64,000 nt of DNA from Bernardetiaceae bacterium. Lineage in GTDB: Bacteria; Bacteroidota; Bacteroidia; Cytophagales; Thermoflexibacteraceae. The translations under genes and the position numbers were made by a program. The notes under the pieces were generated by a model, which saw nothing but the letters and a program-made list of their open reading frames with translations, did not search any database and was not told the origin of the DNA. Shown in pieces: positions 1 to 64,000 of the stretch. The number at the start of each line of letters is the position of its first letter. Position 1 is the stretch's first letter. The stretch spans positions 1-64,000 of the forward strand of contig JANWWZ010000009.1 in assembly GCA_025057115.1 (NCBI GenBank), written 5' to 3'.

Positions 1-1611
1 AGAGATGGATTGCGACTGATTTTCCATCCACTCTTATGTGGATGGAATCAAGTCGGAGTACTCCCTTCAGCAAGAGATGGATTGCGACACATATAGATCC
101 CGCAACCCATTGGCTGTCGGGATGTCGGAGTACTCCCTTCAGCAAGAGATGGATTGCGACTGTAGTCTCCTCGGGGAGCGTCCCACGTCCATCGCGTCGG
201 AGTACTCCCTTCAGCAAGAGATGGATTGCGACATGGCAAGATTGCGCCGCGAGAAGTTTGTTCAACCCGTGTCGGAGTACTCCCTTCAGCAAGAGATGGA
301 TTGCGACATAAGGTGAGATTTACTTACTTGGTAGCGGTAGCTAGTCGGAGTACTCCCTTCAGCAAGAGATGGATTGCGACACTCGAACCGAGTCCGTTCC
401 CCGTCCAGGCGGACGGTCGGAGTACTCCCTTCAGCAAGAGATGGATTGCGACCTGTAACCACTTCCCCGAACATTTCTTCGGGGAAGGTCGGAGTACTCC
501 CTTCAGCAAGAGATGGATTGCGACCTTCATATTTTTTTACTTTGGTTGTCCCCCCAGCAGGGTCGGAGTACTCCCTTCAGCAAGAGATGGATTGCGACTT
601 TAGCAAGGGTAGACTTTCCACAACCAGATCGAGTCGGAGTACTCCCTTCAGCAAGAGATGGATTGCGACTGCACCGTACACTACACTTCCATGAATCTCT
701 TGGCGTCGGAGTACTCCCTTCAGCAAGAGATGGATTGCGACTCATCGGGAATGCATGCGGACTCGAAACGAGTCCTTTGTCGGAGTACTCCCTTCAGCAA
801 GAGATGGATTGCGACACTCACCTTTGAGAGCATCATCTACCAAGTAAAGTCGGAGTACTCCCTTCAGCAAGAGATGGATTGCGACCCCATTTGCCCCCAA
901 GGCTTTGCAGGCGGAGTCGAAGTCGGAGTACTCCCTTCAGCAAGAGATGGATTGCGACCGTTAATGCAACAGCTGCTGGCAATGAGGCAGGCCCAGTCGG
1001 AGTACTCCCTTCAGCAAGAGATGGATTGCGACGCTTTTCCGGCGTTAGCGCCGGACTTTACTTTAGTGTCGGAGTACTCCCTTCAGCAAGAGATGGATTG
1101 CGACTCAAATACCCCTATTGCCTTGGCTACATGCGCTAGTCGGAGTACTCCCTTCAGCAAGAGATGGATTGCGACTAGTACCGTTTAATGTCCACTTTTT
1201 TAAGTATGGGTCGGAGTACTCCCTTCAGCAAGAGATGGATTGCGACATTAAATAATCTACTTAAGGGTTGGGGGAGAGCTCTGTCGGAGTACTCCCTTCA
1301 GCAAGAGATGGATTGCGACTTAACAGCCACTACAAGACTTATTTTGTCTGGATTGTCGGAGTACTCCCTTCAGCAAGAGATGGATTGCGACAGCAACAGC
1401 ATAAAAGTTCCAGTAGTGCGAAAGAGGTCGGAGTACTCCCTTCAGCAAGAGATGGATTGCGACACCCAGACGAACAACGGCGAAATCGCCGTTGATGGCG
1501 GGTCGGAGTACTCCCTTCAGCAAGAGATGGATTGCGACTTTTAAACCTTGCAATCGCAAGGTTTACCTGATTGAGTCAGAACACTCCCTTCAGCAAGAGA
1601 TGGATTGTAAA
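1..1611 (+). CRISPR. CRISPR array, 37-bp repeat, type III-like handle, left end outside the window
   Basis: The window opens inside a repeat (1-16). Then follow 21 intact, identical 37-bp repeats starting at 52, 124, 196, 271, 344, 416, 488, 562, 633, 705, 779, 849, 922, 996, 1068, 1139, 1210, 1283, 1355, 1427 and 1502, and one degenerate repeat at 1575-1611. The 22 spacers are 33-38 bp and all different. The repeat begins GTCGGAGTACTCCC and ends GGATTGCGAC: its ends are complementary (GTCG/CGAC) and it holds the palindrome GGAGTACTCC. Read on the + strand, the last eight bases ATTGCGAC match the crRNA 5' handle known from type III systems such as those of Thermus. The decayed last repeat marks the leader-distal end, so the leader, and probably the cas genes, lie left of base 1. 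Type III is inferred from the repeat only. Several spacers hold strong hairpins (see findings). Confidence 0.98.
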
Positions 1612-1829
1612 AAAATGTCTCGGTCTTCCAGACTAATGCCACAGGGTCAAAGTATTCCTTGCTTTTGAATTGGTTTTGGATCGGTCTTAAAGACCCATTT
1701 CTACTTTGTCGTAACGGAACACGATTGCAAGCAGCGCGAACTTGTTACGATACTTCCTTTAATGGTGTGCCCGATCACTAAAACCAATGATCAAAAGCTG
1801 ACAGCTGAAGTAGGTTGGATAAATGGGCA
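1612..1829. other. Array trailer with a relic repeat
   Basis: This 218-bp gene-free stretch follows the degenerate last repeat. At 1646-1663 it holds a sequence beginning GTCAAAGTATTCC that matches 10 of the first 13 bases of the CRISPR repeat. It starts 71 bp after the previous repeat start, which is the array's own period, so it is probably a decayed repeat. A small inverted repeat, GGTCTT-A-AAGACC, sits at 1683-1695. No leader-like sequence and no cas reading frame is visible here. The opposite-strand dihydroorotase-like gene ends at the right border. Confidence 0.5.
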
Positions 1830-3119
1830 TTATTTGTGCATCAGTGGCAAAAAAGGAAGGGTAAAAAACTTACCATCGCGGATGGTAGCTACAGGACATC
1901 CCGTAAAATCCTGCCCAAAAAAAGGCGAATTAGCTGAAAAAGAATAATTGTGAATAGGTTGAAAAGTCCATCGCAAACAAGGGTGAAAAATAGTCAAGCA
2001 AGCTTGGGCATTGGGCTGGATGGTAGCAGGTGAAAGTCCGAGAATTTTTCGCGGATTAGTAGCCAGCAGGCGGACTATGGTCTGCGGAGTGAAATTGCCG
2101 AATGTATTGGCTACAGCAAAGCTCGTTTGGAGGTTAATCATGCCAAACTCTGCCAGGTCAAACTCGAGTTGCTTGGCTTCGCTCTCCAGGGGAATGTGGT
2201 TAGAAACAATGGCGTCGATAACTCCCGTATGCAATCCTTCTATCAACGCCATGCGGTCTTCTTGGGAGCGCAAAGGGGGTATCACTTTTAAATTGGTATC
2301 GAAAGTATCTAAATCCGCATCAGTAAATGCCAAATGATAACTTGCTACGTCGGCTGTAATATGGAACCCCTCTGCTTTGGCGCGTCGTATGAGTTCCACT
2401 CCTGCCGCTGAACTAATGCAAGAAAAATGCAACCTTCCCCCCGCATACTGAAGCAGTTGCAATTGCTGACTGATGCCTAAGGTTTCACACACTGTAGGGA
2501 TGCCTTTGAGACCCAGTTGAGTGCTTTGAACTCCTTCGTGCATTTGACCGCTTGCAGCAAGGTGTTTTTCACTGGGCAAGTTCATCAGGAGCCCGCCAAA
2601 TTGTTGGAGATAGAGCAAGAGTTTGACAATCAGGGTGCTTTTATAAATAGGCTGAATGCCATCGGAAAAAGCCACTGCTCCTGCGTAGTGTAAGTCCATT
2701 AATTCAGTCATTTCTTCTCCGCGAGACTCTACCGAAGCGGCGGCAATGGGATGAAAAGCAACGGGCAAATGGTTGCGAAAATTCTTCACAGCAGCTACTG
2801 CATCAGCTGTTTGGATGACGGGAAAGGTGTTGGGCAGCAATGCCACGTCGGTATAGCCTCCTGCAGCCGCCACCTGCGAAAGACTGTGCAACGTTTCGCG
2901 GTGTTCATAGCCAGGCTCACCACACAAAGCGCGCATATCTACCCAACCAGGAGATACAATCAAACCTTCCGCCTGAATTACCTTTGCCTCGCCTGCCTCT
3001 GGATTGCTCTCCCCGATGGAAACAATCATGCCATCGGCGATAAAAATGTCCGTAGTATGACAATGAAAAGCAGAATTTTCATCAATAACTGTAATATTTT
3101 TGAGCAAAATTTTTTCCAT
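1830..3119 (-). CDS. Dihydroorotase-like amidohydrolase lacking the metal-binding residues
   Basis: This 429-residue protein belongs to the dihydroorotase/amidohydrolase family. Family landmarks are present in order: GLIVSPGWVDMRA, GEPGYEHRE, PNTFPVIQ, SDGIQPIYKS and a C-terminal FGMINLQT. The usual zinc motif D-x-H-x-H after PGxxD is D61-M-R63-A-L65, so both histidines are lost. The catalytic aspartate of the TDHAPH motif is Asn307 in SNHIPL, and the middle HAED motif is replaced around residues 181-184. By sequence it should therefore not bind the binuclear zinc centre. Such degenerate forms are common in Bacteroidota and are often annotated pyrC; in other bacteria inactive dihydroorotases support aspartate carbamoyltransferase structurally. 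That role here is inference. The ATG start gives a full-length protein, transcribed toward the CRISPR array and divergent from the purine phosphorylase. Confidence 0.85.
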   Translation of the reverse strand: MEKILLKNITVIDENSAFHCHTTDIFIADGMIVSIGESNPEAGEAKVIQAEGLIVSPGWVDMRALCGEPGYEHRETLHSLSQVAAAGGYTDVALLPNTFPVIQTADAVAAVKNFRNHLPVAFHPIAAASVESRGEEMTELMDLHYAGAVAFSDGIQPIYKSTLIVKLLLYLQQFGGLLMNLPSEKHLAASGQMHEGVQSTQLGLKGIPTVCETLGISQQLQLLQYAGGRLHFSCISSAAGVELIRRAKAEGFHITADVASYHLAFTDADLDTFDTNLKVIPPLRSQEDRMALIEGLHTGVIDAIVSNHIPLESEAKQLEFDLAEFGMINLQTSFAVANTFGNFTPQTIVRLLATNPRKILGLSPATIQPNAQACLTIFHPCLRWTFQPIHNYSFSANSPFFGQDFTGCPVATIRDGKFFTLPFLPLMHK

Positions 3120-3156
3120 AGGCAGGCACTAATCGCACAAAAATAGTTAAAACGCG

Positions 3157-3984
3157 ATGACATTTCAGCGCATCAGCCAAGCTGCCTCCTACATAAGGCA
3201 ACTCACTAGCCTACCTTGTTACACGGGCATTATCTGCGGCACGGGATTAAGCGGACTGGCAGAAATCATGCGCGTTAAACAAAAAATTAGTTATGCTAAC
3301 ATTCCCCACTTTCCCGTTTCTACTGTGGAAAGCCATGCAGGGAATCTGTTGTTTGGTGAAATTGCTTCGCATCCCGTAGTAATGATGCAAGGCAGAATGC
3401 ACTACTACGAAGGTTATTCCATGAGCGAGGTAGTATTTCCTGTGCGGGTGATGAAGCTGTTGGGAATCAAGCGTTTATTTATTTCCAACGCCGCTGGAGG
3501 GCTTCACTCAAACTTTCAATTAAGCGACTTGATGATCATTTGCGACCACATCAACCTACATCCCGACAATCCCCTGCGTGGAGCAAATATAGATGAACTG
3601 GGCACTCGCTTCCCAGACATGAGCCAGCCTTATGACCCTGAGTTAATTGCACTGGCAGAAAAGGTAGCTGAGCAAAAAGGGATTAAGTTGCAAAAAGGCG
3701 TTTACGTCAGTGTATCAGGTCCTAATTTAGAAACGCCAGCGGAGTATCGCATGCTGCGCTTCCTCGGTGCTGATGCCGTAGGTATGTCCACCGTTCCAGA
3801 GGTGATTGCAGCTCGTCATATGGATTTGCCAGTATTTGCAGTTTCCGTTATTACGGACCTGTGTACACCTACGCATATTCAAAAAGTTACCATTGAAGGA
3901 GTCATAGCTGCAGCTCGGAAGGCAGAACCCAACTTGCAAGCATTAGTGATAGGCATGTTGGAAAAGATACAGGAGAGCTCTTGA
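3157..3984 (+). CDS. punA: Purine nucleoside phosphorylase (trimeric family)
   Basis: The product cleaves inosine, guanosine and deoxy forms with phosphate to base plus (deoxy)ribose 1-phosphate in purine salvage, in the cytoplasm. The 275-residue length is normal for the trimeric PNP family. Diagnostic segments are GTGLSGL near the N-terminus (phosphate binding), ESHAGNLLFG, MQGRMHYYEGY, SNAAGGLH, HINLHPDNPLRG and the purine-site region around SGPNLETPAEYR and VGMSTVPE. The gene stands alone, 37 bp from the divergent dihydroorotase-like gene and tail-to-tail with the next gene. hpt at 34 kb acts in the same salvage pathway. The choice between inosine/guanosine phosphorylase and MTA phosphorylase is made from the overall motif set and is fairly secure. 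Confidence 0.92.
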   Translation: MTFQRISQAASYIRQLTSLPCYTGIICGTGLSGLAEIMRVKQKISYANIPHFPVSTVESHAGNLLFGEIASHPVVMMQGRMHYYEGYSMSEVVFPVRVMKLLGIKRLFISNAAGGLHSNFQLSDLMIICDHINLHPDNPLRGANIDELGTRFPDMSQPYDPELIALAEKVAEQKGIKLQKGVYVSVSGPNLETPAEYRMLRFLGADAVGMSTVPEVIAARHMDLPVFAVSVITDLCTPTHIQKVTIEGVIAAARKAEPNLQALVIGMLEKIQESS

Positions 3985-4016
3985 GGTTAAACTATTGCAG
4001 CTACAAACTCGCTGAT

Positions 4017-4517
4017 TTATCCCATTAGCATGCGCATCGCAGTAGCTTGGGAAGGATTTAATTTGCCTTCTCGCAGCATGAAATCAGCTATTCTTTTAAC
4101 GTGTTCGGCTGGTAGCTGTCCAGTGCGCGCCACGCGAGGCAATTGTTGGCAGATGACCTCTCGGTCTTCCGCAAGGTGATGGCTCAAATTGAGATAGCCA
4201 GGCAAACCCAACTGAATAGAAAAGCGCAAAAATCGTATTTCAGGATTATCAGGCTCCAGAGCAATAGCACGAGCAAGGGTTTCTTGAGACAGTTGAGTAA
4301 GGCGTAATTTTTCTAAGGGATTAAAAACGGCACGGGCTTGTTGGGTTTGCAAAGCGCCATAGTAGGCTATCCAAAGAGGAGTTTCGCGGCAAGGCAATGC
4401 TTCCATTTGCCGCATCATTGCACTGGCACTTAACTGGTTGTTTGCTACTTTGGGATAGTCTTGGCGAATTTTCTCCCAGTTTGTAGTGCCATCCACATTG
4501 GCAAGAAGCGACTTCAT
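4017..4517 (-). CDS. Conserved hypothetical protein, Bacteroidota type
   Basis: This 166-residue protein is not assigned to a function. The start used is the ATG before KSLLANVDG; an upstream TTG would add eight residues. The middle part, with ALEPDNPEIRFLRFSIQ followed by PGYLNLSHHL and EDREVI, has helical-repeat (TPR-like) character and resembles small uncharacterised Bacteroidota proteins. No clear signal peptide or membrane segment is seen, so a soluble protein is likely. It lies downstream of groL on the same strand but beyond a strong terminator, so it is probably transcribed separately. The 120-bp region before it holds little besides that terminator, so its own promoter was not identified. 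Confidence 0.6.
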   Translation of the reverse strand: MKSLLANVDGTTNWEKIRQDYPKVANNQLSASAMMRQMEALPCRETPLWIAYYGALQTQQARAVFNPLEKLRLTQLSQETLARAIALEPDNPEIRFLRFSIQLGLPGYLNLSHHLAEDREVICQQLPRVARTGQLPAEHVKRIADFMLREGKLNPSQATAMRMLMG

Positions 4518-4560
4518 AGCCAAAAAATAAAGTAAGATCAACGCATTTGAGTTGCATATA

Positions 4561-4595
4561 AAACAAAAGCCGTCCCGAAAAGTTTAGGGACGGCC
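4561..4595 (-). terminator. groL terminator
   Basis: A perfect 8-bp stem, GCCGTCCC (4569-4576) with GGGACGGC (4587-4594), has a 10-nt loop. Read on the minus strand it is followed by CTTTTGTTT. It lies about 40 bp beyond the groL stop and is a good Rho-independent terminator for the groS-groL transcript. Confidence 0.85.
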
Positions 4596-4636
4596 TTGGT
4601 TAGTTATTTCTTATTGCTACTTGGCAGCACCAGGGA

Positions 4637-6286
<1,650 letters not shown>

Positions 6287-6359
6287 TTAGTCAAGTTGAA
6301 ACAGGGTGAAAGATTGGTATTAGGAAAGATTTTTTTAAGAATTGAAAGGGAGATAGGGA

Positions 6360-6638
6360 TTAAAGGATAGCAAAGATGTCGGATTCGCGCATGATGAGGT
6401 ACTCTTTGCCGTCGATAGTGATTTCAGTACCGGCATACTTGCCATAAAGCACAGCATCGCCTACCTTAACAGTCATGGGTTCATCTTTTTTGCCTGTGCC
6501 TACGGCTACTACAGTGCCGCGCTGAGGTTTTTCTTTTGCAGTGTCAGGGATGATGATACCAGAGGCGGTTCTTTCTTCTGCCGGCGCCGGTTCTACCACT
6601 ACGCGGTCTGCCAGCGGTTTAATTTTCAATTCTGCCAT
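6360..6638 (-). CDS. groS: Co-chaperonin GroES (10-kDa)
   Basis: The product is the heptameric lid of the GroEL chamber. The 92-residue protein starting at [15 protein letters not shown] is of normal length. An in-frame ATG 60 bp upstream would add 20 residues with no counterpart in the family, so the inner start is preferred. The mobile-loop region ([18 protein letters not shown]) and the C-terminal half [28 protein letters not shown] are typical. The sequence ACAGCT directly before the ATG is shared with groL. Upstream, a palindrome and a possible sigma-54-type promoter may control the operon. Confidence 0.98.
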
Positions 6639-6681
6639 AGCTGTTTTCTTTATTAGTTTGCCAGGTTTTACTTTACAATCG

Positions 6682-6728
6682 GCAGGTCTGACCTGCAACC
6701 GCTCTTATAATTAGCATCTTTAGTGCCA
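6682..6728 (-). promoter_or_regulatory. Candidate groES control region: palindrome and sigma-54-like promoter
   Basis: At 6682-6696, 44-58 bp before the groS ATG, lies the perfect odd palindrome GCAGGTC-T-GACCTGC. At 6713-6728, read on the minus strand, TGGCACTAAAGATGCT matches the sigma-54 pattern with GG and GC exactly ten bases apart and two mismatches to the wider consensus. No CIRCE (TTAGCACTC-N9-GAGTGCTAA) is present. The palindrome could be a repressor site or a 5'-UTR hairpin. Both assignments are inferred from pattern only. Confidence 0.35.
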
Positions 6729-6791
6729 CTCTGATTTTTGGCAAAAATTTCACTGATTGATGAATTTTTGACAGTGAAAAACTGACAAAAT

Positions 6792-7667
6792 TTATCTTGC
6801 TACTGCCAGCAAGATCATCGCCACTCCTGCTAACAACAATCCTATTCTATTGGTGGGGGTCAATTTTTCCTTAAATAGGGTTACGGAAGCTGTAGAAGCA
6901 GCCAGGATAATGACAATATTGTAAAAAGGGAATACCCACGCGCCGTTGTTTTCAAAAGCCGAAAGAGCTTGCAAGAGTAGGTAAACGGAAAAGTAATTGG
7001 GGATGCCAAGCAGTAAGCCCCCTACAATGCCTTTCCATGTCAGCTGCTCTTTTAAGATACTTCCTCTAAGGAAAAGGACCAAAAATCCCGTGAGAGCGGC
7101 AGTACCAAATGAAGCAATAGAAAACATAGTTTGCTGCTCAGGGTCGGTTAAAGTTGAGTTAGAGTAGTTAATCAAAGTATCTACTATGCCGCTGGCAAGA
7201 AATACCGCTGCTGGCAAGAGAATAGGGGCTAGCGCCTTTTTATCTGGTTGCACAACAGGGGTTTGTGGTTTGGCAGTGGCCAGCCAAAGCGCAGGAAAAG
7301 TAAGCCCAACGCCTGCATAGACCATTGGCGAAAGCCGAGTGCCAGGAACAAACAACAAGTTAAACAGTACAGGCACAATTAATGACATTTTGGCAGCCAG
7401 CGTAGTGATGGCAACCCCTGCCCACCGAACAGAAAAAGCCGATAAAGAAAAACCCGTAAAAAAGAGCATTCCCAAAGCAGTGGATAAATGCAGCCAGTTA
7501 AGGTTTATAGAGGAAAAAGAAGTTTTTGCCAACAGACTGCCAGTTACAACACAGGTAAGATAGTTGAAAGTTACTCCTTGCCAAATATTGACCCTCCACC
7601 GCTGAAATAACTTGAAAATAATCACCAGCAGGGTAGAACAGAAAGCAGATAGCAGTAAGAACAACAT
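6792..7667 (-). CDS. EamA/DMT-superfamily transporter
   Basis: This 291-residue integral membrane protein is almost entirely hydrophobic, with about ten predicted helices arranged as two similar halves, as in the drug/metabolite transporter superfamily. The first helix starts at residue 1 (MLFLLLSAFCSTLLVIIF). The last ends LLLAGVAMILLAVAR, a typical EamA ending after a short PTNRIG turn. Substrate cannot be told from sequence; relatives move amino acids, sugars or drugs across the inner membrane. It lies head-to-head with the cyclophilin gene (104 bp between starts) and is separated from groS by about 150 bp. Confidence 0.8.
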   Translation of the reverse strand: MLFLLLSAFCSTLLVIIFKLFQRWRVNIWQGVTFNYLTCVVTGSLLAKTSFSSINLNWLHLSTALGMLFFTGFSLSAFSVRWAGVAITTLAAKMSLIVPVLFNLLFVPGTRLSPMVYAGVGLTFPALWLATAKPQTPVVQPDKKALAPILLPAAVFLASGIVDTLINYSNSTLTDPEQQTMFSIASFGTAALTGFLVLFLRGSILKEQLTWKGIVGGLLLGIPNYFSVYLLLQALSAFENNGAWVFPFYNIVIILAASTASVTLFKEKLTPTNRIGLLLAGVAMILLAVAR

Positions 7668-7771
7668 GGCAGCGTAAAATTAGCCCCAACCTGTGATGGA
7701 AAAATTGTAAACTCTGGCGCAAAATTTCAAAAAATGGTTTATTTATCAGCCAATTTAGCACTCTAAAGGCG

Positions 7772-8317
7772 ATGTGGAACCTTTTTGGCAAAAAGGAAAA
7801 GGAAGAAGAGCCTGAGCAGTACGTAGTTCGGCTAATTACTACCAAAGGCATCATTGAGGCTGATTTATTTACGGAAGAAATGCCTATTACTACGGCTCAT
7901 TTCATGCGCATTGCCCAAAGTGGATTTTACAATGGACTGCAATTTTTTCGCTATATTCCCGAGATACTAATTCAAACAGGTTGCCCATATAACAATGGCA
8001 TGGGCACTGCAGCTCACTTTGGTCATATTGCCCAAGAAAGTTGCAAGATTCCTTTGGAAGAAGGCGTGTTCGCCATGCCTCACACGGCTCCCCATATGAT
8101 AGGTTCGCAATTTTTTATTTGCTTAAGCCAACGCGGTGTTGCCCATTTAGAAGGTGCTTGTCCAGCTTTTGCCAAAATCACTTCGGACATAACAGTTTTG
8201 AGCCGCTTGCGCGCAGGCGACTTGTTGGAAAAAGTGGAAATAATCACAATAAAACCTGAAGAAAAAGAAGGGGGGAAAGAAGAAGGAAAAGAGGAAGGAG
8301 AAGAAGAAAGTGAATGA
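7772..8317 (+). CDS. Cyclophilin-type peptidyl-prolyl isomerase
   Basis: The product is predicted to catalyse cis-trans isomerisation of prolyl bonds. In the 181-residue protein the cyclophilin core spans about residues 18-160, with VRLITTKGIIEADLF, TTAHFMRIAQSGFYNG, the arginine-containing FFRYIPEILIQTGCP and the GSQFFICLS segment. The usual F-M-I-Q-G-G is changed to I-L-I-Q-T-G, so activity may be reduced. No signal peptide is seen; the N-terminus is charged (GKKEKEEEPE), suggesting a cytoplasmic protein. The C-terminal 25 residues are a low-complexity Glu/Lys/Gly tail. The gene stands alone, divergent from the EamA transporter. Confidence 0.85.
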   Translation: MWNLFGKKEKEEEPEQYVVRLITTKGIIEADLFTEEMPITTAHFMRIAQSGFYNGLQFFRYIPEILIQTGCPYNNGMGTAAHFGHIAQESCKIPLEEGVFAMPHTAPHMIGSQFFICLSQRGVAHLEGACPAFAKITSDITVLSRLRAGDLLEKVEIITIKPEEKEGGKEEGKEEGEEESE

Positions 8318-8478
8318 GTTCAAGCAAGGCGGGCTTTGTGAAATTGAAGTAAAATTTTACATCAAGGCAATTTTAATTGAATTTAAAGTTTTCTATCGAT
8401 GGAACGAAAAAATGCACTTTTGAGGCTGCACTCCCCTATAAGCCCAAGTTGCAACTGGAGTAAGGTTAGTAGTTCAAA

Positions 8479-9309
8479 ATGGCTTTTGTTGAATTGGTTC
8501 GCCCACTGAATTTGCTTTTGCTGGCTGGCTCTCTGGGGGCTTGTTATTGCTTGCTGACTCAACACTGCTCAGTAGGCACGGGATCAGTTTTGTGCTGGCT
8601 TGCCAGTATTGTGCTAACTGCCGCTGGAGGCTATGTAATCAATGACGTGCAAGATATTACCGCAGACCGAATCAATCGCCCTAATAGACCGCTGCCATCG
8701 GGCAAAATTCAACCTTTCCGCGCTATTCAACTGGCTTATACTCTTTTTTCTATTGCTTTGCTTTGCTCGCTTGTGCATTTCCAATTCACTCTGCTAACCA
8801 TTTTTTGCATCTTTATGCTAGTTATTTACGCTTTTTACATAAAAAGTTTGCCAATCATAGGCAATATGCTCGTCGCTAGCCTAACTGCATTGTCTTTTGC
8901 TTCCCTTTCGTTGTTGTGCAAGGTATTGCCTCCCCTTTGGGAATTGGTGCTATTTGCAGCCCTTACTCACTTTTTGCGCGAACAGATAAAATGCTTGCAA
9001 GACGAAAAAGGGGATAGGCAAGCTGGATACCGCACTTTGCCTATCGTGGTGGGAATCTGCACAGCAAAAAAAATTGCCATCGCTACCAGCATAGCAATCA
9101 CCTTGGCTTGCCTTGTGATGGCACTGCTTAAAAATGGTTGGCTACAAATTGCATGGCTCCTGCTTTCAGGAGTGTTTAGTATTTTTGCCCATCGCTTATG
9201 GATCGTTACTACAGCAAAAGAGTTTGGACAACTCTCCAGCGCCTTGAAAATTTTAATGGCTGCAGGGGTAGTTCTTGTAACAGGTAGTAAATTTTTTGCT
9301 CAAAATTAG
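8479..9309 (+). CDS. UbiA-family prenyltransferase
   Basis: This membrane enzyme family joins a prenyl diphosphate to an acceptor such as a quinone precursor, haem or a polar-lipid headgroup. The 276-residue protein has about nine hydrophobic segments and both aspartate motifs: NDVQDITADRINRPNRPLPSG near residue 55 and QDEKGDRQAGYRTLPIVVG near residue 175, which bind magnesium-diphosphate. The second loop begins LREQIKCLQDEKGD. Bacteroidota relatives are often labelled geranylgeranylglycerol-phosphate geranylgeranyltransferase; the acceptor here is not determined. purN follows after 9 bp on the same strand, so the two are probably co-transcribed. Confidence 0.85.
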   Translation: MAFVELVRPLNLLLLAGSLGACYCLLTQHCSVGTGSVLCWLASIVLTAAGGYVINDVQDITADRINRPNRPLPSGKIQPFRAIQLAYTLFSIALLCSLVHFQFTLLTIFCIFMLVIYAFYIKSLPIIGNMLVASLTALSFASLSLLCKVLPPLWELVLFAALTHFLREQIKCLQDEKGDRQAGYRTLPIVVGICTAKKIAIATSIAITLACLVMALLKNGWLQIAWLLLSGVFSIFAHRLWIVTTAKEFGQLSSALKILMAAGVVLVTGSKFFAQN

Positions 9310-9318
9310 TAATTTCTC

Positions 9319-9882
9319 ATGCCTTTGATTGCTATTTTCGCCTCTGGAACGGGCACTAACGCTGAAAATATCATCAAAACCTTTTCCAGCCAACAAAACT
9401 TTCAGTTTATCGTTTTTTGCAACAACCCTACCGCTGAAGTTTTGCAAAGGGCAGAAAAACTTGGCGTTCCATCAATAATTTTCACGCGAAGGGATTTGTA
9501 CGAAAACGGCACAGTGCTGCAGCAATTGCTTGCATACAAACCCGACCTAATCGCACTGGCGGGTTTCCTTTGGCTTATTCCCGCTGAAATTATTCAACAT
9601 TTTCCTGATAAAATTATCAATATTCACCCCGCTTTGCTACCTAAGTTTGGAGGCAAAGGCATGTACGGTGAAAGGGTCCACCGCGCAGTGATAGAAGCCA
9701 ACGCAACAGTGTCAGGAATTACTATCCACTATGTCAATGAAAATTACGACGAAGGACAAATTATTTTTCAGGCTTCTTGTCCCGTTTATTCTTGGGATAC
9801 TCCGCACACCCTTGCCGAGCGCGTCCATAAGTTAGAATATGAACACTATCCTAAAATTATTGCCCAATTGCTAAAAAAATAA
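9319..9882 (+). CDS. purN: Phosphoribosylglycinamide formyltransferase
   Basis: The product transfers the formyl group of 10-formyltetrahydrofolate to GAR, the third step of purine synthesis, in the cytoplasm. The 187-residue length is normal. The substrate loop is FASGTGTNAENI near residue 8. The catalytic Asn and His lie in INIHPALLPKFGGKGMYG, and the catalytic Asp in NYDEGQIIFQ. The gene follows the UbiA gene after 9 bp and ends in a shared bidirectional terminator with clpB. Confidence 0.96.
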   Translation: MPLIAIFASGTGTNAENIIKTFSSQQNFQFIVFCNNPTAEVLQRAEKLGVPSIIFTRRDLYENGTVLQQLLAYKPDLIALAGFLWLIPAEIIQHFPDKIINIHPALLPKFGGKGMYGERVHRAVIEANATVSGITIHYVNENYDEGQIIFQASCPVYSWDTPHTLAERVHKLEYEHYPKIIAQLLKK

Positions 9883-9904
9883 GCCTGCTGAAGGTCAGCA
9901 GGCT
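9871..9904. terminator. Bidirectional terminator between purN and clpB
   Basis: A perfect 10-bp stem, AGCCTGCTGA (9882-9891) with TCAGCAGGCT (9895-9904), closes a 3-nt loop and begins inside the purN stop codon. On the minus strand it is followed by a T-rich run (TTATTTTTTT), a strong terminator for clpB. On the plus strand it lacks a T run but may still stop purN transcription. Confidence 0.85.
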
Positions 9905-9924
9905 GCTTAGGAGTTGCCCGAGTG

Positions 9925-12537
9925 TTATTCAAGGGTTACTTCAGTGATGTTGATAAAACGCAGGCGATCTCCGTCTAACTCTATTAAAACAGGGTTTTCT
10001 TTGGTAATGTTTCCTGCCAAAATTTCCTTGCTTAACTCATTGAGCAAGTAGCGTTGCATGACGCGCTTGAGCGGACGGGCGCCAAATTGAGGATCGTAGC
10101 CCAGTTGTGCCAAGTAGTCTAGCGCTTCGGAGGTAGCCTCTATTTCGATGCCGTTTTCCTTCATGCGCTGCTGTATCTGGCGGAATTGTATATCGGTGAT
10201 CTGGCGCATCTGCTTGCGCGTTAGCGGACGGAACATAATAATTTCATCAATTCGGTTGAGAAACTCAGGGCGTATGGTGCGCTTGAGCAGTTCGAAGACT
10301 TCTTCCTTGGTGCGCTCTGTAATTTCTTCGGCATTAAACTCGTTGAGGTGTTCAAAGCGCTCGCGAATGATTTCAGAGCCCAAATTGCTGGTCATGATAA
10401 TGATGGTATTCTTAAAGTTGGCTACCCGACCTTTGTTATCTGTTAGGCGACCATCATCTAACACTTGGAGCAAGATGTTGAACACATCGGGGTGCGCTTT
10501 TTCTATTTCATCGAGCAAGATGACGCTATAAGGCTTGCGTCGAACAGCCTCTGTAAGCTGTCCTCCTTCGTCGTAACCAACATATCCAGGCGGAGCACCG
10601 ATGAGCCGACTCACGCTATGGCGTTCTTGGTATTCGCTCATATCGATGCGCACCATCGCATTTTCATCGTTGAAGAGATACTCTGCTAAGGCTTTAGCCA
10701 GTTCAGTTTTACCTACTCCTGTAGTTCCTAGAAAAATGAATGAGCCGATAGGTCGCTTGGGGTCTTGCAGCCCAGCACGGCTGCGGCGTACTGCATCGGC
10801 TACGGCTCTAATAGCCTCTTCTTGACCTGCTACGCGCTTGCCTAGTTCTTCTTCCAGATTCAAGAGTTTTTCGCGCTCGCTTTGCAGCATCTTGCTCACT
10901 GGGATGCCTGTCCACTTGGCAACTACTTCAGCAATCTGCTCGGCAGTAACCACGTCTTTAAGCAAAGGCTTGTCTTTGGAAAGTTGCTCCATTTGCTTTT
11001 GCAAAGCGGCCAGTTTTCGCTGCGCTTCGGGGATAAGTCCGTAGGTCAATTCGGCGGCTCTGCCGTAATCGCCATCGCGTTGGGCTTGTTTGAGTTCTTT
11101 TTCGTAAGCCTCTATGCGCTCTTTTTCTTGCTGAATGGAGTGAATGATTTCCTTTTCCATTTGCCAGCGGCTGCGCAGGGAGTTGCGCTTGGCTTCCAGC
11201 TCAGCAATTTCGGCATTGAGGACCTTTTCTTTCTCAAAATCCTTTTCGCGACGGATAGCTTCGCGTTCAATTTCTAGTTGCATGATCTTGCGCTGCACTT
11301 CGTCCAGTTCCTCAGGCAAGGAATCTATTTGAATGCGCAGGCGAGCAGCAGCTTCATCCATCAAGTCGATGGCTTTGTCGGGCAAAAAGCGGTCAGTGAT
11401 GTAGCGATGGCTAAGTTGTACAGCGGCAATAATGGCATCGTCCTTAATTTGCACCCCATGATGGAGTTCGTATTTTTCCTTAATGCCCCGCAGAATGGAA
11501 ATGGCATCCTCTGGAGAGGGTTCATCCACCATGACAGCCTGGAAACGGCGTTCAAGGGCTTTGTCTTTTTCAATGTACTTTTGATACTCCTTCAAAGTAG
11601 TAGCGCCGATGGCATGCAGTTCTCCGCGTGCAAGAGCAGGTTTGAGCAAGTTGGCTGCGTCCATGGCTCCTTCCCCGCCTGCTCCTGCTCCTACAAGGGT
11701 ATGAATCTCATCGATAAAGAGGATAATTTTGCCTTCGCTTTCTACTACTTCTTTGATTACGGATTTCAAGCGCTCTTCAAATTCGCCTTTGTACTTTGCC
11801 CCTGCTACCAGCAAACCCATATCCAGGGAGGCAATAGTAACCGACTTAAGATTTTCAGGAACGTCGCCGTTGACAATGCGCTGAGCAAGCCCTTCTACGA
11901 TTGCCGTTTTACCTACCCCGGGCTCCCCTAGCAAAATAGGGTTATTTTTAGTGCGTCGGCTGAGAATTTGCAATACGCGACGGATCTCTTCATCTCGACC
12001 TATGACAGGGTCGATTTTGCCTTGTCGCGCCAGTTCGGTCAGGTTTTTAGAATAACGCGCCAAGGACTGGTACTTAGCTTCAGCGTTTTGGTCGGTTACA
12101 GAGCTGCCGCCACGCATTTCCTTAATGGCAGCGATGAGGTCTTTTTCGGTAAAGCCAGCATCTTTCATAAGAGTGGCTACCTTGTCTTTTCCTCCTAGCA
12201 AGCCGAGCAAAATGTGCTCGATGGCTACGTAAGAGTCTTTGAAAGTACCCAAGGCGCGCTCGGCGCGTTGTAAGGCAGCGGCTGCATCATTGGAAAGGTA
12301 AGGCTGCGTTCCGCTGGATTTGGGATAGCTGTTGATATAATCCTCTAGTCTGGTTTCCAGCAGTCTGCGATTAATGCCTAGTTTTTTATAGAAAAACTGG
12401 GTGATGTTTTCATCCGCTAGCAACACTGCCTTGAGCAGGTGACCTGTTTCAATAATTTGCTGCTGCTTCCCAGAGGCAATTTCAGAAGCCTTCTGAATAG
12501 CTTCCTGTGCTTTGATGGTGTATTGGTTGAAGTTCAT
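9925..12537 (-). CDS. clpB: ATP-dependent disaggregase ClpB (Hsp100)
   Basis: The hexameric AAA+ machine rescues aggregated proteins together with DnaK. The 870-residue protein has the full set of domains: the Clp N-terminal repeat pair (residues 1-150), NBD1 with Walker A GEPGVGKT near 205 and [14 protein letters not shown], and a coiled-coil middle domain rich in Glu/Lys/Gln (about 400-530). NBD2 has Walker A GTTGVGKT near 605 and [16 protein letters not shown], followed by the C-terminal small domain. The middle domain is what separates ClpB from ClpA and ClpC. The gene is monocistronic, with a good terminator. It lies in the same 8-kb stretch as groS-groL, so several heat-shock chaperones are clustered here. 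Confidence 0.98.
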
Positions 12538-12564
12538 TGCCTATGCTTATTTAATCGACACATT

Positions 12565-12595
12565 ACAATATAAATTCTTCGCTATGGAAAGCAAA
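12565..12595 (-). promoter_or_regulatory. Candidate clpB promoter (Bacteroidota sigma-A type)
   Basis: Read on the minus strand, TTTG is followed after exactly 19 bases by TATATTGT, close to the Bacteroidota pattern TTTG-N19-TAnnTTTG with mismatches in the -7 box. It ends 28 bp before the clpB ATG. No experimental support; pattern match only. Confidence 0.35.
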
Positions 12596-12806
12596 GCGCA
12601 ACCCAAATTTTTATATCAGACTTTTTGTCTGCTTTTTTTGTATCCCTTGCGGAAATACTGACATTTTGACATTTTAACACAGCCTTAAAAAAGGAGCCTC
12701 CTTAAGAAATGTAAACATAACATTGCCTACACAAAAAAGTAAAAGCCTGCCGATAGCTTTGTGGGCAAAAATAGGTTGCATCTTTGTCAAAAAAATTGTG
12801 TCGTGT

Positions 12807-15632
12807 ATGAAATTTAAACTACTTTTTGCTGCTTTTTTCTACGCCATGTGTCTGTGTACCAATCTCTACGTATGGGCTCAACAGGTAGGCACGATTAAAG
12901 GCTCCGTAAGAGATGCTGCAACTAAAGAGATCATTATCGGCGCCAACGTCGTTATCGAAGGAACAACCACAGGTAGCTCCACTGACTTAGATGGAAATTT
13001 TTCAATTAAGGTAGCCCCCGGCACTTACAAACTGAAAATTAGCTACATCTCCTACAAGCCTTTAGTGATAGAAAACCTCGTAGTAGAGGTGGGGAAAGTA
13101 GCTTTGGTTAATGCCTTTATAGAAGAAGAGTCCCGCGCATTGGAAGAAGTAACCGTTACTGCTGAAAGGCAAACCAATACCATCGTAGCTTTAGTCAACG
13201 AAATCAAGTTTGCCGAAACGGTTATGGTAGGCATTTCAGGGGACCAAATCCAAAAAACGCAAGACCGCGATGCTGCCCAGGTAGTGCGCCGCATTGCGGG
13301 AGTATCGGTAGTGGATGATCGTTTCATCGTGGTGCGCGGTCTAGGGGCACGCTACAATACTGTCATGCTCAATGATGTACTTACCCCTAGCTCAGAAGTG
13401 GATGTAAAATCTTTCTCTTTTGATTTAATTCCCAGCGGCGTCATTGACCGCATTACCATCTCCAAAGCTGGCGCTGCTGACATGGCAGGCGAATTTGCAG
13501 GCGGGGTGATTAAAATCTATACTCGCAACGACCCAGAAGAAAATAAAGTCTCTTTTTCCTTATCCACAGGTATACGCGCCAATACTACTTTTCAAAATGT
13601 CAAGCGCTACCAGGGCAGCAACACTGACTTTCTCGGCTTTGACAACGGTTTGCGGCAACTTCCTTCAGCATTTCCCAAACGCGATGCCTTCGTAAATGCC
13701 TCCATCAGCCAGCGAGCAGAAATGGCTAACCAACTACCCAATATATGGCTAGCAACTCCTCAAAACGTAGCCCCCGACCTGCGGTTTAATTTTAACCTTA
13801 CTCGCTCCTTTACCAACAAAAAGGGATGGAAAGTAGGAAATCTCACTGGAATTAGTTACAGCAATACACATCAATATGCCCTGGTTCAGCAGGATCGCTT
13901 TATTTTCAATGGCGCTACCCAAACGAACGACTTGCCCGAAGCTACTTACAAAGACGATTTTTATTCCAACAACGTCCGACTGGGCATTTTACATAACTGG
14001 ACTTTCCGCCTCAACGAGCGCACTAAAATAGAGTTCCGCAATCTGTTCAATCAAATGGGAACTTCGGAAACTACCTTTCGCGATGGGCGGGACTTCGGCA
14101 TAGGGCTCGACTTCCGCAACTACGCTTACCGCTATGAACAACGCAGCATTTACTCGGGTCAAATTAGTGGAAAACATACCCTGAATGAAAAAAATTACCT
14201 CAATTGGACAGCAGGCTTTAATTATACCAACCGCAAAGAGCCAGACTTGCGCCGCTTCCGCACAAGACGCTCAGACGATAGAGAAAATTACGAAGTTATT
14301 GAGGCTCCTACAGGAGGTGCTTTGTTCGAAAATGCTCGCTTCTACTCCACGCTCAACGAAATAGGAATAACAGGAGCGCTTAATTACGAACGAAGAGTTA
14401 TCCTCGGCAACAACGAAAGTTTGGTCACTAAACTCCGCACAGGAGTGTATACCGAGCAAAAGTTCCGCAACTTCGAAGCAAGATGGTTTTCCTACGTGCG
14501 CGCAAGTGGTTTATTTGACCGCTCCATTCTCCTCCAACCTTTTGACAAAATTTTTTCACCGCAATTTGTCAATGGTACCAACGGCTGGACATTAGTAGAA
14601 GGCACTAAGCCGAGCGACACCTACAGTGCTCAAAATACCCTGGTTGCACTTTACGCCTCCGCTGCCGTTCCAATTACGAAAAAGTTTAGCGCTATTTTAG
14701 GACTGCGAGGGGAGTTCAACCGCCAACAAATGCAATCAAGAGGTATCGGCGGCAATCGAATCAATGTAGATAATCCCATCTTATCCCCTCTCCCCTCCAT
14801 CAACCTGAGTTATGACATTACCGAAAAAATGCTCGTGCGCGCTGCCTACTCTGCTACCATCAACCGACCAGAATTTAGAGAGTTGGCTCCTTTCCTCTAC
14901 TACGACTTTACTAATGACTTTAACTTCATTGGCAACCCTAATTTGAAAATTTCCACCGTACAGAACATAGACCTACGCTGGGAGCTCTACCCTTCTGAAA
15001 CAGAGCAAGTTTCTTTCGGTGGTTTCTACAAGCGCTTCAAAAATCCCATAGAAATTGCAGCAGAAGTAACAGGAGGTGGCACCACGCGCACTTATAGTTT
15101 TCAAAACGCCGACGCGGCTGAAAACTTTGGTTTGGAAGCCGAAGTGCGCAAGTCGCTTTACAATCTTAGCAACATCAAGTTTATCCAAGATTTGACCATA
15201 GTAATGAATGCTGCCCTTGTTCGCAGCAAGGTGCGCTTTTCAGGAGATGTGGCTTTGACTCAAGAAGACCGCGCATTAGCGTTTCAGTCTCCCTACTTAC
15301 TCAACGTAGGCTTATTTTACAACAACGACGATAGCCAAACTCAATTTAATATTCTCTACAACGTAATCGGTCCACGCATCAACATTGTGGGCAACATTCA
15401 ACAGTTTCCAAGTATTTACGAAATGCCACGTCATGCCATTGACCTTTCTTTTACTCAAGGCATTGGAAAGCACATAGAAATTAAAGCAGGCGTGCAAGAC
15501 CTACTCAATGCTCCTGTGCTTTTCTTAGAAGATACCAACCGCGATGGCAAAGCAGTAAAAGGCACCGATCTCAACTTTATGAACTTTAGACGCGGTCAAT
15601 ATTTCTCGGCAGGAATTACTTACAAGTTTTGA
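12807..15632 (+). CDS. TonB-dependent outer-membrane receptor with carboxypeptidase-like N-domain
   Basis: The product is an outer-membrane active-transport channel driven by TonB. The preferred start is the ATG of MKFKLLFAAFFYAM, which gives a clear signal peptide ending near WAQQ; an ATG 84 bp upstream would add 28 residues without one. In the 941-residue protein a CarboxypepD_reg-like domain (TIKGSVRDAATKEIIIGANV...) covers about residues 28-110. The plug (AAQVVRRIAGVSVVDDRFIVVRGLG, near 145) follows, then a beta-barrel ending in FSAGITYKF with the usual terminal Phe. The plug style differs from SusC. The lipoprotein gene 19 bp downstream is very likely its partner. The substrate is unknown. 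Confidence 0.9.
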   Translation: MKFKLLFAAFFYAMCLCTNLYVWAQQVGTIKGSVRDAATKEIIIGANVVIEGTTTGSSTDLDGNFSIKVAPGTYKLKISYISYKPLVIENLVVEVGKVALVNAFIEEESRALEEVTVTAERQTNTIVALVNEIKFAETVMVGISGDQIQKTQDRDAAQVVRRIAGVSVVDDRFIVVRGLGARYNTVMLNDVLTPSSEVDVKSFSFDLIPSGVIDRITISKAGAADMAGEFAGGVIKIYTRNDPEENKVSFSLSTGIRANTTFQNVKRYQGSNTDFLGFDNGLRQLPSAFPKRDAFVNASISQRAEMANQLPNIWLATPQNVAPDLRFNFNLTRSFTNKKGWKVGNLTGISYSNTHQYALVQQDRFIFNGATQTNDLPEATYKDDFYSNNVRLGILHNWTFRLNERTKIEFRNLFNQMGTSETTFRDGRDFGIGLDFRNYAYRYEQRSIYSGQISGKHTLNEKNYLNWTAGFNYTNRKEPDLRRFRTRRSDDRENYEVIEAPTGGALFENARFYSTLNEIGITGALNYERRVILGNNESLVTKLRTGVYTEQKFRNFEARWFSYVRASGLFDRSILLQPFDKIFSPQFVNGTNGWTLVEGTKPSDTYSAQNTLVALYASAAVPITKKFSAILGLRGEFNRQQMQSRGIGGNRINVDNPILSPLPSINLSYDITEKMLVRAAYSATINRPEFRELAPFLYYDFTNDFNFIGNPNLKISTVQNIDLRWELYPSETEQVSFGGFYKRFKNPIEIAAEVTGGGTTRTYSFQNADAAENFGLEAEVRKSLYNLSNIKFIQDLTIVMNAALVRSKVRFSGDVALTQEDRALAFQSPYLLNVGLFYNNDDSQTQFNILYNVIGPRINIVGNIQQFPSIYEMPRHAIDLSFTQGIGKHIEIKAGVQDLLNAPVLFLEDTNRDGKAVKGTDLNFMNFRRGQYFSAGITYKF

Positions 15633-15651
15633 ATATCACCAATTAACTACC

Positions 15652-17010
15652 ATGCTCATGAGAACACTCAAGTATTATTTAGTTGCTGCCTTACTGTTGG
15701 CAGTAGGTTCATGCAAAAAGAAAGAAGAAGGACCCGTAGAAACAGGTCCACGCGATGCAAAAAATCGAGTAATTCTGGAAGGTAACATCACTACCAACCG
15801 GACCTTAGTGGCTTCTGAAAAGTATATCTTAAGAGGATTTGTACGCGTTAAAGCAGGTGCTACCTTGACTATCCCTCCGGGAACTATCATTTTTGGCGAC
15901 AAAGCAACTTCGGGAACCCTTATCATAGAACGCGGTGGAAAACTGATTGCAGACGGTACCCCTACTCAGCCAATTGTATTTACTTCTGATCAACCTCCAG
16001 GACAGCGCTCTTACGGCGATTGGGGCGGTATTGTAATTTTAGGTAATGCTCCTACCAACAAGCCCACCACTACTCTCATTGAAGGCATTCCAGACGGACC
16101 GTACGGAGGTAATGACCCCAATGACAATTCTGGAGTGCTGCGCTATGTCCGGATAGAATTTTCAGGTATTCCCATTACACCAGGAAACGAAATTAATGGC
16201 TTGACAATGGGCGGAGTAGGTCGTGGGACTACTATTGAATATGTACAAGTTTCTTTCTGCGGTGACGATGCCTTTGAATGGTTTGGTGGCAATGTAAACT
16301 GCAGATATTTGGTGTCTCATCGCACTTGGGACGACGATTTTGACGTAGACTTCGGCTACAGTGGAAATGTGCAATTTGCTGTCGCCCTGCGCGATCCTGC
16401 TATTGCTGATCAATCCACCTCCAACGGCATTGAAAGTGATAACGATGCCAACGGTACCAACGACCAGCCCTTTACTTCTTGCACTTTCTCTAACTTAAGT
16501 GTATTCGGTCCTTTAGGCAGAGGAGTTGCAAATGTGAATTCTCTCTTTGGTCGAGGAGCGCACCTGCGCCGCAATACAGAAAGCTCTATCTTCAATAGCG
16601 TGTTTACCGGCTGGGTGGAAGGATTGCGCCTAGATGGTTCTGCAACACAAAACAAAGTCAATACGGGAGCTTTAGATATTCGCCGCAATTTCCATGCAGG
16701 TCACGGACGAAATATTAACGTAGCAGGAGGAGCTACCTTACCTGAAATTGAAACATGGTTTAACGCTCCTGCACGTGGTAACAGAATATTTGGATCTATT
16801 AGCGAGCTAGGACTCAATGCCCAAAATTTCAACATGACAGCTCCTAATTTCTTGCCGCAGACAGGTTCACCCTTGCTTTCAGGAGCCAGCTTCACAGAAG
16901 CTAAGTTGCAAAATCCTTTCTTTCAGCAAGTTCCTCATATTGGTGCTTTCGGCACTACCGACTGGACGCGCGGTTGGACTAATTTCGACCCCCAAAATAC
17001 CGTTTACTAA
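15652..17010 (+). CDS. Surface lipoprotein with parallel beta-helix features, partner of the TonB receptor
   Basis: This 452-residue protein starts with a lipoprotein signal (LLAVGSC, lipid-modified Cys near residue 21) followed by KKKEE. The body has the repeated pattern of right-handed beta-helix proteins: GATLTIPPGTIIFGDKATSG, GGKLIADGTPTQPIVFTSDQ, GDWGGIVILGNAPTNKP, then short Gly/Asn-rich turns. Such proteins are common beside TonB receptors in Bacteroidota. Its placement 19 bp after the receptor suggests an operon and a role in capturing a ligand at the cell surface; this is inference. An alternative start two codons in (MRTLKYY) is equally likely. A hairpin terminator follows. Confidence 0.8.
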   Translation: MLMRTLKYYLVAALLLAVGSCKKKEEGPVETGPRDAKNRVILEGNITTNRTLVASEKYILRGFVRVKAGATLTIPPGTIIFGDKATSGTLIIERGGKLIADGTPTQPIVFTSDQPPGQRSYGDWGGIVILGNAPTNKPTTTLIEGIPDGPYGGNDPNDNSGVLRYVRIEFSGIPITPGNEINGLTMGGVGRGTTIEYVQVSFCGDDAFEWFGGNVNCRYLVSHRTWDDDFDVDFGYSGNVQFAVALRDPAIADQSTSNGIESDNDANGTNDQPFTSCTFSNLSVFGPLGRGVANVNSLFGRGAHLRRNTESSIFNSVFTGWVEGLRLDGSATQNKVNTGALDIRRNFHAGHGRNINVAGGATLPEIETWFNAPARGNRIFGSISELGLNAQNFNMTAPNFLPQTGSPLLSGASFTEAKLQNPFFQQVPHIGAFGTTDWTRGWTNFDPQNTVY

Positions 17011-17037
17011 ATCTTTTGGATTAATTCCAGCAAAGGC

Positions 17038-17060
17038 ATTCGGCACTTGCCGAATATTTT
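17038..17060 (+). terminator. Terminator after the lipoprotein gene
   Basis: A 7-bp stem, ATTCGGC (17038-17044) with GCCGAAT (17049-17055), closes the tetraloop ACTT and is followed by ATTTTAC. It lies 28 bp after the stop at 17010 and probably ends the receptor-lipoprotein transcript. Confidence 0.65.
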
Positions 17061-17069
17061 ACACAGACA

Positions 17070-17135
17070 CATTAGCTTCCCTGAAAAACCTTGGCGGCAT
17101 TGCCGCGAAGGTTTTTGTATTTAAAAAAATGCTAC
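17070..17135 (+). repeat. Duplicated terminator-like element, copy 1
   Basis: This copy starts CATTAGCTTCCCTGAAAAACC. Its core is a long hairpin: AAAAACCTT (17084-17092) pairs with AAGGTTTTT (17108-17116), then after a G-G mismatch GCGGC pairs with GCCGC around the loop ATT. A T-rich run follows. It resembles a strong second terminator after the receptor operon. Confidence 0.75.
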
Positions 17136-17216
17136 GCCGTTAGTGTCCTTGCATGCGGCAAATAAAGTTCGTCAAACACGCAACGGCGTCGAGAGATATA
17201 AACAGCAATCTAGACG

Positions 17217-17285
17217 CATTAGCTTCCCTGAACAAACCTTGGCGGCATGCCGCGAAAGTTTTGTCTTTTTAAAAGATGCCTATCC
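17217..17285 (+). repeat. Duplicated terminator-like element, copy 2
   Basis: This is a diverged copy of the element at 17070, 147 bp away. It keeps CATTAGCTTCCCTGAA and the CCTTGGCGGCA...GCCGCGAA core. The outer stem is weakened (AAAGTTTT instead of AAGGTTTTT) and the loop is one base shorter. It looks like a decaying duplicate. Confidence 0.75.
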
Positions 17286-17553
17286 TCTGGGATTCCGTTC
17301 AAGTTTCTCCTTCGCAAAAGCCTACGTGCGTTCAACTCAGAAGGCGCGCAAATTTTTTAAATATTTTCATTCTTCAAAGCACAGCATCTGACTGATCCAA
17401 GTCACAGTCAGGGATAGGTAAATTTTTTAGCATCTTCGAGAAAAAAAACTTGCTAAGCTGTAGCCTTTTAGATAATTTTTTCTATTTTCCTTTGCTGATC
17501 TGAAACGGCAACAAAAACAACTCGAAATTTTTTCGCCATCCTTGATAACCCTG

Positions 17554-19140
17554 TCATTGAGCCCTATACCCATTGCCGCGAATGACTTTGCCTGGACGAG
17601 CTCCTGTATGCTCTCCGTTTTCCACCACCACTACTCCATTAACCAGTACATGGCTAATTCCTTGTGAATAGGCATGAGGTTTTTCAAAAGTGGCTCGGTC
17701 AATGATGGTTTGAGGGTTGAAAATTACTATGTCCGCCCAATACCCTGGACGAATCAATCCGCGGTCTGTAATGCCAAAGCGCTGGGCAGGCATCGAAGTC
17801 ATTTTTCGAATGGCTTCTTCCAACCTGATGAGTTTTTTCTCTCGCACATATCTTCCTAAGACGCGGGCATTGCTGCCATATCCTCGAGGATGTGGAACAT
17901 CCTTGCCAAAATAATATACCCCAGCATCTGACGCAATCATAGTAAGCGGACTTGCCATAATGCGGCTTACATCTTCTTCACTCATGCTGTGATAAACCAT
18001 TTGCGCTCCGCCGTTAAGCATCATCTCTATAACAGTTTCTATTTCATGGCGCAATTTAGTGCGGGTTTTACCGAGCCTTTTTTTAGTAATTTGGCTAATG
18101 TTAAGACCTTGATAAGTAGTGTCTGCTTTATAGCGGGCTACATAAGCATAATCCATGCGTCCCGAAGCGCTGCGCCAAGCCATGTTTCGCTCAATTTCTG
18201 AGATGATTTTCGCTCTTATTTTTGGGTCAGTTAAACGAGCTCTAACAGCTGAATCGCCATCGGCAAGAGCCCAAGCAGGCAGCAATACTCCTAAATTGGT
18301 GCTGCTGGCAGGATAAGGATACTGGTCCAAAGTCACGTCGATTCCTTCAGCGCGAGCCCGTTCAATAGCGGCTATCATTTCTCGGCTTCGCCCCCAGTTG
18401 CTGTACCCCGAAGCCTTAAAATGAGAAATTTGAACGGGTATTTTGGCTTGTCTGGCAATTTCCAAAGTTTCGCTGATGGCTGCCATCACCGAATCGGCTT
18501 CATTGCGCATGTGGGTGGCATAAATGCCTCCATATCGCGCTGCTACTTTTGCCAGCCCTATAATTTCTTCAGTTTTAGCGTAAGCGCCAGGAATGTAAAT
18601 CAATCCAGAAGATAATCCCAAAGCTCCTTGCTGCATCATTTTTTCCATAATGGCTTCCATTTTTGCCTGCTCTTGGGGAGTAGGATCGCGGCGTGCCAAT
18701 CGCATCACTGCCCAACGAATGCTATTGTGCCCAGCAAGGGTGCCGATGTTAGGGGAAATACCTATGTTTTCTAACTGTTGGAAAAACGCCTCTAAGTTCA
18801 GTTGTGAACTTCCACAATTGCCCGTAATAAGAGTAGTAACCCCATCATAGATAAAGTTTTCAGCTTGGGGAAGTTCTATGATTCGCTCTTCTATGTGCGT
18901 ATGGACGTCTATAAATCCAGGAGCTACTACCTGCCGCTGCGCATCGATAACCTTAGCGGCTTGTGCATGGGCCAGGTTTCCTATAGCAACGATTTTTCCG
19001 TTTTGGATTGCTACATCCGCTTCATACCACGGATTTGCCGACCCATCTATAATTTTGCCGTTGCGTATCAGTACATCGTAATGTTGCGACTGAGCCGCTG
19101 AAGCCAGCAGAAAAACCAGCATCGCGCCTAAAGACTTCAT
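17554..19140 (-). CDS. Exported D-aminoacylase / N-acyl-D-amino-acid deacylase family hydrolase
   Basis: Members of this amidohydrolase family hydrolyse N-acyl-D-amino acids or related amides. The chosen ATG (MKSLGAMLVFLLASAAQSQ) gives a clean signal peptide; an ATG four codons upstream is also possible. In the 528-residue protein DVLIRNGKIIDGSANPWYEADV and GFIDVHTHIE (the metal-binding HxH) lie near the N-terminus. TLITGNCGSS, THMRNEADSV, ISHFKASG and DQYPYPASSTNL follow in the family order, with the late metal ligand in MIASDAGVYYFG. It is likely periplasmic. The gene stands alone, divergent from the first PBP1A gene, which may hint at peptidoglycan-derived D-amino-acid substrates; that link is only positional. 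Confidence 0.87.
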   Translation of the reverse strand: MKSLGAMLVFLLASAAQSQHYDVLIRNGKIIDGSANPWYEADVAIQNGKIVAIGNLAHAQAAKVIDAQRQVVAPGFIDVHTHIEERIIELPQAENFIYDGVTTLITGNCGSSQLNLEAFFQQLENIGISPNIGTLAGHNSIRWAVMRLARRDPTPQEQAKMEAIMEKMMQQGALGLSSGLIYIPGAYAKTEEIIGLAKVAARYGGIYATHMRNEADSVMAAISETLEIARQAKIPVQISHFKASGYSNWGRSREMIAAIERARAEGIDVTLDQYPYPASSTNLGVLLPAWALADGDSAVRARLTDPKIRAKIISEIERNMAWRSASGRMDYAYVARYKADTTYQGLNISQITKKRLGKTRTKLRHEIETVIEMMLNGGAQMVYHSMSEEDVSRIMASPLTMIASDAGVYYFGKDVPHPRGYGSNARVLGRYVREKKLIRLEEAIRKMTSMPAQRFGITDRGLIRPGYWADIVIFNPQTIIDRATFEKPHAYSQGISHVLVNGVVVVENGEHTGARPGKVIRGNGYRAQ

Positions 19141-19251
19141 TCGTGCTTCCATAGATGCCTCATCAAGGTTTGATAAAGATATTCATTTGGCTCGAACCTA
19201 AAAACTGGCTTATTTTTGAGTAAAATTGTACGCTATTAAAGAACCAACAAG

Positions 19252-21687
19252 GTGAATCCCCGACAAACCTGCTATTCTTTTTTTGCTAGGTTGTACCAGT
19301 TCCTTTGCCAGTGCGTTAATTTCCTAAGAAAACACAATTTTTTTAGCCGCTGGCCTTTTAAGGGCAGTGAAAATGAAGGTGTATTTGAAAAATGGTCGCG
19401 GCGTTGCTGGAAAGGATTAATAGGAGGATTTATTCTCATTTGGTTGTATTTTAAGGCAGTAGAATATAACTTTCTGTATCTCTTTGGGGAACTTCCTAAT
19501 ACAGAGCAGCTAGAAAATCCCAAGATTCCCACAGCTTCAGAAATATACACTGAAGACGGAGTACTGTTGGGGCGATACTTTCGCGAAAACCGCACTCCTG
19601 TCCGTTATCAAGAAATCTCCCCCTACCTTATTAATGCACTCATCGCCATTGAAGATATTCGCTTTTACGACCACTCAGGCATCGACTTAAAGGCTCTCGT
19701 TTCTGTAGTGGCAAATACGCTCTCGAGCCTGGGCAGGTCTTCTCGCGGAGGAGGCAGCACTATTACTCAGCAACTTGCCAAAAATTTATTCAAAACGCGG
19801 CGCGACGATACACACGGTCTCTTAGGGTACATACCTCTATTAAGAACAGTCATCATCAAAACCAAAGAATGGATAGTGGCAGTCAATTTAGAAAAAGCCT
19901 ATTCGAAGGAAGAAATCCTTACTATGTACTTCAACACGGTGGACTTTGGCAGCAATGCCTATGGGATTAAAACAGCAGCTAAGACTTTTTTTGCTACCAC
20001 TCCCGCTGAGGTAAATCTTCAGCAGGCGGCTACGCTTGTGGGCTTGTTGAAAGCGCCTACTTACTACAGCCCTGTATTCCATCCTCAGAATGCCATTCGC
20101 CGCCGCAATTTAGTACTGGCACAAATGGAAAAATACGGCTTTATAGATAGCGCTACCCTTGTTCATACCCAAAAGTTGCCTTTAGAGGTGCATTTTACAG
20201 TAGAAAAAGCTGAGGACGGCACCGGTACCTACTTCAGGGGAGTGATGAATAATTACCTAAAGTCGTGGTGTGAAAACAATGGCTATGATCTCTACGCCGA
20301 TGGACTTAAAATTTATACCACTATCGACTCGCGCATGCAGCGCTACGCCGAAGAAGCAGTGGCAGAACGCATGAAAGACCTACAAGCCAAATTTGAGGAA
20401 CATTGGCGCGGCATGAATCCTTGGCGCGACGAAAACCAAAGAGAAATTCCCAACTATATCGAAAATGCCATCCGAGCTACTCCTATTTATAAAGAACTTT
20501 TCACTCGGTTCAAAGGCAATCCAGCAAAAATTGACAGTGCTTTGAAGGCGCCCCGCCGCATGACGGTATTTTCCTGGGACGGGGAAAGAGATACTCTCTT
20601 CAGCCTCATGGACTCTATGGCTTACTACAGGCGTTTTTTGCATGCAGGACTGATGGCAATGGACCCTTACTCAGGGTATATACGCGCTTGGGTAGGAGGA
20701 ATTAACTACAAGTACTTCAAGTTTGACCACGTCAAGCAATCGCGAAGGCAGCCAGGCTCTGCCTTCAAACCCATCGTATATGCTACTGCTATTGACTCTT
20801 TTGGCTATTCGCCTTGTTCCAAAATGGTGGATGGACCAGTAACTATTCAATATATCGAAAAAGGTCAAAAAAAATACTGGTCGCCCCACAATGCTGACTG
20901 GACCTATAGCTATGACACTGTCTCGCTGCGCTATGCCATTGGTCGGTCTCTCAACACCATTGTCGCCAAAATTATCAAAGAAATTGGTTGGCATGCTGTA
21001 ATCAACTATGCTCGCAAGATGGGCATCACCAGCCCTTTAGATACCGTTCCTTCTGTAGGACTTGGCAGCTGTGAAGTTTCTCTTTACGAACTGGTGGGTG
21101 CCTATGCTACTTTTCTCAACGGAGGAGTTTGGACCGAGCCCATGTTCATCACCAGAATCGAGGACAAAAACGGTCGCATTATTCAGCGGTTTAGTCCTTA
21201 TCGGCGCCGCGCCATGTCTCCCGAAACTGCTTTCTTGATGGTGTACATGCTCAGAGGTGGATTACAAGAGCCTGGAGGTACTTCGGCAAGGCTTTATTCT
21301 TTTCGCCAACTGTGGGGCAACAACGAAATAGGTGGAAAAACAGGCACTTCCAGCAATTACGCCGATGGATGGTATATTGGCATTACTAAAGATTTAGTAG
21401 TGGGAACGTGGATAGGGGGACAAGACCGCAGCATTCACTTTCGCACTTCTGATACAGGAGAGGCTTCTAGAACCGCCTTGCCCTTGTTTGGCATCTTTAT
21501 GGAAAAAGTCTATGCTGATACTACATTAGGAGTTACTAAAGGTAGATTTCCAACGGAAAAAGAACTCAAAATTCGCGTTACTAAGCCTTACTTCTGCCCT
21601 ACTCCTATCAAACCTAAACCAGATAGCTTGCGCATTTTAGACTCCCTCAGGCAAATAGAATTGCTTTTTAACAACACACCTGGCTAA
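19252..21687 (+). CDS. PBP1A-type bifunctional penicillin-binding protein (first copy)
   Basis: The enzyme polymerises and crosslinks peptidoglycan in the periplasm. The frame opens with GTG and has no ATG near it, so the exact start is uncertain. One membrane helix (GGFILIWLYFKAVEY, near residue 58) anchors it. The glycosyltransferase domain shows EDIRFYDHSGID with the catalytic Glu, and [15 protein letters not shown]. The transpeptidase domain has the Ser-x-x-Lys motif in [10 protein letters not shown], an S-x-N motif in GRSLNT and KTGTSSNYADGW. At 811 residues the length is usual. A second copy lies 2 kb downstream beyond the metallo-hydrolase gene. Its stop overlaps the next, convergent gene by 4 bp. 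Confidence 0.95.
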   Translation: MNPRQTCYSFFARLYQFLCQCVNFLRKHNFFSRWPFKGSENEGVFEKWSRRCWKGLIGGFILIWLYFKAVEYNFLYLFGELPNTEQLENPKIPTASEIYTEDGVLLGRYFRENRTPVRYQEISPYLINALIAIEDIRFYDHSGIDLKALVSVVANTLSSLGRSSRGGGSTITQQLAKNLFKTRRDDTHGLLGYIPLLRTVIIKTKEWIVAVNLEKAYSKEEILTMYFNTVDFGSNAYGIKTAAKTFFATTPAEVNLQQAATLVGLLKAPTYYSPVFHPQNAIRRRNLVLAQMEKYGFIDSATLVHTQKLPLEVHFTVEKAEDGTGTYFRGVMNNYLKSWCENNGYDLYADGLKIYTTIDSRMQRYAEEAVAERMKDLQAKFEEHWRGMNPWRDENQREIPNYIENAIRATPIYKELFTRFKGNPAKIDSALKAPRRMTVFSWDGERDTLFSLMDSMAYYRRFLHAGLMAMDPYSGYIRAWVGGINYKYFKFDHVKQSRRQPGSAFKPIVYATAIDSFGYSPCSKMVDGPVTIQYIEKGQKKYWSPHNADWTYSYDTVSLRYAIGRSLNTIVAKIIKEIGWHAVINYARKMGITSPLDTVPSVGLGSCEVSLYELVGAYATFLNGGVWTEPMFITRIEDKNGRIIQRFSPYRRRAMSPETAFLMVYMLRGGLQEPGGTSARLYSFRQLWGNNEIGGKTGTSSNYADGWYIGITKDLVVGTWIGGQDRSIHFRTSDTGEASRTALPLFGIFMEKVYADTTLGVTKGRFPTEKELKIRVTKPYFCPTPIKPKPDSLRILDSLRQIELLFNNTPG

Positions 21688-22082
21688 GAAATAAGCCATC
21701 GATAAGCGTTTTGAAAATCGTCGAAAAATTTAGCATGCAGTTGCCGCGCTCTTTTTTCATCATAGGTCTGCTCCAGCGATATGGCTTCTGTAATGTTATT
21801 TGGATACACAAAGGCAATTTTTTTAATGCCCATTTCCTCGTATTGAGGCGCAATAACCTTATCATGCCATTCTTGGATATGAGGCAACATAATCAAATGC
21901 CCCGCAGAAGCATCTACTAAAAACTTTTCTATTTTCAACTGGCGCAGTAAATCAACAAAGCGCAATACACAGGTTTTGTATTCTTCTTCTGCCATAGTGG
22001 AAGCCGGTGCATGCCAATGGACAACTATTATGTTGTAGTCGGTCTCGTATTGAATTGTCCAATAAGGTGTTTGCTCTATCAT
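21684..22082 (-). CDS. Conserved hypothetical protein, possibly STAS-like
   Basis: This 132-residue protein starts at the ATG of MIEQTPYWTIQYE; an upstream GTG would add 13 residues. It has no signal peptide. Alternating strands and helices such as IIVVHWHAPASTMAEEEYKTCV, KFLVDASAGHLIMLPHIQEW and IKKIAFVYPNN resemble the SpoIIAA/STAS-like fold of small Bacteroidota proteins of unknown role, but I cannot name a function. It converges on the PBP1A gene with a 4-bp overlap and is divergent from the metallo-hydrolase gene. Confidence 0.65.
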   Translation of the reverse strand: MIEQTPYWTIQYETDYNIIVVHWHAPASTMAEEEYKTCVLRFVDLLRQLKIEKFLVDASAGHLIMLPHIQEWHDKVIAPQYEEMGIKKIAFVYPNNITEAISLEQTYDEKRARQLHAKFFDDFQNAYRWLIS

Positions 22083-22153
22083 AGGCAAGGTTTTAATGCG
22101 AACATAATCTAAATAATGCACAGTAAATATTCAAGTCCGAAGGCTATCTTGGC

Positions 22154-23572
22154 ATGTTTGAAGGCAAAGAGCATATGCAGGTTATTTTTAAATGTTTGGG
22201 AGCTGCTCAAACAGTAACGGGCTCTAAATATTTGGTTGATGTGGACCAGTTCCGCTTGATGGTAGATTGCGGTATATTTCAGGGACTCAAGGAATGGCGA
22301 TTGCTCAACTGGTCATCTTTCCCCATAGAACCTACTACCATTCATGCTATTGTACTTACTCATGCACACATAGACCACATTGGGTATTTACCTCGGCTTT
22401 ACAAACAGGGCTTTCGCGGTCCAGTGTACTGCACGGAAACTACCGCTCAACTGATTCCGCTTCTATTGAAAGACGCAGCCAAATTACAAGAGGAAGAAGC
22501 TGCCTATGCGGCTGGCAAAGGATACTCTAAACACTCACCTCCCTTGCCGCTTTACACAGTCAAAGACGTGGAACAAGTCTTGCCTTTGCTGGTGCCCTTG
22601 CCGATGGAAAAGCCTTTTGTTCTTCATCCTGCTATTGAATTAACGTACTATTATGCAGGACATATTGCAGGAGCAGCTTCCATTCTCTTAAATATTAAAG
22701 GCAGACGGCAAACTAAGCAAGTAGTATTTTCGGGAGATCTAGGCAGTAGTTGCGATCCACTGCTCAAACCACCGACCCCTATTCCAGCCACCGACTGCTT
22801 GATTGTAGAGTCCACTTATGGAGGTCGTTTTATTCCAACAGTGGAGGTAAAACAAGTCCTTGCCCAAGAAATTCAACAAGCCTTTGATCAAGAAGGATGC
22901 GTAGTAATTCCAGCCTTCGCCGTTGGAAGAACCCAAACCCTGCTCTATTACCTCAAGCAAATTATCGCTGAAAAAAAATTAACACCTTTTCCCGTGTATG
23001 TGGATAGCCCTATGGCAATACAAGCCACTGAACTATATGCCAAATATCTTGCAAAAGACATTCATTCAAAGCATCGCGACCAGGAAGAATTGTTTCACTT
23101 CCCTTCTTTGCATTTTTGTCAAGAAATTGCCCAGTCAAAGCAACTCAACGAAATTGATTCAGGAGCTGTTATCATTTCTGCCAGTGGAATGGCTACAGGG
23201 GGGCGAGTTTTGCATCACTTGTATCATCGCCTGCGGCGAGCTCAAGACACAGTGCTACTGGTTGGCTATCAGGCAGAAGGCACCCGTGGCAGGCGTTTGC
23301 TAGACGGAGAGCCCGAACTGAAAATTTTTGGTGAATATGTGCCTGTCAAATGCCGCGTGCGCCAGTTGCCTATTTTCTCCGCTCACGCAGACCATGCTGG
23401 ACTGATGCAGTGGTTAGAAAGATTTCAATCGCCTCCTGCAATGACTTTCATCACTCACGGAGAAAAGCAAGCCTGCTTTGCCCTTAAGCAAGCCCTTGCC
23501 CATCAACTCGATTGGCATAATATAGTTGTGCCCCAGTACCTAGAAAGTTTTATTTTGTTTGAAGGCATTTAG
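22154..23572 (+). CDS. Metallo-beta-lactamase-fold beta-CASP hydrolase (RNA-processing type)
   Basis: The family includes nucleases with the RMMBL domain that process RNA. The 472-residue protein has the zinc motif THAHIDHIGYLPRL, VFSGDLG, VESTYGG and the beta-CASP region with VVIPAFAVGRTQTLLYYL and VYVDSPMAIQATELYAKY. The C-terminal motifs IISASGMATGGR and the zinc-binding SAHADHAGLMQW with FITHGEKQA complete the set. It could start at the listed ATG or at MQVIFKCLGAAQTVTGSK seven codons later, where similarity to the family begins. It lies between two PBP1A genes on the same strand, 45 bp before the second, so co-transcription is possible though functions look unrelated. Confidence 0.92.
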   Translation: MFEGKEHMQVIFKCLGAAQTVTGSKYLVDVDQFRLMVDCGIFQGLKEWRLLNWSSFPIEPTTIHAIVLTHAHIDHIGYLPRLYKQGFRGPVYCTETTAQLIPLLLKDAAKLQEEEAAYAAGKGYSKHSPPLPLYTVKDVEQVLPLLVPLPMEKPFVLHPAIELTYYYAGHIAGAASILLNIKGRRQTKQVVFSGDLGSSCDPLLKPPTPIPATDCLIVESTYGGRFIPTVEVKQVLAQEIQQAFDQEGCVVIPAFAVGRTQTLLYYLKQIIAEKKLTPFPVYVDSPMAIQATELYAKYLAKDIHSKHRDQEELFHFPSLHFCQEIAQSKQLNEIDSGAVIISASGMATGGRVLHHLYHRLRRAQDTVLLVGYQAEGTRGRRLLDGEPELKIFGEYVPVKCRVRQLPIFSAHADHAGLMQWLERFQSPPAMTFITHGEKQACFALKQALAHQLDWHNIVVPQYLESFILFEGI

Positions 23573-23617
23573 TAGGTAGCTTTTCTTAGCTTTGTACGTG
23601 CTCAAAAATGAAAAAAC

Positions 23618-25885
23618 ATGTATTTGCGACTGATTCGTCTGGGCTGGACCCTGTTTTTTACTAGCTTTTTGATAGCTATTTTATGGGTACTGGCAGTGAA
23701 TAACAACTGGGGAGGTCTTTTCGGCGGCATGCCCGATTTGACCAAAATAGAAAATCCTAAATCAGAAGTAGCTTCAGAACTCTGGTCTGCTGATGGAGTT
23801 TTATTAGGCAAGTACTTTCGGCGCAACCGCACTCCAGTGCGCTACCAAGAAATTTCCCCTTATCTTCTTTACGCTCTCTACGCCACTGAAGATATTAGAT
23901 TTGAACAGCATTCAGGCATTGATTTGCGCGGTACGCTTTCCATTTTTTTTAGCCTGCTGCGCGGCAAAAAGCGAGGAGGTAGCACCATCACCCAACAATT
24001 GGCGAAAAATCTCTTCAGCACGCGCCAAAATCTCAAAGGCAAGCTAGGAAACCTTCCCCTACTGGGCACCCTGATTGCTAAAACCAAGGAATGGATATTA
24101 GCTGTTCACTTGGAGCGCTCCTACACCAAACAAGAAATTGTTACCATGTACCTCAATGAAGTAGAGCTAGGTAACAATTCTTTTGGGATTAAGGTAGCAG
24201 CCCGTACTTACTTCAACACCACTCCCGATAGCCTCACGGTTCCTCAAGCGGCTATGTTGGTAGGTATGCTCAAAGCACCTACGCGATACAGTCCTATCCG
24301 CAATCCGGACTTAGCCCTTGCGCGCCGCAATATTGTAATAGACCAAATGGAAAAATATGGTTTCATCACCCCTGCAGAGGCTGAACGCTACAGAAGAACG
24401 CCCATCAAAGTAGCCAACGTGCAGACTGACGACCATGTAAGTGGTCTAGCTCCTTACTTCCGCATGGAAATCCGCAAAGATTTGCTTAACTGGTGTGCTA
24501 AAAATGGATATGACTTGTTTGCTGATGGGCTCAAGATATACACTACCATCGATTCGCGGATGCAACGCTACGCTGAAGAGGCAGTCACAGAACACATGAA
24601 AGAACTCCAAGCGCGTTTTTTTGAACATTGGAAAGGTCGCAATCCATGGGTAGATGAAAATTTTCGCGAGCTTCCTGATTTTATTGACAAAGCCATCCGC
24701 CGCACAGATCACTACCGCATATTGAAAAATCTCTATGGAGATGACACCATTTCAATTTTTCAACAACTCAACACTCCTGTTCCAATGAAGGTATTTAGCT
24801 GGCAAGCGCCTAACTACGAAATTGATACCCTCATGAGCCCTATCGATTCGGTCAAATATTTCAAAAAATTTCTCCATGCAGGGCTCATGAGCTTAGACCC
24901 TTATACAGGGCACATCAAGGCTTGGGTGGGAGGTATTAACTTCAAATTTTTTAGCTACGACCACGTGCGGCAAGGCGCAAGGCAACCTGGATCAGCTTTT
25001 AAGCCCATTATTTATGCAGTAGCTATTGCTGAGCATGGTTATTCACCTTGCACCGAAGTAGTAGATGCTCCTCAAACTTTTGTATTGGAAAGCGGTCAAA
25101 CATGGACTGCCAAAAACTTTGGTGCTTACACGGGTAATACCTACACCCTGCGGCAAGCTTTAGCACAATCCATCAATACAACAGCTGCATTTTTAATGCG
25201 TCGCGTTAGGCCTTCTGAAGTCATTCGCTATGCTCGGCAAATGGGCATTACTACCCCCCTTGACGAAGTACCTTCCCTTGCCCTGGGAGCAGGTGGTGAC
25301 GTATCGGTATTCGACCTCACAGGCGCTTACGCTACCTTTGTAAATAAAGGCGTATGGATTCAGCCTACCTATATTACTCACATTACTGATAAAAATGGCA
25401 AAGTACTCCAGCGGTTTGTCCCTCAAAAACGAGAAGTATTCGATGAAGAAAAAGCCTATACAATGGTATACATGCTGCGCGGGGCAGCTGAAGAACGCAA
25501 CGGCACTGGATTGGGACTTTACCGCTACAAATTTAGACAAGGTACCCAAGTGGCATGCAAAACTGGAACTACCCAGAACTACTCCGACGGCTGGTTTATA
25601 GGTATGACCAAGGACCTAGTTACAGGTATATGGGTAGGAGGCGATGAACGCAGCATTCACTTCCGCACCGGCGACTACGGACAAGGCTCTCGCATGGCTA
25701 TGCCTATTTTTGGCATTTATATGGACAAAATTTTCGCCGACCCCCAATTAGCCCCTTACAATACAAAAGGCGAGTTTCCCAAACCTGAAAATTTTTCCGT
25801 CGAACTGGATTGTAGCAAAGCTCATCAAAGAATATTAGATTCTGTCTCTTACCTATTGCCTACTAGCAACCCACTAAAAGACTAA
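23618..25885 (+). CDS. PBP1A-type bifunctional penicillin-binding protein (second copy)
   Basis: This 755-residue paralogue of the upstream PBP1A has the same layout. A membrane helix ([16 protein letters not shown]) lies near residue 18. The glycosyltransferase motifs are [12 protein letters not shown] and [14 protein letters not shown]. The transpeptidase motifs are [19 protein letters not shown] and [13 protein letters not shown]. Whole segments are shared with the first copy, for example [21 protein letters not shown], marking an old tandem duplication. It lacks the longer cytoplasmic N-terminus of the first copy. The SDR gene follows after 4 bp, so they likely share a transcript. Confidence 0.95.
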
Positions 25886-25889
25886 ATGT

Positions 25890-26660
25890 ATGACAGGTTG
25901 GTCATTGGAAGGTAAAAAAGCCCTCGTCACTGGAGGCACTAAGGGAATAGGCAAGGCAATAGTTGAAGAATTTCTCCAGTTAGGCGCTCAAGTGCTTTTT
26001 GTGGCGCGCTCCGCCGAGCAAGTAGAAGCGGCACGCCAGCAATGGGCACAACGCTATCAAGCACGCATTTATGGCATGGCTGCAGATGTAAGCCTTCCGG
26101 AGGCAAGAAATGCCATTTACCAATGGATTGGTACGCATTGGCAGCGTTTGGATATCCTAGTAAACAACGCAGGCATTAACATTCGCAAGAAAACTCCTGA
26201 CTACACTTGTCAAGAATATGGGCAAATCTGGTCCGTGAATTTAACAGCCCCTTTTGAGCTGACAAGAATGCTTTATCCCTTGCTCAAACAGTCAGGGAAA
26301 GCATCGGTGATAAACATTGCTTCGGTGGCGGGCAGCAATTTAGACATTGGTTCAGGTTCTCCTTATGCAATGTCCAAAGCTGGGTTGCTTCAAATGACGC
26401 GCAGCCTTGCTAATGAGTGGGCTAAAGAAGGCATCCGAGTGAATGCAGTTTCTCCATGGTACACCGTTACCCCACTTGCCAAACCTGTACTTGAAAACAA
26501 AGAACGCATGCAGCTCATTCTTAGCCGCACTCCCATGGGTCGGGTAGCACAACCTGAGGAAGTAGCAGCTGTAGTGGCTTTCCTAGCTATGGACAAGCCT
26601 TCGTACTTAACAGGTCAAAATATTATTGTAGACGGAGGGCTCAGTATTAGCGGTTTGTAA
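25890..26660 (+). CDS. SDR-family oxidoreductase, tropinone-reductase-like
   Basis: This NAD(P)-dependent short-chain dehydrogenase has 256 residues, a usual length. The cofactor motif is [11 protein letters not shown] near residue 14. NNAG, the catalytic Ser in [10 protein letters not shown], and Tyr/Lys in YAMSKAG follow in order. The C-terminus [10 protein letters not shown] is typical. The overall sequence resembles the tropinone-reductase-like subgroup, for which the bacterial substrate is unknown. It starts 4 bp after the second PBP1A and is probably its operon partner. Confidence 0.88.
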
Positions 26661-26720
26661 AATATTGCAGCTTTTTTGTCGTTTTGTATCTGCTACCATC
26701 TTCATATTTTCATACCTGCC

Positions 26721-28028
26721 ATGCATACAATCACTACAGGGAGGTACTTTTTACCTTTATTACTGGCAGGGCTGTTATGGATGCCTACTTTGGCCCAGCG
26801 CAGACCCATGCCCAAAGATGCTGGAACGCTTCCTCCTGGCGTGAGCCGCCCCCCTGCCAACAACACCTCTACAAAGTCCAATACACTCTTGTTACCAGAG
26901 ATCAAAAAACCTGTAGATAGCGCAACTATTCCGCAACCTCCTACCCAACCCGTTTTAGAAAAAATAGACTCAGCTTACATTGCTGCACTGGGAAAGCAGT
27001 TATTCGTAGTGCGCCAACAAAACCTAGTGGGAATTGCAAATGATACAGGCAAAATCATTCTCTCCCCTGTTTACGATCACATCAGTTTTTTAAACAATAA
27101 GGACTCCACCTGTAGCCGTTGGGAGGGCATTCTCAAAGTGCGAAAGGGCGGCACTGTCGGACTGATTCACTACCACGGCAAACCCATCACTACCTTCGAC
27201 TATCAGGAAGTAAGTTTATTTCCAGCCAGTTGCCAATCAACAGCCATGGTTGCTAAAGTGAAGCAGTTCGATAAGTTTGGGTTAATTACCATTAAAGGCG
27301 AAATACTTATTCGCCCAAGTTACGATGATATAGCCATGCTCACCGACGAGCAAGGCAAAGCAACCACTCCAACAGTGATAGTAGTGCGCCGCCAAAGCAA
27401 ATACGGTATGATGGAACTGCAAAGCGGTTTCATACTCAAGACCGAGTTTGAACGCATTGAATTTTTGCAGTACAAACAACCAGAAAACAAAAACAAAGCC
27501 GCCGAGAAAGAATTGCTTTTGCGTTTTAAACAAAATGGTAAATGGGGCTTCTTGAACCTTGCTAGCAAATGGCAAAGCAATGCCGAATGGGATGACCTTC
27601 AGCCGTTTAGCGATGGCTGGGCACCTGTGCTTAAATCAAATAAATGGGGATTTATCAACCAAGAAGGCAAAAATAAAATTGCCTGCCAATACGAAACCAC
27701 GTTAGGATTTCGGCAAGGGGGAGCTCCTGTGCGCAAAAATGGCAAGTGGTTCCTGATTAACACCAATGGAAAAATCATTTCTTCTTCATGGGAGGATATG
27801 CAATTTCTCTTGTCATCCCAAGCTGAAAAGTACCACAACGCTTATCACCTTTCCTTGATAAAGGTAAAACAAAATGACAAGTGGGGACTATTGGACACTA
27901 AAGGACATGTAATTATTCCTTGCCAATACGATCAATTAGAATGGATGCCGCGAGCGGCTGGCTTTAAGTCTTCTAAAGAAGGAAAGGAAGAATTTATTGC
28001 GCTTCCAGAGGCTCCTCCTACCAAGTAA
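26721..28028 (+). CDS. Exported WG-repeat protein
   Basis: This 435-residue protein starts with a signal peptide (MHTITTGRYFLPLLLAGLLWMPTLAQ); a TTG upstream would extend it without need. A Pro/Thr-rich linker follows. From about residue 95 onward it carries repeated WG-type units of the form K-x-G-x-x-x-x-x-G-x-I-x-x-x-Y-D, for example KFGLITIKGEILIRPSYDDI, KWGFINQEGKNKIACQYE and KWGLLDTKGHVIIPCQYDQL. Such repeats form beta-structures thought to bind partners in the periplasm or at the surface. No catalytic motif is seen. It converges with the next gene, 10 bp away. Confidence 0.85.
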   Translation: MHTITTGRYFLPLLLAGLLWMPTLAQRRPMPKDAGTLPPGVSRPPANNTSTKSNTLLLPEIKKPVDSATIPQPPTQPVLEKIDSAYIAALGKQLFVVRQQNLVGIANDTGKIILSPVYDHISFLNNKDSTCSRWEGILKVRKGGTVGLIHYHGKPITTFDYQEVSLFPASCQSTAMVAKVKQFDKFGLITIKGEILIRPSYDDIAMLTDEQGKATTPTVIVVRRQSKYGMMELQSGFILKTEFERIEFLQYKQPENKNKAAEKELLLRFKQNGKWGFLNLASKWQSNAEWDDLQPFSDGWAPVLKSNKWGFINQEGKNKIACQYETTLGFRQGGAPVRKNGKWFLINTNGKIISSSWEDMQFLLSSQAEKYHNAYHLSLIKVKQNDKWGLLDTKGHVIIPCQYDQLEWMPRAAGFKSSKEGKEEFIALPEAPPTK

Positions 28029-28038
28029 CTGCATCGAT

Positions 28039-28818
28039 TTATTGCCCCGTTTGTTTTTTCCACTCCTCAGCCCGCTGTATTACTTGCACAAGGTCGGATT
28101 GGTTTTTAGAGGGGTGGAGACCTTGAGATTTAATCCATTCTTTTAGCTTTCCATCGATATCGTTGAGAGCTTTAAGCAAGGATTTTTCATTGGTTTTGAG
28201 CTTTTGCCATGTTGCACCTGAATTGGTTACCAAAAAGTAGGTGGTTTCTGGAACAAATTCATCATAGTAACGCTCAGCGCTGTAGGCACCTTTGTAGTCA
28301 GCTTTGAGCAAAGTTTTGCGGTAATGAGCCAAGAGCAAGTAATAATTTCCCTCAAAAAGCACGTGGAAAAAGCCTGTTTGCTTGGTTTCTGGATGAGTAA
28401 ATCTGCGAAATAGCATACTTTGCCCTTGCTCATTGACCAAAGTAAATTGCTGGATAATTGTTTTATCTAACACAACAGAATCACCTGTATCGCTTTTGCG
28501 AACTAGCACATCTTGGCTGTAGGTATTAAATTTCAATTCTACTGGGACGTATTTGGCACCATTCCTAAAAATCAACTCACCTTTTGACCACGATTCCAAC
28601 AGATAAGGGCTGTTTAAAAATCCCCTATAGCGCGTATCAAATGCTATTACGACATTGCTGCCCCCTACAGCAGGGCTGCCAAGTGCATCTAGGTTCTGTT
28701 GAGCATTAATGCCAGTAGGTGGAGCCACATTGTGCCAGGAGGGCTGTTGAGCCTTCATTGTTATTACAACTCCACCAAGTAACCACACTAATAGCCAGCC
28801 ATTTATTTTCATGTTCAT
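28039..28818 (-). CDS. Exported hypothetical protein
   Basis: This 259-residue protein starts MNMKINGWLLVWLLGGVVITMKAQQ, a signal peptide. The body has strands such as FRNGAKYVPVELKFNTYSQDVLVRK and LLLAHYRKTLLKADYKG, and a helical C-terminus (KNQSDLVQVIQRAEEWKKQTGQ). It resembles secreted Bacteroidota proteins of unknown function. Its ATG overlaps the stop of the upstream thioredoxin/TPR gene by 4 bp (ATGA), so the two are translationally coupled and the pair may act together in the periplasm. Confidence 0.7.
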   Translation of the reverse strand: MNMKINGWLLVWLLGGVVITMKAQQPSWHNVAPPTGINAQQNLDALGSPAVGGSNVVIAFDTRYRGFLNSPYLLESWSKGELIFRNGAKYVPVELKFNTYSQDVLVRKSDTGDSVVLDKTIIQQFTLVNEQGQSMLFRRFTHPETKQTGFFHVLFEGNYYLLLAHYRKTLLKADYKGAYSAERYYDEFVPETTYFLVTNSGATWQKLKTNEKSLLKALNDIDGKLKEWIKSQGLHPSKNQSDLVQVIQRAEEWKKQTGQ

Positions 28819-30014
28819 TTCAAGCGCTGCAGCAGTTCTTCTAATCGAGTTTTAAGTTCTTTGCCAGGATTGAGTTTTAAGCCTTTTTGGGCGTAAAGTG
28901 AAGCATTTTTAACATCTCCCATATTTTCCAATATGAACGCATGCACATAGCAAGCTATCGCATCTTCATTGGTTTGCAGGGCTTTAGCAGACCAATTGCG
29001 AGCTATTTCCAGCAACATTGTTTCTTTTGTGTGCAAGGCAATCTCAAGAGCAGCCTCTAGTACAACTTCCCGCGAATCCATGTTGTAAGTTTCTACCCAA
29101 TGTATCAAGGCATTAAAGTAGGAAGGAAGGTCGCCTACGCCTTCATAGTAAGACATGTCTAAGATGGCATCGTAAAAAGCTTTCTCGCGTGGCTGAGGAT
29201 TAACCGCTGCCATAACTGCAAAATATATTTGCTTGGCAGAGTCCACTTTAGCAAGATTCATTTCCTTAATAGCCTCTCCCATCAAACCGCTTATTTGCCT
29301 TTCAACAAATTCTTCTGCGCTCCTGCCAAACTTGTCTATAAATTTTTTTAAATTCCTTAGCACGTACTGAAACTGAGGGCTACTGGTAGAGGCTACAAAT
29401 GTTTCCACAATATGCCAATTTTCTTCCTCTAACAATTCTTCTTCCGATAATAAGGAAAAGTAACGCTGCGCCACTGGAATAGCCGAAGTATCCCTCACAC
29501 CTGCTTGAGCTAAGGCTAAAAGATAGCGGCGCATTTCTACTGAGTCATTCGGGTTGGCTTGATAGCGTGCTTTGATGGCAGGCAAATTTTTGGCAAGGGC
29601 TCTTTTATTGATAACTCTTTTGCCAAGAGCTATAAACGCTTTTTTGTCTAGCGCGCCGACATTCCTGTCAATTACTTTTCCTTCAGGAGAAAAATAATAC
29701 AAGGAAGGATAAGCTTCTATTTGGGCAAGCCGCACCAGCTCGGGTTCTTGTTTTTCGGCATCGATTTGTACTGAAATAAAATGCTGATTGTAGTACTTGC
29801 CTACCTCTGCATCAGTGAACACATTTTTTGCCATCATCTTGCAGGGACCGCACCACTCGGCATAGAAATCTACGAAGATGGGCTTGTTCTGGGCTTTGGC
29901 TTTTGCCAAAATTTCTCGCCAGCTGCCCTTTGTGAAAATAATCCCCTGTGCTTTAGCTTCTAACTTGAGCAAGGCAAGCCACAAAAGCAACAAGGTCATA
30001 AAGTAAGGTTTCAT
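28815..30014 (-). CDS. Exported thioredoxin-fold protein with helical-repeat C-terminus
   Basis: This 399-residue protein has a signal peptide (MKPYFMTLLLLWLALLKLEAKAQG). A thioredoxin domain follows with the redox motif FVDFYAEWCGPCKMM near residue 55 and the cis-proline segment AYPSLYYF. From about residue 160 to the end it is alpha-helical with TPR-like spacing, including EDAIACYVHAFILENMGDVKNASLYAQKGLKLNPG. It probably acts on disulphides in the periplasm, with the helical part as a scaffold. It is the first gene of a pair coupled by a 4-bp overlap to an exported unknown. Confidence 0.85.
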   Translation of the reverse strand: MKPYFMTLLLLWLALLKLEAKAQGIIFTKGSWREILAKAKAQNKPIFVDFYAEWCGPCKMMAKNVFTDAEVGKYYNQHFISVQIDAEKQEPELVRLAQIEAYPSLYYFSPEGKVIDRNVGALDKKAFIALGKRVINKRALAKNLPAIKARYQANPNDSVEMRRYLLALAQAGVRDTSAIPVAQRYFSLLSEEELLEEENWHIVETFVASTSSPQFQYVLRNLKKFIDKFGRSAEEFVERQISGLMGEAIKEMNLAKVDSAKQIYFAVMAAVNPQPREKAFYDAILDMSYYEGVGDLPSYFNALIHWVETYNMDSREVVLEAALEIALHTKETMLLEIARNWSAKALQTNEDAIACYVHAFILENMGDVKNASLYAQKGLKLNPGKELKTRLEELLQRLK

Positions 30015-30079
30015 ATGTACGTATCCCTAAAACCTTTGTGAAGTTAGTAAGAATTTTGCTAACCTTTTCCACTCAAACT

Positions 30080-30106
30080 AAAAAAGCGCTGCTTGGGAGG
30101 CAGCGC
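30080..30106 (-). terminator. Terminator after the M23 peptidase gene
   Basis: The stem GCGCTGC (30086-30092) with GCAGCGC (30100-30106) has a 7-nt loop and on the minus strand runs into TTTTT. It lies about 90 bp past the peptidase stop and separates it from the thioredoxin gene. Confidence 0.8.
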
Positions 30107-30193
30107 AGAGGTATTGCTATAACTATTTTTTCGCTGGTATGGGTAAATTGTAACGCAAATGCAACAAATTTTCTAATGACTTGCCCTACATTC

Positions 30194-31174
30194 TTAGTTG
30201 CCGCCTAAAGAAGGACGGTCTTGCTCGGCTTGACGAAGCACTTCAGCATATTCTGAAGGGGTTAGACTGCCGCCAAAATAATGCACTGGATTGACTTTTT
30301 GCCCGCGTATAATTACCTCGTAGTGCAGGTGAGGTGAAATAGAAACTCCTGTGCTGCCTACTCTGCCTATCATCTGCCCTCGCTTTACTCGCTGACCTAC
30401 TTTCACGGTATACGCCGAAAGATGGGCATATTTGGTTACGTACCCATCTCCATGGTCAATTTCGATGCACTTGCCATATCCACCATCGTAGTCAGCCATG
30501 CGCACAACGCCGTTTCCGGTGGCATATACGGGAGTTCCTATGGGAGCGGCAAAATCACAACCAGTGTGAAACTTTCTGATTTTATAAATAGGGTGCATGC
30601 GATTGCCGTAGCCCGAGATAAACATCGTTTTTGCATTCAAAGCTACAGGTACAATGGCAGGGATAGCAGCTAAGCGCTCTTCTTTTTTTGCTTGTAGCTG
30701 GATGATTTCATCGTAAGATTTAGACTGGACGTACATCTGCCGCCTGAGTTGGTCGAGCTTTTTAAAACTACTTACGATAAGCTCTTCTCGTTTTAACCCT
30801 TCTTCTAACAAATGGCGATACCTTTCCGCTCCTCCTATGCCGCCTTTGCGAATTTCTTCAGGAATGGGCTCAGATTGTAGCACTAAGCGATATACTTTGT
30901 CATCTCGTTCTTGTAACCTTTCCAGCACTTGAGAAACTTCTGCCATTTGTTTGGAAAGGAGCTCGTACTTTAACAAAAGTTGCTGATTTTCTTCTCGAAG
31001 TGCAGCTTCTGCAGAGGAAGGGAAAAATATATTGGCAACCTGGAAAAAGACAAATCCAAAAAATGCACTCAAGAGAATAAAACCGGCAGCATTGATTAGG
31101 ATTTCGGCAGTAGTTCTTTTAATAGGTTCGTAGCGACACGTTTCCGTGTCATAGTAGTATTTAATTCTTGCCAT
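30194..31174 (-). CDS. M23-family peptidoglycan endopeptidase, membrane-anchored
   Basis: This 326-residue protein has an N-terminal cytoplasmic stretch, one membrane helix (AAGFILLSAFFGFVFFQV, near residue 30) and a coiled coil rich in Glu/Leu/Arg (about 58-105). The C-terminal LytM/M23 domain carries the zinc ligands: His and Asp in HTGCDFAAPIGTPVYA, and HLH in SISPHLHYEVIIRG. It should cut cell-wall crosslinks or activate amidases during growth or division, as M23 family members do. The gene stands alone with its own terminator. Confidence 0.92.
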   Translation of the reverse strand: MARIKYYYDTETCRYEPIKRTTAEILINAAGFILLSAFFGFVFFQVANIFFPSSAEAALREENQQLLLKYELLSKQMAEVSQVLERLQERDDKVYRLVLQSEPIPEEIRKGGIGGAERYRHLLEEGLKREELIVSSFKKLDQLRRQMYVQSKSYDEIIQLQAKKEERLAAIPAIVPVALNAKTMFISGYGNRMHPIYKIRKFHTGCDFAAPIGTPVYATGNGVVRMADYDGGYGKCIEIDHGDGYVTKYAHLSAYTVKVGQRVKRGQMIGRVGSTGVSISPHLHYEVIIRGQKVNPVHYFGGSLTPSEYAEVLRQAEQDRPSLGGN

Positions 31175-31351
31175 AAGACTTGCAAGTTTAGTGATAAAAC
31201 AATAATCCTAATTTCAGACGCGAACACCAATTGGCGCAGTCTAATTTCGTTCATGCAATCTTAGCAACAACCCCGCATAAATGCAAAATTCTTAGCAAAA
31301 AAGTAGGCAAGGCAGGAACTTTTTATTTTCGTGGATAACATTGGGGCAAAC

Positions 31352-32428
31352 ATGAATGGTATGCGCTTTCCTATTGACCAACCTGGTGCTGTTCGCCCAG
31401 GTGAAGAGCTCAATATCAGTGAGCTAAGTGCTTTCTTGAAGCAACACTTCCCCCAACAGGAAGCAAGCTTAACTATAGAGCAATTCCCAGCGGGTTTTTC
31501 TAACCTTACTTACCTTATTCGTTGGGGCAAGAAAGAACTGGTATTGCGCCGCCCTCCTTTTGGAGTTAATATCCAATCAGCCCACGATATGCGGCGTGAG
31601 TATGAAATCTTGCGCATGCTGGAGCCTGTCTATGCCAAAGTTCCTAAACCGTTGGTTTACACCAATGACACCTCCATCATAGGCGCCGAATTTTATTTGA
31701 TGGAACGCCTCCACGGCGTGATTTTGCGTCATCCCTTGCCACAGATCAAAGGTGAGCAACTGCGGGCAGTTTCTATTTCAATTATTCAAAATCTAGCCGA
31801 CTTACACGCCATCGATATCTACAAAACTGGACTGGTGCACATAGGCAAGCCTGAAGGTTATGTACAACGCCAAGTGGAAGGTTGGATAAAACGCTATCAA
31901 AAATCTGCTATAGAGCCCATCGAATCACTCCATCACGTGGCAGAATGGCTGCAAGCCCATTTACCTGCTGAAAATGCCCCTGCACTAATTCACAACGACT
32001 ACAAATACGACAATCTATTGTTAAACCCCAACAATCTCACCGAAGTAATTGCAGTACTGGATTGGGAAATGGCTACAGTAGGCGATCCATTGATGGACTT
32101 AGGCACTACTTTAGCTTATTGGGCGGACGAGGATAGCCCTTCTGTACTTAAGCGATATGCGACCCTCACAGCCCTTGCTGGCAACTTGAATCGAGAGGAG
32201 GTAGCTCAGGTCTACGCGCAAGCAAGTGGCAGGGATATTAGCCATCTTTTATTTTACTATGTGTTCGGCTGTTATAAAGTAGCAGTGATTGCCCAGCAAA
32301 TCTACGCCCGTTACAAAAAAGGACTTACGCAAGACAAGCGCTTTGCCGATTTAATTCACGTAGTGAAAGCCTGTGGTGAGAGTGCGGCAAACGCCATTAA
32401 GTTCGGAAGAGTTACGCACTGGAAATAA
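31352..32428 (+). CDS. Aminoglycoside-phosphotransferase-fold protein, ACAD10/11-like
   Basis: The kinase-like fold has the phosphate-transfer loop HNDYKYDNLLL and the magnesium-binding LDWEMATVGDPLMDLG, with GFSNLTYLIRWGKKELVLRR at the N-terminal lobe. This pattern is that of the APH family next to acyl-CoA dehydrogenase genes, not of resistance enzymes. The substrate is unknown; some relatives phosphorylate hydroxy-acyl compounds. The start used is an ATG (MNGMRFPIDQPG) rather than the GTG 21 bp upstream; the ATG three codons on is also possible. Length is about 358 residues. The next gene follows on the same strand after 55 bp. Confidence 0.82.
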   Translation: MNGMRFPIDQPGAVRPGEELNISELSAFLKQHFPQQEASLTIEQFPAGFSNLTYLIRWGKKELVLRRPPFGVNIQSAHDMRREYEILRMLEPVYAKVPKPLVYTNDTSIIGAEFYLMERLHGVILRHPLPQIKGEQLRAVSISIIQNLADLHAIDIYKTGLVHIGKPEGYVQRQVEGWIKRYQKSAIEPIESLHHVAEWLQAHLPAENAPALIHNDYKYDNLLLNPNNLTEVIAVLDWEMATVGDPLMDLGTTLAYWADEDSPSVLKRYATLTALAGNLNREEVAQVYAQASGRDISHLLFYYVFGCYKVAVIAQQIYARYKKGLTQDKRFADLIHVVKACGESAANAIKFGRVTHWK

Positions 32429-32483
32429 CTACTATTGCAAGCCATCTTAGTAAATTATACAAAAGTCCGTTGTCTATACAACC

Positions 32484-33284
32484 ATGCAGGTAGTTATCGA
32501 CCAAATGCAAAGGCAAGTTGCCCTGCCTGCCTTGCCGCAAAAAATTATCTCCTTAGTGCCTTCTTTAACAGAGTTACTTTACGAGTTAGGATTAAGCCAG
32601 CGCATAGTAGGAGTTACCAAATTTTGCGTTCATCCTGCCCAAGCCCGAAAAACGAAAACTATTATTGGCGGCACTAAGCAGTTTCGCATGGAGGTGATCC
32701 ATCACCTCTATCCCGACTTAATTATTGGCAACAAAGAAGAAAACTACCGCGAAGGCATTGAATCACTTTCTCTTCATTATCCAGTTTGGATGAGCGATAT
32801 TACTACCTTAGAAGATGCCCTACAAATGATTCTATCTATTGGCAACATTACTGGAACGGAAGCAAAAGCCTTTGCATTGGCAGAAAACATACGCCAAAAA
32901 TTTGTTCTTCTGAAAGAGAAAACTGCTTTTTGCTCAAGACCTCGCGTTCTATATCTTATTTGGCGTAAGCCTTGGATGGCTGCCGGGAAAAATACTTTCA
33001 TTGACGACATGCTACAATGGGCGGGCTGGCAAAATGTCCTGGCATTGCCTCGATATCCAGTACTGACGGAAAAGCAAATGACTGAACTGGCTCCTGACTG
33101 GGTATTTCTTTCCTCAGAGCCTTTTCCCTTTGGTCAAAAACACATAGCAGAATTGCGACCCTTACTCCCTAAAGCACGCTTCCAGCTTGTAGAGGGGCAA
33201 ATGTTTTCTTGGTATGGCAGTCGATTGCTACACAGTGCTGACTATTTTGCTAGTTTGCAAAGGGCGTCTCGTACTTTGGGTTAA
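32484..33284 (+). CDS. TroA-like (BtuF-type) helical-backbone metal receptor without signal peptide
   Basis: This 266-residue protein has the fold of cobalamin- or haem-type periplasmic receptors: RIVGVTKFCVHP, YPDLIIGNKEEN, then a long helix and IDDMLQWAGWQNV and LAPDWVFLSSEPF. There is no signal peptide or lipobox: the chain starts directly at MQVVIDQMQRQV, as in solitary cytoplasmic-looking relatives found in Bacteroidota. No permease or ATPase gene is adjacent. It could be an intracellular sensor or carrier, or use another export route; the function is not known. Confidence 0.75.
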   Translation: MQVVIDQMQRQVALPALPQKIISLVPSLTELLYELGLSQRIVGVTKFCVHPAQARKTKTIIGGTKQFRMEVIHHLYPDLIIGNKEENYREGIESLSLHYPVWMSDITTLEDALQMILSIGNITGTEAKAFALAENIRQKFVLLKEKTAFCSRPRVLYLIWRKPWMAAGKNTFIDDMLQWAGWQNVLALPRYPVLTEKQMTELAPDWVFLSSEPFPFGQKHIAELRPLLPKARFQLVEGQMFSWYGSRLLHSADYFASLQRASRTLG

Positions 33285-33293
33285 TTTTGGGGC

Positions 33294-33947
33294 TCACCAA
33301 TCTTCGGGAGTTCGCATAAAGTAGTCGCCTGACTCATGGGGGATGATCTGAAGAACTTTTGCCAACGTGAGGCGCACCAGTAGAGTAGAAGCCTCCTTGA
33401 GGGATAAATGAGCAATGCGAGCAAAGGTTGCTACGTTGATCTGCCGATGTTCTGCTAGGTAATGCAATAGTAGGCGTTCGCGTTCTCCGTAAGTAAAGCC
33501 AATTTGTTGCCCCGAATTGGCATATTTGAGAATCTGACGCATTTCACGGCTGGCTTGTACACTGCGGTCAGCTACGCGTACGTAAGCTCGCCCCCTCCCT
33601 TGCCGAAAGTTGTAAATGACAAATACGGGCTTTTGTTGGCAAGGTTTGATGTAAAACACAAGTACTGTTCTATTAGCTGCAACGGGCACCTGTTTAAGTT
33701 CATACTCCACTGGTGGACTGCAATACTTGGCAATAGCATTTTTAATTACAAAGGCATCTTCATCGGGGTATTTGAGTCCAGGCAGAGAGCCATCATCGCC
33801 CACTCCAATGAGCAAGAAGCCGCCTTCTGTATTGGCAAACGCTACCACTTCGCGCATAATTTTGTCGGGGTGCGATGCTTTTCTTTTAAATTCTATGGTG
33901 AGCCCCTCCCCTTGAGCAACTAATTTTTTCAGCTCGCGCAGTTCCAT
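33294..33947 (-). CDS. AlbA_2-domain protein with winged-helix-like C-terminus
   Basis: This 217-residue protein has the Schlafen AlbA_2 domain: GEGLTIEFKRKASHPDKIMREVVAFANTEGG, FLLIGVGDDGSLPG, then VFYIKP and GRAYVRVADRS. The C-terminal part from about residue 155 looks like a winged helix (LAEHRQINVATFARIAHLSLKEASTLLVRL). Such proteins are believed to act in DNA or RNA transactions or regulation. It follows hpt by 12 bp on the same strand and may be the last gene of the symporter-hpt operon. Confidence 0.8.
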   Translation of the reverse strand: MELRELKKLVAQGEGLTIEFKRKASHPDKIMREVVAFANTEGGFLLIGVGDDGSLPGLKYPDEDAFVIKNAIAKYCSPPVEYELKQVPVAANRTVLVFYIKPCQQKPVFVIYNFRQGRGRAYVRVADRSVQASREMRQILKYANSGQQIGFTYGERERLLLHYLAEHRQINVATFARIAHLSLKEASTLLVRLTLAKVLQIIPHESGDYFMRTPEDW

Positions 33948-33959
33948 TGCGCTGGAGAT

Positions 33960-34535
33960 TTACTCAGTGCTCCAATCTTTTAGATCTCCTTGTGGGTCAG
34001 GAATTTGGTCTAAAATAAACAAGTCGCGTAAATTTCTTCCATATCCATCATAATCCAGTCCGTAGCCAACTACGAAGCGCGGCTCGATGCAAAAGCCCAC
34101 GTATTTAATTTGCACAGCCTTTTGCAGTGCGTCGGGCTTGAGCAACAGTGCCACTACTTCCACAGAAGCTGGCTGATAGCGCTTGATTTCAGCAATCACT
34201 TCTGTGATAGTGATGCCCGTATCAATAATATCTTCAATAACTATGATATGACGCCCGCGCAGGTCTTCTTCTATTCCAATAATTTGGTCCACCGTGCCGC
34301 TGCTGTGCATATTATGGTAAGAGGTAAACTTGACAAAGGAGATCTCCGAGGGAATATCTACAGTGCGTATCAGGTCGGCGGCGAAAATAAAAGCACCATT
34401 TAACACCGCTATAAACAAGGGATATTTTCCAGCATAGTCGTGGCTAATCTGCCTTCCCAGCTGTTGAACGCGCTGGCTAAGGGCTTCCGAGTCAATATAC
34501 GGTATAAAATATTTGTCCTTAATGAGCAACCGCAT
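33960..34535 (-). CDS. hpt: Hypoxanthine phosphoribosyltransferase
   Basis: The product converts hypoxanthine or guanine with PRPP to IMP or GMP in purine salvage. The 191-residue protein carries the PRPP-binding motif HIIVIEDIIDTGITITEVI near residue 97, and VALLLKPDALQ and YVGFCIEPRFVVGYGLDYDG near the end, the classical HPRT pattern. It starts 5 bp after the small-subunit gene of a LeuT-like transporter, so the two are likely one transcript with AlbA_2. Confidence 0.95.
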   Translation of the reverse strand: MRLLIKDKYFIPYIDSEALSQRVQQLGRQISHDYAGKYPLFIAVLNGAFIFAADLIRTVDIPSEISFVKFTSYHNMHSSGTVDQIIGIEEDLRGRHIIVIEDIIDTGITITEVIAEIKRYQPASVEVVALLLKPDALQKAVQIKYVGFCIEPRFVVGYGLDYDGYGRNLRDLFILDQIPDPQGDLKDWSTE

Positions 34536-34540
34536 AGCAG

Positions 34541-34648
34541 TTAGTCATTCTTAGGCGGTGTTTTGAGCACTTTCCAGAAAAAATACCCTGTAATGCAAGT
34601 AACTAACACTTGCACGCTCACCATCATCACTAAAGCAATAGGGGACAT
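34541..34648 (-). CDS. Small single-helix partner of the sodium symporter (MetS-like)
   Basis: This 35-residue frame is below usual gene-finding limits. It starts at an ATG 10 bp after the symporter stop and ends 5 bp before hpt. The protein reads MSPIALVMMVSVQVLVTC, then a polar end FFWKVLKTPPKND: one hydrophobic helix with a short charged tail. This matches the pattern of the small subunits (MetS family) encoded directly after bacterial NSS-family transporters. Assignment rests on position and layout; the sequence is too short for more. Confidence 0.7.
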   Translation of the reverse strand: MSPIALVMMVSVQVLVTCITGYFFWKVLKTPPKND

Positions 34649-34658
34649 GGCAATATGT

Positions 34659-36263
34659 TTAATGATTCAACTTGCTTTTCTTGCGCTTGCGATAAGCTAC
34701 AGCCACTAAAGCAGCTATTCCCACAAAAGTAGCCAACAATAATAACCGCGACGCATTGACAAAGGCGATGGATTTTTCTAAAAAATCAATTTTAGCCTGA
34801 TCCTGCGACAGTTGGGCTTGAGCTAGTTGCTGGTAGAGAGTTTGATTGGTGACCTGACGCCATACATCAGGCAAACTGCTGAAAAATACCACTCCCAGCA
34901 AAATAGGTGTAATGTATTTGATGATGTATTTGTAAATGTACGGTATTTTGATGTCGGCTCCAGCGTTAATTTCTTCCCAGCCTTTCTCCATGCCGAAAAC
35001 CCAAGCAAATAGGACAATTTCAGCAAAGGCAAAGAAAACTAAGGAGAAAGTACCTGCCCAAAAGTCGTATTCGTCAAACACGCCGTATTGAAAGAACAAG
35101 ACAGTAGGAAGGCCAAGTAGCAAAATAGCCAAACCGAACATCCATGCCGCTTGCTCTCGGTTCCAGTTGAACTCGTCTTGTAAAAAACCTACAAAAGGCG
35201 TTCCCATTGCCAGAGAAGAAGTAATACCAGCAAAAAAGAGCAATCCAAACCAAAAGGTACCGCTGAGAGCAGCCAGTAAGGGTCCCCATTGTTCAAACAA
35301 ATAAGGCAGGGTTCTAAAACCCAATCCTAAGCCGCCGTTTTTAGTCATTTCCACGACGGTATCAATACCCAGATAACCCACAGAAATGGGAATGAGAATA
35401 GAACTTCCCAGCACTACTTCTACAAATTCATTCATCCAACCCGCGCTCATGGAGTTGAGAGCAATGTCATCTTTCGATTTCAAGTAAGAAGCGTAACACT
35501 GAATAGATCCCATGCCCACCGAAAGAGTAAAGAAAATTTGCCCTGCTGCCGCTAGCCATACTTTAGGGCTCCAAATGCTGGAAAAATCAGGTGTCCAGAG
35601 GAAATTAAGTCCTGCTGTACCGTTGTTAATTGCTCCGTTTTCACCTGCTTTGATGGTAATGGCTTGGATGGCTAAGAAAATTCCAAACATGATTAACAAC
35701 GGCATGGCAACTTTGGCTACTTTCTCCACCCCTCCCTTGAGCCCTCGAGAGAGAAAATAAGTGTTCAACCCTAGGCACAGGAGCCAAAACCATATAGCCT
35801 CATAAGGAATGCTAGTGGTGGTAGAATTCACATTGACGTAATCGCTAAAAAAAGCCGCCACTTGCCCACTGTCTTTGTTGTGAAAAGTTCCTACCAAAGA
35901 GTGGTAGATATAAGCTAACGTCCAGGACTCCAAGTAACAGTAATACGCTGCTACTGCCAAATTAGTGAAAATGCCAAACACGCCAATGTACTTCCAAAAA
36001 GGCTGTTTGTTCATAGCATCCATGATAAAAGGCGTACTATGATGCCCAAATTTACCTCCATAGCGTCCTATGCTCCACTCCACCATTAGCAAAGGCAATC
36101 CCATCAATAAAAAGCAAACCAGATACGGAATGATGAAAGCACCTCCTCCGTTTTGAATGGCTTGCACCGGAAAGCGCAAAAAGTTACCCAGTCCTACGGC
36201 ATTTCCCGCCATTGCTAGTACCAGTCCTATGCGAGAACCCCAAGATTCCTTGTTAGCACTCAT
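34659..36263 (-). CDS. LeuT-like sodium-dependent amino-acid symporter (NSS/SNF family)
   Basis: This 534-residue protein with about twelve membrane helices imports an amino acid with sodium. The first helix GNAVGLGNFLRFPVQA is nearly that of Aquifex LeuT, including the residues that bind sodium and substrate, followed by NGGGAFIIPYLV and IGRYGGKFGHHSTPF. The two conserved halves and the FFTLSVGMGS segment of helix 6 are present. The substrate is likely a hydrophobic amino acid, by similarity. A 35-residue partner gene follows and then hpt. Confidence 0.93.
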   Translation of the reverse strand: MSANKESWGSRIGLVLAMAGNAVGLGNFLRFPVQAIQNGGGAFIIPYLVCFLLMGLPLLMVEWSIGRYGGKFGHHSTPFIMDAMNKQPFWKYIGVFGIFTNLAVAAYYCYLESWTLAYIYHSLVGTFHNKDSGQVAAFFSDYVNVNSTTTSIPYEAIWFWLLCLGLNTYFLSRGLKGGVEKVAKVAMPLLIMFGIFLAIQAITIKAGENGAINNGTAGLNFLWTPDFSSIWSPKVWLAAAGQIFFTLSVGMGSIQCYASYLKSKDDIALNSMSAGWMNEFVEVVLGSSILIPISVGYLGIDTVVEMTKNGGLGLGFRTLPYLFEQWGPLLAALSGTFWFGLLFFAGITSSLAMGTPFVGFLQDEFNWNREQAAWMFGLAILLLGLPTVLFFQYGVFDEYDFWAGTFSLVFFAFAEIVLFAWVFGMEKGWEEINAGADIKIPYIYKYIIKYITPILLGVVFFSSLPDVWRQVTNQTLYQQLAQAQLSQDQAKIDFLEKSIAFVNASRLLLLATFVGIAALVAVAYRKRKKSKLNH

Positions 36264-36310
36264 TCGAAACAGTCTTGTGATTAGTTATTTGTCTTGAGCT
36301 ACTTCCTTGA

Positions 36311-36342
36311 GCAGGTGTTTAGCAAGGTTTGTACTCACCTGC
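36311..36342. promoter_or_regulatory. Inverted repeat between divergent genes
   Basis: GCAGGTG (36311-36317) and CACCTGC (36336-36342) are perfect 7-bp arms with an 18-nt spacer. They lie between the divergent symporter gene and the small exported Lys-rich protein. It could be an operator or an RNA hairpin. No partner regulator is recognised. Confidence 0.3.
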
Positions 36343-36420
36343 AAAATTTAAACAACGCTATTGGCATGTAATAATACGATTAAATCCACTACTTTTACAA
36401 CACCTTCAACACTTTCGCAC

Positions 36421-36633
36421 ATGAAAAAGACACTAGCAACGCTTGTAGTGATGACAGGAGTATTTTTAAACAGTTGGTCTGCTAGCTTGGTCAATCTCTT
36501 TGGCGACAAGCCCCCTGTTGTCCTACAGAATGATGACGATACTAAGAAAGACAAAAAAAGCCACAAGAAAAATAAAAAATCCTCTTGTTGTTCCAAATCC
36601 TGTCGTAGTGCCAAGAAGCAATCCGAACAATGA
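36421..36633 (+). CDS. Small exported Lys/Cys-rich protein of unknown function
   Basis: This 70-residue protein starts MKKTLATLVVMTGVFLNSW, a signal peptide, and ends in a Lys/Ser-rich tail with CCSKSCRS. The charged stretch DDDTKKDKKSHKKNKKSS dominates the mature part. I do not recognise the family. Its last codons overlap the next start by 4 bp (ATGA), so the two are translationally coupled. The cysteine-rich end could bind metal or form disulphides; this is a guess. An upstream TTG or other start would only extend the leader. Confidence 0.5.
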   Translation: MKKTLATLVVMTGVFLNSWSASLVNLFGDKPPVVLQNDDDTKKDKKSHKKNKKSSCCSKSCRSAKKQSEQ

Positions 36634-37175
36634 AGTTACTTCGTGGGCTAATCATCTGCTGTCAGGTAGGTATGTGCGCTGCAGTTGGTACCCATTGCGG
36701 ATCCACTTACCAAGTATATGCATGGCAAAGAGGGCAAGCGCGCCACATGAATTTGCGCACTAAAGATACGCTCAAAACTCCTTTTTCACTAGTAAAAGCC
36801 CAGGACTACGGCATTGTAGTGGAATTTTTTTCTGCTCCGATGCTTTCTATTAGTTCAGGAGCTTTGCCTGCCAGTCGACAAGAGCTAGTCAATGATGTTA
36901 TTCGGCAAATTATTATCACTGCTGACAAGGAAGTAGAAAAATTTCAAGCGGGAGAAAACCTCAATAAAATTTTTTTGGCAAATGTTACCGCTGATGATTT
37001 TCGCATCCCGGCAGATAGTTTTGCGCGCCGCCCCCCTGTACCAGTTACCCGAGTACTTTTTTTGAAATTCAATCAGTCAGTTCAAAAACGCGACACTATT
37101 ACTTTCCAACTGACTTTGCAATTACTTCCCCCTCGGCAGTTTAGTTTCAAATTGCCTCCTATTGTATTGGAGTAA
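36630..37175 (+). CDS. Exported hypothetical protein, coupled to the Lys-rich protein
   Basis: This 181-residue protein has a weak signal or membrane segment at the N-terminus (LLRGLIICCQVGMCAAVG). The body has segments such as VIRQIIITADKEVEKFQAGENLNKIF and FRIPADSF, ending with a Gln/Leu/Pro-rich part (FQLTLQLLPPRQFSFKLPPIVLE). I do not recognise it. Its ATG overlaps the stop of the preceding small gene by 4 bp. Confidence 0.55.
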   Translation: MKLLRGLIICCQVGMCAAVGTHCGSTYQVYAWQRGQARHMNLRTKDTLKTPFSLVKAQDYGIVVEFFSAPMLSISSGALPASRQELVNDVIRQIIITADKEVEKFQAGENLNKIFLANVTADDFRIPADSFARRPPVPVTRVLFLKFNQSVQKRDTITFQLTLQLLPPRQFSFKLPPIVLE

Positions 37176-37341
37176 AGCAGTCTGGTGCGTATCTCCGAAA
37201 GTTGCAAAAAGTTCTTCTTGCTAAGCATGATGCCCTGCCAGCAAAGCAAATTTTTAGTTTTCAACTCACTTGCAGGCAGCTGGTAATTTTGCCCAGCAAC
37301 ATGCTAACACAACAAAGATTGCAAGAGGCTAATTTGTAAAT

Positions 37342-38097
37342 TTAGCGGCAAGTATAGCCACCATCTACAGGCAAAGTAATCCCCGTAACGTAGCGCGACT
37401 CATCACTGGCAAGGTAAACAGCAGCATAGGCAATATCTTTTACTTCAGGCATGCCAGGAATGATGTTGAGATTAAATAGCTGGTTACGAGTAGCTTCTGG
37501 GTCAGGAGAAGTATTGATGAAATGCTCTACCAAGTCAGTCATTACAGCTGTGGGGGCAATGGCATTTACTCGAATATTCTCCGCCCCGTACTCAATAGCA
37601 ACTGCTCGAGTAAGGTTAATCACCGCTCCTTTGGAAGCGCAATAGGCTGGCAAGTTGGGGAAACCTACCATACCCGCAATCGAAGCCATGTTAATGATAG
37701 AGCCTCCTTTGGGTTGCTGGCGCATCATTAGGTCTAGGCATGCTTTCATCACATAGAAAACACCATTCAAATTCACCTCTATAACGCGCTTCCAATTATC
37801 CAACGAACTAAGATGCGAAATTTTTTGCTCGCCATCTATGCCAGCATTGTTTACCAGCACGTCCAGCCGACCAAATTGCTGCTCTATTTCCTTGAGTACC
37901 TGAGCTACTGCAGAAGCATCCGTTACATCTAAGTGAAAAAAAGTGCCTTTGATACTTTGGGCTACTGCTTGACCTTTCTCAGCATTAATATCGGCAATGA
38001 TTACCCTTGCTCCCTGCCGAGCAAATTCTTCAGCGATGCCTTTTCCTAAACCTGCTGCACCGCCTGTAATGAAAGTTATCTTTCCTGCCAGTCTCAT
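37342..38097 (-). CDS. SDR-family oxidoreductase, FabG-like
   Basis: This 251-residue short-chain dehydrogenase has the cofactor motif TGGAAGLGKGIAEEF, the acidic residue at the end of strand two (IIADINAE, suggesting NAD preference), NNAG, the catalytic INMASIAG and YCASKGAVINLTRAVA with Tyr/Lys, and the end VDGGYTCR. It is a classical FabG-like enzyme, but with no fatty-acid genes nearby it is more likely a general 3-hydroxy/keto-acid oxidoreductase. It precedes crtB on the same strand, 85 bp apart, and is probably not part of the carotenoid unit. Confidence 0.87.
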   Translation of the reverse strand: MRLAGKITFITGGAAGLGKGIAEEFARQGARVIIADINAEKGQAVAQSIKGTFFHLDVTDASAVAQVLKEIEQQFGRLDVLVNNAGIDGEQKISHLSSLDNWKRVIEVNLNGVFYVMKACLDLMMRQQPKGGSIINMASIAGMVGFPNLPAYCASKGAVINLTRAVAIEYGAENIRVNAIAPTAVMTDLVEHFINTSPDPEATRNQLFNLNIIPGMPEVKDIAYAAVYLASDESRYVTGITLPVDGGYTCR

Positions 38098-38182
38098 ATT
38101 AAGGTGTGGTTAATGGGGTATTTGGCAAAGGCAAGTTAGTGGAATTTTGACATAGTTAACTGGCAGGTACAATTTTTTTGGT

Positions 38183-39019
38183 TTAGATGTAATTGAGGCG
38201 ATGCTTAAAGTAGCTTTCTGCAAGCAAGTAAATTTTTCGCTTATCGGAAACGCGAATCCGCTCTGAAAGGACTTTAGAGGGAGGTGCCTGCTGTATCTTC
38301 TTAAATAAGCGCAAGTAGTATACGTAAGCCAAGTATACCCCCAGCCGAGCTTTGCGCGGTAGTTGGAGAATGCCTTGATAGGCTTGGTCGAAATCCTTTT
38401 GGATATCGGCTTCTATGGCTCGTTTGGCATTGCCGTCAAAGCGGTTGAAATCTACCCCAGGAAAGTAAACGCGTCCGCGCTCAAAGTAATCGCTTTTCAT
38501 ATCGCGCAAGAAATTGACTTTTTGAAAAGCCGCTCCCAGTCTGCGAGCAGCAGGGGCAAGCCTTTGGTAAAGAGCCTCATCTCCTTCGCAAAATACGCGC
38601 AAACACATTAGCCCTACCACTTCTGCAGAACCATAAATATACTCCTTATAGTGTTCGTCATTGTACTGCTGGAAATACAAATCCATTTCCATGCTGTGCA
38701 AGAAAGCCTCTATCAATTCCCGTTCAATGCGATAGGTGTTTACTACCCATTGAAAAGAATGTAGCACTGGATTAAGACTAATTTTTTGCTCGATGGCTGC
38801 GTAAGTATCTTGGCGAAAGCGCTCCAACAGAGCTTTTTTGTCATGCTGGTGAAATGTATCTACAATTTCATCCGCATAGCGCACAAATCCGTAGATGGCG
38901 TAAATAGGCTTATGCAGCGAAGGATCAAACATGCGAATGCCCAGCGAAAAAGAAGTGCTGTAACTTTTAGTTACTATTTCGCTGCATTTGAGGGTGGTTT
39001 GCGTGAACAGGTCAAACAT
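38183..39019 (-). CDS. crtB: Phytoene/squalene synthase
   Basis: The product condenses two C20 (or C15) diphosphates. The 278-residue protein has the first aspartate motif YADEIVD and the second in the region EHYKEYIYGSAEVVGLMCL, and the family segments FQKVNFLRDMKSDYFERGRVYFP. The enzyme most likely makes phytoene, given the desaturase gene directly upstream in the same direction; a squalene synthase alternative is not excluded. The pair crtI-crtB points to carotenoid pigments, common in Cytophagales. Confidence 0.92.
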   Translation of the reverse strand: MFDLFTQTTLKCSEIVTKSYSTSFSLGIRMFDPSLHKPIYAIYGFVRYADEIVDTFHQHDKKALLERFRQDTYAAIEQKISLNPVLHSFQWVVNTYRIERELIEAFLHSMEMDLYFQQYNDEHYKEYIYGSAEVVGLMCLRVFCEGDEALYQRLAPAARRLGAAFQKVNFLRDMKSDYFERGRVYFPGVDFNRFDGNAKRAIEADIQKDFDQAYQGILQLPRKARLGVYLAYVYYLRLFKKIQQAPPSKVLSERIRVSDKRKIYLLAESYFKHRLNYI

Positions 39020-39113
39020 ACTCTAACAACAGCATTAGGATGCAACTATTGGCGTTGGTTTAACTGTTTGCCCGTTGGTTTAGTTTAGCCTAAAATACAA
39101 ATTTTCGCAAAAA

Positions 39114-40586
39114 TTAATGCATTACTTCTTCGATAAGGCGAGCTACTACTTGTCCAGAAATAAGCGAAGGCGGCACTCCTGGTCCTGGCACGGTTAGCTG
39201 ACCTGTGTGAAATAAATTGCGAACTTTTTTGCTTCTCAATGCAGGTTTAAAAATAGCAGTTTGAAAAAGCGTATTAGCCAGTCCGTAGGCATTTCCTTTA
39301 AAAGAATGATATTCACTGACAAAATCGCGATAGGCAAACGTCTCTTTGACAATCACATGAGGACGGATGGTCTCTCCTGTGCGGCGTTCTAACCGCTCCA
39401 TGACAATGTGGTAGTATTTTTCTCGAATTTGGGGACTATCAGGCAGACCAGCAGCTACGGGAATGAGCAAGAATACATTTTCGCACCCTGGAGGAGCTAC
39501 ACTAGGGTCAGTAATAGAAGGCACCGAGGCATAAAACAATGGTCGCTGAGGCCAGCAAGGAGTATGGTAAATTTCTGAGGCATGTAGGTTAAAATCTTCG
39601 TCAAAAAATAAGTTGTGGTGCAATAAATTTTTTAGTCGCTTGTTAATGCCCAAGTAGTAAAGCAAGCAAGAAGGTGCCATTATGCGTGAGTTCCAATAAC
39701 TTTCTGAGTAACTGCGAAAAGCAGCAGGTAGCAAAGCTGTTTCGCAATGGTGATAATCTCCGCTGTTAATGACTACGTCAGCGCTAAATTGCTCTTTATC
39801 AGTAATGACAGCGGCGATTTTGCTTTGGTGTATTTCCAACGTTACCACAGGGGAATTAAGCCGTATTTGGACGCCCTTTTCTTGAGCCAGCGCTGTCATG
39901 GCTTCCACGATGCGGTACATCCCCCCCATAGGATACCAGGTACCTAGTTGAATATCAGCATAGTTCATTAGGCTGTAAAGGGCAGGAATGCTCCGTGCTG
40001 TCCCTCCTAAAAACAAAACGGGAAATTCCATGATTCTAATCAGGTGCTCGTCTTTGAAGAACTTGCGCACGTGGCTAGCCATGCTCTGGAACAAGTCCAT
40101 GCGAAAGAGTTCCACCAACAAACGCAAGTCGGCAAACTCCCACCAAGAAAGGCTAGGCTTGTAAACAAACTCGGTCATGCCCACTTTGTATTTGTAGGCT
40201 GCTTGTCTTATGAATTCATCTAACTTTGGGGATGAACCTGGCTCTATGCGTTCACACAACTGGCGAAAGGAATCATACTGAGCAGGGATATCGATTTGCT
40301 TATCATCTTCAAAGAAAACGCGGTAGGAAGGATCGAGGCGCACTAGCTGGTAATACTGGCTTACTTTTTTGCCAAACCAGCCGAAGTAGGTTTCAAATAC
40401 GTCGGGCATCCAGTACCAGCTAGGTCCCATGTCAAAGCGAAACCCTTCTTTTTCTAGCACTCGGGCACGCCCCCCCGTTTGAGAGTGCTTCTCTAAAATA
40501 GTTACTTGCCAACCTTTAGCTGCTAAGCTAGTAGCAGCTGAAAGCCCTGCAAACCCCGCTCCGATGACAATTGCCGTTTTCGCCAT
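39114..40586 (-). CDS. crtI: Phytoene desaturase, CrtI type
   Basis: The FAD-dependent enzyme introduces double bonds into phytoene. The 490-residue protein starts at MAKTAIVIGAGFAGLSAA; a TTG three codons upstream is less likely. The Rossmann motif GAGFAGLSAATSLAAKGW, then LEKHSQTGGRARVLEKEGFRFDMGPS, and the C-terminal TGQLTVPGPGVPPSLISG are classical. crtB follows 94 bp downstream on the same strand, so both are probably one transcript. Confidence 0.93.
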   Translation of the reverse strand: MAKTAIVIGAGFAGLSAATSLAAKGWQVTILEKHSQTGGRARVLEKEGFRFDMGPSWYWMPDVFETYFGWFGKKVSQYYQLVRLDPSYRVFFEDDKQIDIPAQYDSFRQLCERIEPGSSPKLDEFIRQAAYKYKVGMTEFVYKPSLSWWEFADLRLLVELFRMDLFQSMASHVRKFFKDEHLIRIMEFPVLFLGGTARSIPALYSLMNYADIQLGTWYPMGGMYRIVEAMTALAQEKGVQIRLNSPVVTLEIHQSKIAAVITDKEQFSADVVINSGDYHHCETALLPAAFRSYSESYWNSRIMAPSCLLYYLGINKRLKNLLHHNLFFDEDFNLHASEIYHTPCWPQRPLFYASVPSITDPSVAPPGCENVFLLIPVAAGLPDSPQIREKYYHIVMERLERRTGETIRPHVIVKETFAYRDFVSEYHSFKGNAYGLANTLFQTAIFKPALRSKKVRNLFHTGQLTVPGPGVPPSLISGQVVARLIEEVMH

Positions 40587-40817
40587 GTAAAACAAAATTT
40601 GTCATCATAACTTAAAACCAACAGGGAAAGTTTGTAAATGCTTTAAGCCCTTCCCTACCAGTTCTTTCACCACTTTGATGCGGTTCTGGTTAATTCCCTC
40701 CGCTACAATTTGCTACCGCTTTGTAACACCTTTTTAAGGTCGCAAATAACACTTTAGTTGGTTAGCCAAAGTTTGACCAGACAAGGCAAATTTTTTACAG
40801 GCTTTTCATGCAAGAAG

Positions 40818-43070
40818 TTACCGCAAAGACTTCATCGTTTTTGTATTGACAAATAGCACGTCGCCAATGCCATCATACCCCATGAAAACGGCTTCCCCGC
40901 TATGCTTTACCGCCTCTGAGCGAATACCGATAATGGTCAAGTCAGCGCGCTTGGATTTTTGATTGATGATAGTTTTCGTGTCCACGTTTTCTTTTTTGGG
41001 AATCAATTCAATGTTAGAAGGTGAAATGGGCAGCCTACCCGAGTTAATTAATTCCATCAGGTTTTGTTTTTGCTCCATTATTTCATTTTCCGGGTAGACG
41101 GCAAAAATTTTAATGCTGGCGTTGCTCCAGTCGGGATGACCTAGAATGATATAGCCTAACAAAATCATCAAGGTAGCGTTTTCATAGTCGTTAGAAGTAA
41201 TCCAAATATCTATTTCGCTGTGGTAGCCGAAATTGCGGTCAGAGCTTCCCAGCACAATGGCATCGAAGTCCGTTGCCCGCACCAACTGAAAGTTAGCTGC
41301 AATGCTAGACAAACCTTCTGGATTGGACTTGGAAAACTCAAACATGATTACGTTGTTTTCCTTGCCAGAAATGCCAGGCAATTGAATCACTTGAGAAATA
41401 GCCGCTGCTGCCGAAGGACTTACCAATGTATCTATGTACACATTACTATGGGTAGCATCAGAAATTTTAATTAACTGTTGGTAGCACTCCTTTGATTGGC
41501 GGTGCGTTTCCTTTGAAAGATATCCCTCAATCAAATGGATATAAGTGCCAAAGCCATATTTGTGGGAAATCCAGCGAAGAAATTGGAAAGCTGCCACCCG
41601 TTCAAAAGAGTGGGTAGAAATGCAGATAATAGAAGGACGCCAGTGCTCTATGTCGGGCTCTTTGCGTGCCTTTTGCAAGAAAATTTGCAAAGTGCGGCTA
41701 AGCTGGAAGATCACTCCTTGAAAAATGACCGAAAGCCCTTGTTTGCGACTTTGATAGCGATTTACGACCATGTAGATGAAAACCATTGCCACTAAAGCTG
41801 TAAGAGAAAGCCGCAAGTTCATGTTAATCATCGCAAAGATGCAAGTCATTGCCCCTGCCAAAGAGATGTACCACCGGGTGCGGAACAAAGGTCGATAAGC
41901 GGGGTCGGCGGCAAAGTGCTCTAAAAAAGAAATCATACAAATGGAGCCAAAGGTCAGGCACAGTAGAATAGAAGTGCCTTCAAGCATGGAAGGCATATCA
42001 TTGTAAAGCAAGGCGAGAAATACTGCAATGGCTGTAACTTGAATTGCATGTTCAGGCAAGGGATTGCTAGCATCTTCTCTGTTGATGCGAGACAGCCAGC
42101 GGTCCCAAACCAGATTAGGCAACACGCGGTCGGAAGCAAGAGCCTGTAAAGTTCTACTTGCCATCAAGAAAGAACTGGCTGCCGAAAGTGTGCTAACCAA
42201 CCCAAGAACAAACAGTATTTCTACTCCAAAAGGCGTCTTATCTGCCATTACAAGGGGATTGTTTACCAACTCCTGCAGGGGAGCAATCATGTAGAGTTTA
42301 AAAATAAACACTAAATAGCCTAGAAAGCCCACTACAGTAGCTCCAATAATTCCTCTGGGCAAAGAGCGCCGCGGCTCATCTAATTTTTTGGAAAAACTCA
42401 AACCGGCGGTCATCCCGCCGAACATGGGAAAGCACAAAGCCAAAACTGTGAAAAAATCGAGTGGATTGTCTATTTGGCGTGTCAATTCGCTGAAGTGGAG
42501 TTCTGTTCGGTCAGCAGGCTGGCTGCTTAAAAACAACCCATAGCCAAAAATCATTAAAGGCACTGTGAGGTAAAGCAGTTTAAGCAATACCTCTGAACCA
42601 AAGCGAAGCAGTAGAAAGGTTAGCAGCAGAAAAGCTGGAAAACTTGCTACGCGATAGTCATACACGTAAATGTTTAGCGGCGAAGCCAGTAAGTAATCAA
42701 AAAAAGGCTTAAATGCACGCGAAAAGGTGATTAGATAGATAGCCGTTAGAATAGTTTGGGCAATATAAAGCATTACTCCGATGGGAACTGCTACCGTAAT
42801 GCCAAACGAGCGAGAAATAATGAAATATTCCCCGCCTCCTTCCACTTTTTGGTTAGTGGCAATTTCCGAGAAAGCCATTGCCGTAGGGATGGTAATCAGG
42901 TGGGCTAGCCCTACCATGCCTATTGCCCCGATGAGTCCTAAATGCCCTATGGCATGCCCCAGCCACAAAATCATGAGCGCCCCTTGCAAGGTACAGAGCG
43001 AAAGAAAGAAAACTGGAAAGGAGCCTAAGCCGTGTTTTTGTTTTGTGAAGTGTTGTTGGACGGTAGGCAT
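40818..43070 (-). CDS. Cation-chloride-cotransporter-like (SLC12-type) permease
   Basis: This 750-residue protein has about twelve membrane helices (residues 15-440) of the amino-acid/polyamine/cation superfamily. The sequence around VLGLVSTLSAASSFLMASRTLQALASDRVLP is like SLC12 transporters rather than amino-acid permeases. The C-terminal 270 residues are cytoplasmic and match the SLC12 pattern starting HWRPSIICISTHSFERVAAFQFLRW. Ion specificity is not clear from sequence. The start is 2 bp after the stop of the DUF58 gene, so the two are very likely co-translated. Confidence 0.8.
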   Translation of the reverse strand: MPTVQQHFTKQKHGLGSFPVFFLSLCTLQGALMILWLGHAIGHLGLIGAIGMVGLAHLITIPTAMAFSEIATNQKVEGGGEYFIISRSFGITVAVPIGVMLYIAQTILTAIYLITFSRAFKPFFDYLLASPLNIYVYDYRVASFPAFLLLTFLLLRFGSEVLLKLLYLTVPLMIFGYGLFLSSQPADRTELHFSELTRQIDNPLDFFTVLALCFPMFGGMTAGLSFSKKLDEPRRSLPRGIIGATVVGFLGYLVFIFKLYMIAPLQELVNNPLVMADKTPFGVEILFVLGLVSTLSAASSFLMASRTLQALASDRVLPNLVWDRWLSRINREDASNPLPEHAIQVTAIAVFLALLYNDMPSMLEGTSILLCLTFGSICMISFLEHFAADPAYRPLFRTRWYISLAGAMTCIFAMINMNLRLSLTALVAMVFIYMVVNRYQSRKQGLSVIFQGVIFQLSRTLQIFLQKARKEPDIEHWRPSIICISTHSFERVAAFQFLRWISHKYGFGTYIHLIEGYLSKETHRQSKECYQQLIKISDATHSNVYIDTLVSPSAAAAISQVIQLPGISGKENNVIMFEFSKSNPEGLSSIAANFQLVRATDFDAIVLGSSDRNFGYHSEIDIWITSNDYENATLMILLGYIILGHPDWSNASIKIFAVYPENEIMEQKQNLMELINSGRLPISPSNIELIPKKENVDTKTIINQKSKRADLTIIGIRSEAVKHSGEAVFMGYDGIGDVLFVNTKTMKSLR

Positions 43071-43072
43071 AT

Positions 43073-43978
43073 TTATCTCATTTTGGCTCGCTTAATCAAA
43101 TAGGCAAGCAGGATTTGGTTAATAGATTGACTGATATCTGCTTGGATGAAATCAATTTTATATTGTCCACACTTGAGCTTGAGTTGATGAAAATGCTCAC
43201 TAATCTGCTGGCGATAATAGGAACGAACTTCAGAAGGTTGCAGTTTAATTCGCTGACCACTTTCTAGATCTATAAACACATAAGGGCGATCCGCAAACTG
43301 AAAGGCTTCTTCTGTTTGCTTGTCGATGGTGTGAAAAAGCAATACTTCGTGGTGATTGTGCTTGAGATGTTGCAAAGCGGAAAAAAGCTCTTTTTGGTCA
43401 GTGGTGTTTTCCATCATGTCGCTAAAAATGATAATGAGCGAACGACGATGAATTTTATCAGCTATTTGGTGAATAACCTTAGCAGCTTGTGTAGACTTTT
43501 TTTCCGAAGGTTGGTCGAACATTTGCTGCAAGCGCACAAATAGGTGATGCAAATGAGTAGGAGTGGATTTGACAGGGGTTTCCCATTCTATTGCATCGGA
43601 AAAAGCGGCAATTCCTACTGCATCCCGTTGGCGTTGAAGCATATAGGCAAGGCAAGCAGCGCCTATGATGCTAAAGCGAATTTTACCCCTATCTTTAGGG
43701 GGGTAATGCATGGAAGAAGAATTGTCCAGCAAAATCAAGCAGCGCAAGTTAGTTTCTTCTTCATAGCGCTTAGTATAGAGGCGATCTGTTTTGGCATATA
43801 CTTTCCAATCTATATGCCGGGTGCTTTCTCCCGTATTGTAAAGGCGATGTTCGGCAAACTCCACAGAAAAACCATGATAGGGTGATTTATGCAATCCAGT
43901 AATAAATCCCTCTACCATCTGTTTGGCAAGTAGCTCTAAATTGCCGTACTGCTTTACTATTCCTAAATCAATAGGCAT
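43073..43978 (-). CDS. DUF58 (von Willebrand A-like) protein
   Basis: This 301-residue soluble protein has the DUF58 signature: HRLYNTGESTRHIDWKVYAKT, then the metal-site-like LILLDNSSSMHYP (DxSxS), and SLIIIFSDMMENT. DUF58 proteins usually accompany a MoxR-type AAA ATPase; none is seen here. Its stop lies 2 bp before the start of the SLC12-like transporter gene, an unusual pairing that suggests a joint role at the membrane. Confidence 0.88.
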   Translation of the reverse strand: MPIDLGIVKQYGNLELLAKQMVEGFITGLHKSPYHGFSVEFAEHRLYNTGESTRHIDWKVYAKTDRLYTKRYEEETNLRCLILLDNSSSMHYPPKDRGKIRFSIIGAACLAYMLQRQRDAVGIAAFSDAIEWETPVKSTPTHLHHLFVRLQQMFDQPSEKKSTQAAKVIHQIADKIHRRSLIIIFSDMMENTTDQKELFSALQHLKHNHHEVLLFHTIDKQTEEAFQFADRPYVFIDLESGQRIKLQPSEVRSYYRQQISEHFHQLKLKCGQYKIDFIQADISQSINQILLAYLIKRAKMR

Positions 43979-44180
43979 GCGCTTAGAGAAGCTAATTTAT
44001 GCTATTTTTCAACCACCCAAGAAAACTTCTTGTTGGAGAAAATTACTCCTAACAGCATGCCAAAAAGTAACTTGGACGGTTTTGCAAGAACGAAAGTCCA
44101 TCTTTGGCAAAACGAGTTGGGCTTTTTGCCAACTTTTTCCAGTTGCTTAAAAATTTTACAAAATGCCATAGTAGCGTTTT

Positions 44181-45989
44181 TTACTCTTTCCTAACCAATT
44201 TCCGAAAAACTACTTCTTGCTCTTCGGAACTGGTACTAAGTGAAGTAATGCTATACTGTGCCGTTCCACTGGTGCCCACTTTAACAGGAAGTTCTCTTAC
44301 GAGCCCGTCGCGTGCAAGCAATACTTTTACTGTTTGCCCGACAGTGCGGGAAGCAATGTAAGTGTTGGCAGCGGCGGCACTGTTAATGCGAAAACCATCT
44401 ATGGCAATGATTTCGTCATTTACGTTGATTCCGTCGTTATAAGCTGGAGCTCCTCGGCGAGTAACTTTTACTATAACTCGATTGTTTTCATCAGCAAGGG
44501 TCATGCCTAAGCTAGGGGTATTGTCAGGAGAAACGCTCAGTTGCAGCCCAGCATAAGCCAAATAGTGATTGTAGTCCACTGGTTTTGTCCCGTGGACAAA
44601 ATTATCAAAAATTTCATCTAATTTTTTGCCAGCCACTTCTTCACAAGCCTTTTTAAGTTCGGCTTCTGTAAACCCGCGATTGAGTTTTTTGTAAGTAGTT
44701 TGGTAAAGGTACCGCATGACGTCATCAAGGTTCTTCTGTCCTTTGCTGCCGTGCAGAATTTCTAAGTCCAACAGCATGGCAATTCTTGCCCCAGAGCCAT
44801 AATAGGAAATAGTGCTGTTGATAGAATTTTCATTTCGGCGATAATATTTAATCCATGCGTCAAAACTAGCCTCGGCCACTGATTGCACTTTGCTACCTGG
44901 AGCATTTTCGTGTTCGGCAATATTAGCTACTAGCTCGCGCAGATAAGACTGTTCGTCAATTAATCCAGCTCGGCAGAGAATTAAATCGTCGTAATAAGAG
45001 GTAAATCCTTCTGCCATCCAAAGCAAGCGCGTGTAGTTTTCTTGGTCGTAGTTAAAGGGTCCTAGCACGTCAGGACGAAGGCGTTTTACGTTCCATAAAT
45101 GGAAATACTCGTGAGCTACTAAGCGCAAAAAGCCCATGTAACCGCTTTGAGTTTGATAAGCATTTCGATTGACTGCCAGCACAGTAGAGTTGAGATGTTC
45201 TAGCCCACCTGTGGCTCCGCCGCCTAAATGGTGCACAATAAAAATGTATTCCTTGCAAGGATGTTCGCCAAAGATTTCCACGGCAGCCTCTACGATAGCT
45301 TTTGTATCTCTGACGAGGCGCTCTGCGTCGTATTCTGCCACTCCGTACATGGCATATTGGTGCGGAATACCTGCAGCGGTGAAGGAAATAATGCGCTGAT
45401 TGCCAATTTCTATGGGGGCATCGGCGAGTTGGTCATAGTTAGGTGCCCTGCGCAGGTAGGGATTGCCTTCGACCTTTTCTAAAGTACAGGAAATTTCCTT
45501 CCACTCCTTGTAAGGGGTAATGTGCAATGTAGAAGGCAGATGTATAAATCCATCGGGAAACATAAACACGCTAGGCGGACTAATAAAGGCATGGGAATCA
45601 TCTACAAAGCTAGTGCGAACCGATTGCTCAAAAGCATATACTTGATAGCTAAATCGCACTCCTTTTGCGGCTGCCAGTTGCACTCGCCAAGTATTCTTGT
45701 TCATTTTCTCGAATTTGAGGGGCATGCCATTGAGGTCGGTTGCTTGCTCTGCCTCTACATTGCGCGAAAACTCGCGCACTAAATAAGAGCCAGGAGCCCA
45801 AACTGGCATTTTAAAATCTATATAGCCGCGCTTTTGCACATCAGTAGGCAGATTCTCAAAGCGAATTTCTACTTCCAGATAGTGCGTATGAGGGGCTTGT
45901 ATGCGTAAGTGGTAGGTGAGTTGTTGCGCTTTTAAGCCAGCAGTCCACAAAAACGCAACGAAAACTAGTTTCAAAAAATACCTTTTCAT
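44181..45989 (-). CDS. M61-family peptidase with PDZ domain
   Basis: This 602-residue protein starts MKRYFLKLVFVAFLWTAGLKAQQ with a signal peptide. A longer frame reaching to 46151 would run antisense into tRNA-Pro and is rejected. The N-terminal beta-domain precedes the peptidase core with VAHEYFHLWNVKRLRP (HExxH zinc site) and WMAEGFTSYYDDL carrying the third ligand. A PDZ domain follows (GMTLADENNRVIVKVTRRGAPAYNDGINVNDEIIAIDG). It is probably a periplasmic aminopeptidase of the glycyl-aminopeptidase type. Confidence 0.9.
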   Translation of the reverse strand: MKRYFLKLVFVAFLWTAGLKAQQLTYHLRIQAPHTHYLEVEIRFENLPTDVQKRGYIDFKMPVWAPGSYLVREFSRNVEAEQATDLNGMPLKFEKMNKNTWRVQLAAAKGVRFSYQVYAFEQSVRTSFVDDSHAFISPPSVFMFPDGFIHLPSTLHITPYKEWKEISCTLEKVEGNPYLRRAPNYDQLADAPIEIGNQRIISFTAAGIPHQYAMYGVAEYDAERLVRDTKAIVEAAVEIFGEHPCKEYIFIVHHLGGGATGGLEHLNSTVLAVNRNAYQTQSGYMGFLRLVAHEYFHLWNVKRLRPDVLGPFNYDQENYTRLLWMAEGFTSYYDDLILCRAGLIDEQSYLRELVANIAEHENAPGSKVQSVAEASFDAWIKYYRRNENSINSTISYYGSGARIAMLLDLEILHGSKGQKNLDDVMRYLYQTTYKKLNRGFTEAELKKACEEVAGKKLDEIFDNFVHGTKPVDYNHYLAYAGLQLSVSPDNTPSLGMTLADENNRVIVKVTRRGAPAYNDGINVNDEIIAIDGFRINSAAAANTYIASRTVGQTVKVLLARDGLVRELPVKVGTSGTAQYSITSLSTSSEEQEVVFRKLVRKE

Positions 45990-46063
45990 GTCATAAGGGA
46001 ATACTTGCGGGCAATAATAGCGAAATATTTGACTGATAGTGTAGAGTGATTCAAAATCTTTAG

Positions 46064-46071
46064 TAGTTTTG
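46064..46071 (+). promoter_or_regulatory. -7 element of the tRNA-Pro promoter
   Basis: TAGTTTTG matches the Bacteroidota -7 consensus TAnnTTTG exactly and lies 11 bp before the mature tRNA 5' end. No TTTG is found 19-21 bp upstream, so the -33 element is weak. Confidence 0.45.
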
Positions 46072-46081
46072 CAAATACATT

Positions 46082-46156
46082 CGGAGTGTAGCGCAGCCCG
46101 GTTAGCGCGCCACGTTCGGGACGTGGAGGACGGAGGTTCAAATCCTCTCACTCCGA
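46082..46156 (+). tRNA. tRNA-Pro(CGG)
   Basis: The cloverleaf is complete. The acceptor stem CGGAGTG pairs with CACTCCG. The anticodon stem CCACG/CGTGG encloses the loop TTCGGGA with anticodon CGG, and the T-loop reads GGTTCAAATCC. The discriminator base is A and CCA is not encoded. Confidence 0.95.
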
Positions 46157-46164
46157 CAAGTCCG

Positions 46165-46599
46165 CTACCAATAAATTATCTCAATTTTTTGCCTGACCTC
46201 GGGCTTGTCTAAGCGAAATTTGGCATCAACATATTTAGGCGCTCCAAAGGAATTTTTTGCATTGTTTGAAACAGCATATCCTTCTTTGGGAATCCCAAAT
46301 AAATTGCTGTCCATTTTTCCGTTGTCGTTTTCGTCGTGCAATAAGGCGATGGCATATTCTCCGTAAGGTACTTCAAAAACAATTTGCGCTGTCTGGCTAG
46401 TGATGGTAGCTTGCCCTGTAGCTACTGCTTGCCTTTCACTCATAAACGTTTTTTCGCTGTTGTAGAGGGCGGCTAGCACCTTGCCACTATTATTGCGCAA
46501 ATTGCCTATTTCCACAATAATTTTACCTTTTTGAGCTACCGCAGTTAAAGAACAAGCAAATAAGATTAACACTGCTAAAACAGAGCTCACATACTTCAT
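46165..46599 (-). CDS. Exported DUF2141 protein
   Basis: This 144-residue protein starts at MKYVSSVLAVLILFACSLTAVAQ, a signal peptide; a longer start would add 26 residues. The DUF2141 pattern is clear: IIVEIGNLRNNSGKVLAALYN near the N-terminus, YGEYAIALLHDENDNGKMDSNLFGIPKEGYAVSNN in the middle, and a C-terminal strand (KIEIIYW). These proteins are small beta-sandwiches of unknown role in the cell envelope. The gene lies 9 bp from the tRNA, on the opposite strand. Confidence 0.88.
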   Translation of the reverse strand: MKYVSSVLAVLILFACSLTAVAQKGKIIVEIGNLRNNSGKVLAALYNSEKTFMSERQAVATGQATITSQTAQIVFEVPYGEYAIALLHDENDNGKMDSNLFGIPKEGYAVSNNAKNSFGAPKYVDAKFRLDKPEVRQKIEIIYW

Positions 46600-46846
46600 A
46601 GTGCTAAGTTGGATTAAGCCAAAACAGTAAAGTGCCCAAGGGGCGTTTTTCGAATTTGTGCTTGGAAATGTATTCAAATTTGTTGAAATTTAGGGAGAGT
46701 AGCTTGCTTAAAAACAGTTAAACAACCCCTTATTCTATCCCAAAACTAAACGTTTCCAAATTTTACACTTGGGCAACCAGGTTTGAGAAGCAATAAAATA
46801 TAGTTGCTTAATTTTGTCTTTAACCGCCTAAGCTAAGTTCCTGCGC

Positions 46847-48574
46847 ATGACAACACTGACTGACTTAATTAGCAATTACGTTCCTACCTATCTTTTGCGC
46901 TCAAATAATTACTACGTAGTCGTTACAGACCTTGAAGGGTGCTATTTGTTTGTCAATGACCTTTTTCGAAAGCGCTTCAGACTGCCAGAAGATGACTTAC
47001 TTTATCAATCGGTGTTTGCTACTATTTACCAAGAAGATCACCGCAAATGCTTAGAGGCGGTCAATGCCTGTTTAGCTCAACCTGGCAAACCGGTAAAAAT
47101 CGACCTGCGCAAACCAGATTCCACTGGGGAGAGCTTCTACTGGACTGCTTGGGAATTCTCTACTTTGCAAGATCCCAACCAAAAGCCTTTTGCTATCATT
47201 TGCGTCGGGTACGATATTACAGAAACAGAAAAAAATAGCCGCATAGCAAGAGATTTTGCTCAAAAGGTAGAAAAAATTATCGAAGAAATTAACGATGGCT
47301 TTTATCAGCTTGATAATCAATGGTGTTTCGTAAAAATTAACAAAGTAGCAGAAAAAATTTTAGGCTTTCCACGAGAGCGCTTGCTGGGCAGTTACTTCTG
47401 GGATTTATTTCCCGATTCTCCAGATTACAACTACCCCCAAAAATTCCGCAAAGCCATGCAAGAAGGCATCGTAGTTCACTTCGAAGACTACCGCCCTGAT
47501 CTGAAGCGTTGGTTTGGCGTTACGGCATATCCTTCCACTGAAGGACTGAGCGTATTTTTCCGCGATATCACCTTGCAAAAAAAATACGCTGAAAGGCTTA
47601 AAAAACAAGCCTTTATGCTTCATGCTATCTACAATAGCACCACAGAAGCCTCCAGTTTCATCGACACGGATTTCATTATTCGCTACAATAATCACGTAGC
47701 CCGTCAAATTACGCGGCGGTTATTTGGCAAGGAAGCCCAAATTGGCGATAACATGTTTGACTACGTACTGCCAGAATACAAAGAAGAATTTATCAATCAC
47801 TGCCAAAGAGTACTAAAAGGGGAAACTATTGTACTAGAACGCACCGACGGAGAGCGATGGTGGCGCTTTTCTCTCATGCCCGTCTATGGGGAAAGAAAAG
47901 AAATTATCGGAATTGCCCACAATGTAAGCGATATTACTGAGCCCAAAGAACGCGAGCTTAAACTTCAAGAAAGTCGCCACCAACTTCAACGCATCATAGA
48001 AGCTATTCCCCATCCCTTGCTTATTGTCAGGATCAATATGTTAATTGAGTTTGTCAACGAAGAATTTGAAAAAGTATTCGGCTACCATGCCCACGAAGTG
48101 CTTGGAAAAAATATCGAAATACTCATTCCTGAGTCGCTTAGAGAAAATCACAAGCAATACTACAAAACATATCTTGAACACCACAGCACTTCCATGCGCA
48201 TTGAGCGCTATATTCCTGCTCTCACTAAAAGTGGCAAGGAAATTTTTGTAGAAGCCAGCCTAAATACTTTTTCAACTAAGAACGAGCAGCGAATTATAGT
48301 GATTTTACAAGACGTTACTGCTAAGAAAAAATATCAGGACACCATTTTGCAGCAAAATAAGGCATTGCAGGAAATTGCTTGGCAACAGTCCCATAAGATT
48401 AGAAGCCCTTTGGCTAACATTTTAGGCTTGTGTAATCTTTTGCTAAATTATCCCGACGAACCAGAAGAAAACAAGCGAGTGTATGTAGAATATCTCAACA
48501 AAGCAGCCAAAGAACTTGACAAAGTAATTCACCAGATTGTAAATATTGCCAATATCTCTGACGAGATTACCTAA
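46847..48574 (+). CDS. Four-PAS sensor protein with a histidine-kinase dimerisation box but no ATPase domain
   Basis: This 575-residue protein carries four PAS domains, about residues 15-130, 145-255, 262-370 and 380-500. No membrane segment is seen, so it is probably cytoplasmic. The last 70 residues hold QQSHKIRSPLANILGL, a histidine-kinase phosphoacceptor box with the His near residue 516. The chain ends 59 residues later, without the N, G1 and G2 boxes of the ATP-binding domain. It may serve as a phosphate acceptor, an adaptor or a dimerisation partner for another kinase. It stands alone with a terminator directly after. Confidence 0.88.
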   Translation: MTTLTDLISNYVPTYLLRSNNYYVVVTDLEGCYLFVNDLFRKRFRLPEDDLLYQSVFATIYQEDHRKCLEAVNACLAQPGKPVKIDLRKPDSTGESFYWTAWEFSTLQDPNQKPFAIICVGYDITETEKNSRIARDFAQKVEKIIEEINDGFYQLDNQWCFVKINKVAEKILGFPRERLLGSYFWDLFPDSPDYNYPQKFRKAMQEGIVVHFEDYRPDLKRWFGVTAYPSTEGLSVFFRDITLQKKYAERLKKQAFMLHAIYNSTTEASSFIDTDFIIRYNNHVARQITRRLFGKEAQIGDNMFDYVLPEYKEEFINHCQRVLKGETIVLERTDGERWWRFSLMPVYGERKEIIGIAHNVSDITEPKERELKLQESRHQLQRIIEAIPHPLLIVRINMLIEFVNEEFEKVFGYHAHEVLGKNIEILIPESLRENHKQYYKTYLEHHSTSMRIERYIPALTKSGKEIFVEASLNTFSTKNEQRIIVILQDVTAKKKYQDTILQQNKALQEIAWQQSHKIRSPLANILGLCNLLLNYPDEPEENKRVYVEYLNKAAKELDKVIHQIVNIANISDEIT

Positions 48575-48605
48575 ACAGGTATTGTCTTTGCAAACAATAC
48601 CTGTT
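48574..48605. terminator. Hairpin terminator after the PAS protein
   Basis: A 12-bp perfect stem, AACAGGTATTGT (48574-48585) with ACAATACCTGTT (48594-48605), has an 8-nt loop and begins at the stop codon. There is no clear T run on either side, but the stem is strong and separates convergent genes. Confidence 0.75.
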
Positions 48606-48630
48606 GATTCTACTACCGACTAAAGGTGCT

Positions 48631-49140
48631 TCAGCTAACAGGTTTGATTTTGAAACTTACTCGCAGTTTTTCCCACAACAGGCTTACAATGCCATCTTTG
48701 TGTATGTCAAAGGTCAAGGCTTCGTAATGTTCATCAGAAGGCATGGGCTTAACCTTTACCCGCAAGGCATCTTCTGACTCTTTGTAGTTAAAAGCACCCC
48801 ATTGGTCGTGTTGCTTGTTGAAGATAATCACCCATTCCTTTTCTCCAGGAATGGTGAACAAGGCATATTTTCCTTTAGGTAGCTTTTTGCCTTCTACAGT
48901 AATGTCAGCAGTGGTTTCAAAAGTAGTAGCTTTGTTAGCTCCTGTGCGCCATACTTTGCCGTAAGGCACTAGCTCACCCCAAATTTTTCTGCCTCTTACG
49001 GAAGGTTGAGAGTAGTGAATCGTAATCACTGCCTGCCCAACTTTTTCCGCTACCGAAGCTGGCGGACTCAAAGGCTGCTGATTCTGAGCCTTTGCCAATG
49101 CACTCAGTGCAAATAACACCAAAATAGACCAGTTCTTCAT
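48631..49140 (-). CDS. Exported DUF2911 protein (first copy)
   Basis: This 169-residue protein has a signal peptide (MKNWSILVLFALSALAKA). The DUF2911 body shows ITIHYSQPSVRGRKIWGELVPYGKVWRTGANKATTF and GKYALFTIPGEKEWVIIFNKQHDQWGAFNY. It is a beta-sandwich family of unknown function, common in Bacteroidota. A second copy, membrane-anchored and with the same core, lies at 62.8-63.3 kb. Terminal residues FKIKPVS end the last strand. Confidence 0.88.
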   Translation of the reverse strand: MKNWSILVLFALSALAKAQNQQPLSPPASVAEKVGQAVITIHYSQPSVRGRKIWGELVPYGKVWRTGANKATTFETTADITVEGKKLPKGKYALFTIPGEKEWVIIFNKQHDQWGAFNYKESEDALRVKVKPMPSDEHYEALTFDIHKDGIVSLLWEKLRVSFKIKPVS

Positions 49141-49213
49141 AATTATGCGTTGTTTATGTTTTCAAAATTACGCTGCCGCAGCAATAAACTCACGCAGCAT
49201 GCAGCAATATTTC

Positions 49214-50509
49214 CTAAGATTTGCCATTGACAAGTTCTTCTATTTCCTCGGCTAGAATTGGAATGTGAGCCATTAAGTCCACATTGCCCTGCTCAGTGAT
49301 GAGAATGTCGTTCTCCAGGCGAATGCCGATGCCCTCCTCTCGGATATAAATACCTGGCTCACAAGTAAATACCATTCCCGGTTCGAATATGTGATAGCTG
49401 CTTCCATAGTCGTGCACATCCAGTCCTAAGTGATGCGAAGTTCCATGCATAAAATACCTTTTGTACAGGGGATATTCAGGGTCTTGCTGGGCTACTTCAT
49501 GCCGACTAAGCAGTCCTAGCCCGATGAGTTCGGATTCCATTATCTTGCCCACTTCCTTGTGATAGTCAGCCAAGTTGTTGCCTGCCACCAGTAAGGACTT
49601 AGCCTGTTGCATTACTCGATAGACGGCATTGTAAACTGCTTTTTGGCGTTGGGTAAATTTGCCGCTCACAGGTAGCACTCGCGTTAAATCAGCATTGTAA
49701 TGAGCATACTTTGCTCCTATATCTAGGAGCAGCAAATCGCCTTCCTTGCATTGGCAGTTGTTTTGGACGTAGTGCAGTATGCAAGCATTGGCTCCCGAGG
49801 CAATGATGGGTTGAAAAGCAAAACCCTCGGCGCGGTTGCGAATAAATTCATGGGCTAGCTCGGCTTCAATTTCGTATTCCCAAACATCGGGGCGCAAAAA
49901 CTTCGCTACTCTGTAAAATCCTTTTGCAGTAATGTCAATTGCCTTGCGAATTTGTTCTATTTCTATGGCTGACTTGACTGCCCTAAGCCGATGCATGATA
50001 GGCTGAAGGCGTTCGTATTTGTGCAAGGGATATTTTTCTTTGCAATAGAGAATAAACCGCGCATTGCGAGTTTGCACAGGGCTGCTGTTGCGCACATGTT
50101 CATTTGTATTTAAGTATAAATACTCAGCTTCGAAAGCCAGTTTGTTGAAAATTTTTTCAAATTCGTGGGTCCAATAAACGGTTGAAATTCCAGAAATGTC
50201 GCGAGCTTGTTCTTTTGTCAGTTTGTTCCCCTCCCAAATGGCGATTTCTTCGCTGGTTTGGCAGATGAACAAAATTTCGCGGTGTTTTTCCTCTTTTGCA
50301 TCGGGAAAAATGACCAAAATAGTTTCTTCTTGGTCAATGCCACAGAGATAGAACAAATCTGTTTGCTGACAAAAACCCATAATGCCATCGGCGTTAGTAG
50401 GCATTGCATCGTTGGAGTGAAATACGGCCAGTCCGCCGGGCTTGAGGTGCTGTCTAAATTTTTCGCGGTTGTAAATAAACAACTCCTGTGGAATAGGCTC
50501 GTAACGCAT
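49214..50509 (-). CDS. pepP: Xaa-Pro aminopeptidase (M24B)
   Basis: The product removes N-terminal residues before proline. The 431-residue protein starts at the ATG of MRYEPIPQELFIYNREKF; a TTG eight codons upstream is rejected. The creatinase-like N-domain is followed by the catalytic part with the metal ligands in LLLLDIGAKYAHYNADLTR, HGTSHHLGLDVHD, FTCEPGIYI and IRLENDIL. The layout is that of E. coli PepP. It is probably cytoplasmic, as no signal peptide is seen, and is divergent from a small lipoprotein gene. Confidence 0.94.
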   Translation of the reverse strand: MRYEPIPQELFIYNREKFRQHLKPGGLAVFHSNDAMPTNADGIMGFCQQTDLFYLCGIDQEETILVIFPDAKEEKHREILFICQTSEEIAIWEGNKLTKEQARDISGISTVYWTHEFEKIFNKLAFEAEYLYLNTNEHVRNSSPVQTRNARFILYCKEKYPLHKYERLQPIMHRLRAVKSAIEIEQIRKAIDITAKGFYRVAKFLRPDVWEYEIEAELAHEFIRNRAEGFAFQPIIASGANACILHYVQNNCQCKEGDLLLLDIGAKYAHYNADLTRVLPVSGKFTQRQKAVYNAVYRVMQQAKSLLVAGNNLADYHKEVGKIMESELIGLGLLSRHEVAQQDPEYPLYKRYFMHGTSHHLGLDVHDYGSSYHIFEPGMVFTCEPGIYIREEGIGIRLENDILITEQGNVDLMAHIPILAEEIEELVNGKS

Positions 50510-50570
50510 ACACGGTAGAACTAATCGGTGCAATTTGCGTATTTTTGCTTATAAAGTGAATCACACTAGC

Positions 50571-51035
50571 ATGATGCGTATTTCTAAAATAGCTACTTTG
50601 GCAAGTATTCTTGTGGCGCTGGTGGCATGTGCTCCTAAAGAGGAAGCCAATCCTGAGCCTACAGAAGAAAGCTGTACTGCCACCATCAACGGCACAGAGT
50701 GGAAAGCCAACGTAGTAGATTTAATTATTTTGGACAATGATTTGTTTTTGAATGCACAAGAGCTAGACAATGCTGGCTTTCCTGTGCGGGTGATTAGCAT
50801 TCAGGGACCATTTGCAAAGCCTGGCACTTATGGCATTGGTGCTGTCAATGGCAACCAAGTAGGTTATATTGAAAACAACAATATAGCAGATATTAGCCGC
50901 GGCGCATTAGTTATTACCCGCATGGGCGAAAAATGGGTAGAAGGAACTTTTAATTTTGAAGGAAGCATTGGCACGGCAAATAATTACCGCCGCATCACTG
51001 TTACCAATGGTAGATTTGCAGTTAAAAGAAGATAA
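50571..51035 (+). CDS. Small lipoprotein
   Basis: This 154-residue protein starts MMRISKIATLASILVALVAC, with a lipobox (LVAC) near residue 20; a TTG upstream is less likely, and the second Met could be used instead. The mature part has CTATINGTEWKANVVDLIIL and a series of strands (VISIQGPFAKPGTYGIG, WVEGTFNFEGSIG), a beta-sandwich layout seen in DUF6252-like Bacteroidota proteins. It is 3 bp before the HIT gene on the same strand, so probably co-transcribed. Confidence 0.75.
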   Translation: MMRISKIATLASILVALVACAPKEEANPEPTEESCTATINGTEWKANVVDLIILDNDLFLNAQELDNAGFPVRVISIQGPFAKPGTYGIGAVNGNQVGYIENNNIADISRGALVITRMGEKWVEGTFNFEGSIGTANNYRRITVTNGRFAVKRR

Positions 51036-51038
51036 ACT

Positions 51039-51425
51039 ATGCCAAGCATTTTTACCCGCATCATCAATGGCCAGATTCCTTGCCACAAAATTTACGAAGA
51101 CGAAAAATTTATCGCTTTTTTGGACATTCGTCCATTGGCAGAAGGGCATACACTGGTCGTTCCTAAGCAGGAAATAGACTACATTTTTGACCATGACGAT
51201 CAGACTCTAGCAGAGATGATGATTTTTGCCAAAAAAGTTGCCCGTGCGATCGAGAAAGCCATTCCCTGCCTACGAATAGGATTGGCAGTAGTAGGGTTAG
51301 AAGTTCCCCACACGCATTTGCATCTCATTCCGCTGCATCAACCTTATATAGATTTTCGCAATCCTATTCACCAAACGCAAGAAGAATTAGCAGCAACAGC
51401 AAAAAAGATCATCGCGCACTTATGA
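51039..51425 (+). CDS. HIT-family nucleotide hydrolase/transferase
   Basis: This 128-residue protein has the histidine-triad motif HTHLHLIP near residue 91 and the usual N-terminus SIFTRIINGQIPCHKIYED. HIT proteins hydrolyse adenylated compounds such as AMP-lysine or dinucleoside polyphosphates. Its stop overlaps the start of the next gene by 4 bp. Confidence 0.93.
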   Translation: MPSIFTRIINGQIPCHKIYEDEKFIAFLDIRPLAEGHTLVVPKQEIDYIFDHDDQTLAEMMIFAKKVARAIEKAIPCLRIGLAVVGLEVPHTHLHLIPLHQPYIDFRNPIHQTQEELAATAKKIIAHL

Positions 51426-52006
51426 CCGCTTCCCTCTACCAGCACAGGGCTTCAGTTAAAAAGATTGTCATTTTTGGTCCAGAGTGCAGTGGAAAAACAA
51501 CCCTTGCCAGGCAGTTGGCAAATTTTTTTCACACTAGCTGGTCCCCTGAGTTTGCGCGCCCCTACTTGACCTACAAAAACTTGATTGAACAACGAGACAA
51601 GCACGGCATTATTTCCCTTTATGAAGACATAGAGCCCATGGCTATAGGTCAAATGGCAATGGAAGATCATGCCATTGCTTGCGCCACCAATGGCATGGTT
51701 TTTCACGATACTAATTTGCTGACCAACTTAGTTTACTCGCAATACTATTTTGGCAAATCTCCAACATGGCTAGCTGAAATGGTACGTCATCGCGTTTACG
51801 ATGGTTATTTGCTCATGGTGCCCAACTTGCCCTGGCAAGCCGATGGTCTTCGAGACCGCCCTCATCATCGCAACGAATTACTAGAAATTTTTCGCCAAGC
51901 GCTTGAGCAATACCATTGCTGCTATGCTTTAGTAAGCGCAACTGGGCAGGAGCGTTTTCACGAAGCGCTGAAAATTTTACAAACTTGGCAAATGGTAACT
52001 GCATAA
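51422..52006 (+). CDS. NadR/RNK-like AAA ATPase (nicotinamide-riboside kinase type)
   Basis: This 194-residue protein has the P-loop FGPECSGKTTLARQLA near residue 20 and the following SPEFARPYLTYK segment typical of the NadR C-terminal kinase domain. The region PNLPWQADGLRDRP has the nucleoside-kinase lid pattern. It lacks the DNA-binding and adenylyltransferase domains of full NadR. It is the last gene of a lipoprotein-HIT-kinase unit coupled by overlaps, a setting that may fit nucleotide or NAD salvage. Confidence 0.87.
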   Translation: MTASLYQHRASVKKIVIFGPECSGKTTLARQLANFFHTSWSPEFARPYLTYKNLIEQRDKHGIISLYEDIEPMAIGQMAMEDHAIACATNGMVFHDTNLLTNLVYSQYYFGKSPTWLAEMVRHRVYDGYLLMVPNLPWQADGLRDRPHHRNELLEIFRQALEQYHCCYALVSATGQERFHEALKILQTWQMVTA

Positions 52007-52113
52007 GGGAGCTTACCGGCAAAATGTTGCACAAATGCAAACGCATTTCATGTTTTGGCATTCAAATCAGTTTGCGTTTTCCCCTGCCCTTACACCATGC
52101 CAATTTTTTAGCC

Positions 52114-52179
52114 AGAGGGAGGACAATCTACTGCAACGAACTTCTTGGCAATAAGTTGAAACCAGAAGGTGCTCCCTCT
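52114..52179 (+). other. Structured intergenic element, function unknown
   Basis: Within a 299-bp gap (52007-52305) lie complementary 8-bp arms AGAGGGAG (52114-52121) and CTCCCTCT (52172-52179). Between them are CTGCAACG, a nested stem and the word AAGGTGCT, which recalls parts of SAM-I riboswitches, but the P1 stem and other core pieces are missing. The rest of the gap shows no gene. A 5'-UTR role for the downstream BNR gene is possible. Confidence 0.25.
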
Positions 52180-52305
52180 CTAAGCTCGTTTGAATCACGC
52201 TGATAACCTTTAGGCAGTAGAACTCTAATGATAACGGCTGCTAGAAGACGGAAAAGTGCAGCAGAAGAGTTATTTTTCGCATCAAAAGTTAAATCCAAAG
52301 CGAAA

Positions 52306-55300
52306 ATGAGAACAACCCATTACTACTTTCTTTGTCTGTCCGCTGCCATGTGGTCAGTCTTGGGAATTTCTACCACTTACGGGCAGCGCTCTGCTGGCAC
52401 AGGAGTTACCGCTGTGGCGCCTTTGCCTGAAAACTTTGTTTATTGGCGCGGCATTGGTCCATTTCGCGGTGGGCGCTCTTGCGCTGTGACAGGGGTCGAA
52501 AACCAGCCCAACGTATTTTACATGGGAGCCACCGGAGGCGGAGTATGGAAAACTACCGACGGTGGTCATACTTGGAAAAATATTTCTGATGGCTTCTTTG
52601 GCGGCTCCATCGGAGCGATAGCAGTTGCTGAGTCAGACCCTAACGTAATTTATGTGGGAGGGGGAGAAAAAACAGTACGCGGCAATGTTTCGCATGGCTA
52701 CGGAGTTTGGAAAAGCACCGATGCGGGCAAAACATGGAAACAGGTAGGGTTAGAAGACAGTCGGCATATTGGTCGGATCCGCATTCACCCACAAAATCCT
52801 GACTTGGTGTACGTAGCAGTAATGGGACATTTGTTCGGTCCCAGCCAGCAGCGCGGAGTATATCGCAGCCGCGATGGAGGTGCTACCTGGGAACGCATTT
52901 TGTACGTCAACGACCAAGCAGGGGCGGTAGATCTAATTTTAGACCCCAATAACCCGCGCATCATCTATGCCACTACTTGGCGCGTCATTAGAACCCCTTA
53001 CAGTTTAGAAAGCGGAGGAGAAGGCTCAGGACTCTGGAAAAGCACCGATGGAGGCAACACATGGAAAAATATTTCGCGCAATAAAGGACTGCCTCAAGGA
53101 ACCCTAGGCATCATCGGCATTACTGTATCTCCTAAGAACTCTGACCGCCTCTGGGCTATTATAGAAGCCGAAGACGGTGGCGTATTTCGCTCCGATGACG
53201 GAGGAGAAACATGGATAAAAACCAACGAGGATCGAGCCCTTCGCCAGCGCGCTTGGTACTATACCCGCATCTATGCCGATACCCAAAATGAAGACATGGT
53301 ATATGTGCTCAATGTGAGTTATCACCGCAGCAAAGACGGCGGCAAAACCTTCCAAGCCTTCACCGCCCCTCATGGCGACCATCACGACCTCTGGATTTCT
53401 CGCCGCAACAACCAAGTCATGATTATTGCTGATGATGGAGGCGCTCAAGTTACCCAAGATGGAGGCGTCACTTGGACTACCTATCACAACCAACCCACAG
53501 CCCAGTTTTATCGCGTAACTACCGATAATCATTTCCCTTACCGCATTTATGGAGCTCAACAGGACAACACTACGGTGCGCATCTTTCACCGCGTTTTTCA
53601 CAATGGCGGCATTACTGAACGAGATTGGGAAGTTACCGCTGGAGGAGAGAGTGGACACATTGCAGTAAATCCCCAAGACAACGATATTGTATTTGGAGGC
53701 TCTTATGGCGGCTTTCTGGAGCGATTAGACCACCGCACAGGAGAATCCCGCATCGTAACAGTTTATCCAGAAAACCCCATGGGCAGCGGCGCTGAAGGCA
53801 TGAAATACCGCTTTCAATGGAATTTTCCTATTTTCTATTCTCCCCACGAACCTACTACCCTATATGCAGCCGCTAATTGTTTGTTTAAAACCACTAACGA
53901 CGGACAAAGTTGGGAAAAAATCAGCCCCGACCTCACGCGCAACGTACCAGAAATGCTCAAGCCTTCCGGCGGACCTATTACAAAAGATAACACAGGAGTA
54001 GAGTACTACTGCACTATTTTTGCCGCTTGTGAATCTCCATACGAAAAGGGACTGCTCTGGGTAGGCAGCGATGACGGACTTATTCACCTTAGCCGCGATG
54101 GAGGTAAAACCTGGGAAAATGTAACCCCGCCTCCTTCCGTGATGCCAGAATGGACGATGATAAATAGCATCGAACCGCATCCCTTTGTCAAAGGAGGAGC
54201 TTACGTAGCAGGTACGCGCTACAAACTCGACGACTTTCAACCCTATTTATTTGTAACCACTGACTACGGCAAGACATGGAAAAAAATTACCAACGGCATT
54301 GCTAACGATCACTTTACGCGGGTAGTTCGCGCTGACCCCGTACGCCGTGGCTTGCTCTACGCTGGTACAGAAAGTGGCATGTACGTATCTTTTGACGATG
54401 GAGCTAATTGGCAAAGGCTGCAATTTAACTTGCCCATTGTCCCTATTACAGATTTAACAATTAAAGATAGCGACTTAATAGCTGCCACTCAAGGGCGAAG
54501 CTTTTGGATACTAGACGACCTAACGCCCTTGCGCCGGTGGCAACCTAGCATATTGCAGAAAAATTTTGAACTTTTCCCACCAAGACCCACTTATCGAGTA
54601 GGAGGAGGAAACGCAGGTAGAAATCCTTTGCTACATGGCGAGAATCTCAACAGTGGTGTTATGGTCCAGTTCTTTCTCAAGCAATCCCCTGACTCAATTA
54701 ACGTGGTAACACTTGAGTTTTTAGACAGCAAACAGCAACTCATCAAGCGCTACAGCAGCAATGCCAAAGACAAACGCGAATTGCTAGAAGCCCAAGCAGG
54801 AGGCAATCGCTTTTTCTGGAACATGCGTTACCCCGATGCAGAGGGATTTGAAGGACTTGTGCTATGGGGAGGTGGATTGCAAGGACCTCTAGCTGTGCCA
54901 GGAACTTATTTTGTCAAGCTCAAAGTGGGTAAAGATTCCGCCATGCATAGTTTTGAAATTCGCAAGGATCCTCGTTTGCAGGTTAGTCAAGAAGACCTTC
55001 AAGCTCAATTCGATTTTCTCATCCAAGTGCGCGACAAACTTACCCAAACCCATCGAGCTATTAAAAACATTCGCGCTGTGCGCCAACAACTCACTACCTA
55101 TGCTAAACAACTGGACAAGACCAAAGACAAAGACCTGCTTGAACACATCGAACACGTTCAAAAGCAGATGACTAGCATTGAGGAAGCGCTTTACCAGACC
55201 AAAAATCGCAGCAATCAGGATCCTTTGAACTTTCCCATCCGCCTTAACAACAAACTAAGCGACCTAGTCAATGTAGTAGGTACAGGCAACTTCCGCCCTA

Positions 55301-55446
55301 CTGACCAAGCTATGGCAGTAAAACAAGATATTACAGCAAAAATTGATGCTCAACTAGATAGGTTGAAAATAATATTTACTGAAGACCTCAAAAAAATTAA
55401 CCAAGCTATCAGGGAAAGAAATCTTGATGTTATTGTATTTCCCTAA
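52306..55446 (+). CDS. Large exported BNR/sortilin-like repeat protein
   Basis: This 1046-residue protein starts MRTTHYYFLCLSAAMWSVLGI with a signal peptide; an ATG 78 bp upstream would add 26 residues. The mature part is built from repeated beta-propeller units ending in the Asp-box pattern S-x-D-x-G-x-T-W, for example STDAGKTWKQV, SRDGGATWERI and STDGGNTWKNI, at about 50-residue spacing. It matches the VPS10/sortilin-like and glycosyl-hydrolase-like propellers of Bacteroidota. The C-terminal 250 residues are a mixed alpha/beta part with a coiled-coil stretch (KQLDKTKDKDLLEHIEHVQKQ). No T9SS sorting domain is seen. The substrate is unknown. Confidence 0.85.
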   Translation: MRTTHYYFLCLSAAMWSVLGISTTYGQRSAGTGVTAVAPLPENFVYWRGIGPFRGGRSCAVTGVENQPNVFYMGATGGGVWKTTDGGHTWKNISDGFFGGSIGAIAVAESDPNVIYVGGGEKTVRGNVSHGYGVWKSTDAGKTWKQVGLEDSRHIGRIRIHPQNPDLVYVAVMGHLFGPSQQRGVYRSRDGGATWERILYVNDQAGAVDLILDPNNPRIIYATTWRVIRTPYSLESGGEGSGLWKSTDGGNTWKNISRNKGLPQGTLGIIGITVSPKNSDRLWAIIEAEDGGVFRSDDGGETWIKTNEDRALRQRAWYYTRIYADTQNEDMVYVLNVSYHRSKDGGKTFQAFTAPHGDHHDLWISRRNNQVMIIADDGGAQVTQDGGVTWTTYHNQPTAQFYRVTTDNHFPYRIYGAQQDNTTVRIFHRVFHNGGITERDWEVTAGGESGHIAVNPQDNDIVFGGSYGGFLERLDHRTGESRIVTVYPENPMGSGAEGMKYRFQWNFPIFYSPHEPTTLYAAANCLFKTTNDGQSWEKISPDLTRNVPEMLKPSGGPITKDNTGVEYYCTIFAACESPYEKGLLWVGSDDGLIHLSRDGGKTWENVTPPPSVMPEWTMINSIEPHPFVKGGAYVAGTRYKLDDFQPYLFVTTDYGKTWKKITNGIANDHFTRVVRADPVRRGLLYAGTESGMYVSFDDGANWQRLQFNLPIVPITDLTIKDSDLIAATQGRSFWILDDLTPLRRWQPSILQKNFELFPPRPTYRVGGGNAGRNPLLHGENLNSGVMVQFFLKQSPDSINVVTLEFLDSKQQLIKRYSSNAKDKRELLEAQAGGNRFFWNMRYPDAEGFEGLVLWGGGLQGPLAVPGTYFVKLKVGKDSAMHSFEIRKDPRLQVSQEDLQAQFDFLIQVRDKLTQTHRAIKNIRAVRQQLTTYAKQLDKTKDKDLLEHIEHVQKQMTSIEEALYQTKNRSNQDPLNFPIRLNNKLSDLVNVVGTGNFRPTDQAMAVKQDITAKIDAQLDRLKIIFTEDLKKINQAIRERNLDVIVFP

Positions 55447-55453
55447 AAACATC

Positions 55454-55484
55454 GCCCTAGAGGGATTCTCATGCCCTTTAGGGC
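55454..55484. terminator. Hairpin after the BNR gene
   Basis: GCCCTAGAGGG (55454-55464) pairs with CCCTTTAGGGC (55474-55484) with one G-T wobble and a 9-nt loop, 8 bp after the BNR stop. A run of A, not T, follows on the plus strand, so its efficiency as a Rho-independent terminator is uncertain. Confidence 0.55.
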
Positions 55485-55722
55485 AAAAAGTTGCGCTCCT
55501 TGATGTTAAACTTAGAGGTATTTTGTCTTTTTCTTAATTTTTTTCGCTTTGCTTACAGACTTCCTGCTTTTTTTTGTTTTTGCTGCAGAATAAACCAACG
55601 ATAAAAAGTTTGTCATTTTTGTTGCCAGCTTCCTGCCCGCCTGTACCAAAATTTGATATTTAATCTTTGCATTAATTGATACTTTTTCTGAATTTAAGGG
55701 CATTATTTGTAAATAGTCTAAT

Positions 55723-58700
55723 ATGAAAATGAAAACCGAACTGCTTTTAAAGCAAAAATGCTGGCTGTTTCTTTTTCTACTTGGATGGTGCATCCATCCG
55801 GTTGCAGCGCAAAAACGAGTCACTGGCAAAGTAACAGAAGCAGAGAATGCCACCCCTTTGCCAGGGGTCACCGTTCTGGTAAAAGGTACACAAACAGGTA
55901 CCACTACCGATGCAGAAGGAAATTACTCCATCAACGTTCCAGCAGGTGCAGATGTATTGGTATTTTCTTACGTGGGTTTCAAAACCCAAGAAATAGCTAT
56001 TGGCGACCGTTCTACAATTGATGTAGTCATGGCTCCTGATGAAAGATTGCTTAGCGAAATAGTAGTAACAGGCTATTTAACCGAGCAGAAAAAGGATATT
56101 GTAGGTTCAGTTTCTACAGTAAAATCCAAAGATTTGGTAGCCATTCCTCAAGGTAATGTAGAGCAACAACTTCAAGGTCGCGTAGCAGGGCTTACTGTAT
56201 TGACTTCTGGTCAGCCTGGTGCTCAAAGTGCAGTGCGTATTCGCGGGTTTACTACTTTGGGTAACAATGCTCCCTTGTATATTGTAGATGGCATCCCTCT
56301 TACAGATGTTTCTGATTTAAATGGTCTGGATATCGAGTCTACTACGGTGCTCAAAGATGCGGGCTCGGCTTCTATTTACGGAGCGCGCGCTTCAAACGGG
56401 GTAATCGTAATGACTACTAAACGCGGTTTAACTCGTCCTGGCAAGGTACGCCTAGATTATGAAATGCAATATGGAATGCAATATCCAGGCAAACGTCCTC
56501 CTATTCTTACTCCTCAAGAACAAGCAGAATGGACCTTTAGGGCTTTGCGCAACGCGGGACAAGCTACAGTGCACCCCCAATACGGCACTGGTCCTAATCC
56601 TGTGCTACCTGATTACATTAACGTAGGAGGTGCAGGCGGCATTTTCGAAGGCGATCCGCGCATAGACCGCAATCGCTATAATATCGATTTTGACCGAGGA
56701 CCTATTTACCAAATTGTTCGTGCTAACAAAGCTGGTACTGACTGGTACGATGAACTTACCAACCCCGCTCCGATTCTCAACCAAAGCGTTGGGCTTTCTG
56801 GAGGAGGCGAAAACAACCGATTTTATCTAGGATTGGGACAGTACGAGCAGCAAGGAGTAGTGCTCAACACGTGGTTAAAGCGCTATACGGCACGCCTTAA
56901 CTCTGAATTTACTATTGCTAAAAAGTTGCGCATAGGAGAAAACCTGCAAGCCACTTATCGCGAGAACCCCAACATCGGCGCAGACCTCAATTCGCCCCAG
57001 TCCGAAAACGACCTTTTTGTAGCCTTGACTATCAATCCCCTTATCCCTGTATATGACGAGTTCGGAGGCTGGGCAGGAACGGCAGCCCCTGGTTTTAACA
57101 ACTCCCGCAACCCTGTGGCAGACCGCACGCGGGCTAAGCAAAATCGCGGCTTTAGCATGTCAGTAATGGGCAATCTATACGCTGAGTTAGAACCTATTCC
57201 CGACCTTGTGCTGCGCACTAGTGCAGGAGGTCGGTTGGGCTCTTTCCATTACCGCGCTGCTCAGTTCCGCACTTATGAACGCTCTGAAAACGTCGGTGCT
57301 AATTCAGTCAGTGAAGGAGGTGGATTTTTCTATACCTGGACATGGACTAACACTGCCACTTATCGGAAAACTTTCCTAGAAAAGCACAATGCAAAAGCCT
57401 TGATAGGCTATGAATATATCGTGGCTGACGGATTTAGACAAATTTTTGGATTTGGTTTAAATCCCTTCACTATGGACCCTGCTTTCCGCACACTTTCTAC
57501 TACAGAAACGGTAGGTCGTCAAGTAGGCAGTTTTGCTAATTCTGAGCGTCGGTTCGGTTCGTTATTTGGTCGTGTGGACTACAATTATTCTGACAAATAC
57601 TATTTCAACGCCACCATTCGGCAAGACCAATCTTCTGTTTTTGGTGCTAACAATCGCGTAGGTGTCTTTCCCGCTTTTTCAGCAGCTTGGCGCATTTCAT
57701 CAGAGAACTTTATGAAGGGCTTGTCTTGGATAGACGACCTGAAAATTCGCGGGGGCTGGGGACAAATGGGCAATTCATTAATAGACCCCAACAACCAATT
57801 TGACCTCTTCGTTGCCACCTCGTACGACATTTCAGGCAATAACACGGGAGCAGACCCTGCTTTGCGCCAAAGCCGTCTAGGAAACCGCAATGCTCGTTGG
57901 GAAACTACCACTACAGCCAACATCGGTTTTGATGGAACCTTCCTCAAAGGCAAAATGGATATCATCCTAGACCTATACCAAAAACGCACTGATGATATCC
58001 TATATGAAGTTCCGCTGCCTGCTGTGCTCGGGCAAGTAACTCCTCCTTCTGTAAATATTGCATCAGTGAGCAACCGCGGCATCGATTTGCAAATTATCAA
58101 CCGCGGCAATATTACCAAAGACTTGAGGTTCGAAACTGATCTCACATTTACCACATTCAATAACCGCATCGAATCCCTCGCCCCTGATGCAGGCATTACT
58201 TTCTTTGACGGCGGATATGCAACGCGATTAGGCTCTACTACTCGCAACCAAGTAGGTAGTTCTTTCTCTCGTTTCTTCGGCTATAAAGTAGTTGGGTTAT
58301 TCCAAAGCGAAGAAGATGTGAGAAGATCTCCTGTGCAAGAAGGTGCCGCTCCAGGTAGGCTAAAATTTGCCGACATCAACGGCGATGGACGCATTACACC
58401 CGATGACCGCACTTTCATCGGCAGCCCTATCCCAGACTTTACCATGGGATTGAACCTAAAACTGTCTTACAAAAACTTCGACTTTGAAACTTTCTTCTAT
58501 TGGGTAGCAGGAGCTGATGCATTTAATAACTATCGCTTATTTACTGATTTCTACCCGCTCTTTCCTGGTCTTGCTATCAGCCGCCGCGTGCTAGACTCGT
58601 GGACCCCCCAGAATCCTAATGCCAAAGTGCCTATCTTTGAGAACGTAGCCAACTTTAGCACTAACACTCAAGTATCTTCTTACTTCATAGAAAATGCTTC

Positions 58701-58935
58701 TTACCTGCGCAACCGCAATATGCAAATTAGCTATCATGTGCCAAAGAAAATTCTAGACCGCTTTGGTGCAGAACGTCTGCGCGTGTTCTTACAAGCTACT
58801 AATTTGTTCACCATTACTAAGTACACCGGGCTAGACCCTGCTATTTCCGGTGGCGATGCAGGTTTCGGTATAGATACAGGAGGTAACTATCCTTTTGTGC
58901 GTACTTTCATGATGGGGTTAAGTCTTGGCTTTTAA
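55723..58935 (+). CDS. SusC/RagA-family TonB-linked outer-membrane protein
   Basis: This 1070-residue receptor imports a glycan or peptide ligand. Its signal peptide is MKMKTELLLKQKCWLFLFLL. The CarboxypepD_reg-like domain (VTGKVTEAENATPLPGVTVLV) precedes the SusC-specific segment IVVTGYLTEQKKDIVGSVS. The plug contains QLQGRVAGLTVLTSGQPG, VRIRGFTTLG and LYIVDGIPL, then ASIYGARASNGVIVMTTKRG, all hallmarks of SusC. The barrel ends in FMMGLSLGF. The SusD partner starts 48 bp later. No glycosidase is adjacent, so the substrate is not predictable. A strong terminator closes the pair. Confidence 0.97.
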   Translation: MKMKTELLLKQKCWLFLFLLGWCIHPVAAQKRVTGKVTEAENATPLPGVTVLVKGTQTGTTTDAEGNYSINVPAGADVLVFSYVGFKTQEIAIGDRSTIDVVMAPDERLLSEIVVTGYLTEQKKDIVGSVSTVKSKDLVAIPQGNVEQQLQGRVAGLTVLTSGQPGAQSAVRIRGFTTLGNNAPLYIVDGIPLTDVSDLNGLDIESTTVLKDAGSASIYGARASNGVIVMTTKRGLTRPGKVRLDYEMQYGMQYPGKRPPILTPQEQAEWTFRALRNAGQATVHPQYGTGPNPVLPDYINVGGAGGIFEGDPRIDRNRYNIDFDRGPIYQIVRANKAGTDWYDELTNPAPILNQSVGLSGGGENNRFYLGLGQYEQQGVVLNTWLKRYTARLNSEFTIAKKLRIGENLQATYRENPNIGADLNSPQSENDLFVALTINPLIPVYDEFGGWAGTAAPGFNNSRNPVADRTRAKQNRGFSMSVMGNLYAELEPIPDLVLRTSAGGRLGSFHYRAAQFRTYERSENVGANSVSEGGGFFYTWTWTNTATYRKTFLEKHNAKALIGYEYIVADGFRQIFGFGLNPFTMDPAFRTLSTTETVGRQVGSFANSERRFGSLFGRVDYNYSDKYYFNATIRQDQSSVFGANNRVGVFPAFSAAWRISSENFMKGLSWIDDLKIRGGWGQMGNSLIDPNNQFDLFVATSYDISGNNTGADPALRQSRLGNRNARWETTTTANIGFDGTFLKGKMDIILDLYQKRTDDILYEVPLPAVLGQVTPPSVNIASVSNRGIDLQIINRGNITKDLRFETDLTFTTFNNRIESLAPDAGITFFDGGYATRLGSTTRNQVGSSFSRFFGYKVVGLFQSEEDVRRSPVQEGAAPGRLKFADINGDGRITPDDRTFIGSPIPDFTMGLNLKLSYKNFDFETFFYWVAGADAFNNYRLFTDFYPLFPGLAISRRVLDSWTPQNPNAKVPIFENVANFSTNTQVSSYFIENASYLRNRNMQISYHVPKKILDRFGAERLRVFLQATNLFTITKYTGLDPAISGGDAGFGIDTGGNYPFVRTFMMGLSLGF

Positions 58936-58983
58936 ACTAAACAATCTACTTCAACAGTCAGTAGCTAAACCAAACCAGTAGAT

Positions 58984-60747
58984 ATGAAAAAGTTTATCTT
59001 AAAAGTGGCAGCCCTTTCTATAGCCTTCGTCATTGCTATAGTAACTGCCTGTAACAAAAGTTATTTTGAAGTTGATCCTATCGGACAACTGGCTAATAAT
59101 CAAGTAACTACCCAAAAGGGGGCGGAGCAAATTTTAATCGGTGCTTATGCAGCCCTTAACAGTGGCAACTGGAACGGTTCATTTACCAACTGGATTTACG
59201 GAAGTGCTTGTGGTGGTGACGCTAACAAAGGCTCTAATGCTGGCGACCAGTCCCAAATGAACGAAATTATTCGCTTTGAAGGACAGCCTGTCAATTTTGA
59301 TTTCAATCTTAAATGGGTAGCTATTTACAACGGAGTAGCGCGGGCTAATCAGGCTATTATTGTTACTAATAACCTCAAGCCTGACCAAATCCCTGATGCC
59401 GATCGCCGTCGCATTATTGCTGAAGCGCGTTTCCTTCGCGGATTTTATCATTTTGAAGGAAAGAAAGTCTTCAACATGGTGCCTTACATCGATGAAAATG
59501 TTAGCTACAGCGCTGGTAATTTCCGCGTTCCTAATGACCGAGATATTTGGCCCAATATCGAAGCAGACCTAAAATTTGCCTACGATAACTTGCCTGAAGT
59601 ACAACGACAACCAGGAAGAGCTAATAAATGGGCTGCCGCTGCTTTTCTGGGCAAAGCACTGCTTTTCCAACGCAAATTCGCCGAAGCAAAACGTTATTTC
59701 GACGAATGCATAGAGCGTGGCAGAACGGCTAAAGGGGAACGCTATGGGCTTATGGAAGAATTTTCACAAAACTTCAATGCCGATTTTGACAATAACAAAG
59801 AATCCATTTTTGCCTTTCAAGCCTCTGTAAATGATGGAACTGGCGCGGCAAATGCCAATCCAGACCAGGTGCTCAATTTCCCACATAATAATGGCTGGTC
59901 AGGTCCTATGCCTGCTGGCTGTTGTGGCTTTCACCAACCTTCTTTTGACCTGGCCAATTCCTTCCGCACCACTCCACAAGGCTTGCCCTTGCTAGATGGA
60001 TCTTATAACCTGCCTCAAAATGAGCTCAAGCACGATATGGGCATCCCTTCAGACCGCCCATTTACTCCCGATGAGGGTCCACTTGACCCAAGAATCGACT
60101 GGACTATCGGACGGCGTGGAATTCCCTATCTAGACTGGGGACCGCATCCAGGCAATGCATGGATTCGCGATGTAAACAATGGAGGACCTTTCTCACCTAA
60201 GAAAAATGTCTTCTACCGCGCCCAGCAAGGACGCCTTACCGATAACTCTTCCTGGACACCAGGCTACACTGCACTTAACTACCACTTCATGCGCTACGCT
60301 GACCTGCTGTTGATGGCTGCCGAGTGCGAAGTGGAATTAGGCAACTTAGAGAGAGCTCGGCAACTTGTAAACCAAGTACGCCGCCGAGCTGCTAATCCCG
60401 CTGGATTTGTGCGCTTTCCAGACGGACGCCCTGCTGCTAATTATCGCATCAGCGAATACACTACTCCTTGGACCAACCAAGAATTTGCCCGAAACGCTGT
60501 GCGCTTTGAGCGCCGTTTAGAATTGGCAATGGAGGGACACCGCTTCTTTGACCTTGTGCGCTGGGGCATTGCTGACCAAGTACTCAACGCTTACCTGCAG
60601 TACGAAAGTACTAAACTGGCTTTCTTCCGCGGAGCAAGGTTTACAAAAGGTAAAAATGAGTACTTCCCCATTCCGCAGGTGCAAATTGACATAACAGGCA
60701 ACGGACCCGATGGACGCCCAATTTTGCGTCAAAATCCAGGATACTAG
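58984..60747 (+). CDS. SusD/RagB-family surface lipoprotein
   Basis: This 587-residue lipoprotein is the ligand-capturing lid of the SusC channel. The lipobox is IVTAC near residue 23. The SusD helices with TPR-like character are seen in GAEQILIGAYAALNSGNW, RRRIIAEARFLRGFYHFEGKKVF and NKWAAAAFLGKALLFQRKFAEA. The C-terminus has FERRLELAMEGHRFFDLVRWG and ends NPGY, both typical. It is the second gene of the susC-susD operon. Confidence 0.97.
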   Translation: MKKFILKVAALSIAFVIAIVTACNKSYFEVDPIGQLANNQVTTQKGAEQILIGAYAALNSGNWNGSFTNWIYGSACGGDANKGSNAGDQSQMNEIIRFEGQPVNFDFNLKWVAIYNGVARANQAIIVTNNLKPDQIPDADRRRIIAEARFLRGFYHFEGKKVFNMVPYIDENVSYSAGNFRVPNDRDIWPNIEADLKFAYDNLPEVQRQPGRANKWAAAAFLGKALLFQRKFAEAKRYFDECIERGRTAKGERYGLMEEFSQNFNADFDNNKESIFAFQASVNDGTGAANANPDQVLNFPHNNGWSGPMPAGCCGFHQPSFDLANSFRTTPQGLPLLDGSYNLPQNELKHDMGIPSDRPFTPDEGPLDPRIDWTIGRRGIPYLDWGPHPGNAWIRDVNNGGPFSPKKNVFYRAQQGRLTDNSSWTPGYTALNYHFMRYADLLLMAAECEVELGNLERARQLVNQVRRRAANPAGFVRFPDGRPAANYRISEYTTPWTNQEFARNAVRFERRLELAMEGHRFFDLVRWGIADQVLNAYLQYESTKLAFFRGARFTKGKNEYFPIPQVQIDITGNGPDGRPILRQNPGY

Positions 60748-60776
60748 GCAGTCTAAACGGATATCATCCACAATTT

Positions 60777-60820
60777 AAGCAGGAATGCTTGACAAAAGCG
60801 TTCCTGCTTTTTGTTTTTAC
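60777..60820 (+). terminator. Terminator of the SusC-SusD operon
   Basis: AAGCAGGAATGC (60777-60788) pairs with GCGTTCCTGCTT (60798-60809) through a 9-nt loop with one G-T wobble, followed by TTTTGTTTTT. It lies 30 bp after the SusD stop. Confidence 0.9.
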
Positions 60821-60898
60821 CGAACTGAGGTTACATGCTAATTTTTTCAACTGGATTGCTCCAATCTCTCCCTGCAAGAGCTAAGAAACTTTCAAATT

Positions 60899-62167
60899 TT
60901 ACCGCACCCCTTGGGCTGTAAAGGCTACCAACAAGCGAAACAATCCTTCAAACCCAGTCAGGGGAAGTTTATCCGCTTTATCTTCGATGTGGTGATAATA
61001 AGGATAAGAACTGTCCATCAAATAGACAAAAAACGACGGTACTCCTCTGGTACTGAATGGATAGTGGTCGGAATTTGCAGCAGGAGAACGCGGCACTAGT
61101 TTAGGCAGTGCTTGAAGACTGTCATTGAAGCGCTGCAACCGTTGAAATTCTTTTGGATGCAAGGTGCCATTGACGATAGTAGCGCCCTCTTTGCCTGTAC
61201 CTACTAGGTCTAAATTCCAAACAAACCGAATGGAAGCAAGGGGAAATAAGGGGTGTTGAACGTAGTAAGTAGACCCGAGCAAGCCTAATTCTTCCGCACT
61301 GAAAGCCATAAAACACACCGACAAAGCGGGAGGGTGCTCAGAAAAATAATGCGCCAATTCAATTAACATAGCAACACCAGCTGCGTTGTCGTTAGCTCCT
61401 GGAATATAGATTCCCTTGCCTATAGTTCCCAAATGGTCGTAATGGGCTGCAAAAACAATAAATTTTTCTGGGGCAATGGTTCCCTTAATATATCCAATCA
61501 CATTTTGCGTAATGTAGTTTTTTTTCAATTGGTTTTTGACGCAAAAGCGGATGCGTTGGGCACTGGAATCGATGACCTCTTTAGTTACCCACAAAAAGGG
61601 AGGTGATAAGGCTTGTTCACCTATTTGAGCGGTGAGCGGGTCAGTGATGCCTATCCAAAGTGCTGCTTGATTGAGTTGATGGACCAGCTCTGGACATGTT
61701 TCCAATAGTTGATAGTAATCAGGCAAGTTGAACAAAATAGCTTTCTTCTTGTAATTGATTTGCTTAAGGCGGTCAATCAAAGAATCCGTGCACCGGGCAA
61801 GGTCAGATAGAAAAATTGTTTTGAGGTATCCCTTTCCTCTTGCCGAAACTGGGCTGGGAATAAAATCTCTGCCCGGTTGTAATTTCTTGCCATCTACCAC
61901 TAACTTCATTTTGCTTGGAAAAGTATTGACATCGATGGGAAAAGGTTGAAAATAACTTTTCCCCACAGGTTTTACTCCTATGGCACGAAAGGTCTCGGCT
62001 ATCCACTGGGCTGCTTTTTTATCGCCTTTGCCAGAGTAGCCACGCCCTGCCATCGAAGGAGAGCAGAGCGTAGCAATGTTATGGCGCACGCGTTCCATGT
62101 TCTGCCCTGCAGTAGGGCTTGCGCAGACTACCAGCAGGCTAATTATCACTCTCTTAAGGTGCATCAT
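60899..62167 (-). CDS. M28-family metallopeptidase, exported
   Basis: This 422-residue protein has a signal peptide (MMHLKRVIISLLVVCASPTAGQ). The M28 zinc ligands follow in order: His in AAHYDHLGTIG, Asp in PGANDNAAGVAML, Glu pair in FSAEELGLLGS, Asp in WNLDLVGTG and His in SDHYPFSTRGVPS. The family removes N-terminal residues from peptides in the periplasm. It converges with the SusC-SusD operon and diverges from rnhB. Confidence 0.94.
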   Translation of the reverse strand: MMHLKRVIISLLVVCASPTAGQNMERVRHNIATLCSPSMAGRGYSGKGDKKAAQWIAETFRAIGVKPVGKSYFQPFPIDVNTFPSKMKLVVDGKKLQPGRDFIPSPVSARGKGYLKTIFLSDLARCTDSLIDRLKQINYKKKAILFNLPDYYQLLETCPELVHQLNQAALWIGITDPLTAQIGEQALSPPFLWVTKEVIDSSAQRIRFCVKNQLKKNYITQNVIGYIKGTIAPEKFIVFAAHYDHLGTIGKGIYIPGANDNAAGVAMLIELAHYFSEHPPALSVCFMAFSAEELGLLGSTYYVQHPLFPLASIRFVWNLDLVGTGKEGATIVNGTLHPKEFQRLQRFNDSLQALPKLVPRSPAANSDHYPFSTRGVPSFFVYLMDSSYPYYHHIEDKADKLPLTGFEGLFRLLVAFTAQGVR

Positions 62168-62235
62168 CTTTTAGAAGTCCTTTGATGACTTCAATGTCGT
62201 GAATTTATAATTTAGCAGAGGTAATTTATCGGGAA

Positions 62236-62817
62236 ATGCTTATTTCCTCTTACAGCGGTTTTTTGATAGAAGCAGGAGTAGACGAAGCGGGAAGAGGTTG
62301 CCTTGCAGGTCCAGTGGTGGCGGCGGCAGTAATTTTACCTCATAACTATACTCACCCTTTGCTTAAAGACTCCAAGCAACTCACCTACCGCCAACGCGAA
62401 AAATTGCAAATGGAAATTGAGCGCGATGCTTTCTCCATTGGCATCGGAATGGCTTCTGTTGAAGAAATTGACCAAATGAATGTATTGCAAGCCTCCTTGC
62501 TCGCCATGCGCCGAGCAGTAGAAAACTTGCTCTATCCACCCGATCTCCTGCTAGTGGATGGCAAATTTTTTTACAACGATTCCTCTATTCCTTACCATTG
62601 CATTGTTAAAGGCGATGGGTTGTATTCCTCTATCGCCGCTGCCTCAGTAATCGCTAAAACGCATCGGGATAGTTTGATGCAAGAGTATGCCCTCACCTAC
62701 CCTCACTATGGATGGGAGCACAACGCAGGGTATCCCACCAAAGAGCACTATCGCGCTATTGCCCAATATGGAATAACGCCTTTGCACCGACGCAGTTTCC
62801 GACTCTACGACAATTAA
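62236..62817 (+). CDS. rnhB: Ribonuclease HII
   Basis: The product cuts RNA in RNA-DNA hybrids and single ribonucleotides in DNA. The 193-residue length is normal. Catalytic residues are in AGVDEAGRGCLAGPVVAAAV near residue 12, LLVDGKFF near 112 and IAAASVIAKTHRD near 135. The stop overlaps the convergent DUF2911 gene by 4 bp. Confidence 0.97.
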   Translation: MLISSYSGFLIEAGVDEAGRGCLAGPVVAAAVILPHNYTHPLLKDSKQLTYRQREKLQMEIERDAFSIGIGMASVEEIDQMNVLQASLLAMRRAVENLLYPPDLLLVDGKFFYNDSSIPYHCIVKGDGLYSSIAAASVIAKTHRDSLMQEYALTYPHYGWEHNAGYPTKEHYRAIAQYGITPLHRRSFRLYDN

Positions 62818-63347
62818 TTAGCTGCCTTTTTCATGGGAACGGCAACGCGCGTGTTTTCCCATTCCAGCACCAAAAAATACTCTCCTTTGTTGGGCTTGAG
62901 CGAAATGGTGAACATTTCAACAGTATCAGCTTGATACTGAGGAGCTATTTTTACTTTGAGCACATCTTCTTCAGGGTCGTATTGGGTGCCCCATTGTCCT
63001 GTTTCTCGGTTGAAGATAACGGTCCATTCTTTAGGATCTGGGATGGTCCAAAGGGAATAACTTCCTTTTTCAAGCAAGGAGCCTGCTATGTAAGTATCCT
63101 GCTCCAAACGAATAACAGTTGCTTCGTTTGCTCCTGTCCGCCATACTTTGCCGTAGGGAACAAGCCCTCCAAAAATGACGCGTCCCTTTCTGGAAGGACG
63201 GCAATAGAACACGTGGGCTTTAAAGTCTTTTTCCGAAATGCTGGCTTCTGCTTCTGGGCTAAAAGATTTGGTCCAGGTGCGAAAGGCGAAAAAGGAAATC
63301 ACAAGCAGTACCCCTCCTCCTAACGCCATTTTGAGCCACTTTTTCAT
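62814..63347 (-). CDS. DUF2911 protein (second copy), N-terminal membrane segment
   Basis: This 177-residue protein starts at MKKWLKMALGGGVLLVISFFAF (a TTG upstream is rejected), an uncleaved-looking membrane helix, unlike the signal peptide of the copy at 48.6 kb. The core RPSRKGRVIFGGLVPYGKVWRTGANEATVIRLEQD and GSYSLWTIPDPKEWTVIFNRETGQWGTQYDPEED is the same family. The paralogue pair suggests one periplasmic and one anchored form. It overlaps rnhB by 4 bp at the 3' end. Confidence 0.88.
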   Translation of the reverse strand: MKKWLKMALGGGVLLVISFFAFRTWTKSFSPEAEASISEKDFKAHVFYCRPSRKGRVIFGGLVPYGKVWRTGANEATVIRLEQDTYIAGSLLEKGSYSLWTIPDPKEWTVIFNRETGQWGTQYDPEEDVLKVKIAPQYQADTVEMFTISLKPNKGEYFLVLEWENTRVAVPMKKAAN

Positions 63348-63384
63348 TCTTATGAGCAAATTTTAACAATCTTTTTCACCACAA

Positions 63385-64000
63385 CTAAAGGCTTTTTATC
63401 ACATCTTCGGCAATTCGTCCGTCTATAATGGTGATTTTGCGATCGGTAGTATTGGCAAGGACTTCGTTGTGGGTAACGATGACAAAAGTTTGCCCTAGCT
63501 TGTCTCGCAGTTGAAAAAATAAGCGATGAAGCTCTTCAGCGTTGCGCGTGTCTAAATTTCCGCTGGGCTCATCAGCAAAAACAATAGCAGGATTGTTGAT
63601 AAGGGCTCTGGCTACAGCCACGCGTTGCTGTTCTCCGCCAGAGAGTTCTGCAGGTTTGTGAGAAAGTCGATGAGCTATGCCCAGCATTTCTGCTAACCAC
63701 TCTGCCCGTTGATGTACTTCCTGAGTAGGTCTGCCTGCAATATAGCCGGGCATAGCAATATTTTCCAATGCTGTAAACTCGGGTAGCAAATTGTGAAACT
63801 GAAACACAAACCCGATGGAAAGATTTCTAAACTGGGCTAATTGTTTTTCATTGAGGGTTTGTAAATCAACCCCTTCAAAGCTCACCGTACCCTTATCAGG
63901 CTTATCTAAAGTGCCTAAAATGTGTAGCAACGTACTTTTACCTGCTCCTGAAGGACCGACGATAGTAGTAATAGCTCCTTTTTCAATATCTAGGTCGATG
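63385..64000 (-). CDS. ABC transporter ATP-binding protein, LolD-like, 5' end outside the window
   Basis: The frame runs to the window edge, so the N-terminus is missing. Walker A is [11 protein letters not shown] near the edge, followed by the Q-loop region [19 protein letters not shown], the signature [19 protein letters not shown], Walker [12 protein letters not shown] and the switch His in [10 protein letters not shown]. This set is that of the LolD/MacB-type export ATPases that act with FtsX-like permeases on lipoproteins or envelope substrates. The permease is not in the window. Confidence 0.93.

Follow-up and report, generated by a model that had tools for sequence, protein, structure and literature searches.

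Why should the spacers of a CRISPR array be rich in perfect hairpins? The question is raised by the window (the whole stretch of DNA analysed, 64,000 nucleotides), which corresponds to the first 64 kb of contig C86 in a 3.0-Mb assembly of 86 contigs, and which opens with the trailer end of an array (Table 1). The left side of this array ends at the contig edge, with a partial first repeat at positions 1-16, followed by the spacers (17-1574) and 21 intact 37-nt repeats; the leader side and the first repeat sit at the end of contig C77. Further along, the window carries an ORF of 870 aa (9925-12537), which we take to encode a ClpB-like product and whose nearest relatives, in a search that may not cover the own genome, are found in Cytophagales, e.g., Pontibacter and Adhaeribacter (76-77% identity). 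The sequence-only reading of the array stood in part: the hairpin bias and the type III context were borne out, and the proposed origin from a reverse transcriptase (RT)-Cas1, the role as terminators and the idea that a palindrome makes spacer orientation irrelevant were not. The hairpinned spacers were probably inherited from hairpin-saturated invaders, of which contig C26 of the same assembly is the one visible, through an RT-less cas1-cas2 pair that supplies a type III effector.

Table 1. Features of the array at the start of the window. C24 and C26 are other contigs of the same assembly.
Feature	Position	Strand	Remarks
CRISPR array trailer end, type III-associated	1-1611	+	37-nt repeat GTCGGAGTACTCCCTTCAGCAAGAGATGGATTGCGAC; 22 spacers
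Degenerate terminal repeat	1575-1611	+	Marks old (leader-distal) end
10-bp perfect hairpin	22-47	+	Spacer 17-51
10-bp perfect hairpin	462-487	+	Spacer 453-487
7-bp perfect hairpin	759-775	+	Spacer 742-778
7-bp perfect hairpin	1038-1055	+	Spacer 1033-1067
8-bp perfect hairpin	1475-1494	+	Spacer 1464-1501
10-bp perfect hairpin	1542-1565	+	Last spacer, 1539-1574; common to end of contig C24
Spacer matching C26 100-135	308-343	-	36/36; antisense to C26 ORF
Spacer matching C26 135-167	816-848	-	33/33; adjoins protospacer of spacer 308-343
Spacer matching C26 993-1028	1247-1282	-	30/36 identity; antisense; near-identical peptide

All six hairpins were confirmed in position and stem length. With a criterion of a perfect stem of at least 7 bp and a loop of 3-8 nt, 6/22 window spacers contain a hairpin, compared to 0.16 in mononucleotide and 0.19 in dinucleotide shuffles (maximum 2 in 300 shuffles of each kind), and stems of 10 bp are present in 3/22 spacers versus 0-0.007 in shuffles. 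Among chromosomal 36-mers, a 7-bp stem is found in 0.85% (window) or 1.2% (contig C55), and against the window rate the observed 6/22 gives P = 2.5e-8. The hairpin bias of the window spacers, which had been claimed to lie far above chance, is therefore real. It extends to contig C24, which contains 66 repeats and 65 intervening spacers, starts with the end of C77 and finishes with the last spacer of the window. Stems of at least 7 bp occur there in 6/65 spacers (0.45-0.74 expected) and of at least 8 bp in 5/65 (0.11-0.12 expected). Apart from the common last spacer, C24 and the window array have no identical spacer. Since both the start in C77 and the last spacer agree, C24 and C86 appear to hold two versions of one array, which suggests strain-level variants in the sample or an assembly branch. 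In the sister genome G001, with a near-identical repeat, hairpins were found in 8/107 spacers against 0.8 expected, two of the eight being identical copies of one duplicated spacer; the sisters G002 and G003 gave 0/8 and 0/5, a small sample of each array. The G001 array (L152) also has duplicated adjacent spacers 58/59 and 78/79, a pair 82/83 with 32 nt in common, and a distant pair 45/55. A second array of the own genome, on contig C27 and with a different repeat, is without clear hairpin bias (1/46 vs. 0.27 expected). This array (L066) has a 30-nt repeat, GTTTTAATCGTACCATTGTGGAATTGAAAT, and 46 complete spacers; copies of the repeat are also present at L049 57 and 123 and at L054 1.

Several spacers of the two array versions resemble one another. 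Window spacer 742-778 overlaps C24 spacer 52, which holds a 12-bp hairpin, by 15 nt, an overlap that would place the source hairpins near each other; spacer 886-921 is similar to C24 spacers 14, 27, and 7, and spacer 17-51 to C24 spacer 21. The scores of these pairs, the overlapping one included, are 30-52, compared with a shuffled maximum of 26. Judged from such alignments, the hairpins seem to be closely spaced in their sources, as they are in C26. Between spacer 17-51 and C24 spacer 21, one compensatory change of an A-T to a C-G pair was observed, with the stem read by eye on the alignment.

The array had been assigned to a type III context, and the sister species G001 supports this assignment, as type III-B genes precede the array there in the order cmr1, cas10, cmr3, a gene for a CARF-RelE protein, more genes, cmr4, cmr6, a Card1-like gene, more ORFs, cas1, cas2, and the array. 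In G002 and G003, cas1-cas2 likewise stand beside the array. In the own genome, cas1-cas2 are located on C55, and a type III-A set (cas6, csm1-5, Card1, and csx20) is located on C3, away from the array. A search for RAMP genes in the own genome returned two, both on C3, and it is on this ground that the array is linked to the III-A set: it would serve a type III, RNA-sensing effector, of which the own genome yielded the III-A csm operon. The Cas2 gene at L013:15969-16655 encodes a protein of 228 aa whose N-terminus is extended by about 130 residues, and relatives of this protein in the sisters align over the full length.

What the array has sampled can be seen in C26, a contig of 3,713 bp, which is matched by 18/87 spacers of the window and C24 by DNA or peptide. 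Sixteen of these match by DNA at E ≤0.05, C24 spacer 46 by DNA (E 0.0019) and peptide, and C24 spacer 45 by peptide only. For C24 spacer 57, the DNA match is weak (E 0.032), but the peptide scores 52, where the null reaches at most 32. The six C26 ORFs used here all lie on the plus strand, and 15/18 spacers are antisense to that strand (two-sided P 0.0075), the sense-oriented ones being C24 spacers 40, 45, and 46. A match to the orientation of the target mRNA is a feature of type III arrays, and it would be kept by selection for crRNAs matching mRNA. Outside the 18, G002 has one spacer antisense to C26 (33/36), and G001 has two peptide matches that exceed the null maximum, one of them sense and the other antisense. 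The differences between spacers and C26 are informative: in 12 spacers (11 own and one of G002), 33 changed codons are synonymous and 11 nonsynonymous, and 36/46 base changes fall at third positions. As the differences are mostly synonymous, the C26 ORFs are real, read genes and the element has diverse relatives. Two protospacers lie at ORF starts (1504-1538 and 2113-2149). C24 spacer 6 extends 12 nt beyond the end of C26, and its last two bases fit the contig start in frame when aligned by eye, which is suggestive of a circular C26. The protospacers of window spacers 308-343 and 816-848 have one base in common and jointly cover a C26 hairpin at 109-146, formed by 14 Watson-Crick pairs and one G-T.

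C26 is itself full of hairpins. It contains 22 perfect stems of at least 8 bp (loop 3-14), i.e., 5.93 per kb, compared to a mean of 0.27 in 20 shuffles of its sequence and 0-0.39 in four chromosomal stretches. When the other contigs of the assembly were scanned over at most their first 20 kb, short ones being masked as N, the next densest were C25 (1.8 per kb) and the array contig C24 (1.6), and long contigs reached at most 0.60. Several copies of dispersed inverted repeats around GCCGTTGTTCGTG were seen by eye in C25 (L065) and, past position 16655, in L013. Among phages, the density is 1.42 in Qbeta, 1.09 in M13, 0.76 in FLiP, 0.56 in MS2, 0.46 in part of phi46:3, 0.37 in phiX174, and 0.31 in part of phi47:1. 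Taken together, the stems in the ORFs go beyond what the encoded proteins require: at 7 bp, the six C26 ORFs hold 24 stems compared to about 4.1 in synonymous-codon shuffles. For ORFs 411, 1502, and 2116, 0/100 shuffles reach the observed count; ORF 2-277 shows a borderline excess (5/100), and ORFs 2730-2999 (0 stems) and 3125-3712 (2 vs. 0.7) show no significant one.

The question is then whether the source explains the spacers. Of random 36-mers drawn from C26, 9.7% contain a stem of 7 bp or longer and 5.2% one of 8 bp or longer. Against this background, the 12/87 spacers (13.8%) with a 7-bp stem are unremarkable (P 0.14), and against the chromosomal rate they are extreme (P 1.4e-11), as are the 9/87 with at least 8 bp and the 6/22 of the window. 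The protospacers on C26 likewise display no preference for hairpins: their coverage of hairpins is 0.383, versus 0.354 when placed at random (P 0.36 for stems of 7 bp, 0.22 for 6 bp, and 0.52 for 8 bp); the test comprised 18 protospacers, i.e., 17/18 own ones, the one cut by the contig end being omitted, and one of G002. Spacer ends had seemed by eye to fall at hairpin loops, but the count is 5/36 ends versus 4.7 expected at 7 bp. Because the spacer rate fits that of C26 and the protospacers lack a hairpin preference on it, inheritance from hairpin-saturated sources is likely the main explanation, and a modest bias in adaptation may add to it. An array that samples invaders saturated with short perfect hairpins would come to hold hairpin-rich spacers. 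None of the 18 C26-matching spacers has a stem of at least 7 bp (P 0.175, computed for 0/17), although a 7-bp stem is present in the part of C26 to which C24 spacer 40 matches, and the 12 spacers with such stems, the six of the window included, have zero matches to C26. They would derive from relatives of C26-like elements or from parts of such elements that are not seen here.

The alternative that survives best places the bias in adaptation itself: type III cas1-cas2 would prefer hairpin-folding ssDNA prespacers taken from ordinary invaders. Such a preference is in print. According to the available part of PMC9048733, RT-less type III-A adaptation in Streptococcus thermophilus favours DNA able to fold into secondary structures, the enrichment lying on the encoding strand and a short way downstream of start codons; in Staphylococcus epidermidis a similar preference concerns rRNA and tRNA regions. 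Hairpin-rich type III spacers as such are consequently not unheard of, contrary to the earlier statement that a bias of this kind had no established description. The array studied here is like those cases in being RT-less and in its hairpin-rich spacers, strand bias, and two protospacers at ORF starts; it is unlike them, as far as the available text of PMC9048733 goes, in that the source is hairpin-saturated and no hairpin preference is detectable within it. An adaptation bias is also favoured by the residue over the C26 rate, namely 9/87 spacers at 8 bp or more against 4.5 expected (P 0.036), 6/22 in the window against 2.1 (P 0.016), and 12/69 among the unmatched spacers (P 0.034), all uncorrected and taken at several thresholds, and by the second array of the same genome, which lacks a clear bias. 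On the other side, the sole visible source is itself saturated with hairpins, its protospacers cover them at the random level with no loop preference at their ends, and none of the matching own spacers reaches a 7-bp stem. We regard a preference of this kind, acting on ordinary invaders, as unlikely to be the main cause. An enrichment of hairpins in spacers need not imply a hairpin-loving Cas1, and the composition of the source should be measured first. In the literature, as far as the partial texts available go, no array was found in which the hairpins go back to an element saturated with them, and the available part of PMC5513706 yielded nothing on hairpins in spacers.

A second alternative, in which the hairpins serve to end transcripts, as terminators or as T-arms of phage tRNA genes, and are kept for that reason, is much less probable still. 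C26 does contain 13 terminator-like sites, five of them on the plus strand, versus 2.6 in shuffles, and the longest plus-strand one lies directly after ORF 2116-2610; C24 spacer 32 resembles a tRNA T-arm, with a 17/18-nt match to C55. However, 15/22 C26 stems of at least 8 bp are inside the six ORFs, which account for roughly three quarters of the contig. The T runs behind the window hairpins 759-775 and 1038-1055, on which the terminator proposal had drawn, consist of just three T, and they would be on the non-mRNA strand if these spacers are antisense like 15/18. The search for spacer sources that had been suggested, with C24 and window spacers against phages and window spacers against plasmids, returned only a 28/30-nt match at E 0.1, in three coliphage records. 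The window array itself had no match in either collection, so that a terminator context for it is not visible. T-arm-like spacers were noticed at C24 (L009) 2341-2376 and in G001 (spacers 77 and 90); such similarity suggests that some invaders carry tRNA genes. The related argument that a palindromic protospacer makes the orientation of insertion irrelevant does not fit the located spacers, of which 15/18 are antisense and 0/18 have a stem of at least 7 bp. Last, that an RT-Cas1 took the spacers from structured RNA ends, as the type III context and the antisense bias of 15/18 might indicate, is hardly credible: PF00078 is absent from the own genome and from 4/4 genus genomes, while the same search matches 3/14 control genomes, Cas1 is unfused (332 aa), no RT fused to or adjoining cas1 was found by profile search or among the cas1 neighbours, and, according to the available part of PMC7515739, an RT-less type III system owes a very strong strand bias to selection. 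The antisense bias is thus to be expected where functional type III spacers are selected, even without an RT. The cas1-cas2 pair serving the array is an ordinary, RT-less one.

With inheritance from the source as the preferred reading, the nature of the source becomes the main issue. C26 is an orphan, a single contig for which no relative was found. None of its six ORFs scores above a Pfam family cut-off, and their best PHROG match has an E of only 0.0059. ORF 411-1076 matches RelA_SpoT at E 0.044, below the Pfam cut-off, and its best Foldseek match is SAS1 of Bacillus subtilis (E 8e-6, from a low-confidence model). This ORF may thus be RelA/SpoT-like by predicted fold, which would liken C26 to a mobile element with a small alarmone synthetase of that family; it is unlike such a carrier in its other five ORFs, which have no Pfam family above its cut-off and PHROG E values of at least 0.0059. 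The structure models of two C26 proteins are poor (mean pLDDT 47 and 50). An RNA replicase family was not recognised among the six ORFs, the contig being open at both ends; a tRNA search of C26 found none, and Rfam gave one match under the gathering score (IS128). Relatives of C26 were not found in a viral contig collection (four of six ORFs searched), a phage collection (DNA and two ORFs), and plasmids (two ORFs). Among 390 genomes of the order, one C26 ORF has three weak matches beyond the own genome (E 8e-6 to 3e-4) and another has one (E 0.009); among 395 genomes of the phylum, one ORF matched the own genome alone, in C26 and the window array. At the DNA level, 30/59 related genomes, the own included, have a match to C26 at E 0.01; aside from those in the own genome and in a spacer that recurs in a G002 array, these are short, at E 7e-6 or worse. 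A degenerate peptide pattern retrieved 12 viral contigs, 10 of which encode a product with distant similarity to the RelA/SpoT-like ORF (23-29% identity), and the hairpin density of all 12 is ordinary (0-0.81 per kb); a second pattern retrieved none.

Plus-strand RNA viruses possess genome-scale ordered RNA structure, and the leviviruses MS2 and Qbeta serve as yardsticks for it. When 100-nt pieces were folded and compared with dinucleotide shuffles, the z-scores of the plus and minus strands were -3.00/-2.47 for C26, -2.59/-2.02 for MS2, and -1.84/-1.81 for Qbeta, compared to -0.13 to -0.65 for three ssDNA phages and -0.02 to -0.20 for two dsDNA phage parts. C26 is thus like the leviviruses in a strongly folded plus strand, with a z at or below theirs. 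It is unlike Qbeta and MS2 in having about 4 and about 11 times more perfect stems of at least 8 bp per kb, and unlike leviviruses in that no replicase is recognised among its ORFs and that it sits in the genome assembly of a genus with no detectable RT, where it has been sampled into spacers. The plus strand folds somewhat more strongly than the minus (energy P 0.005). Mismatches in C26 stems are G-T rather than A-C by 7:0 in strict extension and by 12:4 in lax extension (P 0.039; P 0.05-0.07 at other lax thresholds), a weak sign of the plus strand in the stems; the same test gave no signal on the RNA phage MS2.

The element may keep its hairpins through selection on folded plus-strand RNA, and crRNA-guided complexes would perhaps have more difficulty in reading folded mRNA. 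By analogy, it is plausible that folding could shield against crRNA-guided sensing: in the available text of PMC8682760, target-RNA structure lowers the sensitivity of a type III-B complex at 37 C, and a thermophilic type III complex assayed at 60 C is cited there with minor differences between guides only. The boldest form of this proposal, that C26 represents a new class of mobile element, at least partly DNA-borne, whose transcripts are selected genome-wide into back-to-back hairpins as in RNA viruses and are thereby passively shielded from type III immunity, is speculative, and we think it improbable as a whole. If folding does act as a shield, such a counter-defence would be passive and general and would work without an anti-CRISPR protein. 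An odd statistic of spacers has in this way given a lead on an unknown invader with an RNA-phage-like fold in a bacterial genome assembly, an orphan element that is heavily targeted by a type III-associated array.

Under the shield proposal, single hairpins may turn over provided that the mRNA remains folded, and the spacer variants bear on this point. Within C26 stems, and only for pairs whose two bases both lie in the spacer (13 spacers, including one from G002), one variant is compensatory, two leave the pair intact, and six break it. C24 spacer 45 differs from C26 by eight changes that keep the peptide; placed in the C26 flanks, it forms a new stem in another register at almost equal energy (-50.5 vs. 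-53.1), which suggests that foldedness is kept, rather than one given hairpin.
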